Below, piece by piece: positions 1 to 64,000 of a stretch of DNA of 64,000 bases. Positions within the stretch are counted from its first letter, which is position 1; every line of letters begins with the position of its first letter. Source of the DNA: Umbelopsis ramanniana AG (lineage: Eukaryota > Mucoromycota > Umbelopsidomycetes > Umbelopsidales > Umbelopsidaceae); contig NW_026252112.1 of assembly GCF_025399195.1 (NCBI RefSeq), positions 62,001 through 126,000 on the forward strand, given 5' to 3'. A program made the translations under genes and the position numbers. The notes beneath the pieces are model-generated. The model searched no databases. It was not told the DNA's origin and saw only the letters and a list, made by a program, of their open reading frames with translations.

Positions 1-1014
1 CTTGTTGACCTGTGAATCTGCCGCTTCGCCACTCGTAGGCATGTTTTTAACATCGTCGGGCAATTCATTTGAAGCCTGATCGGCTGCAGCTCGTTGCTTT
101 CTTGGGGTAATACCGACTATTTCACTTCCATAGTTCTTCATGAAGGACGCTGCGAGCAGCAAGTTGGCATGTTGCGTTTTGTCGTTGGCGAATAGATCGC
201 GCAAGATAGAGTAGACGAAACCATGTCCCGACTGCGCATCTTGATCCGCCTCTTTTGCATCCTTCCCTTTCTCTTTGATGGATGAACCAGACCCCACCAA
301 TCCTGCAACATTATCTCGTTGTGTTTCCATTCCTTCCAAGTTGACAGCTGCAGGAGTGGCAACACCATCACTGACGTTCCTTAGAACATTGACAAGCCAT
401 AGCTCTGATGCCAGACGAAGGTATGTTCTTTGCCGAAGAACTCGACTTGTATCCTCTTTCTCTCTCTGTTCAGGAGTGAGGGATGCTAATTGTTGTTTTG
501 TAGGTGGTGCCAGTACTTTTGCAAGTTGATATGTCAGTAGCAAAGTGAAACTATCGGGAAATCGTTGATGAAGGGCTGAAATGACCTGTCAAGCATGAAA
601 TGGGTTAATTTTTCATGACGGCGGTTATAGGAGACCCTAGACGGGTCAAGTAATGCTTACTTCAACGCATGAGGTTACGTCTGAACTGGTCTTGCATTTG
701 GCCATACCCTCAATGACGGCACCAACGATCTCTGAAATATATTTCTCGAGACTTAGTTTGTTAATGTCGTTCAGCAACTGAGTCTGATAGTCAGCTTGCA
801 GTGATGTCTTGCATTTTTTGATGAATGCAGTGTTTTTCTTAATGTTGCTATCAAGACTGCGGAACTTTGACGCATCTTGAACAGGTAGTGAAGGTATTAG
901 TCAATGGAGGAACATGGGGGACATGATCGCGAGCCCTCAACACACACCTGCTTTGCCTCTGGACCATGCTTCTTCGTTGGCTGAGGCCAGTTCCTTTCGC
1001 CTGACTGGATCCAT
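1..1014 (-). CDS. UPF2: Nonsense-mediated decay factor UPF2/NMD2, N-terminal part
   Basis: The N-terminal 289 residues of the NMD scaffold that bridges UPF1 and UPF3 on mRNA; the gene runs off the left edge. Exons are 948-1014, 661-875 and 1-585 (continuing), with GT-AG introns and a spliced length that is a whole number of codons. The start is the ATG at 1014, giving MDPVRRKELASANEEAW. The following stretch (KKNTAFIKK, then KYISEIVGAVIEGMAKCKTS and HQRFPDSF) is the characteristic beginning of the first MIF4G domain of UPF2. A hydrophilic insert rich in D, E and K (about residues 205-240) interrupts the MIF4G helices, as in other UPF2 proteins. It is divergent from the AP-2 mu gene with 116 bp between the two start codons. 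Family identification rests on recognition of the MIF4G-1 sequence; no search could be run. Confidence 0.88.
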
Positions 1015-1130
1015 TGAGTGTCAAGAGCAACGTGGGTCACGAAAAATTCGGAGTCAGGACCGCCCAAAAAGTCACAATTGATATATTGTGAGGGCGGCTG
1101 CTTTTCAACTTGGCACTTCACTCATCCGCC
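1015..1130. promoter_or_regulatory. Short bidirectional promoter UPF2 / AP-2 mu
   Basis: Only 116 bp separate the start codons of the two divergent genes, so both promoters must lie here or extend into the neighbouring coding or UTR sequence. No TATA box or other clear element was seen. Confidence 0.4.
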
Positions 1131-2902
1131 ATGATCAGCGCATTCTTCATATATAATCAGAAGGGAGAAGTGCTTATCTCTCGATTATATCGACACGACC
1201 TAAAGTAACCTTCATCTGGAATTTCTCCTCTATCCACCGCCCACCGTGCTAACATTACCCTTGCATTGCAGGCGCTCGGTGGCCGACATCTTTCGCATTC
1301 AGGTCATCTCGAACACAGACGTCCGGTCACCCATCATCACCCTCGGCTCGACCTCCTTCTTCCATGTTCGCCACGAAAATCTATACATTGTTGCAGTCAC
1401 CAAGTGGAATGCCAACTCTGCTTTGGTGTTTGAGTTCTGCTACAGAGTCATTAATATCGGAAGAGCATATTTTGGCAAGTTTGACGAAGAGGCAGTCAAG
1501 AATAACTTTGTGGTGATCTACGAGCTGCTGGATGGTAAGTCCCATCACTCGAATATTTGCCTGCCCGTCCTCCCTCCTAATTAACGTGTGCCGACTCTCA
1601 TCATAGAAATCCTGGATTTTGGATACCCACAAAATAGCGAAACAGATACCCTAAAGATGTATATTACAACCGAGGTTGTCAAGTCAGAGCGAGCTGTCGA
1701 AGACTCGAGCAAAATTACCATCCAAGCTACAGGTGCTACGTCCTGGAGACGAAGTGATATTAAATACAGAAAGAATGAGGCTTTCATTGATGTTATTGAG
1801 AGTGTTAATCTGTTAATTAGCAACACGGGTAAGTATTTACGGTTTTTGCTTATGTTTTGAGACCATGCGACTCATTCATGCTGTTTAGGAACTGTACTTC
1901 GTGCGGATGTATCGGGACAAATTCTTATGAGAGCATATCTGTCAGGTACTCCAGAGTGCAAGTTCGGTTTGAACGACAAGTTGTTACTGGACAAAGATGC
2001 CGTGACAAAGTCAAAGTAAGTGTGTTAGAGAAAAGACTATTATCACATGCATCTTTTTCTCATTCATTGCGCTTCATTAGCCCTTTGCGTAGACCCAATG
2101 CTGTTGAAATTGATGATTGTCAATTTCATCAATGCGTTAAGCTTGGAAAGTTCGATAGCGACAGAACCATTAGCTTTATACCACCCGATGGCGAATTTGA
2201 ACTTATGAGGCAAGTATTTAAAATGGCCTCAACACCATGTATGAAAGAGAGGATTTAGATTAAACCAGTGGCGCCCCTTTTGCAGATACCGCACAACAGA
2301 AAATGTGAATTTGCCCTTCAAGGTCCATCCTGTGGTGAATGAAATTGGGCGAACAAGAGTCGAATACAAAATCAATGTCAAGGCCAACTTTTCACCAAAA
2401 CTTTATGCACACAATGTCGTCCTCAAGATCCCAACTCCTCTCAACTCTGCTAAGGTCGAGGTCAAGGTTGGCGCAGGAGGAAAGGCGAAATACGCACCAG
2501 CTGAGAACTGCATCATATGGAAGTAAGTCATTGACTGCGCTGCAGTGTATTCGGGGAATGATATGTTGACTTTTGGCGGTTGCAGAATCCCACGTTTCCA
2601 GGGCCAGTCCGAGTTCACCTTGAGCGGAGAAGCCGAATTGTCGGCTATGACACATAAGAAGGCCTGGTCACGGCCTCCAATTGCCATGGACTTCCAGGTT
2701 TTGATGTTTACATCTTCGGGATTGCTTGTTCGATTCCTCAAGGTGTTTGAGAAGAGTGGATACCAATCTGTCAAGTGGGTTCGCTATATGACCAAAGCCG
2801 GCTCATATCAAATCAGAGTAAGTTTTTGGGAACGGCCGTTTATTGCTGTACTGAAAGGATTGGTTGCTAACTTGGATTTTCTCTTTTGAACACTAGTTCT
2901 AA
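1131..2902 (+). CDS. APM4: AP-2 complex subunit mu (clathrin adaptor medium chain)
   Basis: Medium subunit of the AP-2 adaptor, which binds YxxPhi sorting signals and PIP2 at the plasma membrane during clathrin endocytosis. Eight exons: 1131-1204, 1272-1534, 1607-1828, 1889-2015, 2093-2209, 2286-2522, 2586-2817, 2897-2902; together 425 residues, close to the usual 430-440. The N-terminal longin-like part ([35 protein letters not shown]) and the C-terminal mu-homology domain ([38 protein letters not shown]) follow AP-2 mu more closely than AP-1 mu. The intron after 2209 has a GC donor (AG|GCAAGT) joined to a normal AG acceptor; this is needed to keep the very conserved ELMRYRTT junction. The last exon encodes only one residue and the stop codon. 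Confidence 0.93.
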
Positions 2903-3050
2903 GCCCTTGTATGTGGATGACAATGGGCTCAAGTTTACCGAACCCATGTCTAAAAAAATTAATTCAACCATCCAAAGTGACTTTTGCACCCGAATAAACT
3001 TTTTATACAACCCCAGTTTTTTTTTCCACTCATTTCATCCATCATTCATA

Positions 3051-3462
3051 ATGAGTTACGGTCGTCCTCCAGGTGTTGAATCCTTCTCTGGAAAGCCTCC
3101 CGCTCTTGGAAGCTTTCCTCTAGATCACGAAGGTAAGGTGCCACAACAAACGCTTGATGGCGTGCAGAATGCAAAGACTGACAGACACATGCTGGTAGGT
3201 GAATGCAAGGATTTCATGAAGGAATATATCAAATGCCTCAGAGCAAACAAGAACAACAATGGAGCCTGTCGCGAGTTCTCTCGGGCTTATCTTCAATGCC
3301 GAATGGACAAGTGAGTTTACAACCAGGCAAATGGAACAGGATAGGAACGATGGATTGAACAATTTATTTTTTTGCAGCGGTTTGATGGCGCAGGATGACA
3401 TGAAAAACCTCGGATATCAAGACGCTAGCAAACAACCAGCCAGCGGAGAGCCCAAAACATGA
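3051..3462 (+). CDS. COX19: COX19, twin-CX9C cytochrome c oxidase assembly factor
   Basis: Small intermembrane-space/cytosolic protein needed for copper delivery to cytochrome oxidase; imported and oxidised by the Mia40 route. Exons 3051-3132, 3199-3310 and 3378-3462 give 92 residues, the normal length. The first intron is inferred from the family: splicing joins GSFPLDHEG directly to ECKDFMKEYIKCL, as in other COX19 proteins. The twin motif is C-x9-C (CKDFMKEYIKC) followed by C-x9-C (CREFSRAYLQC) and the signature CRM...LM. The first intron (66 nt) is a multiple of three and has no stop, so an unspliced transcript would insert 22 residues before the first CX9C. The gene lies 148 bp after the AP-2 mu stop codon on the same strand. 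Confidence 0.92.
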
Positions 3463-3628
3463 GCACACACAGTTACGAAGTGTGTGTAGAACGAAAAAGC
3501 TTACTGTGAGCATAGTACAGTATCTTGTGTATCATAGCCCCCGTTCAGTTGGTAGTAGAATCATTTCTTACAACGTAGTCCATGTAAAATGTGAAGCCTG
3601 AAGAGACAATCTAAAAGCATAGATAAGA

Positions 3629-4928
3629 TTAGCCCATAGAAGTGTCATTCTTAATAGAATTTGAAAAACTGTTGCATACCCATCCAACACTGCTCAATAT
3701 CCAGTCTGAGAAGAATCCATTGGTCGGTCCAACACCGCGGCCAACCGTACGAAGCAGTTCAGTGAGGAAGTCTGTCGTGATGGCATAGTAACCAGCTTCG
3801 AGGCCTTTTGTCAAAGAACGAGCGCACTCTTCTGGGGTCTGTCCCTCACTGGCTCCTTCGATCACCTTGGTAACGTGGGGCTTGGTTTGGTTCTACACAA
3901 GTTTTCTCTGTTAAGCATGCTTCATCGAATGTGAATATTGGGAGCCAAGTCCACCAACCTCTATTTCAAATCCAGGAGTGAAGATTGTACCGGGGAAGAA
4001 AATGTGAACGTTGATGGTATAACGTTGCAATTCGTTACGAAGCGTGTCGGCCAAACCGCGAACGGCATATTTAGTCGGCGAATAGGTTGACCATCCAGCA
4101 AAACTCATTAAACCCAATACTGATGAAACGAATACAATCTTGCCATCCTTGATTTTAGACTCCACCATTCGCTTTGCCGCTTGCTGATAAAGAAGTGTGT
4201 CAATTGAGTGTTGTGAGATAGCTAAACAACGAGTGTATCCTTACGTGGGCAATATAGGCTTGGCCGAGGTAGTTCAAATTGGAAAGGAATTCGAAATCTT
4301 CCATGGTATGATCCAAAAACATCTTGGGGAACGAGGCACCTAAGACGGATCCAACCAAACATGAGGATCAGCATGCGAAATAACCCCACCCGGCAGCTGC
4401 TGCCACCCAACTTACCAGCACAAGCAAAAACATAGTCGGGATCCCGGTTCATCTTTGCTTTGGTTTCATCAAAGATGCGAACAATATCGGTTTTCGAGGT
4501 CACGTCAGCACTGACGGCGAGAACGATCTGCGACGCATTAAGCTTCTTAGCCTAAATAAAAAAGTGACGGTGAGTCTCAAACAAGGTTCCAAGTATTTTA
4601 CAGCAGCCCATCAAGGTACCTCGATCTCCTTAACGGCGACAGCCAGCTCTGCTTGTCTTCGGGCAACAATGACAACGTCAGCTCCAGAAGCGGCCATGGA
4701 AACAGCCAAGGCTTTGCCGAGTCCAGTGCTGCCACCGGTAATAAGGCAAAGCTTTCCAGCTGGGCGAAAAGGCGGACGTGTTGCTCGGCGGTAAATGACC
4801 TGTGCGGTGACAGTGGCGACCAACACCACGGCAAGCGAGATGAGAGCAGATTGCCAAGGATGAAGCTGTCCGACCATTCCGCTGTAGGGAGTAAGTTTGA
4901 GAATGTGATCAACCAGCGACAAAGGCAT
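3629..4928 (-). CDS. TSC10: 3-ketodihydrosphingosine reductase (TSC10/KDSR, short-chain dehydrogenase)
   Basis: NADPH-dependent reductase of the second step of sphingoid base synthesis, at the ER. Exons 4620-4928, 4416-4551, 4245-4339, 3959-4183 and 3629-3892 give 342 residues. A hydrophobic segment at about 28-46 is followed by the Rossmann motif TGGSTGLG (64-71), the CAGAS motif that replaces NNAG, and the catalytic Y-x3-K in TYSPTKYA. A hydrophobic C-terminal region (GFFSDWILSSVGWV) is consistent with membrane association. KDSR is distinguished from other short-chain dehydrogenases by the membrane anchor before the fold, the FPGTIFTPGFE stretch and the ATTDFLTELLR-like C-terminal part. The start ATG at 4928 avoids an upstream in-frame extension that runs through the promoter. 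Divergent from GEP4 with 86 bp between the start codons. Confidence 0.88.
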
Positions 4929-5014
4929 TCTGACTTTTTTAGAAACAAAGCACAAGAAGTAAGTTGAAAAAAGTTGACTTTCAATTTCCATAAAACCCAC
5001 TCTCATATTCACTA
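4929..5014. promoter_or_regulatory. 86-bp bidirectional promoter TSC10 / GEP4
   Basis: Start codons of a sphingolipid and a cardiolipin enzyme are separated by 86 bp. No clear TATA or CCAAT element was recognised; promoter elements may overlap the first codons. Confidence 0.4.
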
Positions 5015-5900
5015 ATGGTCCAGAGTCTAAATGTGTCTGGCATTGTAAATGCTTTTCGAGTTCTTCGCAACCCAAGCCTAATTATCCCTCACTTGGTTGT
5101 AGATGGTAGGTGCCTGAACGTCAGAAAATTGGTTTACTTGAACCGGCTGCCTGAACACACACACACTTTTTCAATTTTTGGTAGACATACGGCAAATCGA
5201 TTACAAAAAGTTGAAGCAACAGGGAGTCAAGGTGATGGCTTTTGATAAGGATAACTGTTTGACTGCCCCATACGAGAACCGTATATCGGCTGATTTTGAG
5301 GTATAGTCGACGCTTGGTGTATAAATGTTGGATTTCCTCTATACTCATCCCACCACATAGCCGGCGTGGAAGCTTTGCAAAGACACATTTGGTCACGACC
5401 GAGTGATCATTGTCTCCAACTCGGCTGGTACAGATGACGACAAGAACCATCAACAGATAAGTATTTTCTAGCATAATTTGTTATAGGAGCCACCAGTGTA
5501 GACTGACACCTCTTTTGGACCATTTACGCTGATGAGGTTGAAAGCGCTCTCGGAGTGCCTGTCCTGCGACACGCCATTAAAAAGCCAGGTGGTGGAGGTG
5601 CACTATTGGAGCGGTTTCAGCACGTCGCAAAGCCTCGAGAGATGGCCATGGTGGGGGACCGCTTATTCACAGATATACTTTTCGGAAACCTGAATGGCAC
5701 CGTCACCGTCCTGACGCGGAAAATCATTAGCGAAAAGGGCGACAATGCTATAGCGGCGAGAGTAAGTTTCACAAAGTCTGTTTGATATATGTCTACTGAT
5801 GACTGATGGAATATTGAACTAGATACGACGGTTCGAGCATCGTTTGCTGGACTTTTTACTGAAACGGAAGGTAGACCCTCCGACAATTGTTGATAACTAG
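5015..5900 (+). CDS. GEP4: Mitochondrial phosphatidylglycerophosphatase GEP4 (HAD family)
   Basis: Dephosphorylates phosphatidylglycerol phosphate to phosphatidylglycerol in the cardiolipin pathway at the inner membrane. Exons 5015-5105, 5185-5300, 5361-5456, 5528-5761 and 5823-5900 give 204 residues. HAD motif I is FDKDNCLT, motif II the SNSAGT stretch, and motif III/IV is KKPGGG followed by MVGDRLFTDI, an arrangement typical of GEP4. The intron at 5457-5527 does not have GT-AG ends: reading phase and family alignment call for AT-AC (CAG|ATAAGT ... TTTAC|GCT). Every nearby AG acceptor gives either the wrong phase or an immediate stop. There is no obvious long presequence; the N-terminus (MVQSLNVSGIVNAFRVLRN) resembles that of GEP4 proteins. 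Confidence 0.9.
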
Positions 5901-6216
5901 GGCGTGAAGTGTCGGCAAGGAAGCAGTGGCTGGATAGAGAAGGAGCAAACCTCTAAAGGTATAGAAATGTACAAAGTAACTTTAGCTCAGGGTGTCTCTA
6001 CATCCTGCTCCATATCCATTTCCTATGGCTGAGAATGAGGGCTGAAAATGAGGCACTGTACAATCAATAAAGACGAAAGGTTGCTGTATTGCAAATCCGA
6101 TTGATTTTTTATACATGGAGCTCAGTTGAAAATTACAAGCTTAAATAGAGAGAAAATTACAAGTGGGGGTTTTTTTTAGCAACAAGATGTAGCCAGTGGT
6201 TCTTTCCTACGCAACA
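5901..6216. other. Intergenic, convergent 3' ends
   Basis: Convergent 3' flanks of GEP4 and the following minus-strand gene. An AATAAA at 6066-6071 is a plausible poly(A) signal for GEP4. No gene was seen. Confidence 0.5.
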
Positions 6217-8821
6217 CTAGTCGCGCATATTAGTGACGATTTGCTTGAACCAGTCTTTACCTAGAGTATAATGTCATGTTAACTAAAGCGGTGCGATACT
6301 GGCTACAGACGTAGAAGAACCTACCTCCTTGGATCAAGATATTCTCTGGCTCGCCTCCGGTTTCAAATGTCCATAGCTCGCCATCATGAAAGGTTTCAAT
6401 TTCTTGCCAAGTGGGAAAAACAGGCGTGTTATCGAGGGGAACCTCTCGACCGGCAGCGGTTTTTATACCTGTAATTTTCATAGTCCGTAACGTGGCTACG
6501 ACATGAATTCTATGGGCCAACGTCTTGCCTGTATCGCTAGGCTTGATGGCTATCCACACACGATGGCCAGCTGTGAAATGCTTAGGTAGCTTGCACGTGA
6601 TGTGCCTATTCTCTGATTTTTCTGTGTTATAATGTGTCAGAAAGGGATGTCTCCAGCGTGGGATGGGATATGCTATACATACCTTTAGGTAAATTAGGTG
6701 GTGTTTGTGGTAAGGCTTTTCGTTCCAAAACCTGAGTTCCTGGTACAGGTGTATCGACACGGTAAAATCCAAATTCATTGTGCGGAACTGAAACATACAT
6801 CTCGTTAAGAAGGGCTACTACAATGCGCAACAACCGTCCATATTACTTACTTCCAGCAAGGACGTCTCCTTGAAGCATAGCAGGTGGTAAGCTTGGAGTG
6901 ATGGTAGGCGGATACAAGGGTGGCTCGGCAATGGTGTTTCTACGAGCGTCAGTGGTAGGCGATTCCGGGACACTCTTACTCCTGCTGGGGATAGGTTTCG
7001 GCGTCATCGGAATGGGCGGCCGCAAAAGCTTGGGAGGTTGTGTGGTACGCGTATAGGGTTGTGGAGTTCGCGTCATAGGAGAGAATTGTTCAGGGGGAGT
7101 TGATTTCGAACGATGATGTAAAGGCGAATGATACAGAGCCGGGGTATTGACGCTAGCGACAGTAACCTCATGAGCCATCTCCACCTTTTCATCTGGCTCT
7201 GCCGCTTCATCCTCGTTTTCAATTTTGATGCTTTCATCCGGGGATTCGTGGATAGTCTTGGATTGATCGGGATTGCCGTTGAGAAGAGCGTTGAGGCGCG
7301 CTTGCATTTGACGAAAGTTGGCTGCCGATTCGGGTCGCTGTATGTCAGCGGCAACACTAAGGCTGGGCCTTGGCTCATTATTTGCGCCGGATGGATTAAA
7401 TTCGCCTTGATCTGCTGGATGTACAGCCTTGGACGTAAAATATGAAGAACCTTCGTTCACAACAACATTGGGTGATTCGCTGTCCTTCTCGATAGCATTT
7501 GTATCAGCAAAAGGGTCTACAAGGTCAATCGGTTGATCTTCTTGTTCTTTAGACTGGCTGCTCGGCGCTTCATCTTGACTCTTTTCCGATCGAACAGGTT
7601 CCACACTCGACTTCTCCTCTACCATCTTCTTGTGGGCCATGGGACCAACACGAATCACAAAATCAGAATAGTCGTCAGAATCACTATCTGAGTCACCCAA
7701 GCGAGTTGCCACTGTTTGTATCTTGCTTGGGCTTCTCTTGACTTCAACCAATTGTTTGTCTCGGACATCATCTGGCTTGCCCACTGTAAATTGGCTGAGG
7801 CCAGGCTTAGATAGTGGTGTAGCTTGGTGTGCCCATTCATTATGTGGTGATTGTGCTGTAGCTGGGTGTGCCCATTCGTTTTGCGGTAGCTGTGGCTGCG
7901 CTTTTTGCCGATTGTTTTCATTGTACTTCCATTCCTGCTGATTGGCATACACTGGAGTATAAGACGAAGAACTATTCTCTTGTTGATTCGCTTGTAGTGG
8001 TTGATAATGATAGTATTCTTGCTGGGAAGGAGAGAAATCCTGATATTCATTGTATGCATCGTTCGAGTAAGAGTTCTGAGGAGGACTAGAAAGATAATGG
8101 CTGTTGGATGGAGGCAATGACATCGGCTCCGGTCGGGGTGCAGGAGGAAGTGCCGGGGCGGTATTTGAATGAGGGGTAGGGACGATGAACATCACAGGGT
8201 CGCGTCTCGGGTAGGTAGGAGGCGCTGACGCTGGAGGTTTCGGTGGTATGGTACTGATACTTTGGTATACCTGAGTACTTGTTGGTCGCGTTGGGGGAGG
8301 AGAAGGGGAGATGGTAGGTGGGTATGATGGAGGAGACGATCTGCCGCTGCTGTTAGGCTGTGGACCCGTTGGTGATGATCTAGCTGGAGACCGTGGTGGA
8401 AAAGTGCTTATATCGACTACTGTAGGGGTAGATGTCGTCCTTATTCGACCGAAAGGCATGGTTTTATGTGTAGTGGGGGTAGTTACTGCCGGGTCTGACT
8501 TTACTCGTGGTAGATACTCTAAAGGTACCGAGGTTTTTCTTGGTTAGCTTGACGAGTTAACTAGTTACGGGCGATTTTTATCTTACCGGGATGATAGGCT
8601 AAAGGTTTTGGAGGTCTCGCAGGCAATGGCGGCGGTGAAGCTGATCCTGTTGACGATTGTCTGCTGGATCTGCTCTCTTGCGCCTGTAACTCTTTGGCAA
8701 GTTTCTCATCTTCCTCAATCTGGGCACGCTTTCTAGCTTGCTCTTGGGCAAACAGTAATTGCTCCTCCTGTTGCAATTTCTTTTGAAGTTTTGTCGACTT
8801 GTTGTCGGCAAACAACCTCAT
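6217..8821 (-). CDS. Unrecognised Ser/Pro-rich protein with N-terminal charged helix
   Basis: Not assigned to a family. Five exons (8587-8821, 6851-8518, 6683-6787, 6325-6621, 6217-6260) give 782 residues. The first 50 residues form a charged helix rich in K, Q and E; EEDEKLAKELQAQE resembles a ubiquitin-interacting motif. About 550 low-complexity residues follow, rich in P, S, T and Q, with several poly-proline SH3-type patches (PPPLPARPPKP, RPPIPMTPKP) and an acidic SDSDSDD patch. The last roughly 150 residues are of normal composition (RHITCKLPKHFTAGHRVWIAIKP, WTFETGGEPENILIQGGKDWF) and look like a folded domain spread over the last three exons. This layout suits a cytoplasmic adaptor or trafficking scaffold, but that is inference. 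The ATG at 8821 is the first in frame; an upstream GTG codon is not needed. Confidence 0.75.
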
Positions 8822-8940
8822 TTGCACAAAACGAGGAGAGGGTAATAAAAAAAAAAGGGCTCGAGCTTGAATTTTTCCCCAATCGACGGCCTATTTTTGA
8901 AAGTAAACAATTTAAACTCAGGAAATCGTTACGTTTATTG

Positions 8941-10315
8941 TCATTGAAATCTTGGCATCGCCTTCACCGCCTCAAGAGCAGCGTTTAGTCCCTGTAGACA
9001 TGCTTCTTTGTCTTCAGGGCTGGTGTTTTCAGTAATCCACCACGGTGCAATGGCTTCGCGGAGCTCTATAAGCTTGGCATGGCTATCAAAATGGGGTATA
9101 GTCTGAGGGGTGGCTACGTGATGATGCTCTAATCGCTCGTAAAAGCCCTTTTTCAAAGACGGTTCTGAATTAAGAAATTCGTACGATGCAAAATACTCTT
9201 CTGTACAAGGAAACATGCCACTCCACTCAAAATCAAGTAGACCAACTATTTTCAATTTGGTAATTTCATTCTCTTGAACTCTTGTCACCATAATATTTCG
9301 TTCATTGAGATCACCGTGAGTGAACACTCTTTGCGGTGCAGGGGGAAGTGGTTGTTCACCGGATTTCATGCTGCGCAAGAGGTTTGATACTTGATCCCCA
9401 AACACTCGGAGTAAAAACCCGTATTTATCTTGGCGATGCAAGGTGTCTATTTTGTTTTCTAGTTGATGGATCATCATTTCTTGATATGCATCCCAAGGCC
9501 CTATGCACGCTTCAACGGTTTTTCCAAGCTTTAGTGTATCGTTAGCACCAAAAGCGAAATTTCCAATTTGGGATCCAAGGCAAATGTTTTGCTTCAATTC
9601 GCCAATATGCACAGCCAGCTGTTCAAGGAGGTCCTGTTTTTGTTTGCTATCCAGGGAGCCCCACTCATGGTCCAAGCTTACACCAGGTAGCTTGCTCATC
9701 AAAAGATATTCGTGTCCATACTTGTCGGACGAATTATTCCAGTCCAAGACATCAGGCACGGGTGTGGTTGTGTACTGTTTAGCCAGCCGAATTCCAGCCA
9801 CCTCTGTGTCCGTTTTGATTTTGGTCCAAAAGCGCCCTTGAACCTTGAGAACACGCACATTCTAATTATGTTTGGAACCATTTCAGTGAAAAGGGCTTGG
9901 CATACATTACCTTTAGCACCAGGTTCTCCTCATCATCGACTTGGCAATAATAAATTCGATTGTTGTAGCCCAACCCCGACTCTTTATATGCCTGTAAGGC
10001 TGCCCCGGTTGCCTCTTTGACAATAAGTGCAGCATTTTCGAATTCTATGTGAACACCTTGCTGAGGTGGTGGAGTGTTGTCTCTGGTCATACCGTGGAAA
10101 TTGAAAAGGGCTGGAAGAAGGACGCTGCGGTTTCGAGCTGGTACGACATTCAAGGTGATTTGTACCTGCATCGGAGATTCAATGTTTGCCAAGGGCGGTG
10201 TTGGAAATAGCAGCCAATCAGAATTGCTTCGCTGGTCAATCAAAATCGATGTGTTTTGGCTAATGACCATTTCTCTTGTGTGTGATTTCGTTTTCAGCAG
10301 TTTAACATTTGACAT
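8941..10315 (-). CDS. APH/choline-kinase-like phosphotransferase
   Basis: Small-molecule kinase of the aminoglycoside phosphotransferase (APH) fold; substrate unknown. Two exons (9911-10315 and 8941-9843) give 435 residues. The catalytic loop is HGDLNERNIM (H-G-D-x4-N) and the metal-binding site is LLDFEWSG (DFE in place of DFD). The N-lobe has NRIYYCQVDDEENLVLK joined to VQGRFW, then the E of the TDTEVAG helix. For the 68-nt intron I chose the acceptor at 9844-9845 because it avoids repeating VLK; an acceptor 18 bp earlier (exon from 9861) is also in phase. The start is uncertain: the frame stays open upstream to about 10486 with other ATGs; 10315 gives a compact N-terminus. It lies 119 bp downstream of the start of the preceding minus-strand gene. 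Confidence 0.78.
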
Positions 10316-10502
10316 GCGCAAAATTATTATATACGAAACTGGTTTTGAAAAGGTCGATGAGTGCAAAGTGGCCATAGTTGAAACATTGGCCATTTTGCGA
10401 AGTTTATTGAGTACCGGGGATACAAATATGTATAACTTCCTACACCTCCATGCCGATTGCCATAGGGCGGAATGGATTGTGTCCACGTCAGATACGCTAT
10501 AA

Positions 10503-11772
10503 TAAAACCGCGTTTATGTTAATCCTTTCCTGCATTCTGCTTTTCTTCAGTTTGTTGGAGGCAAGAAGCTTGGCCAGAGCAAACATAGCCGTTAAACAAT
10601 TTGTAACAAGGAAGAAAATGAGTGAGCGCCGAGTAAGAAAATGGAAAAAATTATGAAGGCTTTAGATAATGCGCTTTAAATCCAACACAGTGGTTTGTCT
10701 AGAATAAATGCTAAAAAGCCAGTATGAATTACGGCCTTTATGACCTTTACGACCTTTACGAAATTCGTTTTAGCGAGAACCTGGGTATGAAGAATTCAAC
10801 TTTAACGATATACCGAAAAAGAAGATGTAGAGCAGGCTTTATTGCTAGTTCGGTTACCAGAGGGCAGACCAAACATGAGCCTGGGAAGCTTTAATTATGT
10901 CCGCAAAGTTTACATTACTTGCTGGAAGCGCTGGTCTCATACGATTAGAAACATTGAATATATTCAAACTCTCCAGAATATGGTTGCAATTCTGGGATTC
11001 AAAATGAAAGCATTATGGCTTTAATACAGTGGCAAGCGAAGAAGTGTTTAACATAGTTGTCATGTTTCAAATGCTTTGAATCTGGGGGCTCTTGTGCTAT
11101 CATGAAACTTCCTAGTCAATACGAGGTTGTTGCTCAGGGAGGTTTCGTGTAGTTGAGAAACGCGGCTGGCAACTTTTTGCAGGAACTTGCACTGACAAGC
11201 AAAACAACCAAGAAATAATGTATATTGAACGGTGTTGAGCTATGTGATTCCAACTCTTTTTGCAAGTAATCTTTGACTATGTCTGCTACTGGGTATCCGC
11301 ATAGGTAGCTTGCAGTTCGAACCCTCACTATTGACATCAGTGAAATTTTCCTTGACATTTTCCTTTTATTTTATGTCTTCTTCACCAGAATTCGTCTCGA
11401 TACACATGAAACAAAACAGCATTTAAAATTTTGTAAGACCATAATTTTGTTTGGTCATGGTGTATTCATTGCCAAAGAATGAAGATATACCAGCTTATCT
11501 CAAGATAAACTTTTTATGTACTGCTTGACCTATGATTGCCTTGCTTATTTCATCTACGATTGCTTTGGGCTTACCTTCCAGTGGATTAAAGTATCCTGTC
11601 GTTGCTTGTTGAGCTTCAAAGGCGAGACTGATGAGAGAAAGTCTCTGCCAAAATCATTGCAGTGACTGCTCTCTTACTGGCTGAGCCGAAAAAAAAAAAG
11701 TGTTCAGAAGCCCATGCAAGAAACTAGCGGTAAATTTTTTATCTCTTATTGATTTGAATACTCTTTGCCAAC
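10503..11772. other. 1.3-kb intergenic stretch upstream of HPRT
   Basis: No convincing coding sequence or RNA gene. It contains short direct repeats of a GACCTTTAC-like unit at about 10737-10760 and an A11 run at about 11688-11699, shortly before the HPRT start. Short open frames here lack family features and splice signals. Confidence 0.5.
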
Positions 11773-12703
11773 ATGGACCCTTCTAAATGGATTGATGTCA
11801 CCCCCGAAAAGTTCAACTATCACCTCGACCATTTCGTGATCCCTACCCATTACGAAAAGGATGTCTCCAGTATTCTGATTCCCCATGGCGTTATCATGGT
11901 AACTTGTGTTCCGTTCGCTTTGATAAACCTTAACAGTGGTTGATAAGTATTCCTCCTTTTCTATCATAGGATCGCGTTAACAAGCTTGCCCGCTTGATCG
12001 TCGATGAAAGCAACGGTCCTCTTGGTGAGTGTAGACGAAAAAAATTGGTAAACACCTGCTCCTGCCTGCTAACCATACACATGATCAGTTGTTTGCTGTA
12101 TCCTTAAGGGCGGACATCAATACTTTGCTGATCTGGTTAATGTTATCAAGAAGCTCACCAAGAAGTCTGGTAACTCTGTTCCTCTTAGCTTAGAGTTCAT
12201 CCGGGTCAAGTCTTACCATAACGATCAGTCCACTGGTGATGTTAAGGTCTCATTGACTGAGGACGAGTGCAAAGAGTTTAAGGGCAAGGTAGGTTAAAAA
12301 GCGCGGCAGCGTTGAAAAAGTCAGCAGACCCGCTGAGCAATCTATTTTCCTCTTTCTTAGAACCTCTTGATCGTCGAGGATATCATCGATACCGGTGCCA
12401 CCATGGTCAAGTTGTTGGAAAAGCTCAGACAATATGAACCTGCTTCCATCAAGGTCACCAGTCTTCTCATCAAGAAGACCGACCGATCCAACGGTTATAT
12501 TCCCGACTATGTTGGCTTCGCCATTCCTGATGCCTTTGTCGTTGGTTACGCTCTCGATTATAATGAATACTTTAGAGACCTTGACCATATTTGCGTCATT
12601 AGCGTAAGTGAAAAGCGAGTTTGCATGATGTATGACGCGACCTTTAGGCTAATATAGTGTGCCCTTACAGGAACATGGAAAGGAAAGATACGCCAATGCA
12701 TAG
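11773..12703 (+). CDS. HPT1: Hypoxanthine(-guanine) phosphoribosyltransferase
   Basis: Purine salvage enzyme converting hypoxanthine or guanine plus PRPP to IMP or GMP. Exons 11773-11898, 11970-12024, 12089-12288, 12361-12603 and 12671-12703 give 218 residues, the vertebrate-like length. The PRPP-binding motif is [14 protein letters not shown]; other family marks are [14 protein letters not shown], the flexible-loop region with [14 protein letters not shown], and the C-terminal [20 protein letters not shown] with the purine-contacting [10 protein letters not shown]. This is the HGPRT lineage of animals and protists rather than the divergent yeast Hpt1 form. It is convergent with the following HSDL2-like gene, with 184 bp between the stop codons. 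Confidence 0.95.
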
Positions 12704-12887
12704 GAATAAAACGGCTTTCTGTACAAAACTGGGGCGCTCACTTTGTAACGTGAACGCTCCTTTGACCACAACATGTTTGCATATAGGGCAACATTTATTA
12801 TTGGTTGCCCCAGTTTTTAAACTTGTCATTTTTTTTTTATAAACACATCCACTCGTCCCATTTAATGCTTGGAATGGCAATGACTAT

Positions 12888-14140
12888 TTAGAGCTTGGAG
12901 GTAAACTTGCCCTCATTGCCTTGCTCTCCGCGTTCTTTGGCAGCCAGTCTCTGCTGTTCGATGGCATCAAAGTGTTCAGGGTTGACAAAGAAATCGGCTC
13001 CCAAGTCTGTATTGCCAGGCATGACAGAATATTGATCCATGTCAGTGACGCCCTCGCTTCTCAAGAACAAGTCATCAATGAGGTTGTGGCCGCTGCGGAG
13101 ACAAGACGTTTTAGTACGGATTATTATAAATTTGGCATATTAACGATGACTCAGTTTACCTAAAAGCAGTAGACTTCTTTGCGAAAATACGACGAGCAGC
13201 TTCAGCCATCATTTCAGGCTTTCTAAACCATGGGAAAGAGCGTGTGGGTATTATGTCAGCTGAATTCAAGCTTTTACAAAAGTGTTCGTTGTATCACTGT
13301 ACCTGCCAATACTGGCCACTGCGTCGCCACCCAAGAGGTTTTTCACAGCCGCGGTTTCAACCACAGAAGCGGGCCATAAAGTATTGACGGCAATACCCTG
13401 TGGGCGAAGTTCGCCAGCCAAACCCAAAGCAACCATGCTCATGTTGAATTTGCTGATAGAATAGGCAACATGGTCGCGGAACCAGTCTTCGCGAATAGCT
13501 GACAAGGGAGGTGAAATCATGAGGACGTGAGGATTGCGCTTGGACTTTGACAAATGAGGAATGGCGTGCTAGAGATGAAGGCAGATAATCAGCTTCACGC
13601 GTAATGTCCATCACGATTCGTTCCCTCCTACCTTGGCTACCATCCAGCTGCCTCTTCCATTCACAGCGTGCATCAAATCATACTTTTTGACGGTGGTGGA
13701 CGGCGTATCGGTCAACGAGATAGCTGAAGCATTGTTCACTAGAATATCAATTCCTCCAAACTTTTCAACGGTCTTTTGGATGGCATCAATGACCTGCTCC
13801 TCGGAGCGAATGTCACAGATGATAGGCAAAGCCTTGCCACCTTGCTCTTCGATTTCTTGGGCTGCTGTGTAGATAGTACCAGGCAATCTAGGGTCTGGCT
13901 GTGCAGTCTACAAAACAAGCAGGTTCAGAGTTGGACCACCCTCTTCTGTAGCGTAAGTCTGACAATACCCTACCTTGGCGGCAATGGCCACGTTCGCACC
14001 ATCCTGAGCGCATCGACGGGCAATTGCTAGTCCAATTCCTCTTTACCAAGGGGTTAGCTTCTATCGAGGGATGAGGTGGTAATGTCAATGGCCTACCTGG
14101 AAGCACCAGTGATGAAAATAGTAACACCTTTAAGAGACAT
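12888..14140 (-). CDS. HSDL2: Peroxisomal HSDL2-like short-chain dehydrogenase
   Basis: NAD(P)-dependent short-chain dehydrogenase resembling the dehydrogenase half of HSDL2. Exons 14097-14140, 13974-14040, 13632-13907, 13303-13568, 13160-13222 and 12888-13092 give 306 residues. Motifs: TGASRGIG near the N-terminus, VNNASAISL, and the Y-x3-K of VAYSISKFN; SLTDTPSTTVKKYDLMHAVNGRG is typical of HSDL2. The protein ends in SKL, a strong PTS1 peroxisomal import signal. The C-terminal SCP2 sterol-carrier domain of animal HSDL2 is absent, so this is the short form. It lies 129 bp from the stop codon of the threonyl-tRNA synthetase, same strand. Confidence 0.87.
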
Positions 14141-14268
14141 TGGATAGAAAAGAAGAAATAAATTTTTTGGACATGACAGATTTCCCCAGTTTATAAAAAG
14201 CTATGAAATCACACGTGGAAACGGGCAATGTTAGAGCGGGGAAAGCCTGAAGTCCATGACTCAGCACT

Positions 14269-15868
14269 TTATTGTTTTTTGTCAGAGTCTTCGGCAAACA
14301 TGGCTCTGACTTTATCTAAAGACATTGTTCCTAACACTTGTCCTTTACGAGTGCGAACATTAACGGTCTGTTCATCCAATTCCTTTTGTCCTACAACAAA
14401 GATATAGTTGTATTGATCAAGTTGAGCTCGTCGTATCATTTTGTTCAGTCTGTCACGTGGAGAAGTGTCTGCATCCACATAATAGTGGGGCATGTTAGAC
14501 TCTTTGCCACCTAGGATTTTAGCTGCTTCCTGAGCATAGTCCATAAATTGCGTGGCTACTGGAATAACAATGCCTTGTCGAGGACTCAGCCAGAAGGGCC
14601 ATTTGCCACCTGTGTGTTCTATCAGAATGGCCATCATGCGTTCAATGGAACCCAGGATGGCTCTATGTACAATAACAGGTGTTTGTATGTTGTCGTTTTC
14701 ATCAGAGTAGCGAAGGTTGAAGCGATGTGGTAATTGAAAGTCTAGTTGGATAGTGGCTGTCTGATGGGATCTGCCTGCGGAATCTCGAATCATGATATCA
14801 ATTTTGGGTCCATAAAATGCACCATCGCCTTCTTTTATGGTCCATGTTTTTCCCGTGGCATCCAAAGCGCTTTGCAAGGCACTTTCTGCGCTTTCCCATT
14901 CCTCCAGGGATCCAATATACCCTTCTTTCGGTCGTGTGGACAATGTAAAGTCATACTGTGGGAACTGGAACGCTGTATACACTTGTTCAACAAATTTTAA
15001 GCAGGATGAGATTTCTGGAAGAATTTGATCTTTGGTGCAAAAGATATGGGCGTCATCTTGATGGAATCTTCGAACTCGAGTCAATCCTGATAATGCGCCT
15101 GACGCTTCGTTACTGGAAAAGGTAGGAGAATTGAGTATGGAATAGCTACGCTAACGATAAGCACTGCAGACGACCCTTACCGATGCAAAGGGCTAAAGTC
15201 GGCGAGCCGAATAGGCAAGTCACGATAGGATTTGGGGGTGCTGTCAAAGATCAAGCAATGACCAGGACAATTCATAGGCTTGAGACCAAACAGACCTTCT
15301 TCATCAATTTCATTCCCCTTTTGACCGCCATGCACCATGTACATATCGTCCATATAGTTTTGCCAATGACCACTCGTCTCCCAGAGAGCCTTTTTGTAAA
15401 GCAATGGGGTCATGACTTCCTCGTAGCCGAATTTGTTATATTCAGACCTTAAGAATTCTTGCAACTTGTGAACAATTCGTGTTCCATGAGGCAACATAAA
15501 CACTGAACCAGGGCTGTATGGGTGCGTCATAAATAGACTCTGAGCTTTGCCAATGTATCTATGGTCGGAAGGATCTAGGTCTGTTTGTAGCCAAAGTGAA
15601 TATACAGCCTATCACTGTTTCCAAGTTCACGTTTTCGCATACCTCTATCGACTTGTTTGGGTTCTGCACTTGTGCTCTGAAATCGAGCGTGTCGCTGGAC
15701 TAGGGGTGCCTGTAATAGTATTGACTGGCATGGTGTTGTGGGGAATGCTCGCAGCGCTTTCGCCAAAACAGGTCAGATGGAGAGACAAAACAGCCAGGTT
15801 AATCCAGAAACTCTACCTATATTTTTTTGAGCTTGTCGAGCAATAGAACTAATGCGACCCCTCCACAT
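14269..15868 (-). CDS. MST1: Mitochondrial threonyl-tRNA synthetase
   Basis: Charges mitochondrial tRNA-Thr. Exons 15812-15868, 15643-15719 corrected to 15643-15709, 15181-15580 and 14269-15112 give 455 residues. Class II motifs are clear: GLKPMNCPGHC, RVRRFHQDDAHIFC (motif 2 region) and GSIERMMAILIEH with GGKWPFWLSPRQ (motif 3), then the C-terminal anticodon-binding domain. The editing (TGS/SAD) domains of cytosolic enzymes are missing, as in yeast Mst1. The first exon is a prediction: MWRGRISSIARQAQKNIGR is a good mitochondrial presequence and joins in phase to APLVQRHARFQST through a weak GTTTCT donor. It is divergent from the small gene at 15970, with 101 bp between the starts. Confidence 0.88.
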
Positions 15869-15969
15869 GTTGGCAAAAGGTAAATGGGCAACAAAGTGAG
15901 GTGGACGGGAGACAAAAAAATTGTGACAGGCAATTTGCCTGGTGAACGCTCTTGGCTATCTCCCTCACC
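15869..15969. promoter_or_regulatory. 101-bp bidirectional promoter
   Basis: Lies between the divergent starts of the mitochondrial threonyl-tRNA synthetase and the small unknown gene. No clear core element was recognised. The left boundary depends on the predicted first exon of the synthetase. Confidence 0.35.
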
Positions 15970-16499
15970 ATGCCCGCTAAAGCAACAGAAGAATACCGAA
16001 TAGCTCTGATGAGCCTGTTATCTCAACTGTCCGAGTTGGAAAGATTAGGCAATGACTTTTTTGGGAAAATGTACGTGTTGCGGCCTTGGTTGTTTAGACC
16101 TCTTTGAAACCTCATTGCACTCATTCTCACCAATGCCCACAGCGAAAACACATTTAGTACAGCCTACAGTGGCCCCGAGGCAAAAGGTGAGCGTCCTATC
16201 TTGCTTTCTCTTCACACATGTAAATATCTAATAACTTCCATGGGACACTAGCTGATTATCAACAAATCGTGACTGTATTACAACAGCTGGAAGCCAACGC
16301 GCGTGCCTCCGGTCTGCTCAGCCTTTCCAATAACGCACCTGAAGAAGGAAAAGCAGATCAACCACCGGCAGCAAAGAATTTAGCCACCAGAAATAGCGAA
16401 ACCCTGCAAGCTGTGGAGCAAAATTTTACTGAGCGGTCAAGATTAGTAGCCAACGTCCAAGCCGCAATCAATACCAGCACTCATAGAGTCACACATTAA
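15970..16499 (+). CDS. Small helical protein, unrecognised
   Basis: Three exons (15970-16070, 16143-16186, 16252-16499) give 130 residues with consistent phases. The sequence is almost entirely helical: an N-terminal heptad-rich segment (YRIALMSLLSQLSELERL) and a second around TVLQQLEANA, then a flexible Q/P/A linker (about residues 77-92) and a last helix (LQAVEQNFTERSRLVANVQAAI). The size and layout recall small coiled-coil subunits of complexes such as Mediator, but no signature could be matched and no name is given. All three exons keep the frame, so the gene itself is well supported. Confidence 0.7.
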
Positions 16500-16921
16500 G
16501 TAGCATACCTATTTTGAGGACCCACTATAGAAAAAAAAAAAAAGAATTGGATGTGTTATATTGATCTTTTGCACAAATACAATGATGGAGAGCTGGCTCT
16601 CACATAGCATGTCGGTTATGATTATTTATGGACACACAGTTCTATTCGTGAATGGTGTTGATGGTTGCAAATAAGTAGCCTGGGTGGTTGCTGATCCATA
16701 GTCTGGATGGAAGCTGTAAAGTGAATGAAGGCTGAACGGCCTGATATCATGTCACCCGTAATGGAATGGATCAGGTTGCCATCCAAACTCCATTCAGTAA
16801 CCGAGCCATTAAGACCACGTGACCGAGCCATTTACCACTATTCCCTCGCCCTATTTCTTTCCGAACTTTCAGCTCCCACACTCTTTGCCCGCTACTCCCA
16901 GTTGCCTGCGATCCATCTCTA
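16500..16921. other. Intergenic between small helical gene and malic enzyme
   Basis: 422 bp with an A13 run just after the upstream stop and pyrimidine-rich sequence immediately before the malic enzyme start (about 16845-16920), usual for a fungal promoter. No gene was seen. Confidence 0.45.
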
Positions 16922-19133
<2,212 letters not shown>

Positions 19134-19371
19134 ATTGGGCTGGCCACTACCATTTTCCTCCATATTTATTCTTATTCCAAACAGCAAATTCACGTACATG
19201 ATATATCAATAGAAATTCTCCTTCATTCACAATTCTGGCATTTATTGGCAAACCCCATCAATAAAACTCTTTTACGGAACACAAGCATTGGGAAAAAATA
19301 TTTTTTTTAGAGGAAGAAAAAAAAAAAAAAAGGGGTCACAAGCTTTCCGCGCGCGCTCTTCTCTATCCAAA

Positions 19372-22300
19372 TCAAGTTTGTTTGTACAAGTCCTCAAATT
19401 TCGTAAGTGGAATAGCTGCAGCACTCAATTCCATCTTGCTCTTGAACTCAACAAGATCCTGAATGCGGACATTTCCACTGGGTAGTTTGGTATGGTCTCT
19501 TGTGTGTTTGACAGCTTCTTGTTGAGCAGGGGGTTGACCATCCACAAGGGACAACCTTCTGGCCGTCTTCTTGCTATCCACACTGACCAGAGTGCCGTTC
19601 ACAGCACCATTGATGTTCAAAGCTCCCATCACCTTGGCCATCAAAGCTTCAATCTCGCTCTCTTCTGCCTTGCTTTCATCAATCAAGAGCTTTCGCAAGA
19701 TGGCTTCGGCCGAGCCACCCACTTCTTCCCCTTGTTCCATGGCAGTTCGGAGATCATCCATGCTCAAACGAGTCACGCCTTGGGAGGTCAAGCATGTATG
19801 AAGGGACTCGATGTTGACCTTGTGGCTCTCCTTCTTGGGCAGCACCTTTTGAGATTGCAGATGGACGGAAATTTTTCGCGAATCAGGCGACGACGGCATA
19901 ATATACTTGTCAACAAACTCCAACAGAGAGCTCTTGCCGATGGTTTGAAGCTCCTTCACGTCGGTATCCACTTGATCGAATTCGTAATAACCAGAATGAA
20001 TATGGGCCCAGTATTTGCCTCCTTCTTGGCCTAGGTTCTTGTCCTTCTCTAGCTTCTTGGAAATCAGCGACTTCACTTGAGACTTGTACTCATCTTCTGA
20101 CATGTCCTCAATCAGCTGTCGAAGCTTGATCAAGAATTCTTCAACGCGGTTTTCCAGATACACCGTATTTTGCTCGCTCTGAATGATAAACCGAAGTCCC
20201 ATGTTGCCAGTTTGCTTACGAAGTCCACTAAACACAAGATAACCAAGTTGCTCCTTGGTTCGCAGCTGATCGAAGCATGGCTCCTGAGCGATCTGAGCCA
20301 ACAAGCTGAGACGAGCACGTCTAGGAATTTCAGTCACATTTCCGACCTGTGCGTAGTATTCGAGGGCAGAGTTGACGTTTTCTGGGTCAGACACCTGGCG
20401 CTGGTACACATATTTGCTACCGGCTGGCAAGAGTACACTGCGATGGCTGGTCAATTGGCTGGCAAGGAGTGTCTTGGGCTGTAGAATACCTTGCACAATC
20501 GTCAGCATATGTCTTGCGTCTTGTTCTGTAACATTGCCATGAGCAAGTGCTTCCAAATGGAGATGCGAAATCAGGTTGGGATAAAAATCTTGAATATCCT
20601 TTGCAGTGATGGCATCTAATTCACCCAGCTTTTCGTCATGTGTCCACATTTTGTCCTGGGTTGCATATGACAAGTAGTAGAGAGCATGTTGGTAAGGAGG
20701 CTCCAAGCTAAAGTTTTTGTACGAGCGGGAGAGCTGGGTAATACATGGAGGGGTAAATGGGTTGGCCGTGGTGATCATGGGTAACTCGTTTGACCTACCT
20801 GGTCCTTGACAAGGTTGAAGCGCTCATTATCCACCTGGAAATCTTTCATTTTGGCAACTACACGCTCCAACAACACGGGCAATTTGTCGTTGTAACCTCC
20901 AATACCAAGCTGCCGAAACATGGAGACTTTAGTGACGGCTAATCCATAAAAATAAGCTTGGCCGGGTACTTACCAGCATTCCTTCAAGTTGGTTTTCAAT
21001 GTTGTAATGCAGTCCCGCCACCTCAGCGTCGTAAGAGTATTCATTCAAGGAGTCCTTGAGCAAATCTGTATACAGTCTGGGGAAAAACAAATTAAACCTG
21101 GGAATCTTCCGCCAAATTGCCAGCTCTACTCACCTCGTCTTCACACAGTTACTGGGTGTAGCGTAAGCCAGTGGGTTGCGGAACAAAATCCAAACATTCG
21201 CTTTGGGAAGCCAGAAGGTGTCGTCCTTTTTATGCCACAGACGCAAGCTGGAAGAATTAACAATGAGACTGGGCATCTTTTGTGGAGTGTCAATGGGAAT
21301 CTTGTTGGTCTCAAAGTCGGTAGGAATAAACTCGTTCTTTTCAGGCAAATGGAAGGCGTCGTTCAGTCCGCAAGAGCCAATTTTCTATGACGACTTGACG
21401 TTAGTCTCACCCTCATACGCATACATACATACATCCATAGTGCCTGTCTTACCTTTTTCAAATCTTGCTGAATATCTAACACTTCATATTCTGTGCTATA
21501 CCAACGTTCCTTCTGGGTGGGCTTGACATCGTTGGGGAACTTTTGGCTAGTGAGGGTGACGCGGAAATTGTTGTCTTCCAAGTATCCCAAGTTCTCCATA
21601 ATAAGATCAGGATCATAGTCATGAATTAAGCTAGGTCCACTGAGAACAAATTGAGGAGGATATTCATGTTGCATCAACCCAGCCAACCGAGATGTGTATT
21701 GTGAAGGCGGGTACTTTTCCTTGAAGCGGAAAGCCAACGATGCAAGTGATTGCACTTCGTCAAATATGTTCTTTTCAACACCATGTTTCTTGAGCATGTG
21801 GATGTACTGGAAGATGGTGACCAAAACCGATTCGTAATTTGCTGTGTGTAACAGTGATGAATGTCGGTGTCTCGGATGTTACCCCAACTTATCACTCCCA
21901 CTTACCGAGACCTTCTTCCGTCAAATCCACACTGATTCTGAAAAATTCGAATCCAATACCACCATGGGTTGTACCCACTTGGAGGTAGTTTGCCCATCCC
22001 TTCTTCTTCAAAAAGGATAGGATAGACCCAGGGCCTTCGTGACCTATCAGATGTGAGAGGTATCTTCCAGGCTGAGACAGAGGGGTTAGCAGGAGGTCAA
22101 GAATAGAGGTGGCACACCATGGCTAAAAAACACTGCATACCTGCACTCGAAACAATGGATGCTGATCAGGGAATGGAAAGGTCATATCCAATGAACGAAC
22201 ATCCTTGACAGGCTTGACAAAGATGGTTTTCTGAAAGGGGATAATAAGTACATACGGCTTTGCCTATCTCGCCTGCCCCCGCCTGCTTACCATCAACTCA

Positions 22301-23403
22301 TTCGACGTCAAGGCATGTCCCTCAAACGCAGGTGGAGCGATGCTTTTGTTTCTAACATTGGTAAACTTTTCAACAGCCCATGTGGTCATTTGATCCAATG
22401 ATTCTACACCGCCTTCATTTAGTACCTCTTTTCTGAACATGAACTTGCCGTCGTCAACTCACCTCGTCCTAGAATACAAAGCTTCATGATATTCGCAGAA
22501 TAATACTTGTCGTGAAACTTTAATAGCTCATCTCGTATGTCCAAACCCAACCTTTTCGGGTTCTCTAATAGAGTTTCCAGGTTACCCGTTCCAAAATGGC
22601 AGTATGGGTGATTGGGATTGCTCAGAGATTTTTCTAGCTGGAAAATTCGCCAGCTATCCGACTGCAAATTTTTCTTATGCTCTGGCATAGGCCAAAAAAG
22701 TTAACCCGGTTTCGTTCCAAGACAAATTCTCCTAAACCTCCACTTACCGGAATCAACAGCTTTGAGCTCTCGCTCAGTACAACTGTCAGAAAACAATGGA
22801 CTGATAAAAAACTGGGCAAAGCGATCAAGAGCTCCCTCCAGCCATTCCTGGCCAACCTCAAAGTAATAATTTGTGTTTTCCATGCCGGTAAAGGCATTTG
22901 AATGACCCGAATGCTCTGACAAGTATTGGTTGTAGTCATTCTCCTTTGGATATTTTTCCGTTCCCATAAACAACAAATGTTCACAGAAATGAGCCAGTCC
23001 TTGTAGATCATGCTTAATTTGTCGCACCAATTGTTAGCCTACCACACTCCTCTCCATAGCACTAGCTCTATGTACTCACCGGATCGCTCAAATGACCAAC
23101 GTGCACATCGAGAGCAGCACTAGCCTTGTCTGTGTCCTTGTCGCGAATTAAAAGCACTTGCAGGTCGTTGCTGGCTATGCGAATTAACCGATAATCTCTA
23201 TCATCGTTATCGGATTTTTGCAAAGGTTTGGTAAAAGTGTAGTGCTGTCCATTAGATGCAAGTTTCCAGTCGCCTTCTGTAGTGTTGGAAGGAGGAGCTG
23301 TATTGGGCATGGTAATATAGAATCGATGGGCGTAACTTCTCAATCGGTATAAACTGCAGGTGGCCAACATTAATAACCCATTCACCCAGGCAGGATCGGA
23401 CAT
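19372..23403 (-). CDS. STE23: Insulin-degrading-enzyme-like M16A metallopeptidase
   Basis: Zinc peptidase of the inverzincin family that degrades small peptides inside a closed chamber; the yeast relative Ste23 processes a-factor. Eleven exons (23080-23403, 22748-23012, 22463-22681, 22291-22427, 22141-22230, 21906-22071, 21453-21841, 21134-21384, 20974-21076, 20799-20909, 19372-20733) give 1138 residues. The inverted zinc motif HFCEH lies at about 116-120, with the distal glutamate in the [15 protein letters not shown] helix. Further marks are [22 protein letters not shown]-type [15 protein letters not shown], and the C-terminal [10 protein letters not shown] and [28 protein letters not shown]. 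The first 32 residues before MPNTAPP are hydrophobic and basic and may be a targeting sequence or alternative start. The C-terminal about 130 residues extend beyond the catalytic fold. Confidence 0.92.
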
Positions 23404-26389
23404 ATAGCAAGGGTACGTTACGTCTAGACGTAGGTTTGATTCTTACGTTCTTGTAGGATTTATTCGCACGAGTGATTGGAAATGCAGAACCATTCAAATC
23501 CACGTAACCAACTTGGCTTCGCCGTCAGCTTTAACTCTTTACCACGTCACGTGTGATCTATTTCCGGATGTGGTGTCCAAGCATGTCACACGCAAACATC
23601 GATCTGGGGAAACACATGGTCACTGCCTAGTTTTCCCTCGAAACCCTTGTAAAAACCTGCAAAAAAGTCCATGGTATACTATGGGAAAAGCACATTATGA
23701 AAGGGCAACATCTGCTCCCATTGGGCACAAGATACAAACGGTGTTGTGAAGTAGCATTGTCAGGAATGCGCAGCTGATAGGACGGCTAATATCAACGCAG
23801 TCCCGCGGCTACAACAACACCCCTCATTGATATATCCCAAGGCCACTGTCAAATAACGTCGGAAACTATACAACCCTGTCGCCAGGTCTTGGTCCATGCC
23901 GTTGATGGCTTCTTTGGGTCATGCAAAGGTCATACCTGGTTGGTTCATCCGAGGACCTCCCATGTGGAGTGACCTCTCCTCTTACCTTGACTCACATTTT
24001 GGTCACGGCAGCTGCCGCCCATGATGTCAGTTTCACATAGGATTATCTGCCTCCTCTGATCGCTGGTAGCACATCACAACGCCTTCCGAATAAAGCAATA
24101 ATACGCTGTTTTACAATACGTGTGAATTCAAATGCAGAGGGTTATGTTCCCTATCGAACTCGGGACAATGTGTTACTCAGCCGACACATCAGAACCTTAA
24201 TCCAACCAGCTGATGTGCTATTCATTTATCGGCTGGTTACCAAGAGCTCCTCCACTCAACTCATGCGAAAATTCGAATCGTCCCAGCTGAGAATGAATAT
24301 GCCTCCCTTTGCTACCATCGGTTCTGAAAGTGATCTCCCTCAACCCTACCTGATTGCCATCTATGTACGTCTTTCCCCCTGAAAGACGCCACCGCCCTTC
24401 ATAGCTAACTCAAGCTATTCGAGATAATGTAGTGCACTGTTACCAGTGGAGATCACAGCCAAATCCTGGCCATAGCTGCTGTTAACAAATTTATGTAGCC
24501 CTTGATCAGACGCTTTATGGTCACGGATAATATGAAGGAGAAACGCGATTATGGTATTTAAGAGGCACAAAAGCGAGGTGATGTATCTGAACGGCAAGTT
24601 TTACATGAAGATTTTGAGCAAGTCCACATAAAAAAATTGCCCAATTCTCAGACGAAAAAAAAAATATAAAAAGTGCTGTATGTCAACTTACCAACACTAT
24701 CTTGCTTGCACGTATATGCTACCGAACGGTAACGCAACGGCATCTTTGAGTAGGCATGCCAAGTTTTTCAACACAAAGTGCCTTGGTCATTTCGTCATTC
24801 CCATAGCTAATGGGGTCCTCGCTCACCATCGTTTCCCCCCCTCTCTTTTTTCACCGAACCCTGCTTACCAGGCACCTTCAGTCACGCCGTATCTCGTCTT
24901 TCTAGCGCTAAAATGATGAGCCTTTGATCCGTTTGAATTCTATCCATTTTTTCCGTTATTCCCTCTTGTGCCTTGCCAATGGCTTGCCTCGTCCGAGCAA
25001 TAGACTTTAACACATGTTTCATAGTCCGTGCCTTGGTGACCAACGCCACCTGTTTTACCAATGAAACTCAAAAAGCTCAGTGTCATCCCACGCACATCAC
25101 TGAATTGATGCACCAAGCAAGTTCCAAGGTACAGTGGCAGATTGATTGTATGACGTACGCGTATTGAGGGTGAACTCGGACTGTGCGTTATATTCATGCA
25201 ATGCCGCCACATGGCATGAAGGACTTTTACTGAGAACATACACCATTAGAGTGTGGTCCGGCATGATTGTCCATCAACACAGCAGTGAGGACACGGTATG
25301 TCAGCGGATACGGATTACCTGCTGGGACACGACTTGCGTCCATATATTCTTCAATGTTAAATCGGCCCAATGATATAGTACGTTTTTTTCTGCGTTGCTT
25401 TACAGGCTTCTGTCTTTTTTCATTTAGCGGGCTGCATACCTAGTTTAAAATACGCGTTTGATCTACGGTCGACAATATTTACAAGATACTGTTTATTCTA
25501 CACCAGGTACGTACTGAAAAAAATATGGAGCATCTTTAGACAATGTGAAGGCAGACCAAAGAATGTATCAAGTCACCAACGCACCTACGCAAAACATCTA
25601 GATCGGCATCGTCCTCTCCCTAACATTTTAGCGATATGGCTAACTAGGAAACTACATGCATGCCAGGCCTGGACGTCTCAGAACGTCCATATCACTTACC
25701 CATATTGCTGAATAATACATCTCATTAGCATCTGTTCCTTACATTTCAGTGAAGTATTTACCAATGTCATAAATAAAGCGAATTTTGAGTATTAAAAAAA
25801 AAGCCATCCTGACAGGCTTGCTATACTCCAGAACATTCACTGCCTTGAAAACTTGACACATATATCTATTTCATAAGGAACCCTGCATAAGGAACCCTGT
25901 CTAAAAAGGTCAGTTTTTCACGAATTTTTTTTTTTTTAGCTACTACTCCTTTACTCGCTTCATATACTGCCATAACACGCTACTTTTACCATCCACAGCA
26001 GATCAAGAAAAATGTCAACCATGATACGAGCCATAGCGTAGACTGAATTGTATGCCTCATCTACAATTTCATGGGCCAAAGCACTATATTACCGCATCTT
26101 TCATGCAAAATTGTTCGAATATGCTGCTGTCGATTAATAAATAAAATCTTTGGAAAGCGTGTAGAAACATGCGTTGCTTTAAAAGAAATTAAGACTTGAT
26201 AAATCGAAACACAAAATTCCAAGATCCTCAGGTTAAACGAAAAAAAATAAAAATCTAAGATGCGGTGCCAGCTTCGCCCCAAGTTATGAACTTAATAATC
26301 GAGTTTGGTAAAACCCGGTACTTTGTTGCTACACAAGCGTATCATCATAAGAACCAAATTCCCAGCATCATCAATCTCAAAACGGCACA
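23404..26389. other. 3-kb gene-poor stretch at the left side of the island
   Basis: No gene, tRNA or repeat could be supported. Short open frames (for example near 24122-24382 and 24680-24916) have neither family features nor splice sites. The first few hundred bases must hold the promoter of the M16 peptidase. From about 25.4 kb the sequence becomes AT-rich with several poly(A) and poly(T) runs, continuing into the island. Confidence 0.5.
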
Positions 26390-28002
26390 ATGTTAGTCAA
26401 CCTTTTTGTGCTGACATTCATAACAAATTTATTCGGCTACGTGTTGGAACGCGTGGTCACAATACTGTGGACCTTTGTCACAGCTTGGAGTAGCAACAAG
26501 ACATTTTTCGTGTTTCTGGAGTCGGAATACGAGGAAAAAGTGATTGAATTTTACCGCCTTAACGGACTACACAGCCTCAGGTGGATAACAGTCTCACTTG
26601 TAGCGTTCATAACCATTGCAGGATCTACCTTCGTGAGCCCGGCATTGCAGGCGACCCTTAATTCAAGCGAATCGTGGTCGCAGCAAAGCTTGGTCAACCT
26701 AAGCTGCACTTTGGATCAATTGAGCTTCGCTAAACAGCACTCATACGACACCATAGGTGAAGAGCAGTCGTTCTATGATAACATGAATAGAATATTCTCA
26801 GGTTGTGATAATCAACCGAAGAATTTCCGAGTTAAGCAGGTCGAGACCACACCCATAACAGACACGTTTGGTCTAATCAAGGACAACAATCTCACCTTAC
26901 TATTTTCACTCACAGCCGGTATAGGAACATTGCCCTACGGCAGTGATCCGGACCACCCTGATAGTAGTCCGCTTGCTAGCTACTCTGGCACAAGTGGCAC
27001 GAGCTTGAGTGTTATCCCCGCTGATTTTGTACTAGTTAATTCCAATTCAGTGTTAGAGGTGACCACAGCAGCAACGTATGCCTCCTTTGGCAACTTTACC
27101 ACCACAACTTTGGAGGAACGGGGGTACACCTTGTCTCTGCGTAATGGTTTCTTTCATAGACTGGTAGTGTCTGTCACTACTGTAGTGAACGGCGCTGGGA
27201 GACAGCCATACCGACTACAACCATGCAGCTCAGTGCTTTCTGGCTCAGGTAATCAGACCAACAATTATATAGCATTTGCCGATGCCGCGCAACAGCAAAG
27301 AGACGTTTTTCACTGCAATGACAGCACGATACAAATTTTTATGGACAATGCAGGCATAAGAACAATAACTTTTATAACGCTAGAAGCCGACGAGGCGGTA
27401 GCGCTTAACAACCAGAGCCGAATTGTCCCAACACTCCCATCGTTCAACAATGAAGTATTTTTCCAGATGCAGACTGGGTGACGCAAGCAAATTGGTCCAA
27501 CTTCTTAACCACACTCCAGCACTCTGAAAGCTTATATTATGTTGGAAGGGATGTCAGGATACTCGATACGACTCCCGCAGCAATAAGAAACGACACTTTG
27601 TTCTTCGAGTTGACACACGGTGACCAAACTGTATTTATCAGTGTTTACGAATACATGCCCACGACGTTGTATGACTTGCCCACATTCGTCACCCCTCTGA
27701 CTGTAGCACTGATGATGGCTATTTGCGCTGTAGTGTTAATCAAAAATCTGCATCCCGATGCTGCAGCCAGGATTGGCAGAGTGGTCTTTTTGTTTGCTGC
27801 TATGACTGATAATCAGAACTCTTCTAGACCCAATCTAAGCAAGGTTGGCTTTAACATAGGAGCCATACCCAACCTCAGACACAATGGTTTCTTCAACAAT
27901 GGCAACTTGATAGGTAGAATAAATTTGGACGACGATCAACCAATCGAAGAAGAAATCAGTCTTCGCGAGGGATTTAAAGGTCTTGAAAACACTACTACCT
28001 AA
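26390..28002 (+). pseudogene. Three-helix membrane glycoprotein gene with one frame break
   Basis: Not recognised. Two overlapping open frames (26390-27481 and about 27454-28002) together encode one protein of roughly 537 residues. The first has two N-terminal membrane segments (MLVNLFVLTFITNLFGYVLE and LRWITVSLVAFITIAGS) and then an extracytoplasmic domain with many N-glycosylation sites (NSS, NLS, NLT, NFT, NQT, NDS, NQS, NWS, NDT) and several cysteines. The second has a third membrane segment (FVTPLTVALMMAICAVVLI) and a polar tail with an acidic end. The break is in a T5 run at 27458-27462; one more T would keep the frame. It may be a real mutation or a homopolymer sequencing error. The overall plan (membrane helices at both ends of a glycosylated ectodomain) recalls fungal surface proteins, but no family was identified. 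Confidence 0.6.
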
Positions 28003-28633
28003 CAAGTGAAGATCTGTTTAACGACACGCGGATAATGAACTTTTCTGCTGCCGTTGACACAACTGATGACTTTTACCAGCAAGCGATAAAATTGTACTGT
28101 ACATTATGAGTTCCATTATTTCAGCCTAACACTAGGATCATCTGCCTTTTTATTACACCTGTCCTTTTATTACAATGTTTTATTAAATAAACTATAATTA
28201 TGCAAGTTCAAATAACAAACCAGAAAATTCTCTCTTGATGAATGCTGCATAACTACTAATGCAGCTAAGATAATTGTCGTAATAAATAATTTAGACTGAA
28301 GAATCGATTTTAAACTAGCATTATCTACCGAATATTGTTCCCAATAATGTTCCCAAATAATTTTCTAACTTTCCCGTTTGGCTCGCAACTGGTACTACTG
28401 CTGCATGTATTTGTTATTCGCTCTCCATTGTGACCTAAACTCTGATGGATCAATTTTTTTCATGAGAGCGGCAATAATAATTTATAAAAATTGCTTCACA
28501 ATTATCATAACGCTTGTCGAATGCAGTTGGTTGGCAAGTCTCTGACTGCTAATGCCTGATAACAGTCAATGATTCTGCAATCATTAATATTTTGTTGAAT
28601 GTAAATAATCTGACTTTCAAACTGTTAAGAAAA
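28003..28633. other. AT-rich flank outside the left inverted arm
   Basis: About 630 bp of AT-rich sequence with no gene. It ends exactly where the tRNA-Lys gene and the inverted arm begin. Confidence 0.5.
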
Positions 28634-28706
28634 TCTCTGTTAGCTCAGTTGGTAGAGCGTTCGGCTTTTAACCGAAATGTCCAGGGTTCGACCCCCTGAC
28701 AGAGAG
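28634..28706 (+). tRNA. tRNA-Lys (UUU), left end of inverted repeat
   Basis: A complete cloverleaf can be folded: 7-bp acceptor stem (TCTCTGT with ACAGAGA), D stem GCTC/GAGC, anticodon stem TTCGG/CCGAA around the loop CTTTTAA (anticodon TTT), variable loop ATGTC, and T stem CAGGG/CCCTG around TTCGACC, then a G discriminator. No intron. A T6 run at 28708-28713 is a Pol III terminator. It is identical over all 72 stem-and-loop positions to the minus-strand copy at 37717-37789 and forms the outermost part of the left arm. Confidence 0.95.
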
Positions 28707-28782
28707 ATTTTTTATTGGTCAATAAAAATATTATATTCAATTTCCATTGGCTAATATTTTTTATTTCCATCGCTTCCATTGG

Positions 28783-28962
28783 NNNNNNNNNNNNNNNNNN
28801 NNNNNNNNNNNNNNNNNNNNNNNNNNNNNNNNNNNNNNNNNNNNNNNNNNNNNNNNNNNNNNNNNNNNNNNNNNNNNNNNNNNNNNNNNNNNNNNNNNNN
28901 NNNNNNNNNNNNNNNNNNNNNNNNNNNNNNNNNNNNNNNNNNNNNNNNNNNNNNNNNNNNNN
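28783..28962. other. Assembly gap, 180 N
   Basis: 180 undetermined bases lie between two copies of the AT-rich repeat. The corresponding part of the right arm (37463-37641) is 179 bp and holds a decayed tRNA-Lys copy, so the gap probably hides the mirror image of that segment. Confidence 0.95.
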
Positions 28963-30662
28963 AAAATATTATATTCAATTTCCATTGGCTAATATTTTTT
29001 ATTTCCATCGCTTCCATTGGCTACTGTAGTTTTGCTCGAGAAATTTTGTCGCAGCAGCTGCCGCTGCTGCTTTATCATTTTTTAAATTGATTGCTGTATC
29101 TTTATTACTTTAGTTTTTGATTGTAGTAGCATTTTTTCTTGAGCTTCTTATATCTAAATTTTTCTAATGGATGAAAATTTGCTTATGCCATACAAGCCTA
29201 AGCTTTTTTGCGCTGTTCTTGTGATCCACATAGTAACCTCCAACAAATCTCGTTACTGCCCTTTAAAAAGTTTCGAAGGAAATGACCGTAAACTTCACGG
29301 ATTCAAAGATAATTTGCAGAAGAAAATTATATACATTTCTCCATAGGCCAAAAAAAAAGAAAACAGAATTTCTGCTCTCGTCCACGTAAAGCTATCAAAG
29401 GGTAATTTGTAATACCAGCACTTTTGCTATAACCCGGATGGCATCCGATGTGCTCAACAAATTATTTATGAAAGTAGAAAAAGAAACTTTGATTACATTT
29501 GGAGTAGAAATATTAGTGAAATGAAAACTTGATAGGATTCAGAAACACAACAATGGAGTATGTGACGAAGGTTCAGTAACCGCATTATGAAAAAGAAAAT
29601 TTCTACTATCATGAGGACACTGTTTTTATACCTTCTAAAATTTTCACTCAAATCCATATATAATTATCAAGCTCATTCTATTTTGTATTCTAACTTTTCA
29701 AACAGCAGCCTTCTAAGCTAGGGAACAACGATCGACTTCCGATGAAATAGAGGTCGAGACAGTTGTGATTTAATGAAATGCAGTTGTATTTTCTAAGCGG
29801 TGAGTAATGTAATATGTGGCATTTAGAACAAATAGATTAGCATAGACGAGCCAGAAGACTACGAAATTTCATCGGCCACCTTAATATCAAATTCTAAGCA
29901 TAGAACAATCACTGTAAATGTCAAAGCAGCACGGTCGCTGATTCGATTTTAATTCAATGTATTTGGGCCAAAATTTTTCCTTGGAATGGTCATGGGAGAC
30001 TAGGATAACGCCTTCCCAAGGTGTACAATTGCAACGGCCGACTGCAAATTTTATAGAATTGCATCAGAGCACTGCATAAACCGATCAGATCAAAGCGTCT
30101 AGTCAGCCAACTCAGTTGGACCGAGAAAAGAAGACCAGTTTTAGAATGCAAGAGTTGATTGATTCAACGCTAATTAGTCGCAGAAAAGCAAAGATAGAGC
30201 AAGCAAAATTTCAACACTACAACGTCTACATACCTAAAAATCTCGTTATACCCAAGTCTCATTTATTCTACCACCTATTATTCCTTGACTACCATTTCTC
30301 GAGCTCGGATTAAAAGCGACCACTGTTTTAGTGTCTAATGAAAGCATTGCGACATATGTGAAAGTTCTCTACATACGTTGGTAATGAGTGCTTGTTACCT
30401 ACTTATTATGGATTGAATGGCCATTTAAATTTGGAAAGAATGCTAGATAGGTTGTCAAAACATTAAAAGTCTTCTGTTACGTATAAATGTGCTCATTAAG
30501 CATGGAGCTGGTATAGTCATTTAGAAAGCAGGCATACCTCATCTAGCCAGAACGGCATGGTGGTGTTCTCCTGCACGACAAAATCCCTCACAGAGTTTGG
30601 ATGCACCGCCGACAGCCTGATATACACAAGACAGCAACATGCTATGTATTTAAATCTGAGAA

Positions 30663-31345
30663 ATAGACACTTTTCATCCATTTGTCAACTGCCGGGAAAA
30701 AGGAATCTGGAGTAAAGCTCTCCAAGAACTACTGCCTAGAGAGGACATCGACTTGCTAACCAAGGTAAAGCAACTACTTTTGCTATCTGATAGTAAGAGC
30801 ATCTGAACGCCTTCTAGAAAGCAGATACTATCAGCAATTGGGCTCATTTTGGTATCAAAACGGAAGCTCCACTGGAAAAGCTGTATTGAGGACAAGAGAT
30901 GGGTTCCAGATGCATGTATCTGGACCATACGGCGCAACAGATGGCGTTGGTTAATGCAGCTACAACTTGAAGTGGTGCCCGAAGTGGACCAAAATGTGCT
31001 CATTGCCATTACAACGTCCTATATCCCTGAATTGGAAGAGCTTAGAGTAACGTCTTACGCGCGCAAAGACGAAATACAAGATTTCCGTAGATATGGCACA
31101 ACGCTACGAAAAGTATATATACCCGATACCCCATGTATGTGTCAAAGTGGATCATACCGTACCATCATGGCTAAATAGCTCTCTTTGGCATCTGAGTTGG
31201 CAGCTTTGAACTTCCCTTTCCTACCTTTCTAGTTTTGTGTTTTCCGTTTTTTTTCCGTCAATTTCTGTACCTTTTGTTCCTGAATTTGTAAACTTATCTG
31301 CTTCGCAAATAGCTGAATAAAACGTGAAAAAAAAAAAAAAAAAAA
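30663..31345 (+). pseudogene. Degraded gene fragment ending in genomic poly(A)
   Basis: A plus-strand coding remnant in more than one frame: about 30663-30777 reads IWSKALQELLPREDIDLL, about 30818-30888 reads NWAHFGIKTEAPLEKLY, and 30849-31178 reads to SYIPELEELRVTSYA and LRKVYIPDTP. The last part resembles a leucine-rich-repeat/F-box type protein, though weakly. It is followed by AATAAA (about 31316-31321) and, a few bases later, an uninterrupted A19 run (31327-31345). This suggests a retrocopied or decayed gene; intron status is unclear because a possible GT-AG pair exists between the first two pieces. Confidence 0.35.
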
Positions 31346-32746
31346 CTGTTACGCATACAGGTCGGCTGCACTAGTTACGAACAAGTTAAAATGTCTTTCA
31401 CATACACTTGGGGAAAAAAGATTTGTTGTAGAGCTTAGCCTTTCATTAGATGGATGGATAATGCTCAGCAATAACTGTTTGATATGAAAACCAGATTGGT
31501 ATGGAACAAGTGGTTGAGATACGAGCTGGAGACGGGCGATATATGGAATTTCACTATGCTTTCACCGACTTATTCAATGATTTAGCGTAGCTTATTTAGA
31601 TGTACTTGATAGTGAAATGGCCGATTTATTTTCGTTTCTGCTAGTCATGGATTTTGGTAATGCATAACGGGGGTTTTTTTTTCTTCAAAAGAGTCGTGAT
31701 TTATTTCAATGTGAAGTATAGGTCTCAAAATTTGTGAGATAGACTATGCTAACTTATGGGGGTATGAAGATGCGAGGGCGATTGATATAGACAGTGTCAT
31801 TAGACCACTCCTACCACTCCTTTCCTCAGCCATTTTCTCTTTTCTTTTTTTCTTTTTGCGTCGTCTTGTATTCTTGTTGACAGGGTGTGTCACAATGACT
31901 CCACCAATTGCTCATAAGTCAGTCTGTCTTGCTCCTCCTCGCGGAAGACAAATTTCCAGTGGCAGCGCCAGACGGTCGCTATGGCCCTACTTAATATGAT
32001 TACGCTGGAGGGGTTGCGGTTTAGGCTTATCTTGCTCCATAGAAACTGGAAACCTTCTACAACGTTTTGTGAGGTCAACCACCTTCTTGGACTCGGAAGA
32101 TCTTTATCAAGTCATATATTAAAGAGAGTCAGGGTGTATTGCCAGAATCGATTCTTGGGTGGGCTGGTAATGCATAACAAGTTACAAAGTAATTTTGTTT
32201 ATAACGCTTGAAGAGGACGATAAATAATAATACTAGGCATGCGTTACAGTGGCGGTTGAAAATCACACAGCTTTCCAGTAACTGATATTTCAAGCTCACC
32301 GGCTCCCATTGCGAAATGCTTTGCCATCTACAGATTTAGCCTTTATGGTCACTGCAGCTGATGACATACTGATTTATTTCACTACTAGTCATGGCTGGCT
32401 CTCTTTTATGTGTCGCGATCAAACCTTCCCCATGTCACAATCGCACCGTCATCTTTTGACAAAAATTCATGATTGGCCTATAAGGTATATATTCAACTGC
32501 TATCAGGTTAATATCTGATAGTTTTCGCCCTCCAAACTTCACGGGAAGCGCCTCTACCGTTTTTCCGCCTCTAATTAAGCATTGGCCAAAATGGCGCCAT
32601 AGTGAGGCCTCGTGGCACTCCACTATTTTCGTTACATTAGGCTCCGCTTCGAAGGATCTGCCACTGAAGGTATAGGCCAGATTTCAATGTTCCGGATTTT
32701 GCCGCGATCTGACCTCCTTGACCATTGCCAGAAGCAAGCTTGCTCA

Positions 32747-32842
32747 GCTAACTTTAACGACTTGAAAATTTAACGCACTTCTGTGGTACACACGGCTAAC
32801 TTTAACGACTTGAAAAAGTCAACGCACTTCTGTGGTACACAG
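32747..32842. repeat. 48-bp tandem duplication (two units)
   Basis: Two adjacent copies of a unit beginning GCTAACTTTAACGACTTGAA and ending CTTCTGTGGTACACA; period 48, with a few mismatches in the middle. It lies in the non-coding interior of the inverted-repeat element. Confidence 0.85.
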
Positions 32843-34218
32843 CGGCCAAATAAGACAATGCAATTTCTGTAAGTCACCAACAGTAGATTAACGATCTGTA
32901 TCCACAACGTATAATGTACTGTGTAAAAATATTATAAATGACTGACTTACATTTCTATTGTAACAAGTATTCATTGGTGTGCTCAAGTAGTTGAATACTC
33001 CGATTTGCGAGGATAGCTTGGTCAATAAAACTCCATTGGTTATAGTTTCTTCCTAAATGCAATCAACGATGGAATATACAACAGTGTTTTCCTTCGATTG
33101 ATGAAATGCTTGAGTAGTGTTACTGAAGAACACGGCGTTGCAATAGCTAGAAAAGAGTCGAAAGTATGGACTTGGATCGGATATCAAGGCTGCTAAACAT
33201 GATGCGGACAGGCTTGTTCCAAGCCCGACATGCCAAATTACAGGTTCAAGAGCTCAGCCAGATCAAGTAGCAAGTATGAAGAATTTCTGTTGATAGCAAT
33301 TCGACAATAGCCACTACTTGTAATTGAAAGAATAAAGAAAAGGGGACTCCTTTTACTTCGTCTAAAATTATCACCCTTCATAAGAAATTTTATCCACAAG
33401 TAGCTTACTTTTAGCAATGTCAAAGAGCAGCTAGCAATCCCATATTGTGTTCGTGAATTCGGTGTGCTAATGTGGGCTGCTTACTAATATTACTGTCGAC
33501 GTTCATTATATGCGATGCTTTTTTCATTGGCAGTCGAGCAATCTACATCACAAGGGATGTGGTTTTTGAGTTTAAATGGTGTCATACAAAGTTACACATC
33601 AAGCCTGGCCAGGAATTATCGTTCTGGAAGCTACAGAATTTGTCGTTCGAACAAAGAAACTTTTTTTTTTTACATATCATTTTCGAAAGGTTTTATCAAC
33701 AAATGAAGCTCCTAGTTACTCTGCTACCGGTTTATGAAGCATTTCGTTCTTGTGTGATTGTGTCAAGAGAAAAGCTCGTTGAAAAAAGCGGGGCATGCTG
33801 AATTTCTTTTTAAAAAATAAGCGTTGGAAGTGGCGCCATTACACAGAAATTTCGAAAAGAGCACAACGGTTCTCGTTGTAGTCAAGCCATACACCCGTAT
33901 TTCACAGGTCATACCTTGCAAGGTTACATCTTGCCACTTGATTCCTTTTTTTTATTACATCTTTAGACAAACAGCGCGCCTCGGTCTTCTAATCAGGTCA
34001 TTCGGCTGGCTGCTTTTAGTAGGGTAATAACGCTGACCTCGTAAAGTAATTTACATGCATACATTCCTTTCAAACGAGGAAACAAGTGTACTGAATGACT
34101 CCGTCGACTTCCTTGTATAGCTCATGTTAATTTGACTTCGTACCTTCTCAGCCTCGAACTGTCCCATTTTTGTCTCTGGCTGGATGGATGTTTTGCCGCT
34201 CTAGCGGATGGACAACGG

Positions 34219-34228
34219 TATATATAAA
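34219..34228 (+). promoter_or_regulatory. TATA box of the GIY-YIG gene
   Basis: TATATATAAA, 40 bp before the ATG at 34268. Its position and quality are unusual compared with the core genes of this window, which have no clear TATA box. It also shows that the in-frame ATG at 34208 lies upstream of the promoter and is not the start. Confidence 0.7.
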
Positions 34229-34267
34229 GCATCAAAGTACGCTTTTTTGCAAGTTAACTTTCCCGCA

Positions 34268-36860
34268 ATGTCAGCGCTCAACATTCAAAACTACCTTCAA
34301 GCTTATGCAACCTGGTTTGCTATGAACCCCATCTTTATCAACCATGGATTCCAACTGTTGAGAAGGCATCTAAATCTGGATACATCCAACAATGTCCATC
34401 TTCACTTTCTGTCAGACGCTAGTCATCAAATTGACATGAGGAACTGCGTAGACCTGGTTTACATCAAGATTTGGTGCAATGATCTGGTCCCTACTGCAAA
34501 CCCATTGACTATGGATCTTCCGGAAGGCGCAAGGGTGTACATTGGACAAACCGCCAATCCACGGGCCAGGGAACATGCTTTGCAACCTTATATCTCGGCT
34601 TTTGGAGTTCCTACACTTCATTTGTGTGTTGCCCATAATTTGTCCCAGTACCATCGTGATGCCCTGGAATGTGCCATAATAGCTTGGTTCACATTGTTTC
34701 TTGGACTGGCTGTCTTGAATAAGTCTCCTTATGGAAACTACATCTACCGAGAAGTAAATCCAAATGCTACTGTTGATGAGATATTGCCAAGTGACTATCG
34801 TGCGGTTCATTCCTTCAGCAACTGGAGGCTCACGATTGTCGTTGGTACAGCTCCTCCCGCCGGCGTAGCGTTGGCGGCAGCATATCGAGACAGAATGGAG
34901 CGACATCCGCTCATGAATTGGGACGCGTTTCCTAATACCGGGTTGGGGATGTTACGATTCAATCTAGTTCAATATGCTCTTCCTCCTTTCATCAATCACT
35001 ATCCTGATGATGTAAGTCGAGGCATTGACGACTGGTATCCGCATTTTGATCAAGAAAAAGTCAATAACGCTGATCGAAACTTAAAGCAATCTATGAGGGA
35101 ACACTCCAGACCAATTGCTCTCATGCTCGGTGCTAGACCGACACGACTTGTTGACGGTAGCCTCCGTAACAACTTCATGAGTGACCGATGCGGACGGCTG
35201 AATTTCTCGCGCCTGAATTCTGGTCGCTTCATTGCCATGCTGTGGATGCCCGATCCTAGCCACTACAGACACTTCAGGCTCCAAGACAAGATGTTCGGCG
35301 TTGAGCTGTACACATTAGCTAGCAAAGCGATTTACACCCTTGAAGAGAAATTCTTATCGGGACGTGATGGACGGGCTGATGAGCAGGATGACTTTGGTTT
35401 TACCAGCCTTGAAGTTGAAATGCTACAGTTTTGGTGGGATTCTCATCCACTTTGTGCCAAGATAAGGCAGCTATGTCTCAAAGTGGCATTAATCCCTACA
35501 TCTTACAAAACAGCATGGACCGGCACCTTACCTGTAGTGAATACTGGCTTGTTTGGTAAATTTGAATAATAGACTTTTGAAAAATAGAAGAAAGGACTAA
35601 CATTTTCAACAATATATAGATTCGGTTCCCACGAATTTATGGTCAACTTTGCCAACAACCTACGTCGATATCGACATGTTAACCATTCCGGGAGACACAT
35701 CCTTATATGTAGATAAAACTGAGGAAGGCTTGACACTGGTATGTTATCACATAGAGTAGCAAGTCTGTTAAATAGCGAATCAAAAGTATAACCATTTTTA
35801 ATAGCCCACAGATACGCTTGTTTTGTCTGGGAGACAGGATCAAAGTGACGAGCCAGCTACAGTGTCTATCGAAGGTACCATACGGCATGATACAAGAATC
35901 ATCCGTATGGCTACCCGAGATAATCCCAATTTTTCGGTTTTGTCTACTGCTGAGCAAGTCCAAGTTGTTCGACGAGCCATCGGTCAGTATGCGCGAATTT
36001 TGAACGTTGGTTTCAAGGATAAACGCATTGCCGAAGGACACTTTCATCCTCTGCCTGATGAACCTGAAGATGTTCAAGTCGCTAGGTCCAGGCGCGAATA
36101 CTACGACCAGCAAAGCCACACCATCAGGGGAAATCAATTTTTGTCAACTTGTTCCTTATGTAACTTCCACTTGCCGGCAAGAACATATACAAGAAACAGG
36201 AGTATCTTATTTTCCTCTGGATGCCTCTGCGGTCGGACACGTTTCATAGAGGGCTGTCATTTTGTCCAAGGGCAGATTCCACTGAAAACGTTTCCGGATA
36301 ACAATGTCTTCATCCACCACATAATGCATCTGCCGGTACCACTTGTTATAAATCACAAACAGCTTGTGGTCTCGGTGATCGACTTTCTAGAAACTGAAGG
36401 AACAACTTACTTTCAGTCTCAAGCTCAGCCGATCATCGAGATATATGGCGCTGTCTTTGCAAATTACAAAGCGTATCGAAACCAGGAAAAAGAACACAAA
36501 ACTCTGTCGACGGCTTTTTCACGCATGGTGAACCAATTGTACAGAGATTTGAGAACTATAACTGGATTCGAAACAATTGGCCCTAGATCCACCTCTCGTG
36601 CTCCTAAACCGATCGAGAGAGCTGCTTACGGAACTGGCACGCCAAACAAGTTCACTCTTTATTCATTTGGTGCGTTGACAGAGGGTTCGCTGGAAGAAGT
36701 TGCAACCACGGAAATGGAGACATTGGAAGACATGGATTTTTGCCAGTATGGAAGTCGCCTGACGGAGCTAGCGCAGCAAAAGAGAGCTGAAAGAGACGCA
36801 GCTGCTGGTGGATCTGGACAAGCTGAAGGATCTGGAAGAGCAGGTCCGTCTGGATCATAA
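34268..36860 (+). CDS. GIY-YIG nuclease-like protein of the inverted-repeat element
   Basis: Three exons (34268-35555, 35620-35738, 35805-36860) give 820 residues; both introns are GT-AG and keep phase. The N-terminal domain fits the GIY-YIG endonuclease fold: LVYIKI (63-68) as first strand, then VYIGQTANPRAREH with YIG at 91-93, the conserved Arg at 101 and His at 103, the metal-binding Glu at 134 in DALECAIIAWF, and the closing LN at 150-151. The middle is of normal globular composition but unrecognised. The C-terminal third has a cysteine-rich patch (CSLCNF and GCLCGRTRF with HF), possibly zinc-binding, and ends in a Gly/Ser-rich tail. A TATA box precedes it and AATAAA lies 17 bp after the stop. 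It appears intact and expressible. A nuclease role is inferred from motifs; the family is not one I can name. Confidence 0.8.
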
Positions 36861-36876
36861 CTATCACTTGTTTCAA

Positions 36877-36882
36877 AATAAA
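36877..36882 (+). terminator. Poly(A) signal of the GIY-YIG gene
   Basis: AATAAA, 17 bp after the TAA stop at 36858-36860; typical distance for a compact fungal 3' UTR. Confidence 0.55.
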
Positions 36883-37191
36883 ATACAATGTATTATTTGC
36901 CAACAAGCTTGTAGCTGAAATTTAGAAATTCTCGTTAGTCTAGCAGTCGAAATACGATGAGCATCAATTGTAGTGGAAAAAAAAAATCATTTTTGGTGTG
37001 GACAACATCAGAACCCGCGCAATTTTTTGAGGTGACGCGATAGAGTTATCAGTTGAGAATAGTCATGCATTCTAATTTAATCTATAATATAGAAAGTAGT
37101 TATTTCGACTCTCTTCTACTAGGTGAGTAAAGTCAGTTCCATTTCATAAGACAATATGGAATTAATTCGAGATAGTAAGCTTCGAGGTTTT
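36883..37191. other. Gene-free spacer before the right inverted arm
   Basis: About 300 bp of AT-rich sequence with no gene. From about 37135 weak reverse similarity to 29232-29270 can be followed, probably the decayed continuation of the arm. Confidence 0.45.
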
Positions 37192-37481
37192 TGTGTAGAT
37201 CATAAGAGCAGCGCAAAAAAAGCTTAGACTTGTATGGCATAAGAAAATTTTCATCCATTAGAAAAATTTAGATATAAGAAGCTCAAGAAAAAATGCTACT
37301 ACCATTAAAAACTAAAGTAATAAAGATACAGCAATCAATTTAAAAAATGATAAAGCAGCAGCGGCAGCTGCTGCGACAAAATTTCTCGAGCAAAACTACA
37401 GTAGCCAATGGAAGCGATGGAAATAAAAAATATTAGCCAATGGAAATTGAATATAATATTTTTATTGACCAATAAAAAATC

Positions 37482-37545
37482 TCTCTGTCAGGGGGTCGAG
37501 CCGTGGCATTTCGAAAGTTAAAAGCCGACGCAATAGAAAGACAGT
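37482..37545 (-). pseudogene. Decayed tRNA-Lys copy
   Basis: The 3' half still matches the intact gene (TCTCTGTCAGGGGGTCGA on the plus strand), the anticodon region is altered (TTCGAAAGTTAAAAGCCGA), and the 5' half with D arm and acceptor strand is lost. A cloverleaf cannot form. It sits in the same place within the inner cassette as the intact tRNA in the outer cassette. Confidence 0.85.
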
Positions 37546-37716
37546 TAATCATAAATGGGACTGAATAAAAATGAAAATAGATAGGTTAGATGCAAAAGCG
37601 ACGACTGCTGCGACAAAATTTCTCGAGCAAAACTACAGTAGCCAATGGAAGCGATGGAAATAAAAAATATTAGCCAATGGAAATTGAATATAATATTTTT
37701 ATTGACCAATAAAAAA

Positions 37717-37789
37717 CTCTCTGTCAGGGGGTCGAACCCTGGACATTTCGGTTAAAAGCCGAACGCTCTACCAACTGAGCTAACAGAGA
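37717..37789 (-). tRNA. tRNA-Lys (UUU), right end of inverted repeat
   Basis: Identical to the plus-strand tRNA-Lys at 28634-28706, with intact acceptor, D, anticodon (TTT) and T stems, G discriminator and a T6 Pol III terminator at 37711-37716 on the minus strand. It points inward, as does the left copy. Confidence 0.95.
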
Positions 37790-37799
37790 TTCTGTTTTT

Positions 37800-38697
37800 T
37801 CGGAATGTGACCGCTTTTATTCGTAAAGAGCTGTCACATTCACCAATAAGAGAGAGTGCTTCTGTTCAATGACGTGTGTGTTCCGCCTATGAGTATTACT
37901 TCAGTAGCAATAAAGAAGCAAGATCACTGTTTTCCTCGATTTATATAGTTTCCAGTGTGCGTTTATCACAGTACTATTTCACGTTAATGGCTGTAATAGT
38001 AGCGAGCTCTCGTTAGGAGCAGTAGCTATTTTATTCTTATTCGTTGTAATGACGATGAATATTAAACTTGTTGAATCAAGAGAAGTAAATCAAAAATGAG
38101 AATACACTAATACTTTTAATCTAGGAACTATGGTATGAGTCGCTTCAGACTAAAGTAGCGTCATTCATTTCACTCATGGGCCACATGTCTCAGGCAATAG
38201 CAAACTGGTATTATTAAGAGCAATAGATGTTTAGAAAATTCCATTTTTATATTGTGCTTTGGTTAACACGTATTTATACATAAAAGGTTTTTAATTTTTC
38301 TTTAATCAGTTTATAACCAGTGTAATCGACCGTAGCACATGTAACCACATGGGTATTACTGGAGATTCTTAATGAAGCTCCTAAAGCTCGTTATGCGGCT
38401 TTATCTACTCTGTATTGTTGAGTGCAGCTGAGGTTGTAGCTTTGATGTAGTATGTGATTAAATTAGTCGCCTCCGATTTTGTAGATTGTCCTCAATCAAC
38501 AGCATTTATCTGAGAGAGCTAATCAACGTACTTAGACTGACGCATGAACGACAATGAATGCGATATGTAATATAATTTTTTTTTACAGCTTCTGGTCTGG
38601 GAATAAATTTTTAAGTAAACAACAAGACTGCAAGTACCGATTATTTTTTTTTATACAAATTTATATTTTCGCCAAATTCATTAACCTGTTTGCCATC
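37800..38697. other. AT-rich flank outside the right arm
   Basis: About 900 bp, AT-rich, without open frames of note or RNA genes. It separates the right arm from the 3' end of the unknown membrane-protein gene. Confidence 0.5.
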
Positions 38698-40662
38698 CTA
38701 ACTCACACGTAAGGCGGCAAAACCCAGTTCTCCAAACCGGAGTGAGTCGTCTGTTACTTCCTGAATAATGTGGCATATCCCAGGTGTAAGTTCCTCACAT
38801 CTGAACACCCTGGCGTTAGGACTGTATTCATAAATAAAGTTTGCACCGTATACCCCTCTAGTAGTCGCTACTAGCAACAATGAGCCGGTACCGTATTCTT
38901 TCAGCAGTAGAAAGCCATTCGTTATAAGAGAACCAATTGGAACAGGCCATGGTAAGTTGACGTTTCCGGTGAATTCTTGGTCCTGAAGGAAACTTAAATG
39001 AGTCTTTCCTAGCACAGCATGCTTGTCATTTTCGTCATAAGAGGCTGCTAGAGCTACTATGTCACCATAAGACACATGCCGCTCTTCATGAGTAAAGCTG
39101 AATACTCGTGACTTATGTTGCATTCTTATAAAGTCAAACCAGCTCCAATCCACTGCCCTTGTTGTTTTGAAGATTGTAGTGACTATTCCAATGCCCACTA
39201 AATACAAGCTCGCCGCAGAGGTGATGTCAATACCGCTCAGCTTGCCTACATGCAAGGCCAGGCTAGTCTGCCATATGGCGATGGTGAGAGCAGCCGCGAT
39301 GACTGCAAAATAGGATCCTACTAGTACCTTATCCTTGACTATAAAACCATCGGGATGTAAGCGAGCCCATAGAGCGAACACCTGCTCCGTATTTGGGAAG
39401 GAAGGAGTGAACACTGCAAGTTCATGACCTACCACGGCTATCATTCTGTCAGCCTTGGTCTCTATTGAATGCTCATTACGTACTATAATATCATGCTTAG
39501 CACCGCTCGTATGACTTGTGGGGTCTTTTCTTTTCGTCATGGTGGATTCCTTCCTTTTGCCGGTTTTAGCGCTCCGATGGTGTACTACTAAACGGTTCTT
39601 CTTCTTTCTCAGTGCCAAGATAGTAGCTGCCGCAGGTAAGTATGTAACTTTGAGATTTTTGAATTCAGTATGGTTGGCCTCGTCATCAAGTTTGATGAGA
39701 ATGTGCTTACGCAATAGCCTTCGTAAGTGAAAAAAGTCGTTTCCTGAGTCCTGACGCAATAATACGACCAGTTCTGTTTCTAGGCACGATATATCTCCTC
39801 CAGAGGCATACAATACACTGTAATCTTGAGTTAAGACGGTGGAAAAAATAACATGTCTTACTAAATACTGCACGTTTAGGCTGTCGTGAGAAGCCATATT
39901 GTGCGCTCCATGAGATGCTATATCTCCAACCCTACCCACATGCTCGTCGAACGAAGCATAGCATAACAGCCTAAAACAAAAATCTTCATAAGTCCACGTC
40001 AACCCTTTATAGCTGTACCCTTCTAGCAGTGGCCAAGGAGTACCTAAGTCTTGTCTCTGAGCTCTTCCAGGAAGTCTAGAATACAATCTGGCAACATCGC
40101 CGAATTCGTATTCTAGCCTCTGAATGCCATAATCCAGCACTCTAAGTACCAAAGTGAGTTCCAGCCCCAAATTGTTTTTAGCCAACACAGTTTTTATGTG
40201 GTTGCTAAGTAGCCCACACAGAAGAACGTTATTCAGCGTATAACGTCTATCGATACCAGAAGTACAGCATTCTTGTTTAGTGATATGCGCCAAAACGTAG
40301 TTCATCACTTGGTCGCTGTTATTGCACTTCTTTAAAGCTCTGATGTTGTTGATACCTTTAAGCCGTCTACCGTCCGCAAAGGACCTCAGTGGTATGTGCT
40401 GCATAATGGCATAAAGCGCGTATAAAAGTATATTTAAATAGATGCTGAACCGCTGCACTAACTTATAGAGTTGCCGTTTGATGAATTGCTGTACAGTAAG
40501 TATTTCAACTGAATCCGTGGACATATTAACAGCGTCAGCTTTCATAGCGCTCGGCGCTTCTGGTGTCATTCCTGCCTCTGACATATCGATGAGGAAGATG
40601 TCGTCTATGTGGTGTGCACTCCTCACCTCTGCCGTGTCTTGTTCTTTCATTGATGCAGCCAT
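38698..40662 (-). CDS. Unrecognised protein with C-terminal membrane hairpin
   Basis: A single-exon frame of 654 residues from the first ATG (40662; MAASMKEQDTAEV); the open frame extends further upstream but without an ATG. The N-terminal half is soluble and helical with a weak hydrophobic stretch (YLNILLYALYAIM). A very basic linker follows around the middle (RKKKNRLVVHHRSAKTGKRKESTMTKRK, given here only in part: RSAKTGKRKEST). The C-terminal part has two clear membrane segments (VLVGSYFAVIAAALTIAIW and LYLVGIGIVTTIF) and a final 200-residue domain rich in beta-type sequence (GSLITNGFLLLKEYGTGSLL). It faces the membrane glycoprotein gene at 26390-28002 across the inverted-repeat element. 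No family was recognised; absence of introns in 2 kb differs from the core genes here. Confidence 0.65.
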   Translation of the reverse strand: MAASMKEQDTAEVRSAHHIDDIFLIDMSEAGMTPEAPSAMKADAVNMSTDSVEILTVQQFIKRQLYKLVQRFSIYLNILLYALYAIMQHIPLRSFADGRRLKGINNIRALKKCNNSDQVMNYVLAHITKQECCTSGIDRRYTLNNVLLCGLLSNHIKTVLAKNNLGLELTLVLRVLDYGIQRLEYEFGDVARLYSRLPGRAQRQDLGTPWPLLEGYSYKGLTWTYEDFCFRLLCYASFDEHVGRVGDIASHGAHNMASHDSLNVQYLVRHVIFSTVLTQDYSVLYASGGDISCLETELVVLLRQDSGNDFFHLRRLLRKHILIKLDDEANHTEFKNLKVTYLPAAATILALRKKKNRLVVHHRSAKTGKRKESTMTKRKDPTSHTSGAKHDIIVRNEHSIETKADRMIAVVGHELAVFTPSFPNTEQVFALWARLHPDGFIVKDKVLVGSYFAVIAAALTIAIWQTSLALHVGKLSGIDITSAASLYLVGIGIVTTIFKTTRAVDWSWFDFIRMQHKSRVFSFTHEERHVSYGDIVALAASYDENDKHAVLGKTHLSFLQDQEFTGNVNLPWPVPIGSLITNGFLLLKEYGTGSLLLVATTRGVYGANFIYEYSPNARVFRCEELTPGICHIIQEVTDDSLRFGELGFAALRVS

Positions 40663-41548
40663 AATGCGGTGCAAAGCGGTGAAAGAGGCGGTAGTGAGTG
40701 GCTCTGCTCTAAATATACGGCCAATCACGATATTGTACGACAATTGAAGCGTTGCACATTTGCACAGCGTAATATTCACTTTCTAGGCATTTATTTGTTT
40801 ATCGTTTTCCAGTTATGTCTTATTCGGGTACGTGCACTTGCTCTTTTTCGCTCCACATTGATCCCACCGCGAATGAGGAAGAGTACAAGCGACGTCGCTG
40901 CCTCACATCTATTCTTACCTTGCAAGCTGTATGATAATGAAGTGGATGCACAATGGCTCAATTGACGCATCTACACAGATTATTTTCTGCCCATTTGAAT
41001 TATAAAGCTTTCTATTGTTTGCGAGGCAAATTGTTGATAGTTTAGGCGGTCAAGTGGTCGGATGCTGATAGAAAGCCCACTATTCAGTAGAGTCATCAGT
41101 GAGAGTTGATGAAAAGTCAAGGTTCAGGCTGCGTGCGAAGGTTAAAAAATGAAATCAATTCTTCAGTCTACATTACCTATTACCATACACTGCTCGGTAT
41201 TGATGCAACGTTAGCCATAAAGCTAGAAAGTCAAGCACCCATGTTCGTAGGCTGTACAAAAATTTGGCGACAGTCAAGGACTAAATTGCCTTCTTGTATG
41301 CTATTTTTGGATATTTCAGGATTTGCGTGTGGACGGAAGTAATTGAACTGGCGTCGGATGCTTACTTCATAAGAAACTGCACCTTCCATGCTGGCTCCTC
41401 AAGATGCCGGGCTTGAATGGCAGCAGTGCAGTCAGGGCCAGAGGTCGTGAAGCTAAAAATGACAGTCCGTCCCCCAAAAATAACTTTTCTGTTCAGCACG
41501 GGCTCCGTCCAAATTTTTCTTCCGTCTCCTTCGTACTTGCTTGATTGA
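40663..41548. other. Intergenic at the right border of the island
   Basis: About 890 bp with no supportable gene. It should contain the promoter of the preceding minus-strand gene and that of the ZIP transporter. Core-type gene density resumes after this stretch. Confidence 0.5.
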
Positions 41549-42495
41549 ATGTACAATTCAGTCATTGCGTTTCTACTAGCCCTGCTAGCTGGTCTTGGAA
41601 CAGGTTTTGGTAAGACTTGGCCGGACAGATGATGCTACTCTGACCTTCTGGTATTGACCTTGTCTGTGATGTAGGAGGACTCTTTGTTGTAGCAACGCAC
41701 AATGTGTCATCAACTGGCAATCTGCCACTGACCAACGCTCAATCTACTGACAATTCATCAGGGAGGCGGAAACCACATGGAGTGACCATCAACATTCAGT
41801 CCGACTCTGACAGCTTGGGCAAAGAGAACATCTTATTCATGGGACGAATGCAAGCGTTTTCGGCAGGCGTCATGGTTTATTTATCGGTGATTGACATTAT
41901 ACCCGAATCTGCCAGAGATATTGGTATAGCGCTGGCGCTGATCTGGATGGCCATTGGCGTCATCAGCATGTGTCTTCTGGAGGCCATCCTAGAGCCCTAC
42001 ACGCATTCTCGGGACGGTGAAAAGAATGATCAGCAGAGAATGCTTCATACGTCCATGGTGACATTTGTGGGCATGGCTCTTCACAATACGCTGGAAGGAC
42101 TTTCCGTCTACCTCTCGGCACTTAAAGACATTAAATTTGGACTTCCTTTATCGATTGTCATCATGCTACACAACATGGCGGAGGGAGTAGCTGTGGCCAT
42201 ACCCATATACCTTGCGACAGGCAATCGGGCTAAAGTCATCCAACTCACGTTTTTCAACGGTCTGTTCGAACCCATAGGAGTGATCGTTGCCGGATTTTTA
42301 CTGCAGAGTGTTTTGACCGATGTCCTATTGGCCAAACTACTTGCAAGTGTAGCAGGCGTGATGCTGTTCATATCTTTCCACGAGTTGATTCCCATGGCCC
42401 TCAAGTATGCGGGCAAGACACAGACGGCGTTATCTGTTGCAGCTGGAACGGCCATTTGTTTGGTGGTGTTAATGATTGTGGATGCCTTATCTTAG
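41549..42495 (+). CDS. ZIP-family metal (zinc) transporter
   Basis: Membrane transporter moving zinc or related metals into the cytosol. Two exons (41549-41609, 41675-42495) give 293 residues. The short first exon encodes the first membrane segment (MYNSVIAFLLALLAGLGTGFG). The ZIP core is shown by paired metal-binding motifs: HNTLEGLSV in one helix and HNMAEGVAVAIP in the next, followed by FHELIPMA. About eight hydrophobic segments are visible. A polar, Ser/Asn-rich loop (about residues 27-62) follows the first helix. It is closer to the ZupT/GufA-like branch than to yeast Zrt1, so plasma-membrane or organelle location cannot be decided. Confidence 0.85.
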
Positions 42496-42849
42496 GGCAT
42501 ACCAATTAATGTATATAGCCATTGTTATTTCTTTTTCCTTCACTACTCTAGAATTCATAATAAAGAAAAAGGGTTACCGCCAGTGGTTTTGCTTTTGCGC
42601 TACATCAACAGGGGAAATTGCAGTTGCTTGATCCAGCAGAAGACACTGAGTCACCACCAGCGCTTTTTTGCTGTTGTAGATGCATTGTACTTACTGCCAG
42701 CGGGTTTCTATACTACAGCTTTCTATTCAAGGCGTGAAATTTTTCCTTGGCAATTTGGCGACAAAAGCTTGGGTGTGACGGCAGTGTGGTTAGGTTAAAA
42801 TTTCCAGGTCCTCTAAGGCCGAGTCGTTCTTTCCATATTCCAGCAAACC
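42496..42849. other. Intergenic between ZIP transporter and YIPF gene
   Basis: 354 bp; an AATAAAG at about 42560 can serve as poly(A) signal for the ZIP gene. No gene was seen. Confidence 0.45.
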
Positions 42850-44265
42850 ATGTCGGGCAAAGGGCAATACAATGTGATTGTCGAGATGGATGACGAGCCT
42901 ACTATACAGGTTTGTACAGCGTATTGAGTGAAAAGAAATCACAACGTTTTTGCTGTGCTTGCATAACTAAAAAGTGGCATTGGCAGGCCGATACCCTTGA
43001 TAATGACGGACTCGAGTTTCAAGGTGAGCATGCGGTATGGATACACCCGTAGCCCTCCCCTGTGAGCTAACACGTCGTCTAGACTTCTCTTCCAGTAGCG
43101 CACCCAAAAGCAGTGGAAAGATGAACAGCAACACTCAATGTAAGGACGAATGGGAATCGTGATGGCGACGATGGCCAAGCTTGCAGAATTAACTAATTGT
43201 GAATCTCGTGTTGCCTCGATATAGCATTCGCCACAGCACCTGGTGGAGACTTTTTTGATCCTCACCGGCAGATACAAGATGAGGCTATGGGCCGAAAACC
43301 TGTGTGGTCATTGGATTACTACACTCGGTATTTTGATGTGGATACGAAGCAGGTAAGCCAAGTCAGGACAATGCCGGCTGCAGATACGAAGGGGGGAGGA
43401 GGAGTATGGAACTGGAGATCGGCCCTGAAGCAACGGCGTGAAAGCAACGGCTTGGAAGCAACGGCATGAATCCTTACTGCCGCAATGGCATACATCCTTT
43501 ATCTAAACCTATTTCTAACGCTACGCTTGGCCATTTGCCTACCTGCCACTTAGGTCCTTCAACGCTGCTTTCACAGCATGTATCCTATAGGATTGTTTGA
43601 AGATGTGCTCAACGATAACCCAGATTTATATGGACCCTTCTGGGTGACCACTACAGTGATATTCACCACATTTGTTTCTTCCTCATTGGCTGCATCCATT
43701 GTTGCCTACATGCACAGCACACCCTACGTCTACAACTTTGGGACGCTAAGTTTTGCTGTGTTTGTTCTCTACTCGTATACCTTTGGATCAGCACTTTTAG
43801 TATGGGCCGCGACAAAATACTATGGTTGCCAACCTAGCTTGCTAAACATTATCAACATGTACGGCTACAGCATGACTGCGTGGGTCCCTGTTTCGGTAAG
43901 TGATCTAGATGGAAGCTGAAAGCACCGTCCAGGATCTAATGGTTTTTTCCCGTCTGGTATAGATCCTGTGCGTCATGCCTTATGATATTGTCAGATGGAT
44001 TCTGGTTGCGGTTGCTTTTGCATTGACTGGTGCGTAGAGATGGTATCCTGACTCTGAAATCCATCCTACCTACTAACTTTTTTACCTTTCTCTAGCTGTA
44101 TTCCTCATCAAAAACCTTTATTCCATTATTGCTCGAGCTGATGCTAAAACTAGCAGACTGTTATTGATTGGAATCTTGTTCGGTCACGCTATCTTTGCTA
44201 TCACCCTCAAATTGTCTTTCTACAGCAACGACTTTAGAGATGCTGCCAACGATACACCTACATAG
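42850..44265 (+). CDS. YIPF1/YIPF2-type Yip1-domain Golgi membrane protein
   Basis: Multi-spanning Golgi/TGN protein of the Yip1 family, which binds Rab GTPases. Exons 42850-42909, 42987-43023, 43083-43139, 43225-43352, 43554-43895, 43963-44029 and 44096-44265 give 286 residues. A hydrophilic N-terminus is followed by the family signature WSLDYYTRYFDVDTKQV and NPDLYGPFWVTTT, then five membrane helices (for example TTVIFTTFVSSSLAASIVAY and LLLIGILFGHAIFAITL). The small first exons encode the disordered cytosolic part; phases are consistent throughout. Confidence 0.88.
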
Positions 44266-44514
44266 TGTATATAATGGGGAGGGGTTTTTTCTCATGTCTT
44301 TATTAAAAACAACAACGCATAGTAATGGATACAAAATGACAAAAGGATTCTAAGAGTGATGGGTTGCTATAATTTAATCAAATTTCTGCTCAAGAGGCTG
44401 AATATAATGTTTAGGGAAATGTACATTCAAGACGTAAACGTCGCGGCTGGAGAAGAGAGAGAGATGTCAGCGCACTGGCGTCAGCTAGATGCCATATTCG
44501 AGAGACCTAGGTAC

Positions 44515-46287
44515 TCACTGTTCCAACGAGATGTCACCCGTTTTCATGTCTACCTTGCAGGGTATATGGGTTGTTCTGTTTTCAAATGAAACATGATAGC
44601 CACGTTCTGATAATACGTCCATCACCATGTCGACAAAGTGGCCATTGGACAATGCAGGGTCCTCACTGAAAAAAAAAGAGAAAAATATTGAGTCTGATGT
44701 CAATGGGGAGGGGCATGAGAAGGAATACGCACGTGCGGATCATGGCGGCACCACTGATAGCATGTCGAGTCACCTGCGGCACGACAGTATGATCGATCCA
44801 CTGAATAGCTTTTTGAAGAGTTTTAGGCTCTTGCATTTGATAGTGTTCCAATCGACTGATAAGTTCCTGGGGTGGTAGATGAGAAAGGGAGATAAAATCG
44901 AGGGAGGGCATGAGCAGCATAGGGTACTTGCCTGTCTAGCATGCACACCAATTTTGTTGGCCAAAGGGATATGCGAAATTGCGTCATATGTATCGGATTC
45001 CAGTTCCAAAGAAGATTGGTATTCGAATTCCTTCAGGATGATTTGCATGACTTCATTGATATTGCCCACAGCATTGATGAGGTCTAACAATAAAGCAAGA
45101 GGTCAGACTGCTGCCTTGGCATGCTCACTACACGGGCTGTCAGTCGACACTTACGGAAGGGGAAAATTTTAGAAAGCTTCAACAGAGCTCCATAATGAGC
45201 CTTGAAAATAGCATATCTTGAGCGAATTAACTGTAGATGATGTGGTAAGCTACGCTGTCAGCAAAGCCGTGGGAAAGGTTTTCGCCCTGCCTACCGTCTC
45301 GTCAAAATCCGTCACACGTTCCTCCCAAAGAACTCCTTGTCCTGATCGTCGGACCTGCGCATTATGTTCTCGAATCATTTGACCGCGTGCCAGCTGACGC
45401 TGGACAGAAATATCTTCATCGACATACAAGACGCAAATGCGAAAGACAGGGCGAGGGAATTGATCGCGGCGATCGGTGTTCCAAAATTCTCGTCGAAGTT
45501 CAACCATCTTGTCGTAAAACAGCCTTAGAGCCTCCACTTGGATTTCAGTGCGAGGAAAGCCATCGACCAGGACGCCAACCGTAGGGTCACAGTCGAGCAA
45601 GGCGTGGAACAGCATTTCCATGACGGTACGATCGGAGATCATTTGACCGCGGTTAATGAGCTCTTTACATTCTGGGGTATCCAGCAAATTGGAGACAGAG
45701 ATGGGGGGATTGGTGATGCCTCGAGCGCGCAGGATGGATGGAGTGTGTGTACCTTTTCCTGATCTAGGGTGTATGACAATGGTAAGGACGTTTGACGGAT
45801 CTAGTAGTTTGATGGGGCACTTACCCTGGGGCACCCATCAAAAAGATAAGTTCTCTAGGTAAATGGAGGTTTTCCCTCCCATAGTGGTCTTCAATGTTCT
45901 TCCATGCTTGGTTAAAAATGAGCTTGGTATCCTTGATCTCCTTACCATGGTTGGTGCTGGTGCGAGAGAAAAGGTTGAAGGGGTCAACGAAGATATACAG
46001 AAGCAAGCCAGACGAGGCCTTACCTAGGGTGGTCGTCATGAATGGGTTCGCGGCTATTGCTTGACTGATTGACTAAGGATTCAATGGTGTTAGGTTGAAC
46101 GGTAGAAAACATGGCCGTACATGGTGGGCCCTGATTTTCTTCCATTAGGCTTACCCTGTTCCACTGATGATGCACGGCATGCTGTCAATGTTGGAGTGAT
46201 ATAGGCACGTCTAGCTACTAGTCGAAGCTGAGGTGTGCAGTAGACAGAGCAGCGTCGAATGAGCTGAGGAGCTAATTTTAAAGCCAT
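44515..46287 (-). CDS. Mitochondrial adenylate-kinase-like protein with C-terminal extension
   Basis: Nucleoside monophosphate kinase, AMP + ATP to 2 ADP by family. Eight exons (46155-46287, 46024-46072, 45825-45956, 45295-45763, 45155-45230, 44932-45083, 44733-44866, 44515-44665) give 431 residues. The N-terminus (MALKLAPQLIRRCSVYCTPQLRLVARRAY) is a mitochondrial-type presequence. The P-loop MGAPGSGKGT is split by an intron; VLVDGFPRTEIQ is the adenylate kinase NMP-binding signature and ARGQMIREH follows in the LID region. About 165 residues after the kinase fold (HLINAVGNINEVMQIILKEF, then TTHIPCKVDMKTGDISLEQ) form an extra domain not found in short adenylate kinases. The intron at 44931 uses a GC donor (CAG|GCAAGT). 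Divergent from the ABC1-type kinase gene. Confidence 0.85.
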
Positions 46288-46393
46288 GGTGAAGAGACGA
46301 TAAAAATATGATTTTGGCCAATTTGGGGAATTAGGCAAGACGGGTGATTGACGTCTTTTGCTGTTCACCTCGCTTTCTCCCACTTTTTTTGCC
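46288..46393. promoter_or_regulatory. 106-bp bidirectional promoter of two mitochondrial genes
   Basis: Lies between the start codons of the adenylate kinase and ABC1/MCP2-type genes. No clear core motif was recognised. Confidence 0.4.
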
Positions 46394-48340
46394 ATGGCAA
46401 GAAGTCGTTTTTTCAAGTCCTTCCTAGCGTTATCGACCACGGGTGCTGGCCTCTATGCCTACGATACAAACACAGAAGCTCAGTTGATAACACGCAACGT
46501 TCGTACCTTTTACAATGGCGTCGGCTTGGCTCTAGATTACAAACTCAACTTCAAGCCAGGCGACATGTCGTCCATGGATGCTGTTCACGAGCGTGTAGCC
46601 AATCGCATCTTTGACGTTTGCGAACGTAACGGTGGGCTTTATATTAAAATTGGCCAAGTCATAGGTACTCAAGCGTCCGTTTTACCTGCTCAGTATCAAA
46701 AGCGCGCACGTCGGCTGTTTGACTCGGCACCAGCAGTTCCGTACTCCGTGGTCGAGCGGGTATTTCTGGAAGATTTTGGAGCCAAACCTGAACAAATGTT
46801 TAAAGAATTCGACAAAAATCCAGTAGCGAGTGCGTCCATTGCGCAAGTTCACAAGGCCGTGCTACATGATGATACCATTGTGGCCGTCAAGGTGCAGAAA
46901 CCAGCCATTCAAAAACAGATGACAAGCGACCTGAGAGCGTTTCGAATGTTGCTGGCACTGTACGAACGAATTTTCGATTTACCCATGGTGTGGATGTCCG
47001 ACTATTTTGAAAAGCACATTCGCATGGAAGCAGATTTTGAACGGGAAGCACAGTGAGTACATGGGCTGTAACCTGAGCAAAGTGAAACTCTGCTTTTATG
47101 ATACTGACCCATGTCGTTACAGAAACTCTAGCAGAGCGTGGGATCACTTACAAAAAGAGAGCTCGTTGAAAGACCGAGTTTACATTCCAAAAGTATACGG
47201 CGAAATAGGGTCCAAGAGGATTATGGTGGCTGAATGGGTGGATGGAGTGCAACTGACTGCGTTAGATGATCTCAAGGAGATAGGTGCATCTCCCACAGAG
47301 GCCATGCAAATTACCATAGAAGCGTTTGCTAGTCAGATATTCAAGAGTGGATTTGTTCATGGTGAGTGCGCGCGGGTCGCGGCGGTTTGTGAAGGCGCAA
47401 AATGTTAACCATGACCCTTCTTAGGTGACCCCCACCCTGGCAATGTCCTTGTTCGCAAGCATCCCAAAAAGAAAAATGAAATTCAAGTTGTACTTATAGA
47501 CCATGGCTTGTATATAGAGGAATCAGAAAGGTAGGTCGGGGAGAGCAGGTGACTGAAGCAACCCACTACTAACTGTTCCATTTAGGTTCCGTCAGCAGTA
47601 TTGTAAACTATGGGAGGCGATGTTTCTACTTGATGTCAAGGCATTGGACGAAATATGCAAGCAGTGGGTGAGTTGGGAAACATCTGGAGCGATGTTGGAA
47701 CCTTTTGACCTGAAATAACCCGTACTGACCGCCACCCTCCAGGGAGTCAACGACTCGAATATGTTTGCATCAGTGACGTTGCAAAAACCGTATATGCCAA
47801 GTAAAGCACCTCATCTATCCAACAGCACGGTGTCGTTTCAAGACGCATACGAAATGCAAATGTCCATGAAATCCAGGATCAAACATTTCTTGGCTGATCA
47901 ACAACTTTTCCCCCGTGAACTTATTTTTGTTTCTCGCAATATGAACATTGTTCGGGCCAACAACAAGTCAATGGGAAGTCCAGTCAATCGCATCAATGTC
48001 ATGGCACGCTGGGCAGTGCGGGGCATGGATCGAAAGGACGAAGCCAAAGGAGTGCGAGGGTATCTCCGAAGCACATGGCGAGTGATTCTGTTTGAAAGCA
48101 CCTTATTTGCCATGACGGTCAGTTTCTACATTGTCAAATTCAGAGACGTGGCCAATAAGTTAATTTGGGGAACGGCCAACCAAGGAGGATTCGAGGGCCT
48201 GTTGGATGAACGGATGAAGGAACAGGTAGGAGCCGGTTCTAAAATATTCGTCAGAAATAGGTAAATTAACTGATTTTGGCTACTTGCAGCTTCAACAACA
48301 ATTTGGAATTGTACTGGATGAATCGGTCTTTGATGCTTGA
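46394..48340 (+). CDS. MCP2: ABC1/UbiB atypical kinase, ADCK1/MCP2 type
   Basis: Mitochondrial inner-membrane UbiB-family protein linked in yeast (Mcp2/Cqd2) to coenzyme Q distribution and lipid homeostasis. Six exons (46394-47052, 47123-47361, 47425-47530, 47586-47667, 47743-48225, 48290-48340) give 539 residues. Family motifs: KxGQ in GGLYIKIGQVIGTQ, the alanine-rich loop ASASIAQVHKA replacing the glycine loop, AVKVQKP with the catalytic lysine, the GFVHGDPHPGNVLV catalytic loop and LIDHGLY in place of DFG. A C-terminal hydrophobic stretch (VILFESTLFAMTVSFYIV) may be membrane-associated. The N-terminus is short and basic (MARSRFFKSFLAL), then hydrophobic, fitting inner-membrane sorting. Confidence 0.9.
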
Positions 48341-48490
48341 CGACCAGCCAGCCACCGACAGGTGCACCCGTATTTAACGTAGAAAAGATTTTTATATAGT
48401 ACATGGTTTGCTAAAAAGACCAAAATGTAAAAAGGAAAAATTCAGAGAGCATGGAAAGGGGAACTGTACAATGGGGGGGGGGAGTATCTA

Positions 48491-49297
48491 TCATAAAATG
48501 TCAACAGGTGGTATATCTGGAGTGATGTCTCTCTTGGCAGCCTTGGCTTTACGCTGACCACTAGCCGTCAGATCTCGCCAAACAAAACAAGAGTTTCCTT
48601 CAATATGCGTCTTGGGTTTCCTTCCTCGTTTCTTCTTGGGCATGGTCAGTACGGTGTCCATGGTGGAGCTTGTGAACGCCGTGGTGGTTTCTGTATCCTC
48701 CTGTTCTAATGAAGTCACAGGGGAAGCAGAGGTGATGTTCCATACTGTCGGCGTGACAAAGGTCCACCCTCCTTCCCACACCGGTTCGCGTAAATTAGGT
48801 GGCCGACCTCTTTTTCGTTTCAGTATGGGTTCACCGGTGTTGGTAAACAGGATGGGATTAACTCGGGTTTCTTCTTCTGGGGCAGGTGAAAGAGACATCC
48901 TGGCCAGTTGGGGAGATACAGCGGATTTTTTGGGTGGTGGGTCGGATAGTCGGCGATGAGAATGAAAGGATGGCACTTGTAAATGAAAGTCTCCCGATTG
49001 ACTACTGTTGTCTAGGGTGTGCTGTGAAGGTTCGATAGGAGACAGGGAGGGAGAAATGGGGGATAAATAGCGAGCATTGTCTGGCGACGACGTGGGTGAG
49101 TAAGGTGACACTGGACTATGAGAAGATGCCGCTGGCGATAATAGCTGGTGGCTATGGCTTGGAGCGGGTATAACCAGCGCAGGTGGTCTCAACAGGTCGG
49201 GTATTTTGTTGCTGTTAGCAGAACGAGGGTACCATTTTGATTCTGGGAGTAAGGAACTGATAGGCGGTAAAGTGACTCCTGACGATGGTGATGCCAT
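48491..49297 (-). CDS. AT-hook DNA-binding protein
   Basis: Single exon, 268 residues. Two AT-hook cores, KRGRPPNL (about residues 163-170) and KRGRKPKTH (about 225-233), bind the minor groove of AT-rich DNA. The N-terminal half is Ser/Pro-rich and likely disordered. The second hook is followed by a compact basic segment (NSCFVWRDLTASGQRKAKAAKR) that may be conserved. A role as chromatin or transcription regulator is inferred from the hooks; the precise family is unknown. Convergent with the ABC1-type gene, with 150 bp between stops. Confidence 0.75.
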   Translation of the reverse strand: MASPSSGVTLPPISSLLPESKWYPRSANSNKIPDLLRPPALVIPAPSHSHQLLSPAASSHSPVSPYSPTSSPDNARYLSPISPSLSPIEPSQHTLDNSSQSGDFHLQVPSFHSHRRLSDPPPKKSAVSPQLARMSLSPAPEEETRVNPILFTNTGEPILKRKRGRPPNLREPVWEGGWTFVTPTVWNITSASPVTSLEQEDTETTTAFTSSTMDTVLTMPKKKRGRKPKTHIEGNSCFVWRDLTASGQRKAKAAKRDITPDIPPVDIL

Positions 49298-50367
49298 GAT
49301 AGCACTGAAAAAAGGTAAAAAGAGAAGTGAGGAAAAGGAATTACATCCAAGTAAAGGAAAAAAAAATAAAATAGAAATAATAATTTGAAAATGGAATACT
49401 AAGAAAATCTATCTGTGGCATGTCCTTTCAATGATAGTGGAAGAAGGCTCTATTCGCCAGCCAATGTCCAATCGATGTGATCTTGCTTTACTTCTCAACC
49501 GATGCTGCTCATGGTCACTTTGGGTTGCCCTGCTTTCAATGAATGAAATGAACCGTAGGGCTGCGCAACCATCTGAAAGACGCTTCAAACCATTTCTCCA
49601 TAATCGGCAAGCAAAATCTTATGTCCCATGGAAATTCAGGAAGGATCTTTTCAATGACAGCTTTTTTTTTTTTTTTTCCCCTCCGCCTCCTCTTTGTCAC
49701 TGGCTTCTTTACCTGAGCCGTGGCAACACATGAACGGAGGGTGCATCGTTTCATTCAATGCAACGTGGTCTCATCCTACATTGTCACAAAAGATACCTTC
49801 TTGACACTAACGAGGAAGAACCAAGTTAGTCAAAAGCGCCCGGCTGTTGGGTCCTGCGCCACGTTTGGCTTTATTCTGCAAAAAAGGAAGATTGTTATTT
49901 TTGGGAAAGTCGACGCTGTGGCAAAGGGCACGTGACGCGCATTGTTTGGGGAGTCCTGAAGATCCCCGCTGTGGAAACGAATCCTCTGAAGAAAAGTGCT
50001 CGGCTACACGTGATATGCCTGGTAATCCATCCGTTCCATAGCTACGCACCCCTTCTTTTCAGTGACGTTAGAACGTGGGCTGTACGAACAGCTAACCTAA
50101 CGTTTCCCACCGACCCTTAGTGTCAAACGCAGTGGTCTTCCCATGATATATCCAACAGAACGCAATAATGGATGGTAGCGGTGATAGGCTCTTGCTATAA
50201 TAATTTGTACCTCAGTGCATGCTCGGACCGAGAATAGGCGCCCCTATATGGAGATCCCGTTTGGGCTCTCTATGGCAGCTGACTGCCATACTGTCCTTGC
50301 TTGTTTTTGTTTTGATGCCTTCTCCCTCCTTTTCTTTCCTTTCGCTTGGCTTCTTCCCACAGGATCC
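49298..50367. other. 1.07-kb intergenic and 5' leader region
   Basis: Divergent promoter region of the AT-hook gene and the low-complexity protein gene. It contains a T16 run near 49661-49677. An in-frame ATG at 50215 would add 51 residues, but that part reads like an intron ending in CCCACAG at 50356-50362, so a 5' UTR intron is likely. Confidence 0.45.
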
Positions 50368-51918
50368 ATGGAAACAGAACCACCCAAAGCAACGTTTGAC
50401 GACTACATGGATCGTCTCACCGCGCAGTCCCAGCAGTTGTCTCAACAGTTAAATACTATTCTGAAACATCAACAGGAGAATCCTACTTCAGACGACGATG
50501 AGTCTTACACTACAGGGTCTCCACAGCGCGTATATCAACAAAACCGTCGAAGAGGATCGAGTCTCGACTCAGAAGGTCGTCAAGAATGGCGGGTTGCCAA
50601 ACGGCGTCAGTATCGGTCACACTCAGTGCCGTCCATGCGAGCCCCCATTTATTACAGTCCGGAAGAAAGTAGAACGAGTTTGAGCGAAGCATCCGGGACC
50701 GGTAGTGGGAGTCTGAGTGATGATGAGTCGGATAGTGCGTCGCAAACGGATGACTCACAGCGAATGGTGGCTCGTCGAGGGAGTTGGGATCCAATGCAGC
50801 CAGCACCTTTTGAAGCTCGTATTCAACACTATGAACGACATCCTCATATTCGTACTCAGTCGGGTCCAAGTTCGGCGGGTCCAGTGATACAGCGGCATTC
50901 CACCGTGATTGGCTTCACTCAACCAGCCATGATGTATGCTGAGCCTATGCCGCCAGACATACCCATGGTGCACCCGCCTATCCTGTTTGGTCCTCCCATG
51001 GGAGTGCCACCCGAATTCATGGGCGGTGATTCTGGCGTTATGTCTTCGGCCATGCTGGCGGATGCTATGCTGGACGTTGCTCCTCCTATGGGTCCACCTG
51101 GACACGACATGGGTCCGTTTCACGGTCCAGGCGATATGGAGCATGACATGGTTCAATTTCAGCCACAGGAGCATTATCCGCCGCCGCAGGAACACTATCC
51201 ACCACAAGAGCACTATCCGCCGCCGCAGGAACACTATCCACCACAAGAGCACTATCCGCCACCGCAGGAACAGTATCCACCACAAGAGCACTATCCGCCG
51301 CCGCAGGAACACTATCCACCACAAGAGCGCTATCCACCCTCTTCCGCTATGGACCATTATCAACAAGGCGATGCTAAATCCCCACCAAAGCCACTACCTC
51401 GTCATCAACGCATGGTGGCGGCTATCAAACAGCGTCTAGGTAGAGCGGCCGAGCAGCAATCGATTCGATATGGTGTGATCAGTCAAAGAATGTTTGAGCC
51501 GCCGCCGCCACCGCAGACAGAAGCCAATGCTAGTGGACCGTCCCGACAATCCTCCTTGGCACGAAGAAGATCGGCACGGCAAAGTCAAGTGTATACTGCC
51601 AATCTCGACAGCCCCGAAGCTATGCAATGGTGTTTTCGTCGTCAACGGCGTCTAAAGTCTCTCCCATGGGAGCCTTTTGACCCAATCTACCAATCGGCCA
51701 TAAAGGACGCAAGCAATCAGAACAAACCATGCGTCATACAGGATAGTCATTTTTCACAAATGGTCAAGGTGATTCCTTCCGACGGATATGCCATTTGTCG
51801 CAAAATGCATGGCCATATGCTGTATGATGTTGCGTTTCTTGATCCCACCAAACAATCCCGCACGGTTTTCTTCTGCATACCTATGCGTCGTCGTCGCAAC
51901 CCTTCTCATCTACAGTGA
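50368..51918 (+). CDS. Low-complexity protein with coding minisatellite, unrecognised
   Basis: 516 residues from the ATG at 50368 (METEPPKATFDDYMDRL). An N-terminal helix rich in Q is followed by a long Ser/Arg/Asp-rich disordered region, a Met/Pro-rich part (GPPMGVPPEFMGG) and a tandem array of QEHYPPP and QEHYPPQ heptad-like units (about residues 267-323), then basic stretches (HQRMVAAIKQRLGRAAEQQ). The C-terminal about 110 residues look folded (MQWCFRRQRRLKSLPWEPFDPIY, VKVIPSDGYAICRKMHGHML, AFLDPTKQSRTVFFCIPM). No family was recognised. The start is chosen because upstream in-frame sequence appears intronic. Confidence 0.7.
   Translation: METEPPKATFDDYMDRLTAQSQQLSQQLNTILKHQQENPTSDDDESYTTGSPQRVYQQNRRRGSSLDSEGRQEWRVAKRRQYRSHSVPSMRAPIYYSPEESRTSLSEASGTGSGSLSDDESDSASQTDDSQRMVARRGSWDPMQPAPFEARIQHYERHPHIRTQSGPSSAGPVIQRHSTVIGFTQPAMMYAEPMPPDIPMVHPPILFGPPMGVPPEFMGGDSGVMSSAMLADAMLDVAPPMGPPGHDMGPFHGPGDMEHDMVQFQPQEHYPPPQEHYPPQEHYPPPQEHYPPQEHYPPPQEQYPPQEHYPPPQEHYPPQERYPPSSAMDHYQQGDAKSPPKPLPRHQRMVAAIKQRLGRAAEQQSIRYGVISQRMFEPPPPPQTEANASGPSRQSSLARRRSARQSQVYTANLDSPEAMQWCFRRQRRLKSLPWEPFDPIYQSAIKDASNQNKPCVIQDSHFSQMVKVIPSDGYAICRKMHGHMLYDVAFLDPTKQSRTVFFCIPMRRRRNPSHLQ
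51166..51338. repeat. 39-bp coding minisatellite (about 4 units)
   Basis: Units of 13 codons reading HYPPPQEHYPPQE, beginning near CAGGAGCATTATCC and ending at the GCTATCCACC before the SSAMDH sequence; units differ by a few synonymous or single-residue changes. The array is in frame with the surrounding gene, so unit number changes would preserve the frame. Confidence 0.85.
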
Positions 51919-52315
51919 GTGGATGTATGCATTTATGTATGTTATATCGTCTCGTTTTGCACCTACTTGTATAGCAACACCCTACAGAAATATATTTTTT
52001 TTCTTTAACCCATCCAGTACTACATTTTAATGCGAGCACCAATAAATGCACGGCCAGCCAGTTTATGTTGCTTCTACACATTCACTTTATTGCTTTTCCT
52101 TTATATTCTTTTTGAGCGAGGGTATGAAAAACGCTTTTGATGAGTTGTTATATTCAACAATAAATTTTTGCAAGAGATAAAGGGAGTGAAATGGGATCTT
52201 TGTCTTTTGGAGGTTGGCTTTTTTTTCCATTTTTTTTCAGCGATGCATCTCCTTTTTTTTTTTTTTTTTAATGGTTTCTGATGAAGGCTCCTTTTGTGTC
52301 TGTCGAGACGAAAAT
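51919..52315. other. Intergenic, convergent 3' ends
   Basis: 3' flanks of the minisatellite protein gene and BFR1. AATAAA at about 52041 and 52160 and several T runs (T19 at about 52252-52270). No gene was seen. Confidence 0.45.
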
Positions 52316-54063
52316 CTAGGCTTGGGTAGGTTCTTCAGTAGGCTTGGCTTCCTCTTCCTTGGCAAGCAAAGCGGCAATCTTCTCTTCAGCCTTCTTCTTG
52401 TTCTCCTCAGTCTTCTTGGGCTGTTCGCTCAAGAAATGATCCCTGCGCTCCTTGAGCTGCTCAATGGTAGCATCAAATTCAGCAGGCTTGGTGGGGATAG
52501 CAATCTTAACTTCCCAGAAAGATTCCATAATGGCCAAGGGAAACTTGACGGTTTGGTCAGCCTTCTTTTCCTTGGGTGCCTTGCTACCACCCTTCTTCTT
52601 ACCACCCACAAAGAAGTCTTCTTCCCGGTCGGCTTTCTTCATGAGGACGGCACCTTCAGGAATATTGGCAGTGGTGTCTGCTTGTCTACCAGCAGGCGAC
52701 TTTGCGTTGGCATCAGCCTTGCCATTGACGGCATCGGTCGTTGCGTTGCTATCGTTACCATACGATTGCAAGTAGGTGAGCAGAGTCTCACAAGTGGCGA
52801 TTTCTTGAGAATAGGCAGGGATCTCGGCAAGCTCGCGTTCCTGCTCGGCTTGAGCCTTACGTTGAGTCTCCTCATACTCCTTTTGACGCTGCTTAGCCTG
52901 CTCCTTGCGGAGGTCTCGGATTTGTCGTTGGTGGGCAAAGTGCTCATCCATGGCTTGACGATGCTCATCGCGGAGTGTACGCATCTTTTCATATTGTTGA
53001 TCCAACTGAGCCTTGATGCTGTTTTGCTCTTCGTAAAGCTGGTTGCGCTTGTCGCGGTAGGTCTTTTGGGATTCTTGAATATCGTTGAGCTCAAGCTTGA
53101 TGGCATCAAATTCTTGGTTGAGACTTCGCATTTGGCTGTCATCAATGTTCTTCTTAAGATCTTCATAAATCTTTCTCTCCTTGTCAAGTTCCGTTTGTTG
53201 ATCCTTGAAAGAGTCAATGGTGTTCTTATGACGCTTCAATGTGGAGATCTCAGAGAGGATCTAATATGATGGTTATTGATCCAGTGTCGTCACACACTTG
53301 TACATCCTTCTTAAATAAATTACCTGCTTCTCTTCAACAAGCTTGACACCAGATTCAATTCTCTTTTCCAAAATGCTACAATGGACGAAGTCAGCAGATT
53401 AGTTTCAGGTATGATGGTAGACAGTGCCAAACGCTGATATGTTCACATCAAGCCCTCCCCCCATCCAGCCATGATGGTCGTACCTGATCTGTCTATCGAC
53501 ATCAGCAGTAGTCTTGAATGGGACCTTGGATTGGCCGGCCTTCAAAGCAGCGGTCTAATAGAAATGTCAGTCATGCGCCCCATCGAAACATCTAGAAGGA
53601 AAAATGTGAACCGTACCTTCTTCTTCATTGACTGTTGGATGACATCCAATTGGGTAAGGACAGCCTTCTTAGAATCCTTAAGCTCCTTTTGCTGGTCCCG
53701 GACTTGGTTGAGCTTGGTGAAGAGTTCTTCACGCTTAGCACTCTTACCAGCTGGTGAGAGCTTGTTCACCTTTTCTCGCACAGCGTCCTAGAGTAACAGC
53801 GTTAGTTCAATCAGACATGGAAACGCGCCATCCCATAGCGACACCCCATGCATGATGGACGTTCTGATCATCGATCCAGCACCGAAAGGGGTCCAGCCCT
53901 GAGGTCATCTAAAAAGTTAGATCCAACTTACATTTTGCTTCTTCAAGGCGTCAATGGAGGCCTGGATCTCGCCCAAATTCTTCTTCAATGCAGCATCATC
54001 AGGCTTCTTTGGGGTTTGTTTGTGGTTGGAAGCAGGAGTAGTGGACGCGATCGTTTCTGCCAT
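52316..54063 (-). CDS. BFR1: BFR1-like polysome/mRNP-associated coiled-coil protein
   Basis: Homologue of yeast Bfr1, which associates with mRNPs and ER-bound polysomes. Five exons (53932-54063, 53617-53787, 53484-53554, 53324-53375, 52316-53260) give 456 residues. Nearly the whole protein is a highly charged coiled coil (KLNQVRDQQKELKDSKK, FDAIKLELNDIQESQKTYRD, HFAHQRQIRDLRKEQAKQRQ). The family marks are the early INKLSP-like VNKLSPAGKS and the GVKLVEEKQILSEISTLKR stretch, and a C-terminal globular part after a GGKKKGG linker (KFPLAIMESFWEVKIAIPTK). The N-terminus is Thr/Lys-rich. Confidence 0.85.
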
Positions 54064-55052
54064 GATGGAGAAGGTAAGAGGGAAAAAAAAATAATGGGCT
54101 CAAGCGACCTGCATCCACCACTCAATGTTTCGAGAAACTCCGAGGTCAGGTGATTGGTTCGTTCCTTCACCTGCTATATGCCTGACAAGATAGCCCGACC
54201 GTTAAGGATGAATGGCTGGGCCGTTGGCTTGAAAGATGCCCATTTACCTCTTTTATATCACCTTTTTTTCAAGAAATGACAGCAATGGAGCAAAGTGTAC
54301 GTACCATTGAATAAAGTGAGTATCTCTGTGCAACCGTGTCAGTGTTCAATTTTTCCATTGGTTGCTTTATGTTTGGGCCTCCCTTGGATGTCTCTTTTCA
54401 GCGGCCCATGACCTCACTGTTTTACAGCCTTTGCGTAGAAATAGTCACATTATCCATTCATCGGATGAAACCAAAAAGATCAAATGGTTCAACGTTAGAC
54501 GTAAACTGAAAGATCGAAAAGATCTTTGAGAAAACAAAGGTAACTGGCTACTTTATTACCTTTCTTGCATTTCAAGGCCAGCTTAAAGTAACAAAGACAT
54601 TGAGAGACGAGGAGAACCCCGTCTAAAAAGCTGAATATCGACTGCTAAACCAGGGAATTATTTGAAGAGAAGCTTCATTTTTGGAATTATGTGGTTATTT
54701 CATCGTATTTTACAGCTGATTTAACAAGGTGGTTGAAAGCTGGGCTCTTGCGAAAGCCAGAACTATCATTGAAGCAAATTTCTCACTGACCAGGCCTCCA
54801 TAGGCATAATACTATTACTTCTTTGTTCATTGGAAGAAGCATAGGATGATGCTTTTAAGCAGCTTGTCTGTCTATATGGTGCCTTAAGCCTTTTGCCTTC
54901 TGGTTGTAGGGATCCAATGGGACTGCGATTGAGCGACAGTGTGAGTGGCTGAGATTTTTTCGCAGACTTTTTTTTTTTTTTTTTGAGACCACTGAATAAG
55001 CACACCAGTAACAGTAACTTCTCCATTACTCTCTTACACCAGCTTTTACACC
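54064..55052. other. Divergent intergenic BFR1 / LTV1
   Basis: About 990 bp shared by the two divergent ribosome-related genes. It includes a T17 run at about 54967-54983, some 70 bp before the LTV1 start. No gene was seen; short frames lack support. Confidence 0.45.
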
Positions 55053-56859
55053 ATGCCAAAGAAGCCATTTATCAATCGAAAAGATGCAAAGCATTTCCAT
55101 GTCGTTCACAGATCTCAAAAGGATCCTCTGATTAACGACGAAGGCGCATCACAAAGAGTGCTTCAGGAGTTTGTTCCTCCCAACATTCTAAAGGTAAGTT
55201 GACATGGCATAGACGACAGCACGGGGCGAACCGCCATCCTTATTCGACATTCTTTCCTTAGCACAAAACTCAAGAGCAAATTCAATCCATACACCACCGA
55301 CCAGAAAAATTGACTCAGGACCAGATTGACGAAAAGGTCGGTCAGGCTGCCCTCTACGGTGTGTACTTTGATGATAGTGAATATGACTATACACAACATT
55401 TGCGACCCATCGGTGCCACCGATGCTGTGTTTTTGGAAGCGCCATCGAAAAAGAAGGAAAAGCAACCCGCCACCGGGGGTATCAACTTTGTAGATGAAAC
55501 CGTCAACGAAGAGCTTCACCGAAAAGACCGCAAAGTTCACCTACCTGAAGGAGTCCTTCCATCCGACATCGAATTGTTTACACCCAAGACGCCTCTCCGA
55601 AGTATCGACTTGTTTGACGGTGGCTTGCAGCCCGACATGGACCCTCGACTTCGTGAAATTATGGAAGCTCTTGATGACGAAGCGTATGTGGAAGACAATG
55701 TTGAAGACTTTTTCGACAATTTGAACGCTCCTGGAGAGCGATACGAGCCTGATGAATTTGACGATGACGAAGAGTATTACGAAGAAGAATATTACGAAGA
55801 TGAAGAGTATGATGAAAACGGCGAGCCTGTGACCTATGAGCCCTTGGACGATGAAGCACCTGAAGCTGTGCCTATCCCTTCGACAAATTGGGAAGCCGCT
55901 TTCAAACAATTCAAGAAGAACCAACACGCTGGTCTGGGCTCAGACGATGAGGACGACCGACGCTCTGGAGTGACTGGTATGACAAGAGCCACCACTGCTT
56001 CACACCGAAATGCCAATCTTACCTTGTTGGATGAGCGATTTGAAAAGATTGAAGAGGAATACGAAGAAGAAGAGTCTGACTTTTACGATTCGGAGGAAGA
56101 CGATGAGCCAATGGTGGCTAGAGAAGACTTCAACGCTATTCTCGACGACTTCTTGGATAACTACGAGGTGGTTGGCAAGAAGATGGTGCACAGACTGGAA
56201 GGTGATACGAGTGAGGCCAAGTTGGATTCAATCCGTAACGCTCTTGGTGCAGCCAAACTCGATAACGTAGAAACCGACAGCCCCATGCCTTCCAGACCGA
56301 CCCAGAACAACCGAATTGAAGATGTTGACGTTTGGGAACGACCCGTCAAACAGCGAGCTACATGGGATTGCCAGTCTGTCATTAGTACATACTCCAATTT
56401 GGAAAACCATCCTAGACTGATCAAGGAAGACAGCTTCCGCAAGCGGATTCAGATTGATCCCAAGACGGGTTTGCCTGTTCTTGTTGAAGCTGGCAAGAAG
56501 CAAAAGGCATCCCGTAAATCGAGACTGCGTGAAGAAGTTGAGGAAGAAGAAGAAGAGGAAGCAAGTGGTTCAGAAGACGATGAAGATCGAGGTAAGAATT
56601 TGAGGCAAAAAAAAAAAAAAAAAAGGTCGTAGGCAACCAACGTACTCATGTTGTCTTTATAGTCAACTTAGGTGTGGCTAGATCCAAGAGTGAATCAAAG
56701 GAGGAAAAGAAGGCACGAAAGGCTGCATTGAAGGAACAAAAGAAGAACCGTCGAACGGAAAAGAAGGCAACCAAGGAAGCGTTCAAGAATGAAGAAGCCA
56801 AGCAAATCAACAGTCTGCAAAATCAACGGGTCAATAAGGGCGTTAAACATATTGCCTAG
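55053..56859 (+). CDS. LTV1: 40S ribosome biogenesis factor LTV1
   Basis: Assembly factor of late pre-40S particles, released by casein kinase phosphorylation. Three exons (55053-55193, 55262-56591, 56663-56859) give 555 residues. The N-terminus MPKKPFINRKDAKHFHVVHR is the LTV1 signature, followed by DDSEYDYTQHLRPIG. The centre is very acidic (runs of D, E and Y), and NFDDDYEV-type DFLDNYEVVG and the WDCQSVISTYSNLENHP motif are strongly conserved in LTV1. The C-terminal tail is basic, SKSESKEEKKARKAALKEQ, typical for rRNA binding. The last intron follows a poly-E stretch; an A18 run lies inside it. Confidence 0.93.
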
Positions 56860-57368
56860 AGTTTAGCTTTTTCCCATCCATAGATTCCCCCATTCACCTC
56901 ACCTCACTGTAGCATAATAGCACTACGCTGTATTGTATTCATTCCCATTTGTTCTAGTTGTCATCCGATATAAAGTAATGGGGACTCAACCCACCCACAC
57001 TTACCCAGTGTATGCTGAATGACCGAGTGAGCGACACTGTATATGTCAGCCTTTTCTCTCAAGTGAACAATTAGCAACTCACGCATATTCTGAATATCAT
57101 GAATGTATTTTTTTGAGCTTTATTGCGTGCTTTTAGGTATTTTTGTGCTTCCTAGTTTTTTTTTTTTGATCCCTCCTCAGCCTAGAGAATTATGTGGTAT
57201 CATGGCTTAATATAACAAATAACATTTTTTAAAAGTGGTCTATCATGATAGCCTTTTTTCTATCCACAGTTTCTTATAGTGACTATACATGGAACGGGAC
57301 GTAACGGGAGTGGTGTTAAAGACATGGAAGGTGTTGACCAGGATGCTAGCTGTATCAGTGAGGGAAAG
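56860..57368. other. Intergenic, convergent LTV1 / NAA50
   Basis: 509 bp of 3' flanks with AT-rich sequence and T runs. No gene was seen. Confidence 0.45.
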
Positions 57369-57999
57369 TCACTGGTGGATAGGCTTGGTCAAGACATAGG
57401 CATCCTTGTCGTCAATGTTTTTATAGTAGTTGTTGGTGGTGCCAGTGATTTCAAAGCCTTGGTTCTTATAGAAGGACAAGGCTTCCTGGTTGGTGGTCTG
57501 GACATGAAGGTACACCTCAGTGATGGTCTGCTCATTGTTGGTTGAAGCATGCTCGAGGATGTGATCCAAGAGCTTACGTCCTGAAGAGAAGGGTCAATAC
57601 GATAAATCTTGTATGGCAAACATGCTAAAGGTGCTTCAACTTTACCGATTCCCAAGTGTCGGTATGGCTTGAGGACACCCAAAGTCATGATATAAAGCTT
57701 GGAGGAGCTTTCGTTGGTATCGATGGGTTCGACTCGGCAGCAGACAGCGCCGACGCAGACGTCGTTGAAATAAGCTATGGGAATTTCAATCACGTCGTTA
57801 GACTATGAGTGCTTTTCATACGACATGATCGGGAATGCTTACCAAGTTTGGCAAATTCACCAACCTCCAACACCTCCTTGTAGAACTTGTCGCTATAGTT
57901 GACAGGGAACAGAGTGCTGTTAAGAACACGCAATTGGCCAATGTTGTTGGGAGTCAAATCCCCCAAGGAGATGCGCGACGTGGTCACTGTTGGGGCCAT
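57369..57999 (-). CDS. NAA50: N-alpha-acetyltransferase NAA50 (NatE catalytic subunit)
   Basis: GNAT-fold enzyme acetylating N-termini that begin with Met followed by hydrophobic residues, usually bound to NatA at the ribosome. Exons 57843-57999, 57646-57774 and 57369-57580 give 165 residues, the usual length. The family sequence is evident: AKLAYFNDVCVGAVCCRVE, KLYIMTLGVLKPYRHLGIG with the acetyl-CoA R-x2-G-x-G motif, VYLHVQTTN and NYYKNID near the C-terminus. The second intron acceptor was chosen by phase, because the first AG gives a stop. Confidence 0.93.
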
Positions 58000-58358
58000 G
58001 GTGAATGGGGTTTGAATGGAATCAGGAACTTTTTTGTTGTGCAGCCAGCCATGACCGAGGTGGGGGCCACAGCTCTGTGCACGTGACTGTGACTGTGGTG
58101 CTGCTCTCACTCACCCACCAAAGAAAAAAAAAAAAAAAAAAAGACAAGCCGTGCTGAAATAAGAATTATTATTTAGTGGCCTTGCAACGGCTGAATGGAA
58201 TGTTTTTCTATCCAGTGCTTTCAACTGGGCATACTATGAAAGTAAAGCAAAGTTGCTACACTGATTACAATGGAGGGATTTTTTTTATGTTCCTGGGGGG
58301 TAGTGTAAAAAAGAAACGGTGAAAAATACAATATTTGGATTTGCACTAGGCCAAGGTG
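58000..58358. other. Promoter of NAA50 and 3' flank of the next gene
   Basis: 359 bp, includes an A19 run at about 58124-58142. No gene was seen. Confidence 0.45.
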
Positions 58359-59417
58359 TTATGGACTAACGTCAGCGGCATTGACAGGGGCGTTTGGATT
58401 TCTAGGATCGGATGGTGGAGAAGTTGAATCTGGTGGGTTTGGAATATTGGATGGCGGAATGGGACTGCTTGTACGGAGTCCTAAGACGTCTGGCTTGAGG
58501 ACCAGTCCAACGATCAGCAGGATGACCAAGAGGGTCATAAACACAGTGAAGGCAGCCCTATTTCTCCGTCTCCAAGTAAGGTACGCACGGTTGGATCTGC
58601 CTCTTGCTGGATAGGTGCCTCCAATCACCCAGAACAGAGGACATATGAACCCCGCCCAAAAGTACCATTTTCCATATTGCAAGTCGACGTCTGTATGATC
58701 ATCCAAGCCTTCTTCCAGTAGGGACGGCGGTGATGATTTTGAGCGGGTTGTTTGAGTATAGATGGCTTTCAAATCATTGTCATTGTATGAATCATCGTTT
58801 AATCCCTTTTCTTGGCTGATGAGTTTCTCAAATTGTTTCTTGTCGATGGGTTTTTCATTATGGTGTGAGCCTTTTATATTGGTCAGGACATCGTATCGAT
58901 TCACATCTGGAGAAGTTCGAGGGGGAACAGCGGTTGCATTGCTACCCGTCATGGCCAGCGCTGAGCCCAATTGCGGGTTAGTAGCGGCCGATGCAAACGA
59001 ATAGACAGAATTGGATTTTTGTAGACCCATGCCTCGTGGATGACGAGGTGGGCGACGATTAAATGACCTATCAGGTTGAAACAAGCTTTCCCAATACATT
59101 TTTCCCGGATGCTCTTCATCTGGATGAAAAATGACACTTCCATCAAGTTCAGTCTTGATACTTGTCCCAGTCATGGACGATGCTGAAGATGATAGAAATT
59201 GCCTACGATACGAATTGGTATAGGATAATGAGCCATTTCTTGACTCCACCACCTGAGCTGGAGTGGGAGACTGTGGATAGTTCACTTCTGTATCTGGAGG
59301 AGCGCTACCCATACGAGTGTGAGACTTTCGCTTCATAAACGGTTGTTCGGTATTTTCAAAGTTGTTGTTGGTTTTGGTGGGTGACTTTGGAGATGATGCC
59401 GCTGCTGCGTTTGCCAT
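58359..59417 (-). CDS. Membrane protein with disordered N-terminal region, unrecognised
   Basis: Single exon, 352 residues from MANAAAASSPKSP (59417); the frame is open further upstream, where an ATG at 59528 would add a hydrophobic segment (a less likely start). The first 230 residues are Ser/Pro/Asn-rich and phospho-site-like. Then come two hydrophobic segments, WYFWAGFICPLFWVIGG and FTVFMTLLVILLIVGLVL, separated by an Arg-rich cytosolic loop (RGRSNRAYLTWRRRNRA), and a short Pro-rich tail. The GKWYFWAGFICPLFWVIG block resembles conserved fungal tail-region membrane motifs of unknown function. Probable endomembrane or plasma-membrane protein. Confidence 0.7.
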   Translation of the reverse strand: MANAAAASSPKSPTKTNNNFENTEQPFMKRKSHTRMGSAPPDTEVNYPQSPTPAQVVESRNGSLSYTNSYRRQFLSSSASSMTGTSIKTELDGSVIFHPDEEHPGKMYWESLFQPDRSFNRRPPRHPRGMGLQKSNSVYSFASAATNPQLGSALAMTGSNATAVPPRTSPDVNRYDVLTNIKGSHHNEKPIDKKQFEKLISQEKGLNDDSYNDNDLKAIYTQTTRSKSSPPSLLEEGLDDHTDVDLQYGKWYFWAGFICPLFWVIGGTYPARGRSNRAYLTWRRRNRAAFTVFMTLLVILLIVGLVLKPDVLGLRTSSPIPPSNIPNPPDSTSPPSDPRNPNAPVNAADVSP

Positions 59418-62082
59418 GACTGAGGCAAGAAGAAAGACGTAAGTTTGGGTGAAAGATAAATACCAATCAATGTATGCAACATCATATAAAAATTTACGAA
59501 GTTTGGCGAATTGCAACACACCCATCAACCCGAAACCACCTTTACAGCAAGTGTGTTTACAACAACGAACCTTGGATGAAGACTGGTTTTGCTGATCTTA
59601 TTCGTTGTCAAGAAAATATAAAATGAGTGTATCCACTTATTGCATAGCAAAGAAGGTTAAGAAACAGAAGAGTAAAGGAAAGTAAGAGAGAAAGATGAAG
59701 AATGACTTTTTTGAAATAACAGATGGGCAATTATAGATATTTGTCCGAGCCCAAATAAAAAAGACTAGTTGTCGAACAAAATTGGCCATTGTAGTATTTT
59801 GTACTTATCGGCGAAGAGTTTACCGGCGAAACGTACATACAGCTCTATCGCTTTGCTCGTGCTACGGAGATTATTATTACAGAACCCGTAACATTATCAC
59901 TTTGACGCTTTCTCCACTTGACGTGTTAGAGTTGTTTGTTGACACAAGCAGATTATCACTGACAAAAAAATTCTCCTGCTCTTTAACTGTACTTATGGTC
60001 TCTAACGTCCACGACTACATTCACATCCTTTTGGTTTCAACGTGCGGAAAAACCTGGAAAGAAACACAGATCAAGAATGGCTGCAGTGATACCAACATCG
60101 TTCACTCATACCGTGAATTTAGGTTTTTTATTTGTTAGGTTCACTTGCCAAGTGGGCGGCTGGGTGGGTGAGGACGATATACCAACTCAATCCTCAGGTG
60201 CGGTCAAGGTTGAAACACAAGACAAGAAAAAAAATGTATTTTTATGTTCTATACCTGTTTCTTTACCTTTCAAGAGGTCATGGTGACCCCTATGCACGAT
60301 GTGCTAAGGATGTCATGCCTTTATTCTTGTATCCTGTTTTTCCGAATTATCTTGCTTTGTTGCAAATTATTTGACCGCTTTAAAAACGCAATGCAATGCG
60401 CTGCATCCAGTATTTGTGTGATGAACTGACGGTTTGGCTGTGGTCTGTATACAAGTTTTGTTCGCGCATTTAGTTTTTATCAAACATCTTTAAATTTCTG
60501 AGGTAACTCTAGCAAAACTCAAAACAGTAGATTTGTTATCTCCCGTATTTAAAAAATACTATCAGACAAATTTGATGCGTATTATTTGTCAAGGAAAACC
60601 CTTTGCACACGCTTATCGATCAAGTCTACCATGGTAAGTGTAGTTGAAGTTGCATACCGTGATGGTCATAGAATATGATGACCTGCTACCAGAAAGCTAA
60701 AATGGAAAGTACAACATACTTGTATCTAATAAACAGTGTTTAGTACTTTTCAGGCACGATGATAAGCTCTGACAGTGGTCATCTTGATGCCCGTACATAT
60801 CACTTCTTGCTGAATGGAAAACCAGCACAAATCTTGTACAATGATTTGTGAGAACCAGTCGTGGCGATATCCTCCAACAAACTATCTCAGTAATGTGTTC
60901 ACTTGCAAACAGCTGCTGTAGAGCCACAGCATTCAACCCTCTGCCATGTTCTATTTTTAAAGCTGCGAAAGTGAACGTTTCCTCTCCCAGATCACAGTGC
61001 CTTTAAAGTAGGCATCCATTGAAATGCTTGTGAGCATATGCAGGGCACGGCATAGTGCAAAAGGTGAAAGAGCAGTCGTTGTAGACAGCGATGGAATAGC
61101 ACTGATGGTTTACGATGAAGTGGCATAAAGTGCTTAATCCTCTAGCTGCGTATTTTCCTTTCCCTTTAGCTTCAGTATGTACGCTATAGCTGACATCTTC
61201 GACTTGAATATCAGCTATCAGAAATTGAATTTAGACAGCCTTGCTGCGGTGGCCAAAGATTCTGCCTCATAAGTCTAAGGCTCCTCTTACCAACATTGCC
61301 TTGCAAAGTTGAATCAAATGTCCCCGTTAGTAAATATTACTTACACAAAGCATCGGGCCAATTCAGAAAGACCTCACAACAAGTCTCCGTATAATGCCAA
61401 CTCTTGCACCTTGCCACACCTACCAGGTGACCTTCTCCTCCAATGTGGTTTTCGTCCGATTCCCCCCGTTTGCAGCTATGTAGACTTGTATGCGTCGTCA
61501 ATCCCATAGCGGTCGGTGCATGTTTTTGATTCCATCACACAGCTCAAAGTCAACCCGGGTACAGGTTTCTCCATCGGTAGCTACTCCGATGTAGGGATTC
61601 TGACCTTTCGACGTAACCTAATTTGCAATCGGTGGGCCAGGTAATTCATACTGCGATACCACGCTCTGCACCACCCAAAAAATGTCTGGTCATCCATCCA
61701 ATTCCATTGCAAGGCAAACTCTCCATATAGACGGGAACACATGTACATTTATAGTAATGCTGTGGGAGGAATAAAAAAAAAAAAAGAAGGGTAACTGAAA
61801 AGTAACAATCAACAGCGTTGGGGTCTAGAAGAGAATAAAGAGAAAAAGACAGAATAAGTCTATTACCTTGTTTGCCAGTATGTATCATTAAGATAATCCC
61901 ACAAAATGCAAAAAGAAAAACGATAATCTACAAAGAAGAAGCGAGAGCGAAGAAGTACGAGGGGTAGCGCGCAAAACTTGGGAAAAAAAAAGAGGAGGAC
62001 GGGCGGGGGGTCCTTTCTAATTGTATGTAAGAGTTGAAATGGGTGGGTGGTGATATGGTGTTGTATGTTGGTAGACCTCTTT
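59418..62082. other. 2.7-kb gene-free stretch
   Basis: No supportable gene or RNA. Open frames at 59782-60138, 60077-60286 and 61309-61509 have no family features, splice logic or codon bias. The left part probably holds the promoter of the membrane-protein gene; the right end has the 3' UTR of the uridylyltransferase. Confidence 0.5.
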
Positions 62083-63307
<1,225 letters not shown>

Positions 63308-63567
63308 GTCTTCAGGTTTAGAAATGTTCGGTTCGGTCGATGGAGACAAAAGGAAAAAAGTGAAATAAGCCAGTGTGGTACGGGAAACGAGAAGTATAAA
63401 AAAAAAGAAAAAACTAAAACGTGACGTGAGATATTACCTAACCAGGCCGCGGACCATTAGGTAATGCATCACCGATCACGTGCAATTGAGCAAGGGCGAG
63501 GGTAAAAGGATTTGCCCTACCAAAATAGGGTAGCGGCCAATATCAAGGGCCTTTAAAGCTTGAACGC

Positions 63568-64000
63568 ATGGAGCGCACATCATCCACCACTGATGACAAT
63601 GAAAGCACCGTTCATTCCACCGTTTCATCCGCACCCACCACCCCATCCACATCAGTAGGTGTACTGGACTTTAATCAGTACGCTGCGGAGTCCCCTAAGC
63701 TTTCGCCCGCCACCACAGCGAGATTACCCATCTTCCATTTCCATAGCTATGGCACCAGCGGCGATCTTGGAGCCCAACCTTCCCCTCCACCTACTCCAGT
63801 GCAAAAAGGAGAGTTCCCAGAAGGCATATTCTACATCAAAAGTGCATTGAATGGTAAGGTGCTGGATGTCCGAGGCGGGTCAAGAAAGGTATAGTAGAAT
63901 GGATGTCTGTCACACATCATCGGCCCCCCGCACACATATATTGAAAACTACCGTTTTAGCCTGATACTCGTATCATCTTGTGGCCGCAAAAATTTGGGAA
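63568..64000 (+). CDS. Ricin-B-type beta-trefoil lectin domain protein, 5' part
   Basis: Exons 63568-63888 and 63960 to the window end (continuing). The N-terminal 85 residues are Ser/Thr/Pro-rich. From about residue 86 GIFYIKSALNGKVLDVRGGS joins KPDTRIILWPQKFG, the first repeat of a beta-trefoil lectin domain of the ricin-B fold. Only the carbohydrate-binding fold is indicated; nothing suggests a toxin A chain, and mucoralean cytosolic proteins of this type are not known toxins. The gene is cut by the right edge. Confidence 0.8.

Follow-up and report, generated by a model that had tools for sequence, protein, structure and literature searches.

Layout of the locus

The window analysed here, a stretch of 64,000 nucleotides from Umbelopsis ramanniana AG, contains two tRNA-Lys(UUU) genes approximately 9 kb apart, one on the + strand (28634..28706) and one on the - strand (37717..37789). 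The two genes face each other and form the outer ends of a pair of inverted arms of approximately 605 bp. The left arm (28634..29239, +) has lost its similarity by 29243 and the right arm (37185..37789, -) by 37181. The outer edges are sharp and fall at the 5´ ends of the tRNA genes (28634 and 37789), with blastn extending the match 2 bases further. A sequence-only reading of this DNA had described identical, inward-reading tRNA-Lys(UUU) genes at the outer ends of two inverted arms of about 598 bp, and this is confirmed by ARAGORN, by Rfam and by the identity of the two genes at 73/73 bases. The GC content of the arms is 30-33%, compared to 44% for the window. Outside the block, ORFs are found approximately 0.6 kb away on the left and 0.9 kb on the right, the right one having homologues.

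The right arm carries two copies of a 125-bp tandem repeat, both on the - strand (inner copy, 37355..37479; outer copy, 37592..37716), that are 96% identical to each other. Between them sits a fragment of the 3´ part of a tRNA-Lys (37481..37528, -; C26:99481-99528) with an 88% match to tRNA positions 28-73. The corresponding part of the left arm includes a run of 180 N (28783..28962), where the sequence is unread. A 58-bp marker is spaced almost equally in the two arms (238 on the left, measured across the Ns, against 237 on the right), and because of this agreement the N run probably hides the same tandem repeat. The genome holds two full copies of this tRNA-Lys(UUU) sequence, as far as found. 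Genes for tRNA-Lys(CTT) were matched by local comparison but do not appear in the genome search, and a diverged tRNA-Lys(UUU) gene may therefore exist elsewhere.

Divergence along the arms

The arms differ at 10 of 425 gap-free compared bases, a count that leaves out one single-base indel near 28707 and another near 29203. From the tRNA end inward, mismatches amount to 0/304, then 4/85, and finally 6/36 in the innermost part, such that only 4 fall within the outer 389 compared bases. The mean mismatch position was reached by none of 100,000 permutations, and a Fisher test of the innermost 36 bases against the rest gives P = 4e-5 for a cut (at 29204) picked after the alignment was seen. The arms are thus near-identical by the tRNA and diverge inward, as the sequence-only reading had it.

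A single related block, on contig C11, was found in the genome. This C11 copy is decayed and partial, with one arm that ends internally and with no tRNA; beyond this arm, no other copies of the arms were found in this genome, where further copies had been proposed as a check on mobility. C11 differs from each arm by 10-34% in every segment and lacks the left-right gradient. In the innermost 40 columns, the differences are 7/40 (left-right), 9/40 (left-C11) and 4/40 (right-C11). Since the arms show a gradient while C11 differs throughout, they would fit a duplication of old date whose homogenisation starts at the tRNA end.

The enclosed gene and its homologues

The arms enclose a gene on the + strand for which we built a model, by eye and with a script, of three exons (34268..35555, 35619..35738 and 35805..36860, the last including the stop). 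The spliced protein of 820 aa is 100% identical, over the whole query, to the deposited protein K450DRAFT_280490, which is 840 aa and thus 20 aa longer. The gene is therefore real, as had been claimed; its description as GIY-YIG nuclease-like is not confirmed. That label goes back to a short motif in exon 1, VYIGQT, which is GIY-YIG-like to the eye only. Neither the 820-aa protein at E <= 10 nor its 840-aa deposited form at E <= 1 gave a Pfam match, the GIY-YIG profile PF01541 included, and Pfam, NCBIfam and PHROGs returned nothing for the enclosed protein or its two long ORFs. A PF01541 search of the whole genome also gave no candidate, which is a weak negative because fungi normally possess a GIY-YIG protein, Slx1. 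When residues 51-170 (four of six aligned sequences) were compared with eight phage T4 domains, the score was 15.3, a value matched or exceeded in 6 out of 100 column shuffles. With neither a profile match nor a distinctive T4 score, the GIY-YIG identity was rejected as a label. When PDB sequences were searched with an alignment of six homologues, the hits were 12 sequences of ribosomal proteins, none better than E 0.034; no relatives were found in the viral contigs searched, and the AlphaFold model (mean pLDDT 33) is unusable.

Homologues were sought with a 453-aa piece as query, which put proteins above approximately 793 aa out of reach, and with the full 820 aa; both searches scored the 7,998 candidates with most shared words. 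Homologues of the gene and of its right neighbour occur on equal-sized contigs in Umbelopsis sp. AD052 (453870) and in another U. ramanniana record (927910), a linkage at contig level that gives neither the distance nor the presence of the arms. The other U. ramanniana record has a second copy of the gene region, on a 2,558,276-base contig, and the protein predicted from it (P0005) begins with a weak Helitron-like match. For U. vinacea, no homologue of the 820-aa protein was listed among the 7,998 candidates scored, though a homologue of the right neighbour (P0009) was; this may reflect an empty site, loss or missed annotation. The search for the protein in relatives, proposed together with the sequence-only reading, has accordingly come out mixed, with neighbour linkage in two genomes on the one hand and the U. 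vinacea result and a second, dispersed copy on the other.

Same-type tRNA neighbours in the genome

The pair is one of nine same-anticodon tRNA pairs within 25 kb, against 0.84 expected by label shuffling. Pairs of any type within this distance number 21, and nine same-anticodon pairs were reached in 0/20,000 shuffles. The count is based on 63 tRNAs scored of 1036 candidates, with the bit score as type label; the 61.3-bit group was divided by hand according to length and E-value, and the anticodons confirm each of the nine pairs. Six of the nine are inverted. In the eight other pairs the common stretch is 78-113 bp, and none has 0.6-kb arms. The C3 Gly pair and the C47 Arg pair have sharp 5´ edges too, and other pairs enclose ORFs of at least 130 codons (read by eye, not annotated). 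An ORF inside the C47 pair and another beside the C10 Gln pair resemble, by eye, fragments of retrotransposon integrase, and the C10 Gln pair has an additional 417-bp inverted match of 74%.

Origin of the inverted arms

Most probably, the block is an ordinary chromosomal locus with an inverted tRNA-Lys(UUU) duplication around a resident gene, the arms being kept alike by gene conversion. The host's tRNA-Lys(UUU) gene, together with approximately 0.5 kb of 3´ flank, would have been duplicated in inverted orientation on either side of the gene; gene conversion would keep the arms near-identical from the tRNA end, and the inner arm ends would drift apart. The role of gene conversion in the homogenisation, the old age of the duplication and the immobility of the interval are our inferences. 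This was the alternative offered by the sequence-only reading, and it is supported by the divergence gradient and by the same-type tRNA neighbours. The count of just two full copies found for this tRNA sequence and the contig-level linkage of the gene to its right neighbour in two other Umbelopsis genomes also speak for it. The following observations count against it: the decayed C11 copy together with the copy of the gene region on the 2,558,276-base contig, the lack of a listed U. vinacea homologue in spite of that of the right neighbour, and the 0.6-kb arms, which no other tRNA pair matches. A single recent inverted duplication without gene conversion, of which the inner ends are the frayed edge, would account for the scarcity of mismatches in the outer 389 compared bases. 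We consider it unlikely, as the mismatches are unevenly placed and C11 can be aligned with either arm in the inner 40 columns as well, a stretch in which the left-right difference is similar in size to the difference from C11.

The reading originally preferred was that of a mobile element bounded by terminal inverted repeats of 0.6 kb that end in tRNA-Lys, inserted by the nuclease of the enclosed gene with the tRNA rebuilt at each end. Terminal inverted repeats, as in DNA transposons, are indeed present, the outer edges are sharp at the tRNA 5´ ends, a gene lies inside, the gene region is copied elsewhere in two genomes, and U. vinacea has no listed homologue of the protein. However, the exact edges show no target-site duplication (0 identical letters for k = 2-7), and the longest word common to their surroundings is 5 bases. 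The C11 copy, the one found, has a single arm, within which it breaks off, and lacks a tRNA; within the sensitivity of the search, this genome yielded no further blocks ending at a tRNA. A Pfam scan of nine interior ORFs revealed no domain; neither the gene nor the seven other interior ORFs of at least 80 aa that were scanned matched a transposase or other recombinase, though an unknown enzyme may be encoded. Sharp 5´ edges occur likewise in the Gly and Arg pairs, and the gene and its neighbour share equal-sized contigs in two other genomes. For want of a target-site duplication and tRNA-ended copies, and in view of the gene-neighbour linkage, mobility was rejected as the main reading and appears quite improbable. 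Were it mobile, its tRNA termini would make the block an element of a kind not known to us. It is very improbable, too, that the block is a fossil or domesticated Umbelopsis element whose 820-aa protein once helped to copy the region and whose tRNA-ended arms were its termini, an idea that draws on the VYIG-like motif, the lack of a family match, the C11 copy and the second Umbelopsis copy.

In the centromeres of fission yeast, tRNA genes lie in inverted imr repeats around a core. The present arrangement of tRNA genes in inverted repeats flanking a core is similar, and a centromere-like unit with the tRNA genes as chromatin boundaries would be in line with the inverted arms, their terminal tRNA genes and their low GC content. 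In contrast to fission yeast, the core here contains a gene that is intact and has relatives in other Umbelopsis, and coding neighbours are close outside. ORFs are also found inside the other inspected tRNA pairs, and this reading, which we regard as hardly credible, was rejected. Fission yeast centromeres are treated in PMC2040200 and PMC6538654.

Local duplicates of tRNA genes are identical or near-identical genes, often inverted and some kb apart. The tRNA-Lys(UUU) pair shares all of these features with them. Of the nine such pairs in this genome, it differs from the other eight in that its common block includes 0.5 kb of 3´ flank. The locus illustrates how a tRNA gene duplicated locally in inverted orientation can mimic an element with tRNA ends. 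As a group, the nine same-type pairs, six of them inverted, would be a natural set for gauging the spread of gene conversion from tRNA genes. Among fungi, recurrent homogenisation is reported to keep inverted repeats alike in the Saccharomyces flip/flop region (PMC9731477). Both cases involve two homogenised inverted stretches kilobases apart around resident genes, and in both, recombination between the arms could invert the interval. Unlike the present locus, with a tRNA gene and its 3´ flank over 9 kb, Saccharomyces homogenises a protein-coding family over a 24-kb region. Among titles and abstract openings, no literature on this locus was found.

Interior repeats

The interior of the block includes old fragments of a dispersed repeat that end in a poly(A) run (30490..31346, +), of which the part from 30916 on also occurs in the C11 copy. 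A nested retroposon-like insertion (31669..32165), lying between the two copies of a 13-bp direct repeat (31656-31668 / 32166-32178), is missing from the C11 copy. Fragments of the interior repeats are found on nine other contigs, all of them within approximately 5.1 kb of a contig end. A subtelomeric element was considered and rejected: no TTAGGG arrays were seen at the nine loci, only six of which reach the contig end, and one locus (L034) reads, by eye, as a LINE-type reverse transcriptase. Because of the latter, a dispersed retroelement at which the assembly breaks is the likelier reason for the position of these fragments.

Results and discussion

We consider it likely that the locus is an inverted tRNA-gene duplication, maintained alike through gene conversion around a resident gene. 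Two identical tRNA-Lys(UUU) genes (left, 28634-28706, + strand; right, 37717-37789, − strand) each make up the outer end of an inverted arm that measures about 605 bp. The left arm includes 180 N, and the right arm has a 125-bp tandem repeat with a 3´ fragment of tRNA-Lys between the repeat copies. Because the spacing of a 58-bp marker is nearly equal in the two arms (238 across the Ns on the left, 237 on the right), the left arm is probably structured in the same way, with tandem repeat and tRNA-Lys fragment. The 3´ flanks of the tRNA genes (28709-28782 and 37642-37715) carry several CCAAT/ATTGG motifs, read by eye, and a 20-bp near-palindrome directly behind the tRNA.

The sequence-only reading described identical tRNA genes ending inverted arms around a gene, with the arms near-identical at the tRNA and diverging inward, and both descriptions hold. 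Over gap-free bases, leaving two single-base indels uncounted, the arms differ at 10 of 425 positions, distributed from the tRNA end as 0/304, 4/85 and 6/36. The mean position of the mismatches was reached by none of 100,000 permutations, and the last 36 bases are enriched in them (Fisher P = 4e-5, the cut having been picked after the alignment was seen). A decayed relative of the block on contig C11 of the same genome can be aligned with the two arms over 28996-29243. Taken segment by segment, it differs from the left arm by 19, 17, 28 and 23% and from the right arm by 19, 16, 34 and 10%, and corresponding segments of the two arms differ from each other by 0, 3, 5 and 17%. Within the 40 innermost columns the distance between the arms (7/40) is about as large as their distance from the C11 copy (left 9/40, right 4/40). 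An old duplication homogenised starting at the tRNA end, a process that we infer, is expected to leave such a pattern.

The enclosed gene has three exons (34268-35555, 35619-35738 and 35805-36860) that join without internal stop into 820 aa, identical over the whole length (100%) to part of the 840-aa K450DRAFT_280490. Its description as GIY-YIG nuclease-like was not confirmed: the label derives from a VYIGQT motif, the protein has no Pfam match at E ≤ 10, a profile comparison with T4 domains gave a score equalled in 6 of 100 shuffles, and the predicted structure is too poor for judging the fold. The matches listed comprise seven distinct proteins including the window's own, with Umbelopsis among the remaining sources. 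Homologues of the gene and of the right neighbour, the gene outside the right arm, lie on contigs of exactly the same size in Umbelopsis sp. AD052 (453,870 bases) and in the other U. ramanniana record (927,910 bases); we take these to be the same contig in each genome, which says nothing of distance. The latter record has a second, partial gene copy on a 2,558,276-base contig, and its partial predicted protein (P0005) has at its start a Helitron_like_N match that is weak, at E = 0.00028, and falls short of the curated cut-off. The window protein is 74-75% identical to P0003 from the other record. Since roughly a quarter of this protein differs between the two U. ramanniana records (proteins P0003 and P0005 versus P0012), the name may cover two species.

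The C11 copy (C11:209778-214537) is partial and contains stop codons. It has a single arm, which breaks off internally at the point matching window position 37429, and the surrounding 20 kb yielded no tRNA. Both copies have a poly(A)-tailed fragment near 31346, but the C11 copy lacks a nested retroposon-like insertion of about 497 bp (31669-32165) flanked by a 13-bp direct repeat (31656-32178 overall); the two therefore probably split before this insertion arrived. Relatives of the insertion occur on contigs C66, C84, C105, C51, C37 and C27. On all nine contigs listed besides C26, the window's contig, and C11, the fragments of interior repeats sit no farther than about 5.1 kb from a contig end. 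No TTAGGG arrays were seen in these nine loci, six of which reach the contig end; one locus (L034, C66:3091-6586) looks, by eye, like a LINE-type reverse transcriptase.

The sequence-only reading also proposed a mobile element with tRNA-Lys-ended inverted repeats, inserted by its nuclease and rebuilding the tRNA at each end. The result most favourable to it comes from U. vinacea, where the right-neighbour homologue is present (866,302-base contig) and the enclosed gene is absent among the matches listed; this gap may reflect an empty site, loss of the gene or its omission from the annotation. Against it, the outer edges of the block have no direct repeat, the longest word common to their surroundings being 5 bases, and neither the enclosed gene nor seven further interior ORFs gave a Pfam match. 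The suggested search for other copies of the arms or protein did bring up the decayed C11 copy and the second partial copy in the other U. ramanniana record, but none ending at a tRNA was found in the genome. Moreover, a copy search of the genome, which a diverged gene could escape, found no full copy of this tRNA-Lys(UUU) sequence beyond the arm pair, so that a mobile block would contain what seems to be the host's own supply of this tRNA. We regard such an element as very improbable.

The evidence favours instead the alternative of an inverted tRNA duplication with gene conversion, in which a tRNA-Lys gene would have been duplicated in inverted orientation around a resident gene and the arms held alike by conversion homogenising from the tRNA end. 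The gradient between the arms is not mirrored in their comparison with the C11 copy, and paired tRNA genes recur in the genome. The 63 tRNAs scored give 21 pairs, whatever their type, at distances within 25 kb. Nine of these are of the same type, versus 0.84 expected when type labels are redistributed at random among the existing positions (nine reached in 0 of 20,000 shuffles). All nine, on contigs C10, C26, C3, C4, C32, C47 and C50, agree in anticodon, and six are inverted. The common blocks in the other eight measure 78-113 bp, and a sharp edge at the tRNA 5´ end is found also in two of them (C3 Gly and C47 Arg). Unannotated ORFs of at least 130 codons lie between the tRNAs in all five other regions inspected, one within the C47 pair resembling a retrotransposon integrase. 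Outside the C10 tRNA-Gln pair there is a 417-bp inverted match of 74% (C10:366554-366970 and C10:392180-392596; loci L017 and L019) which is a larger local inverted duplication.
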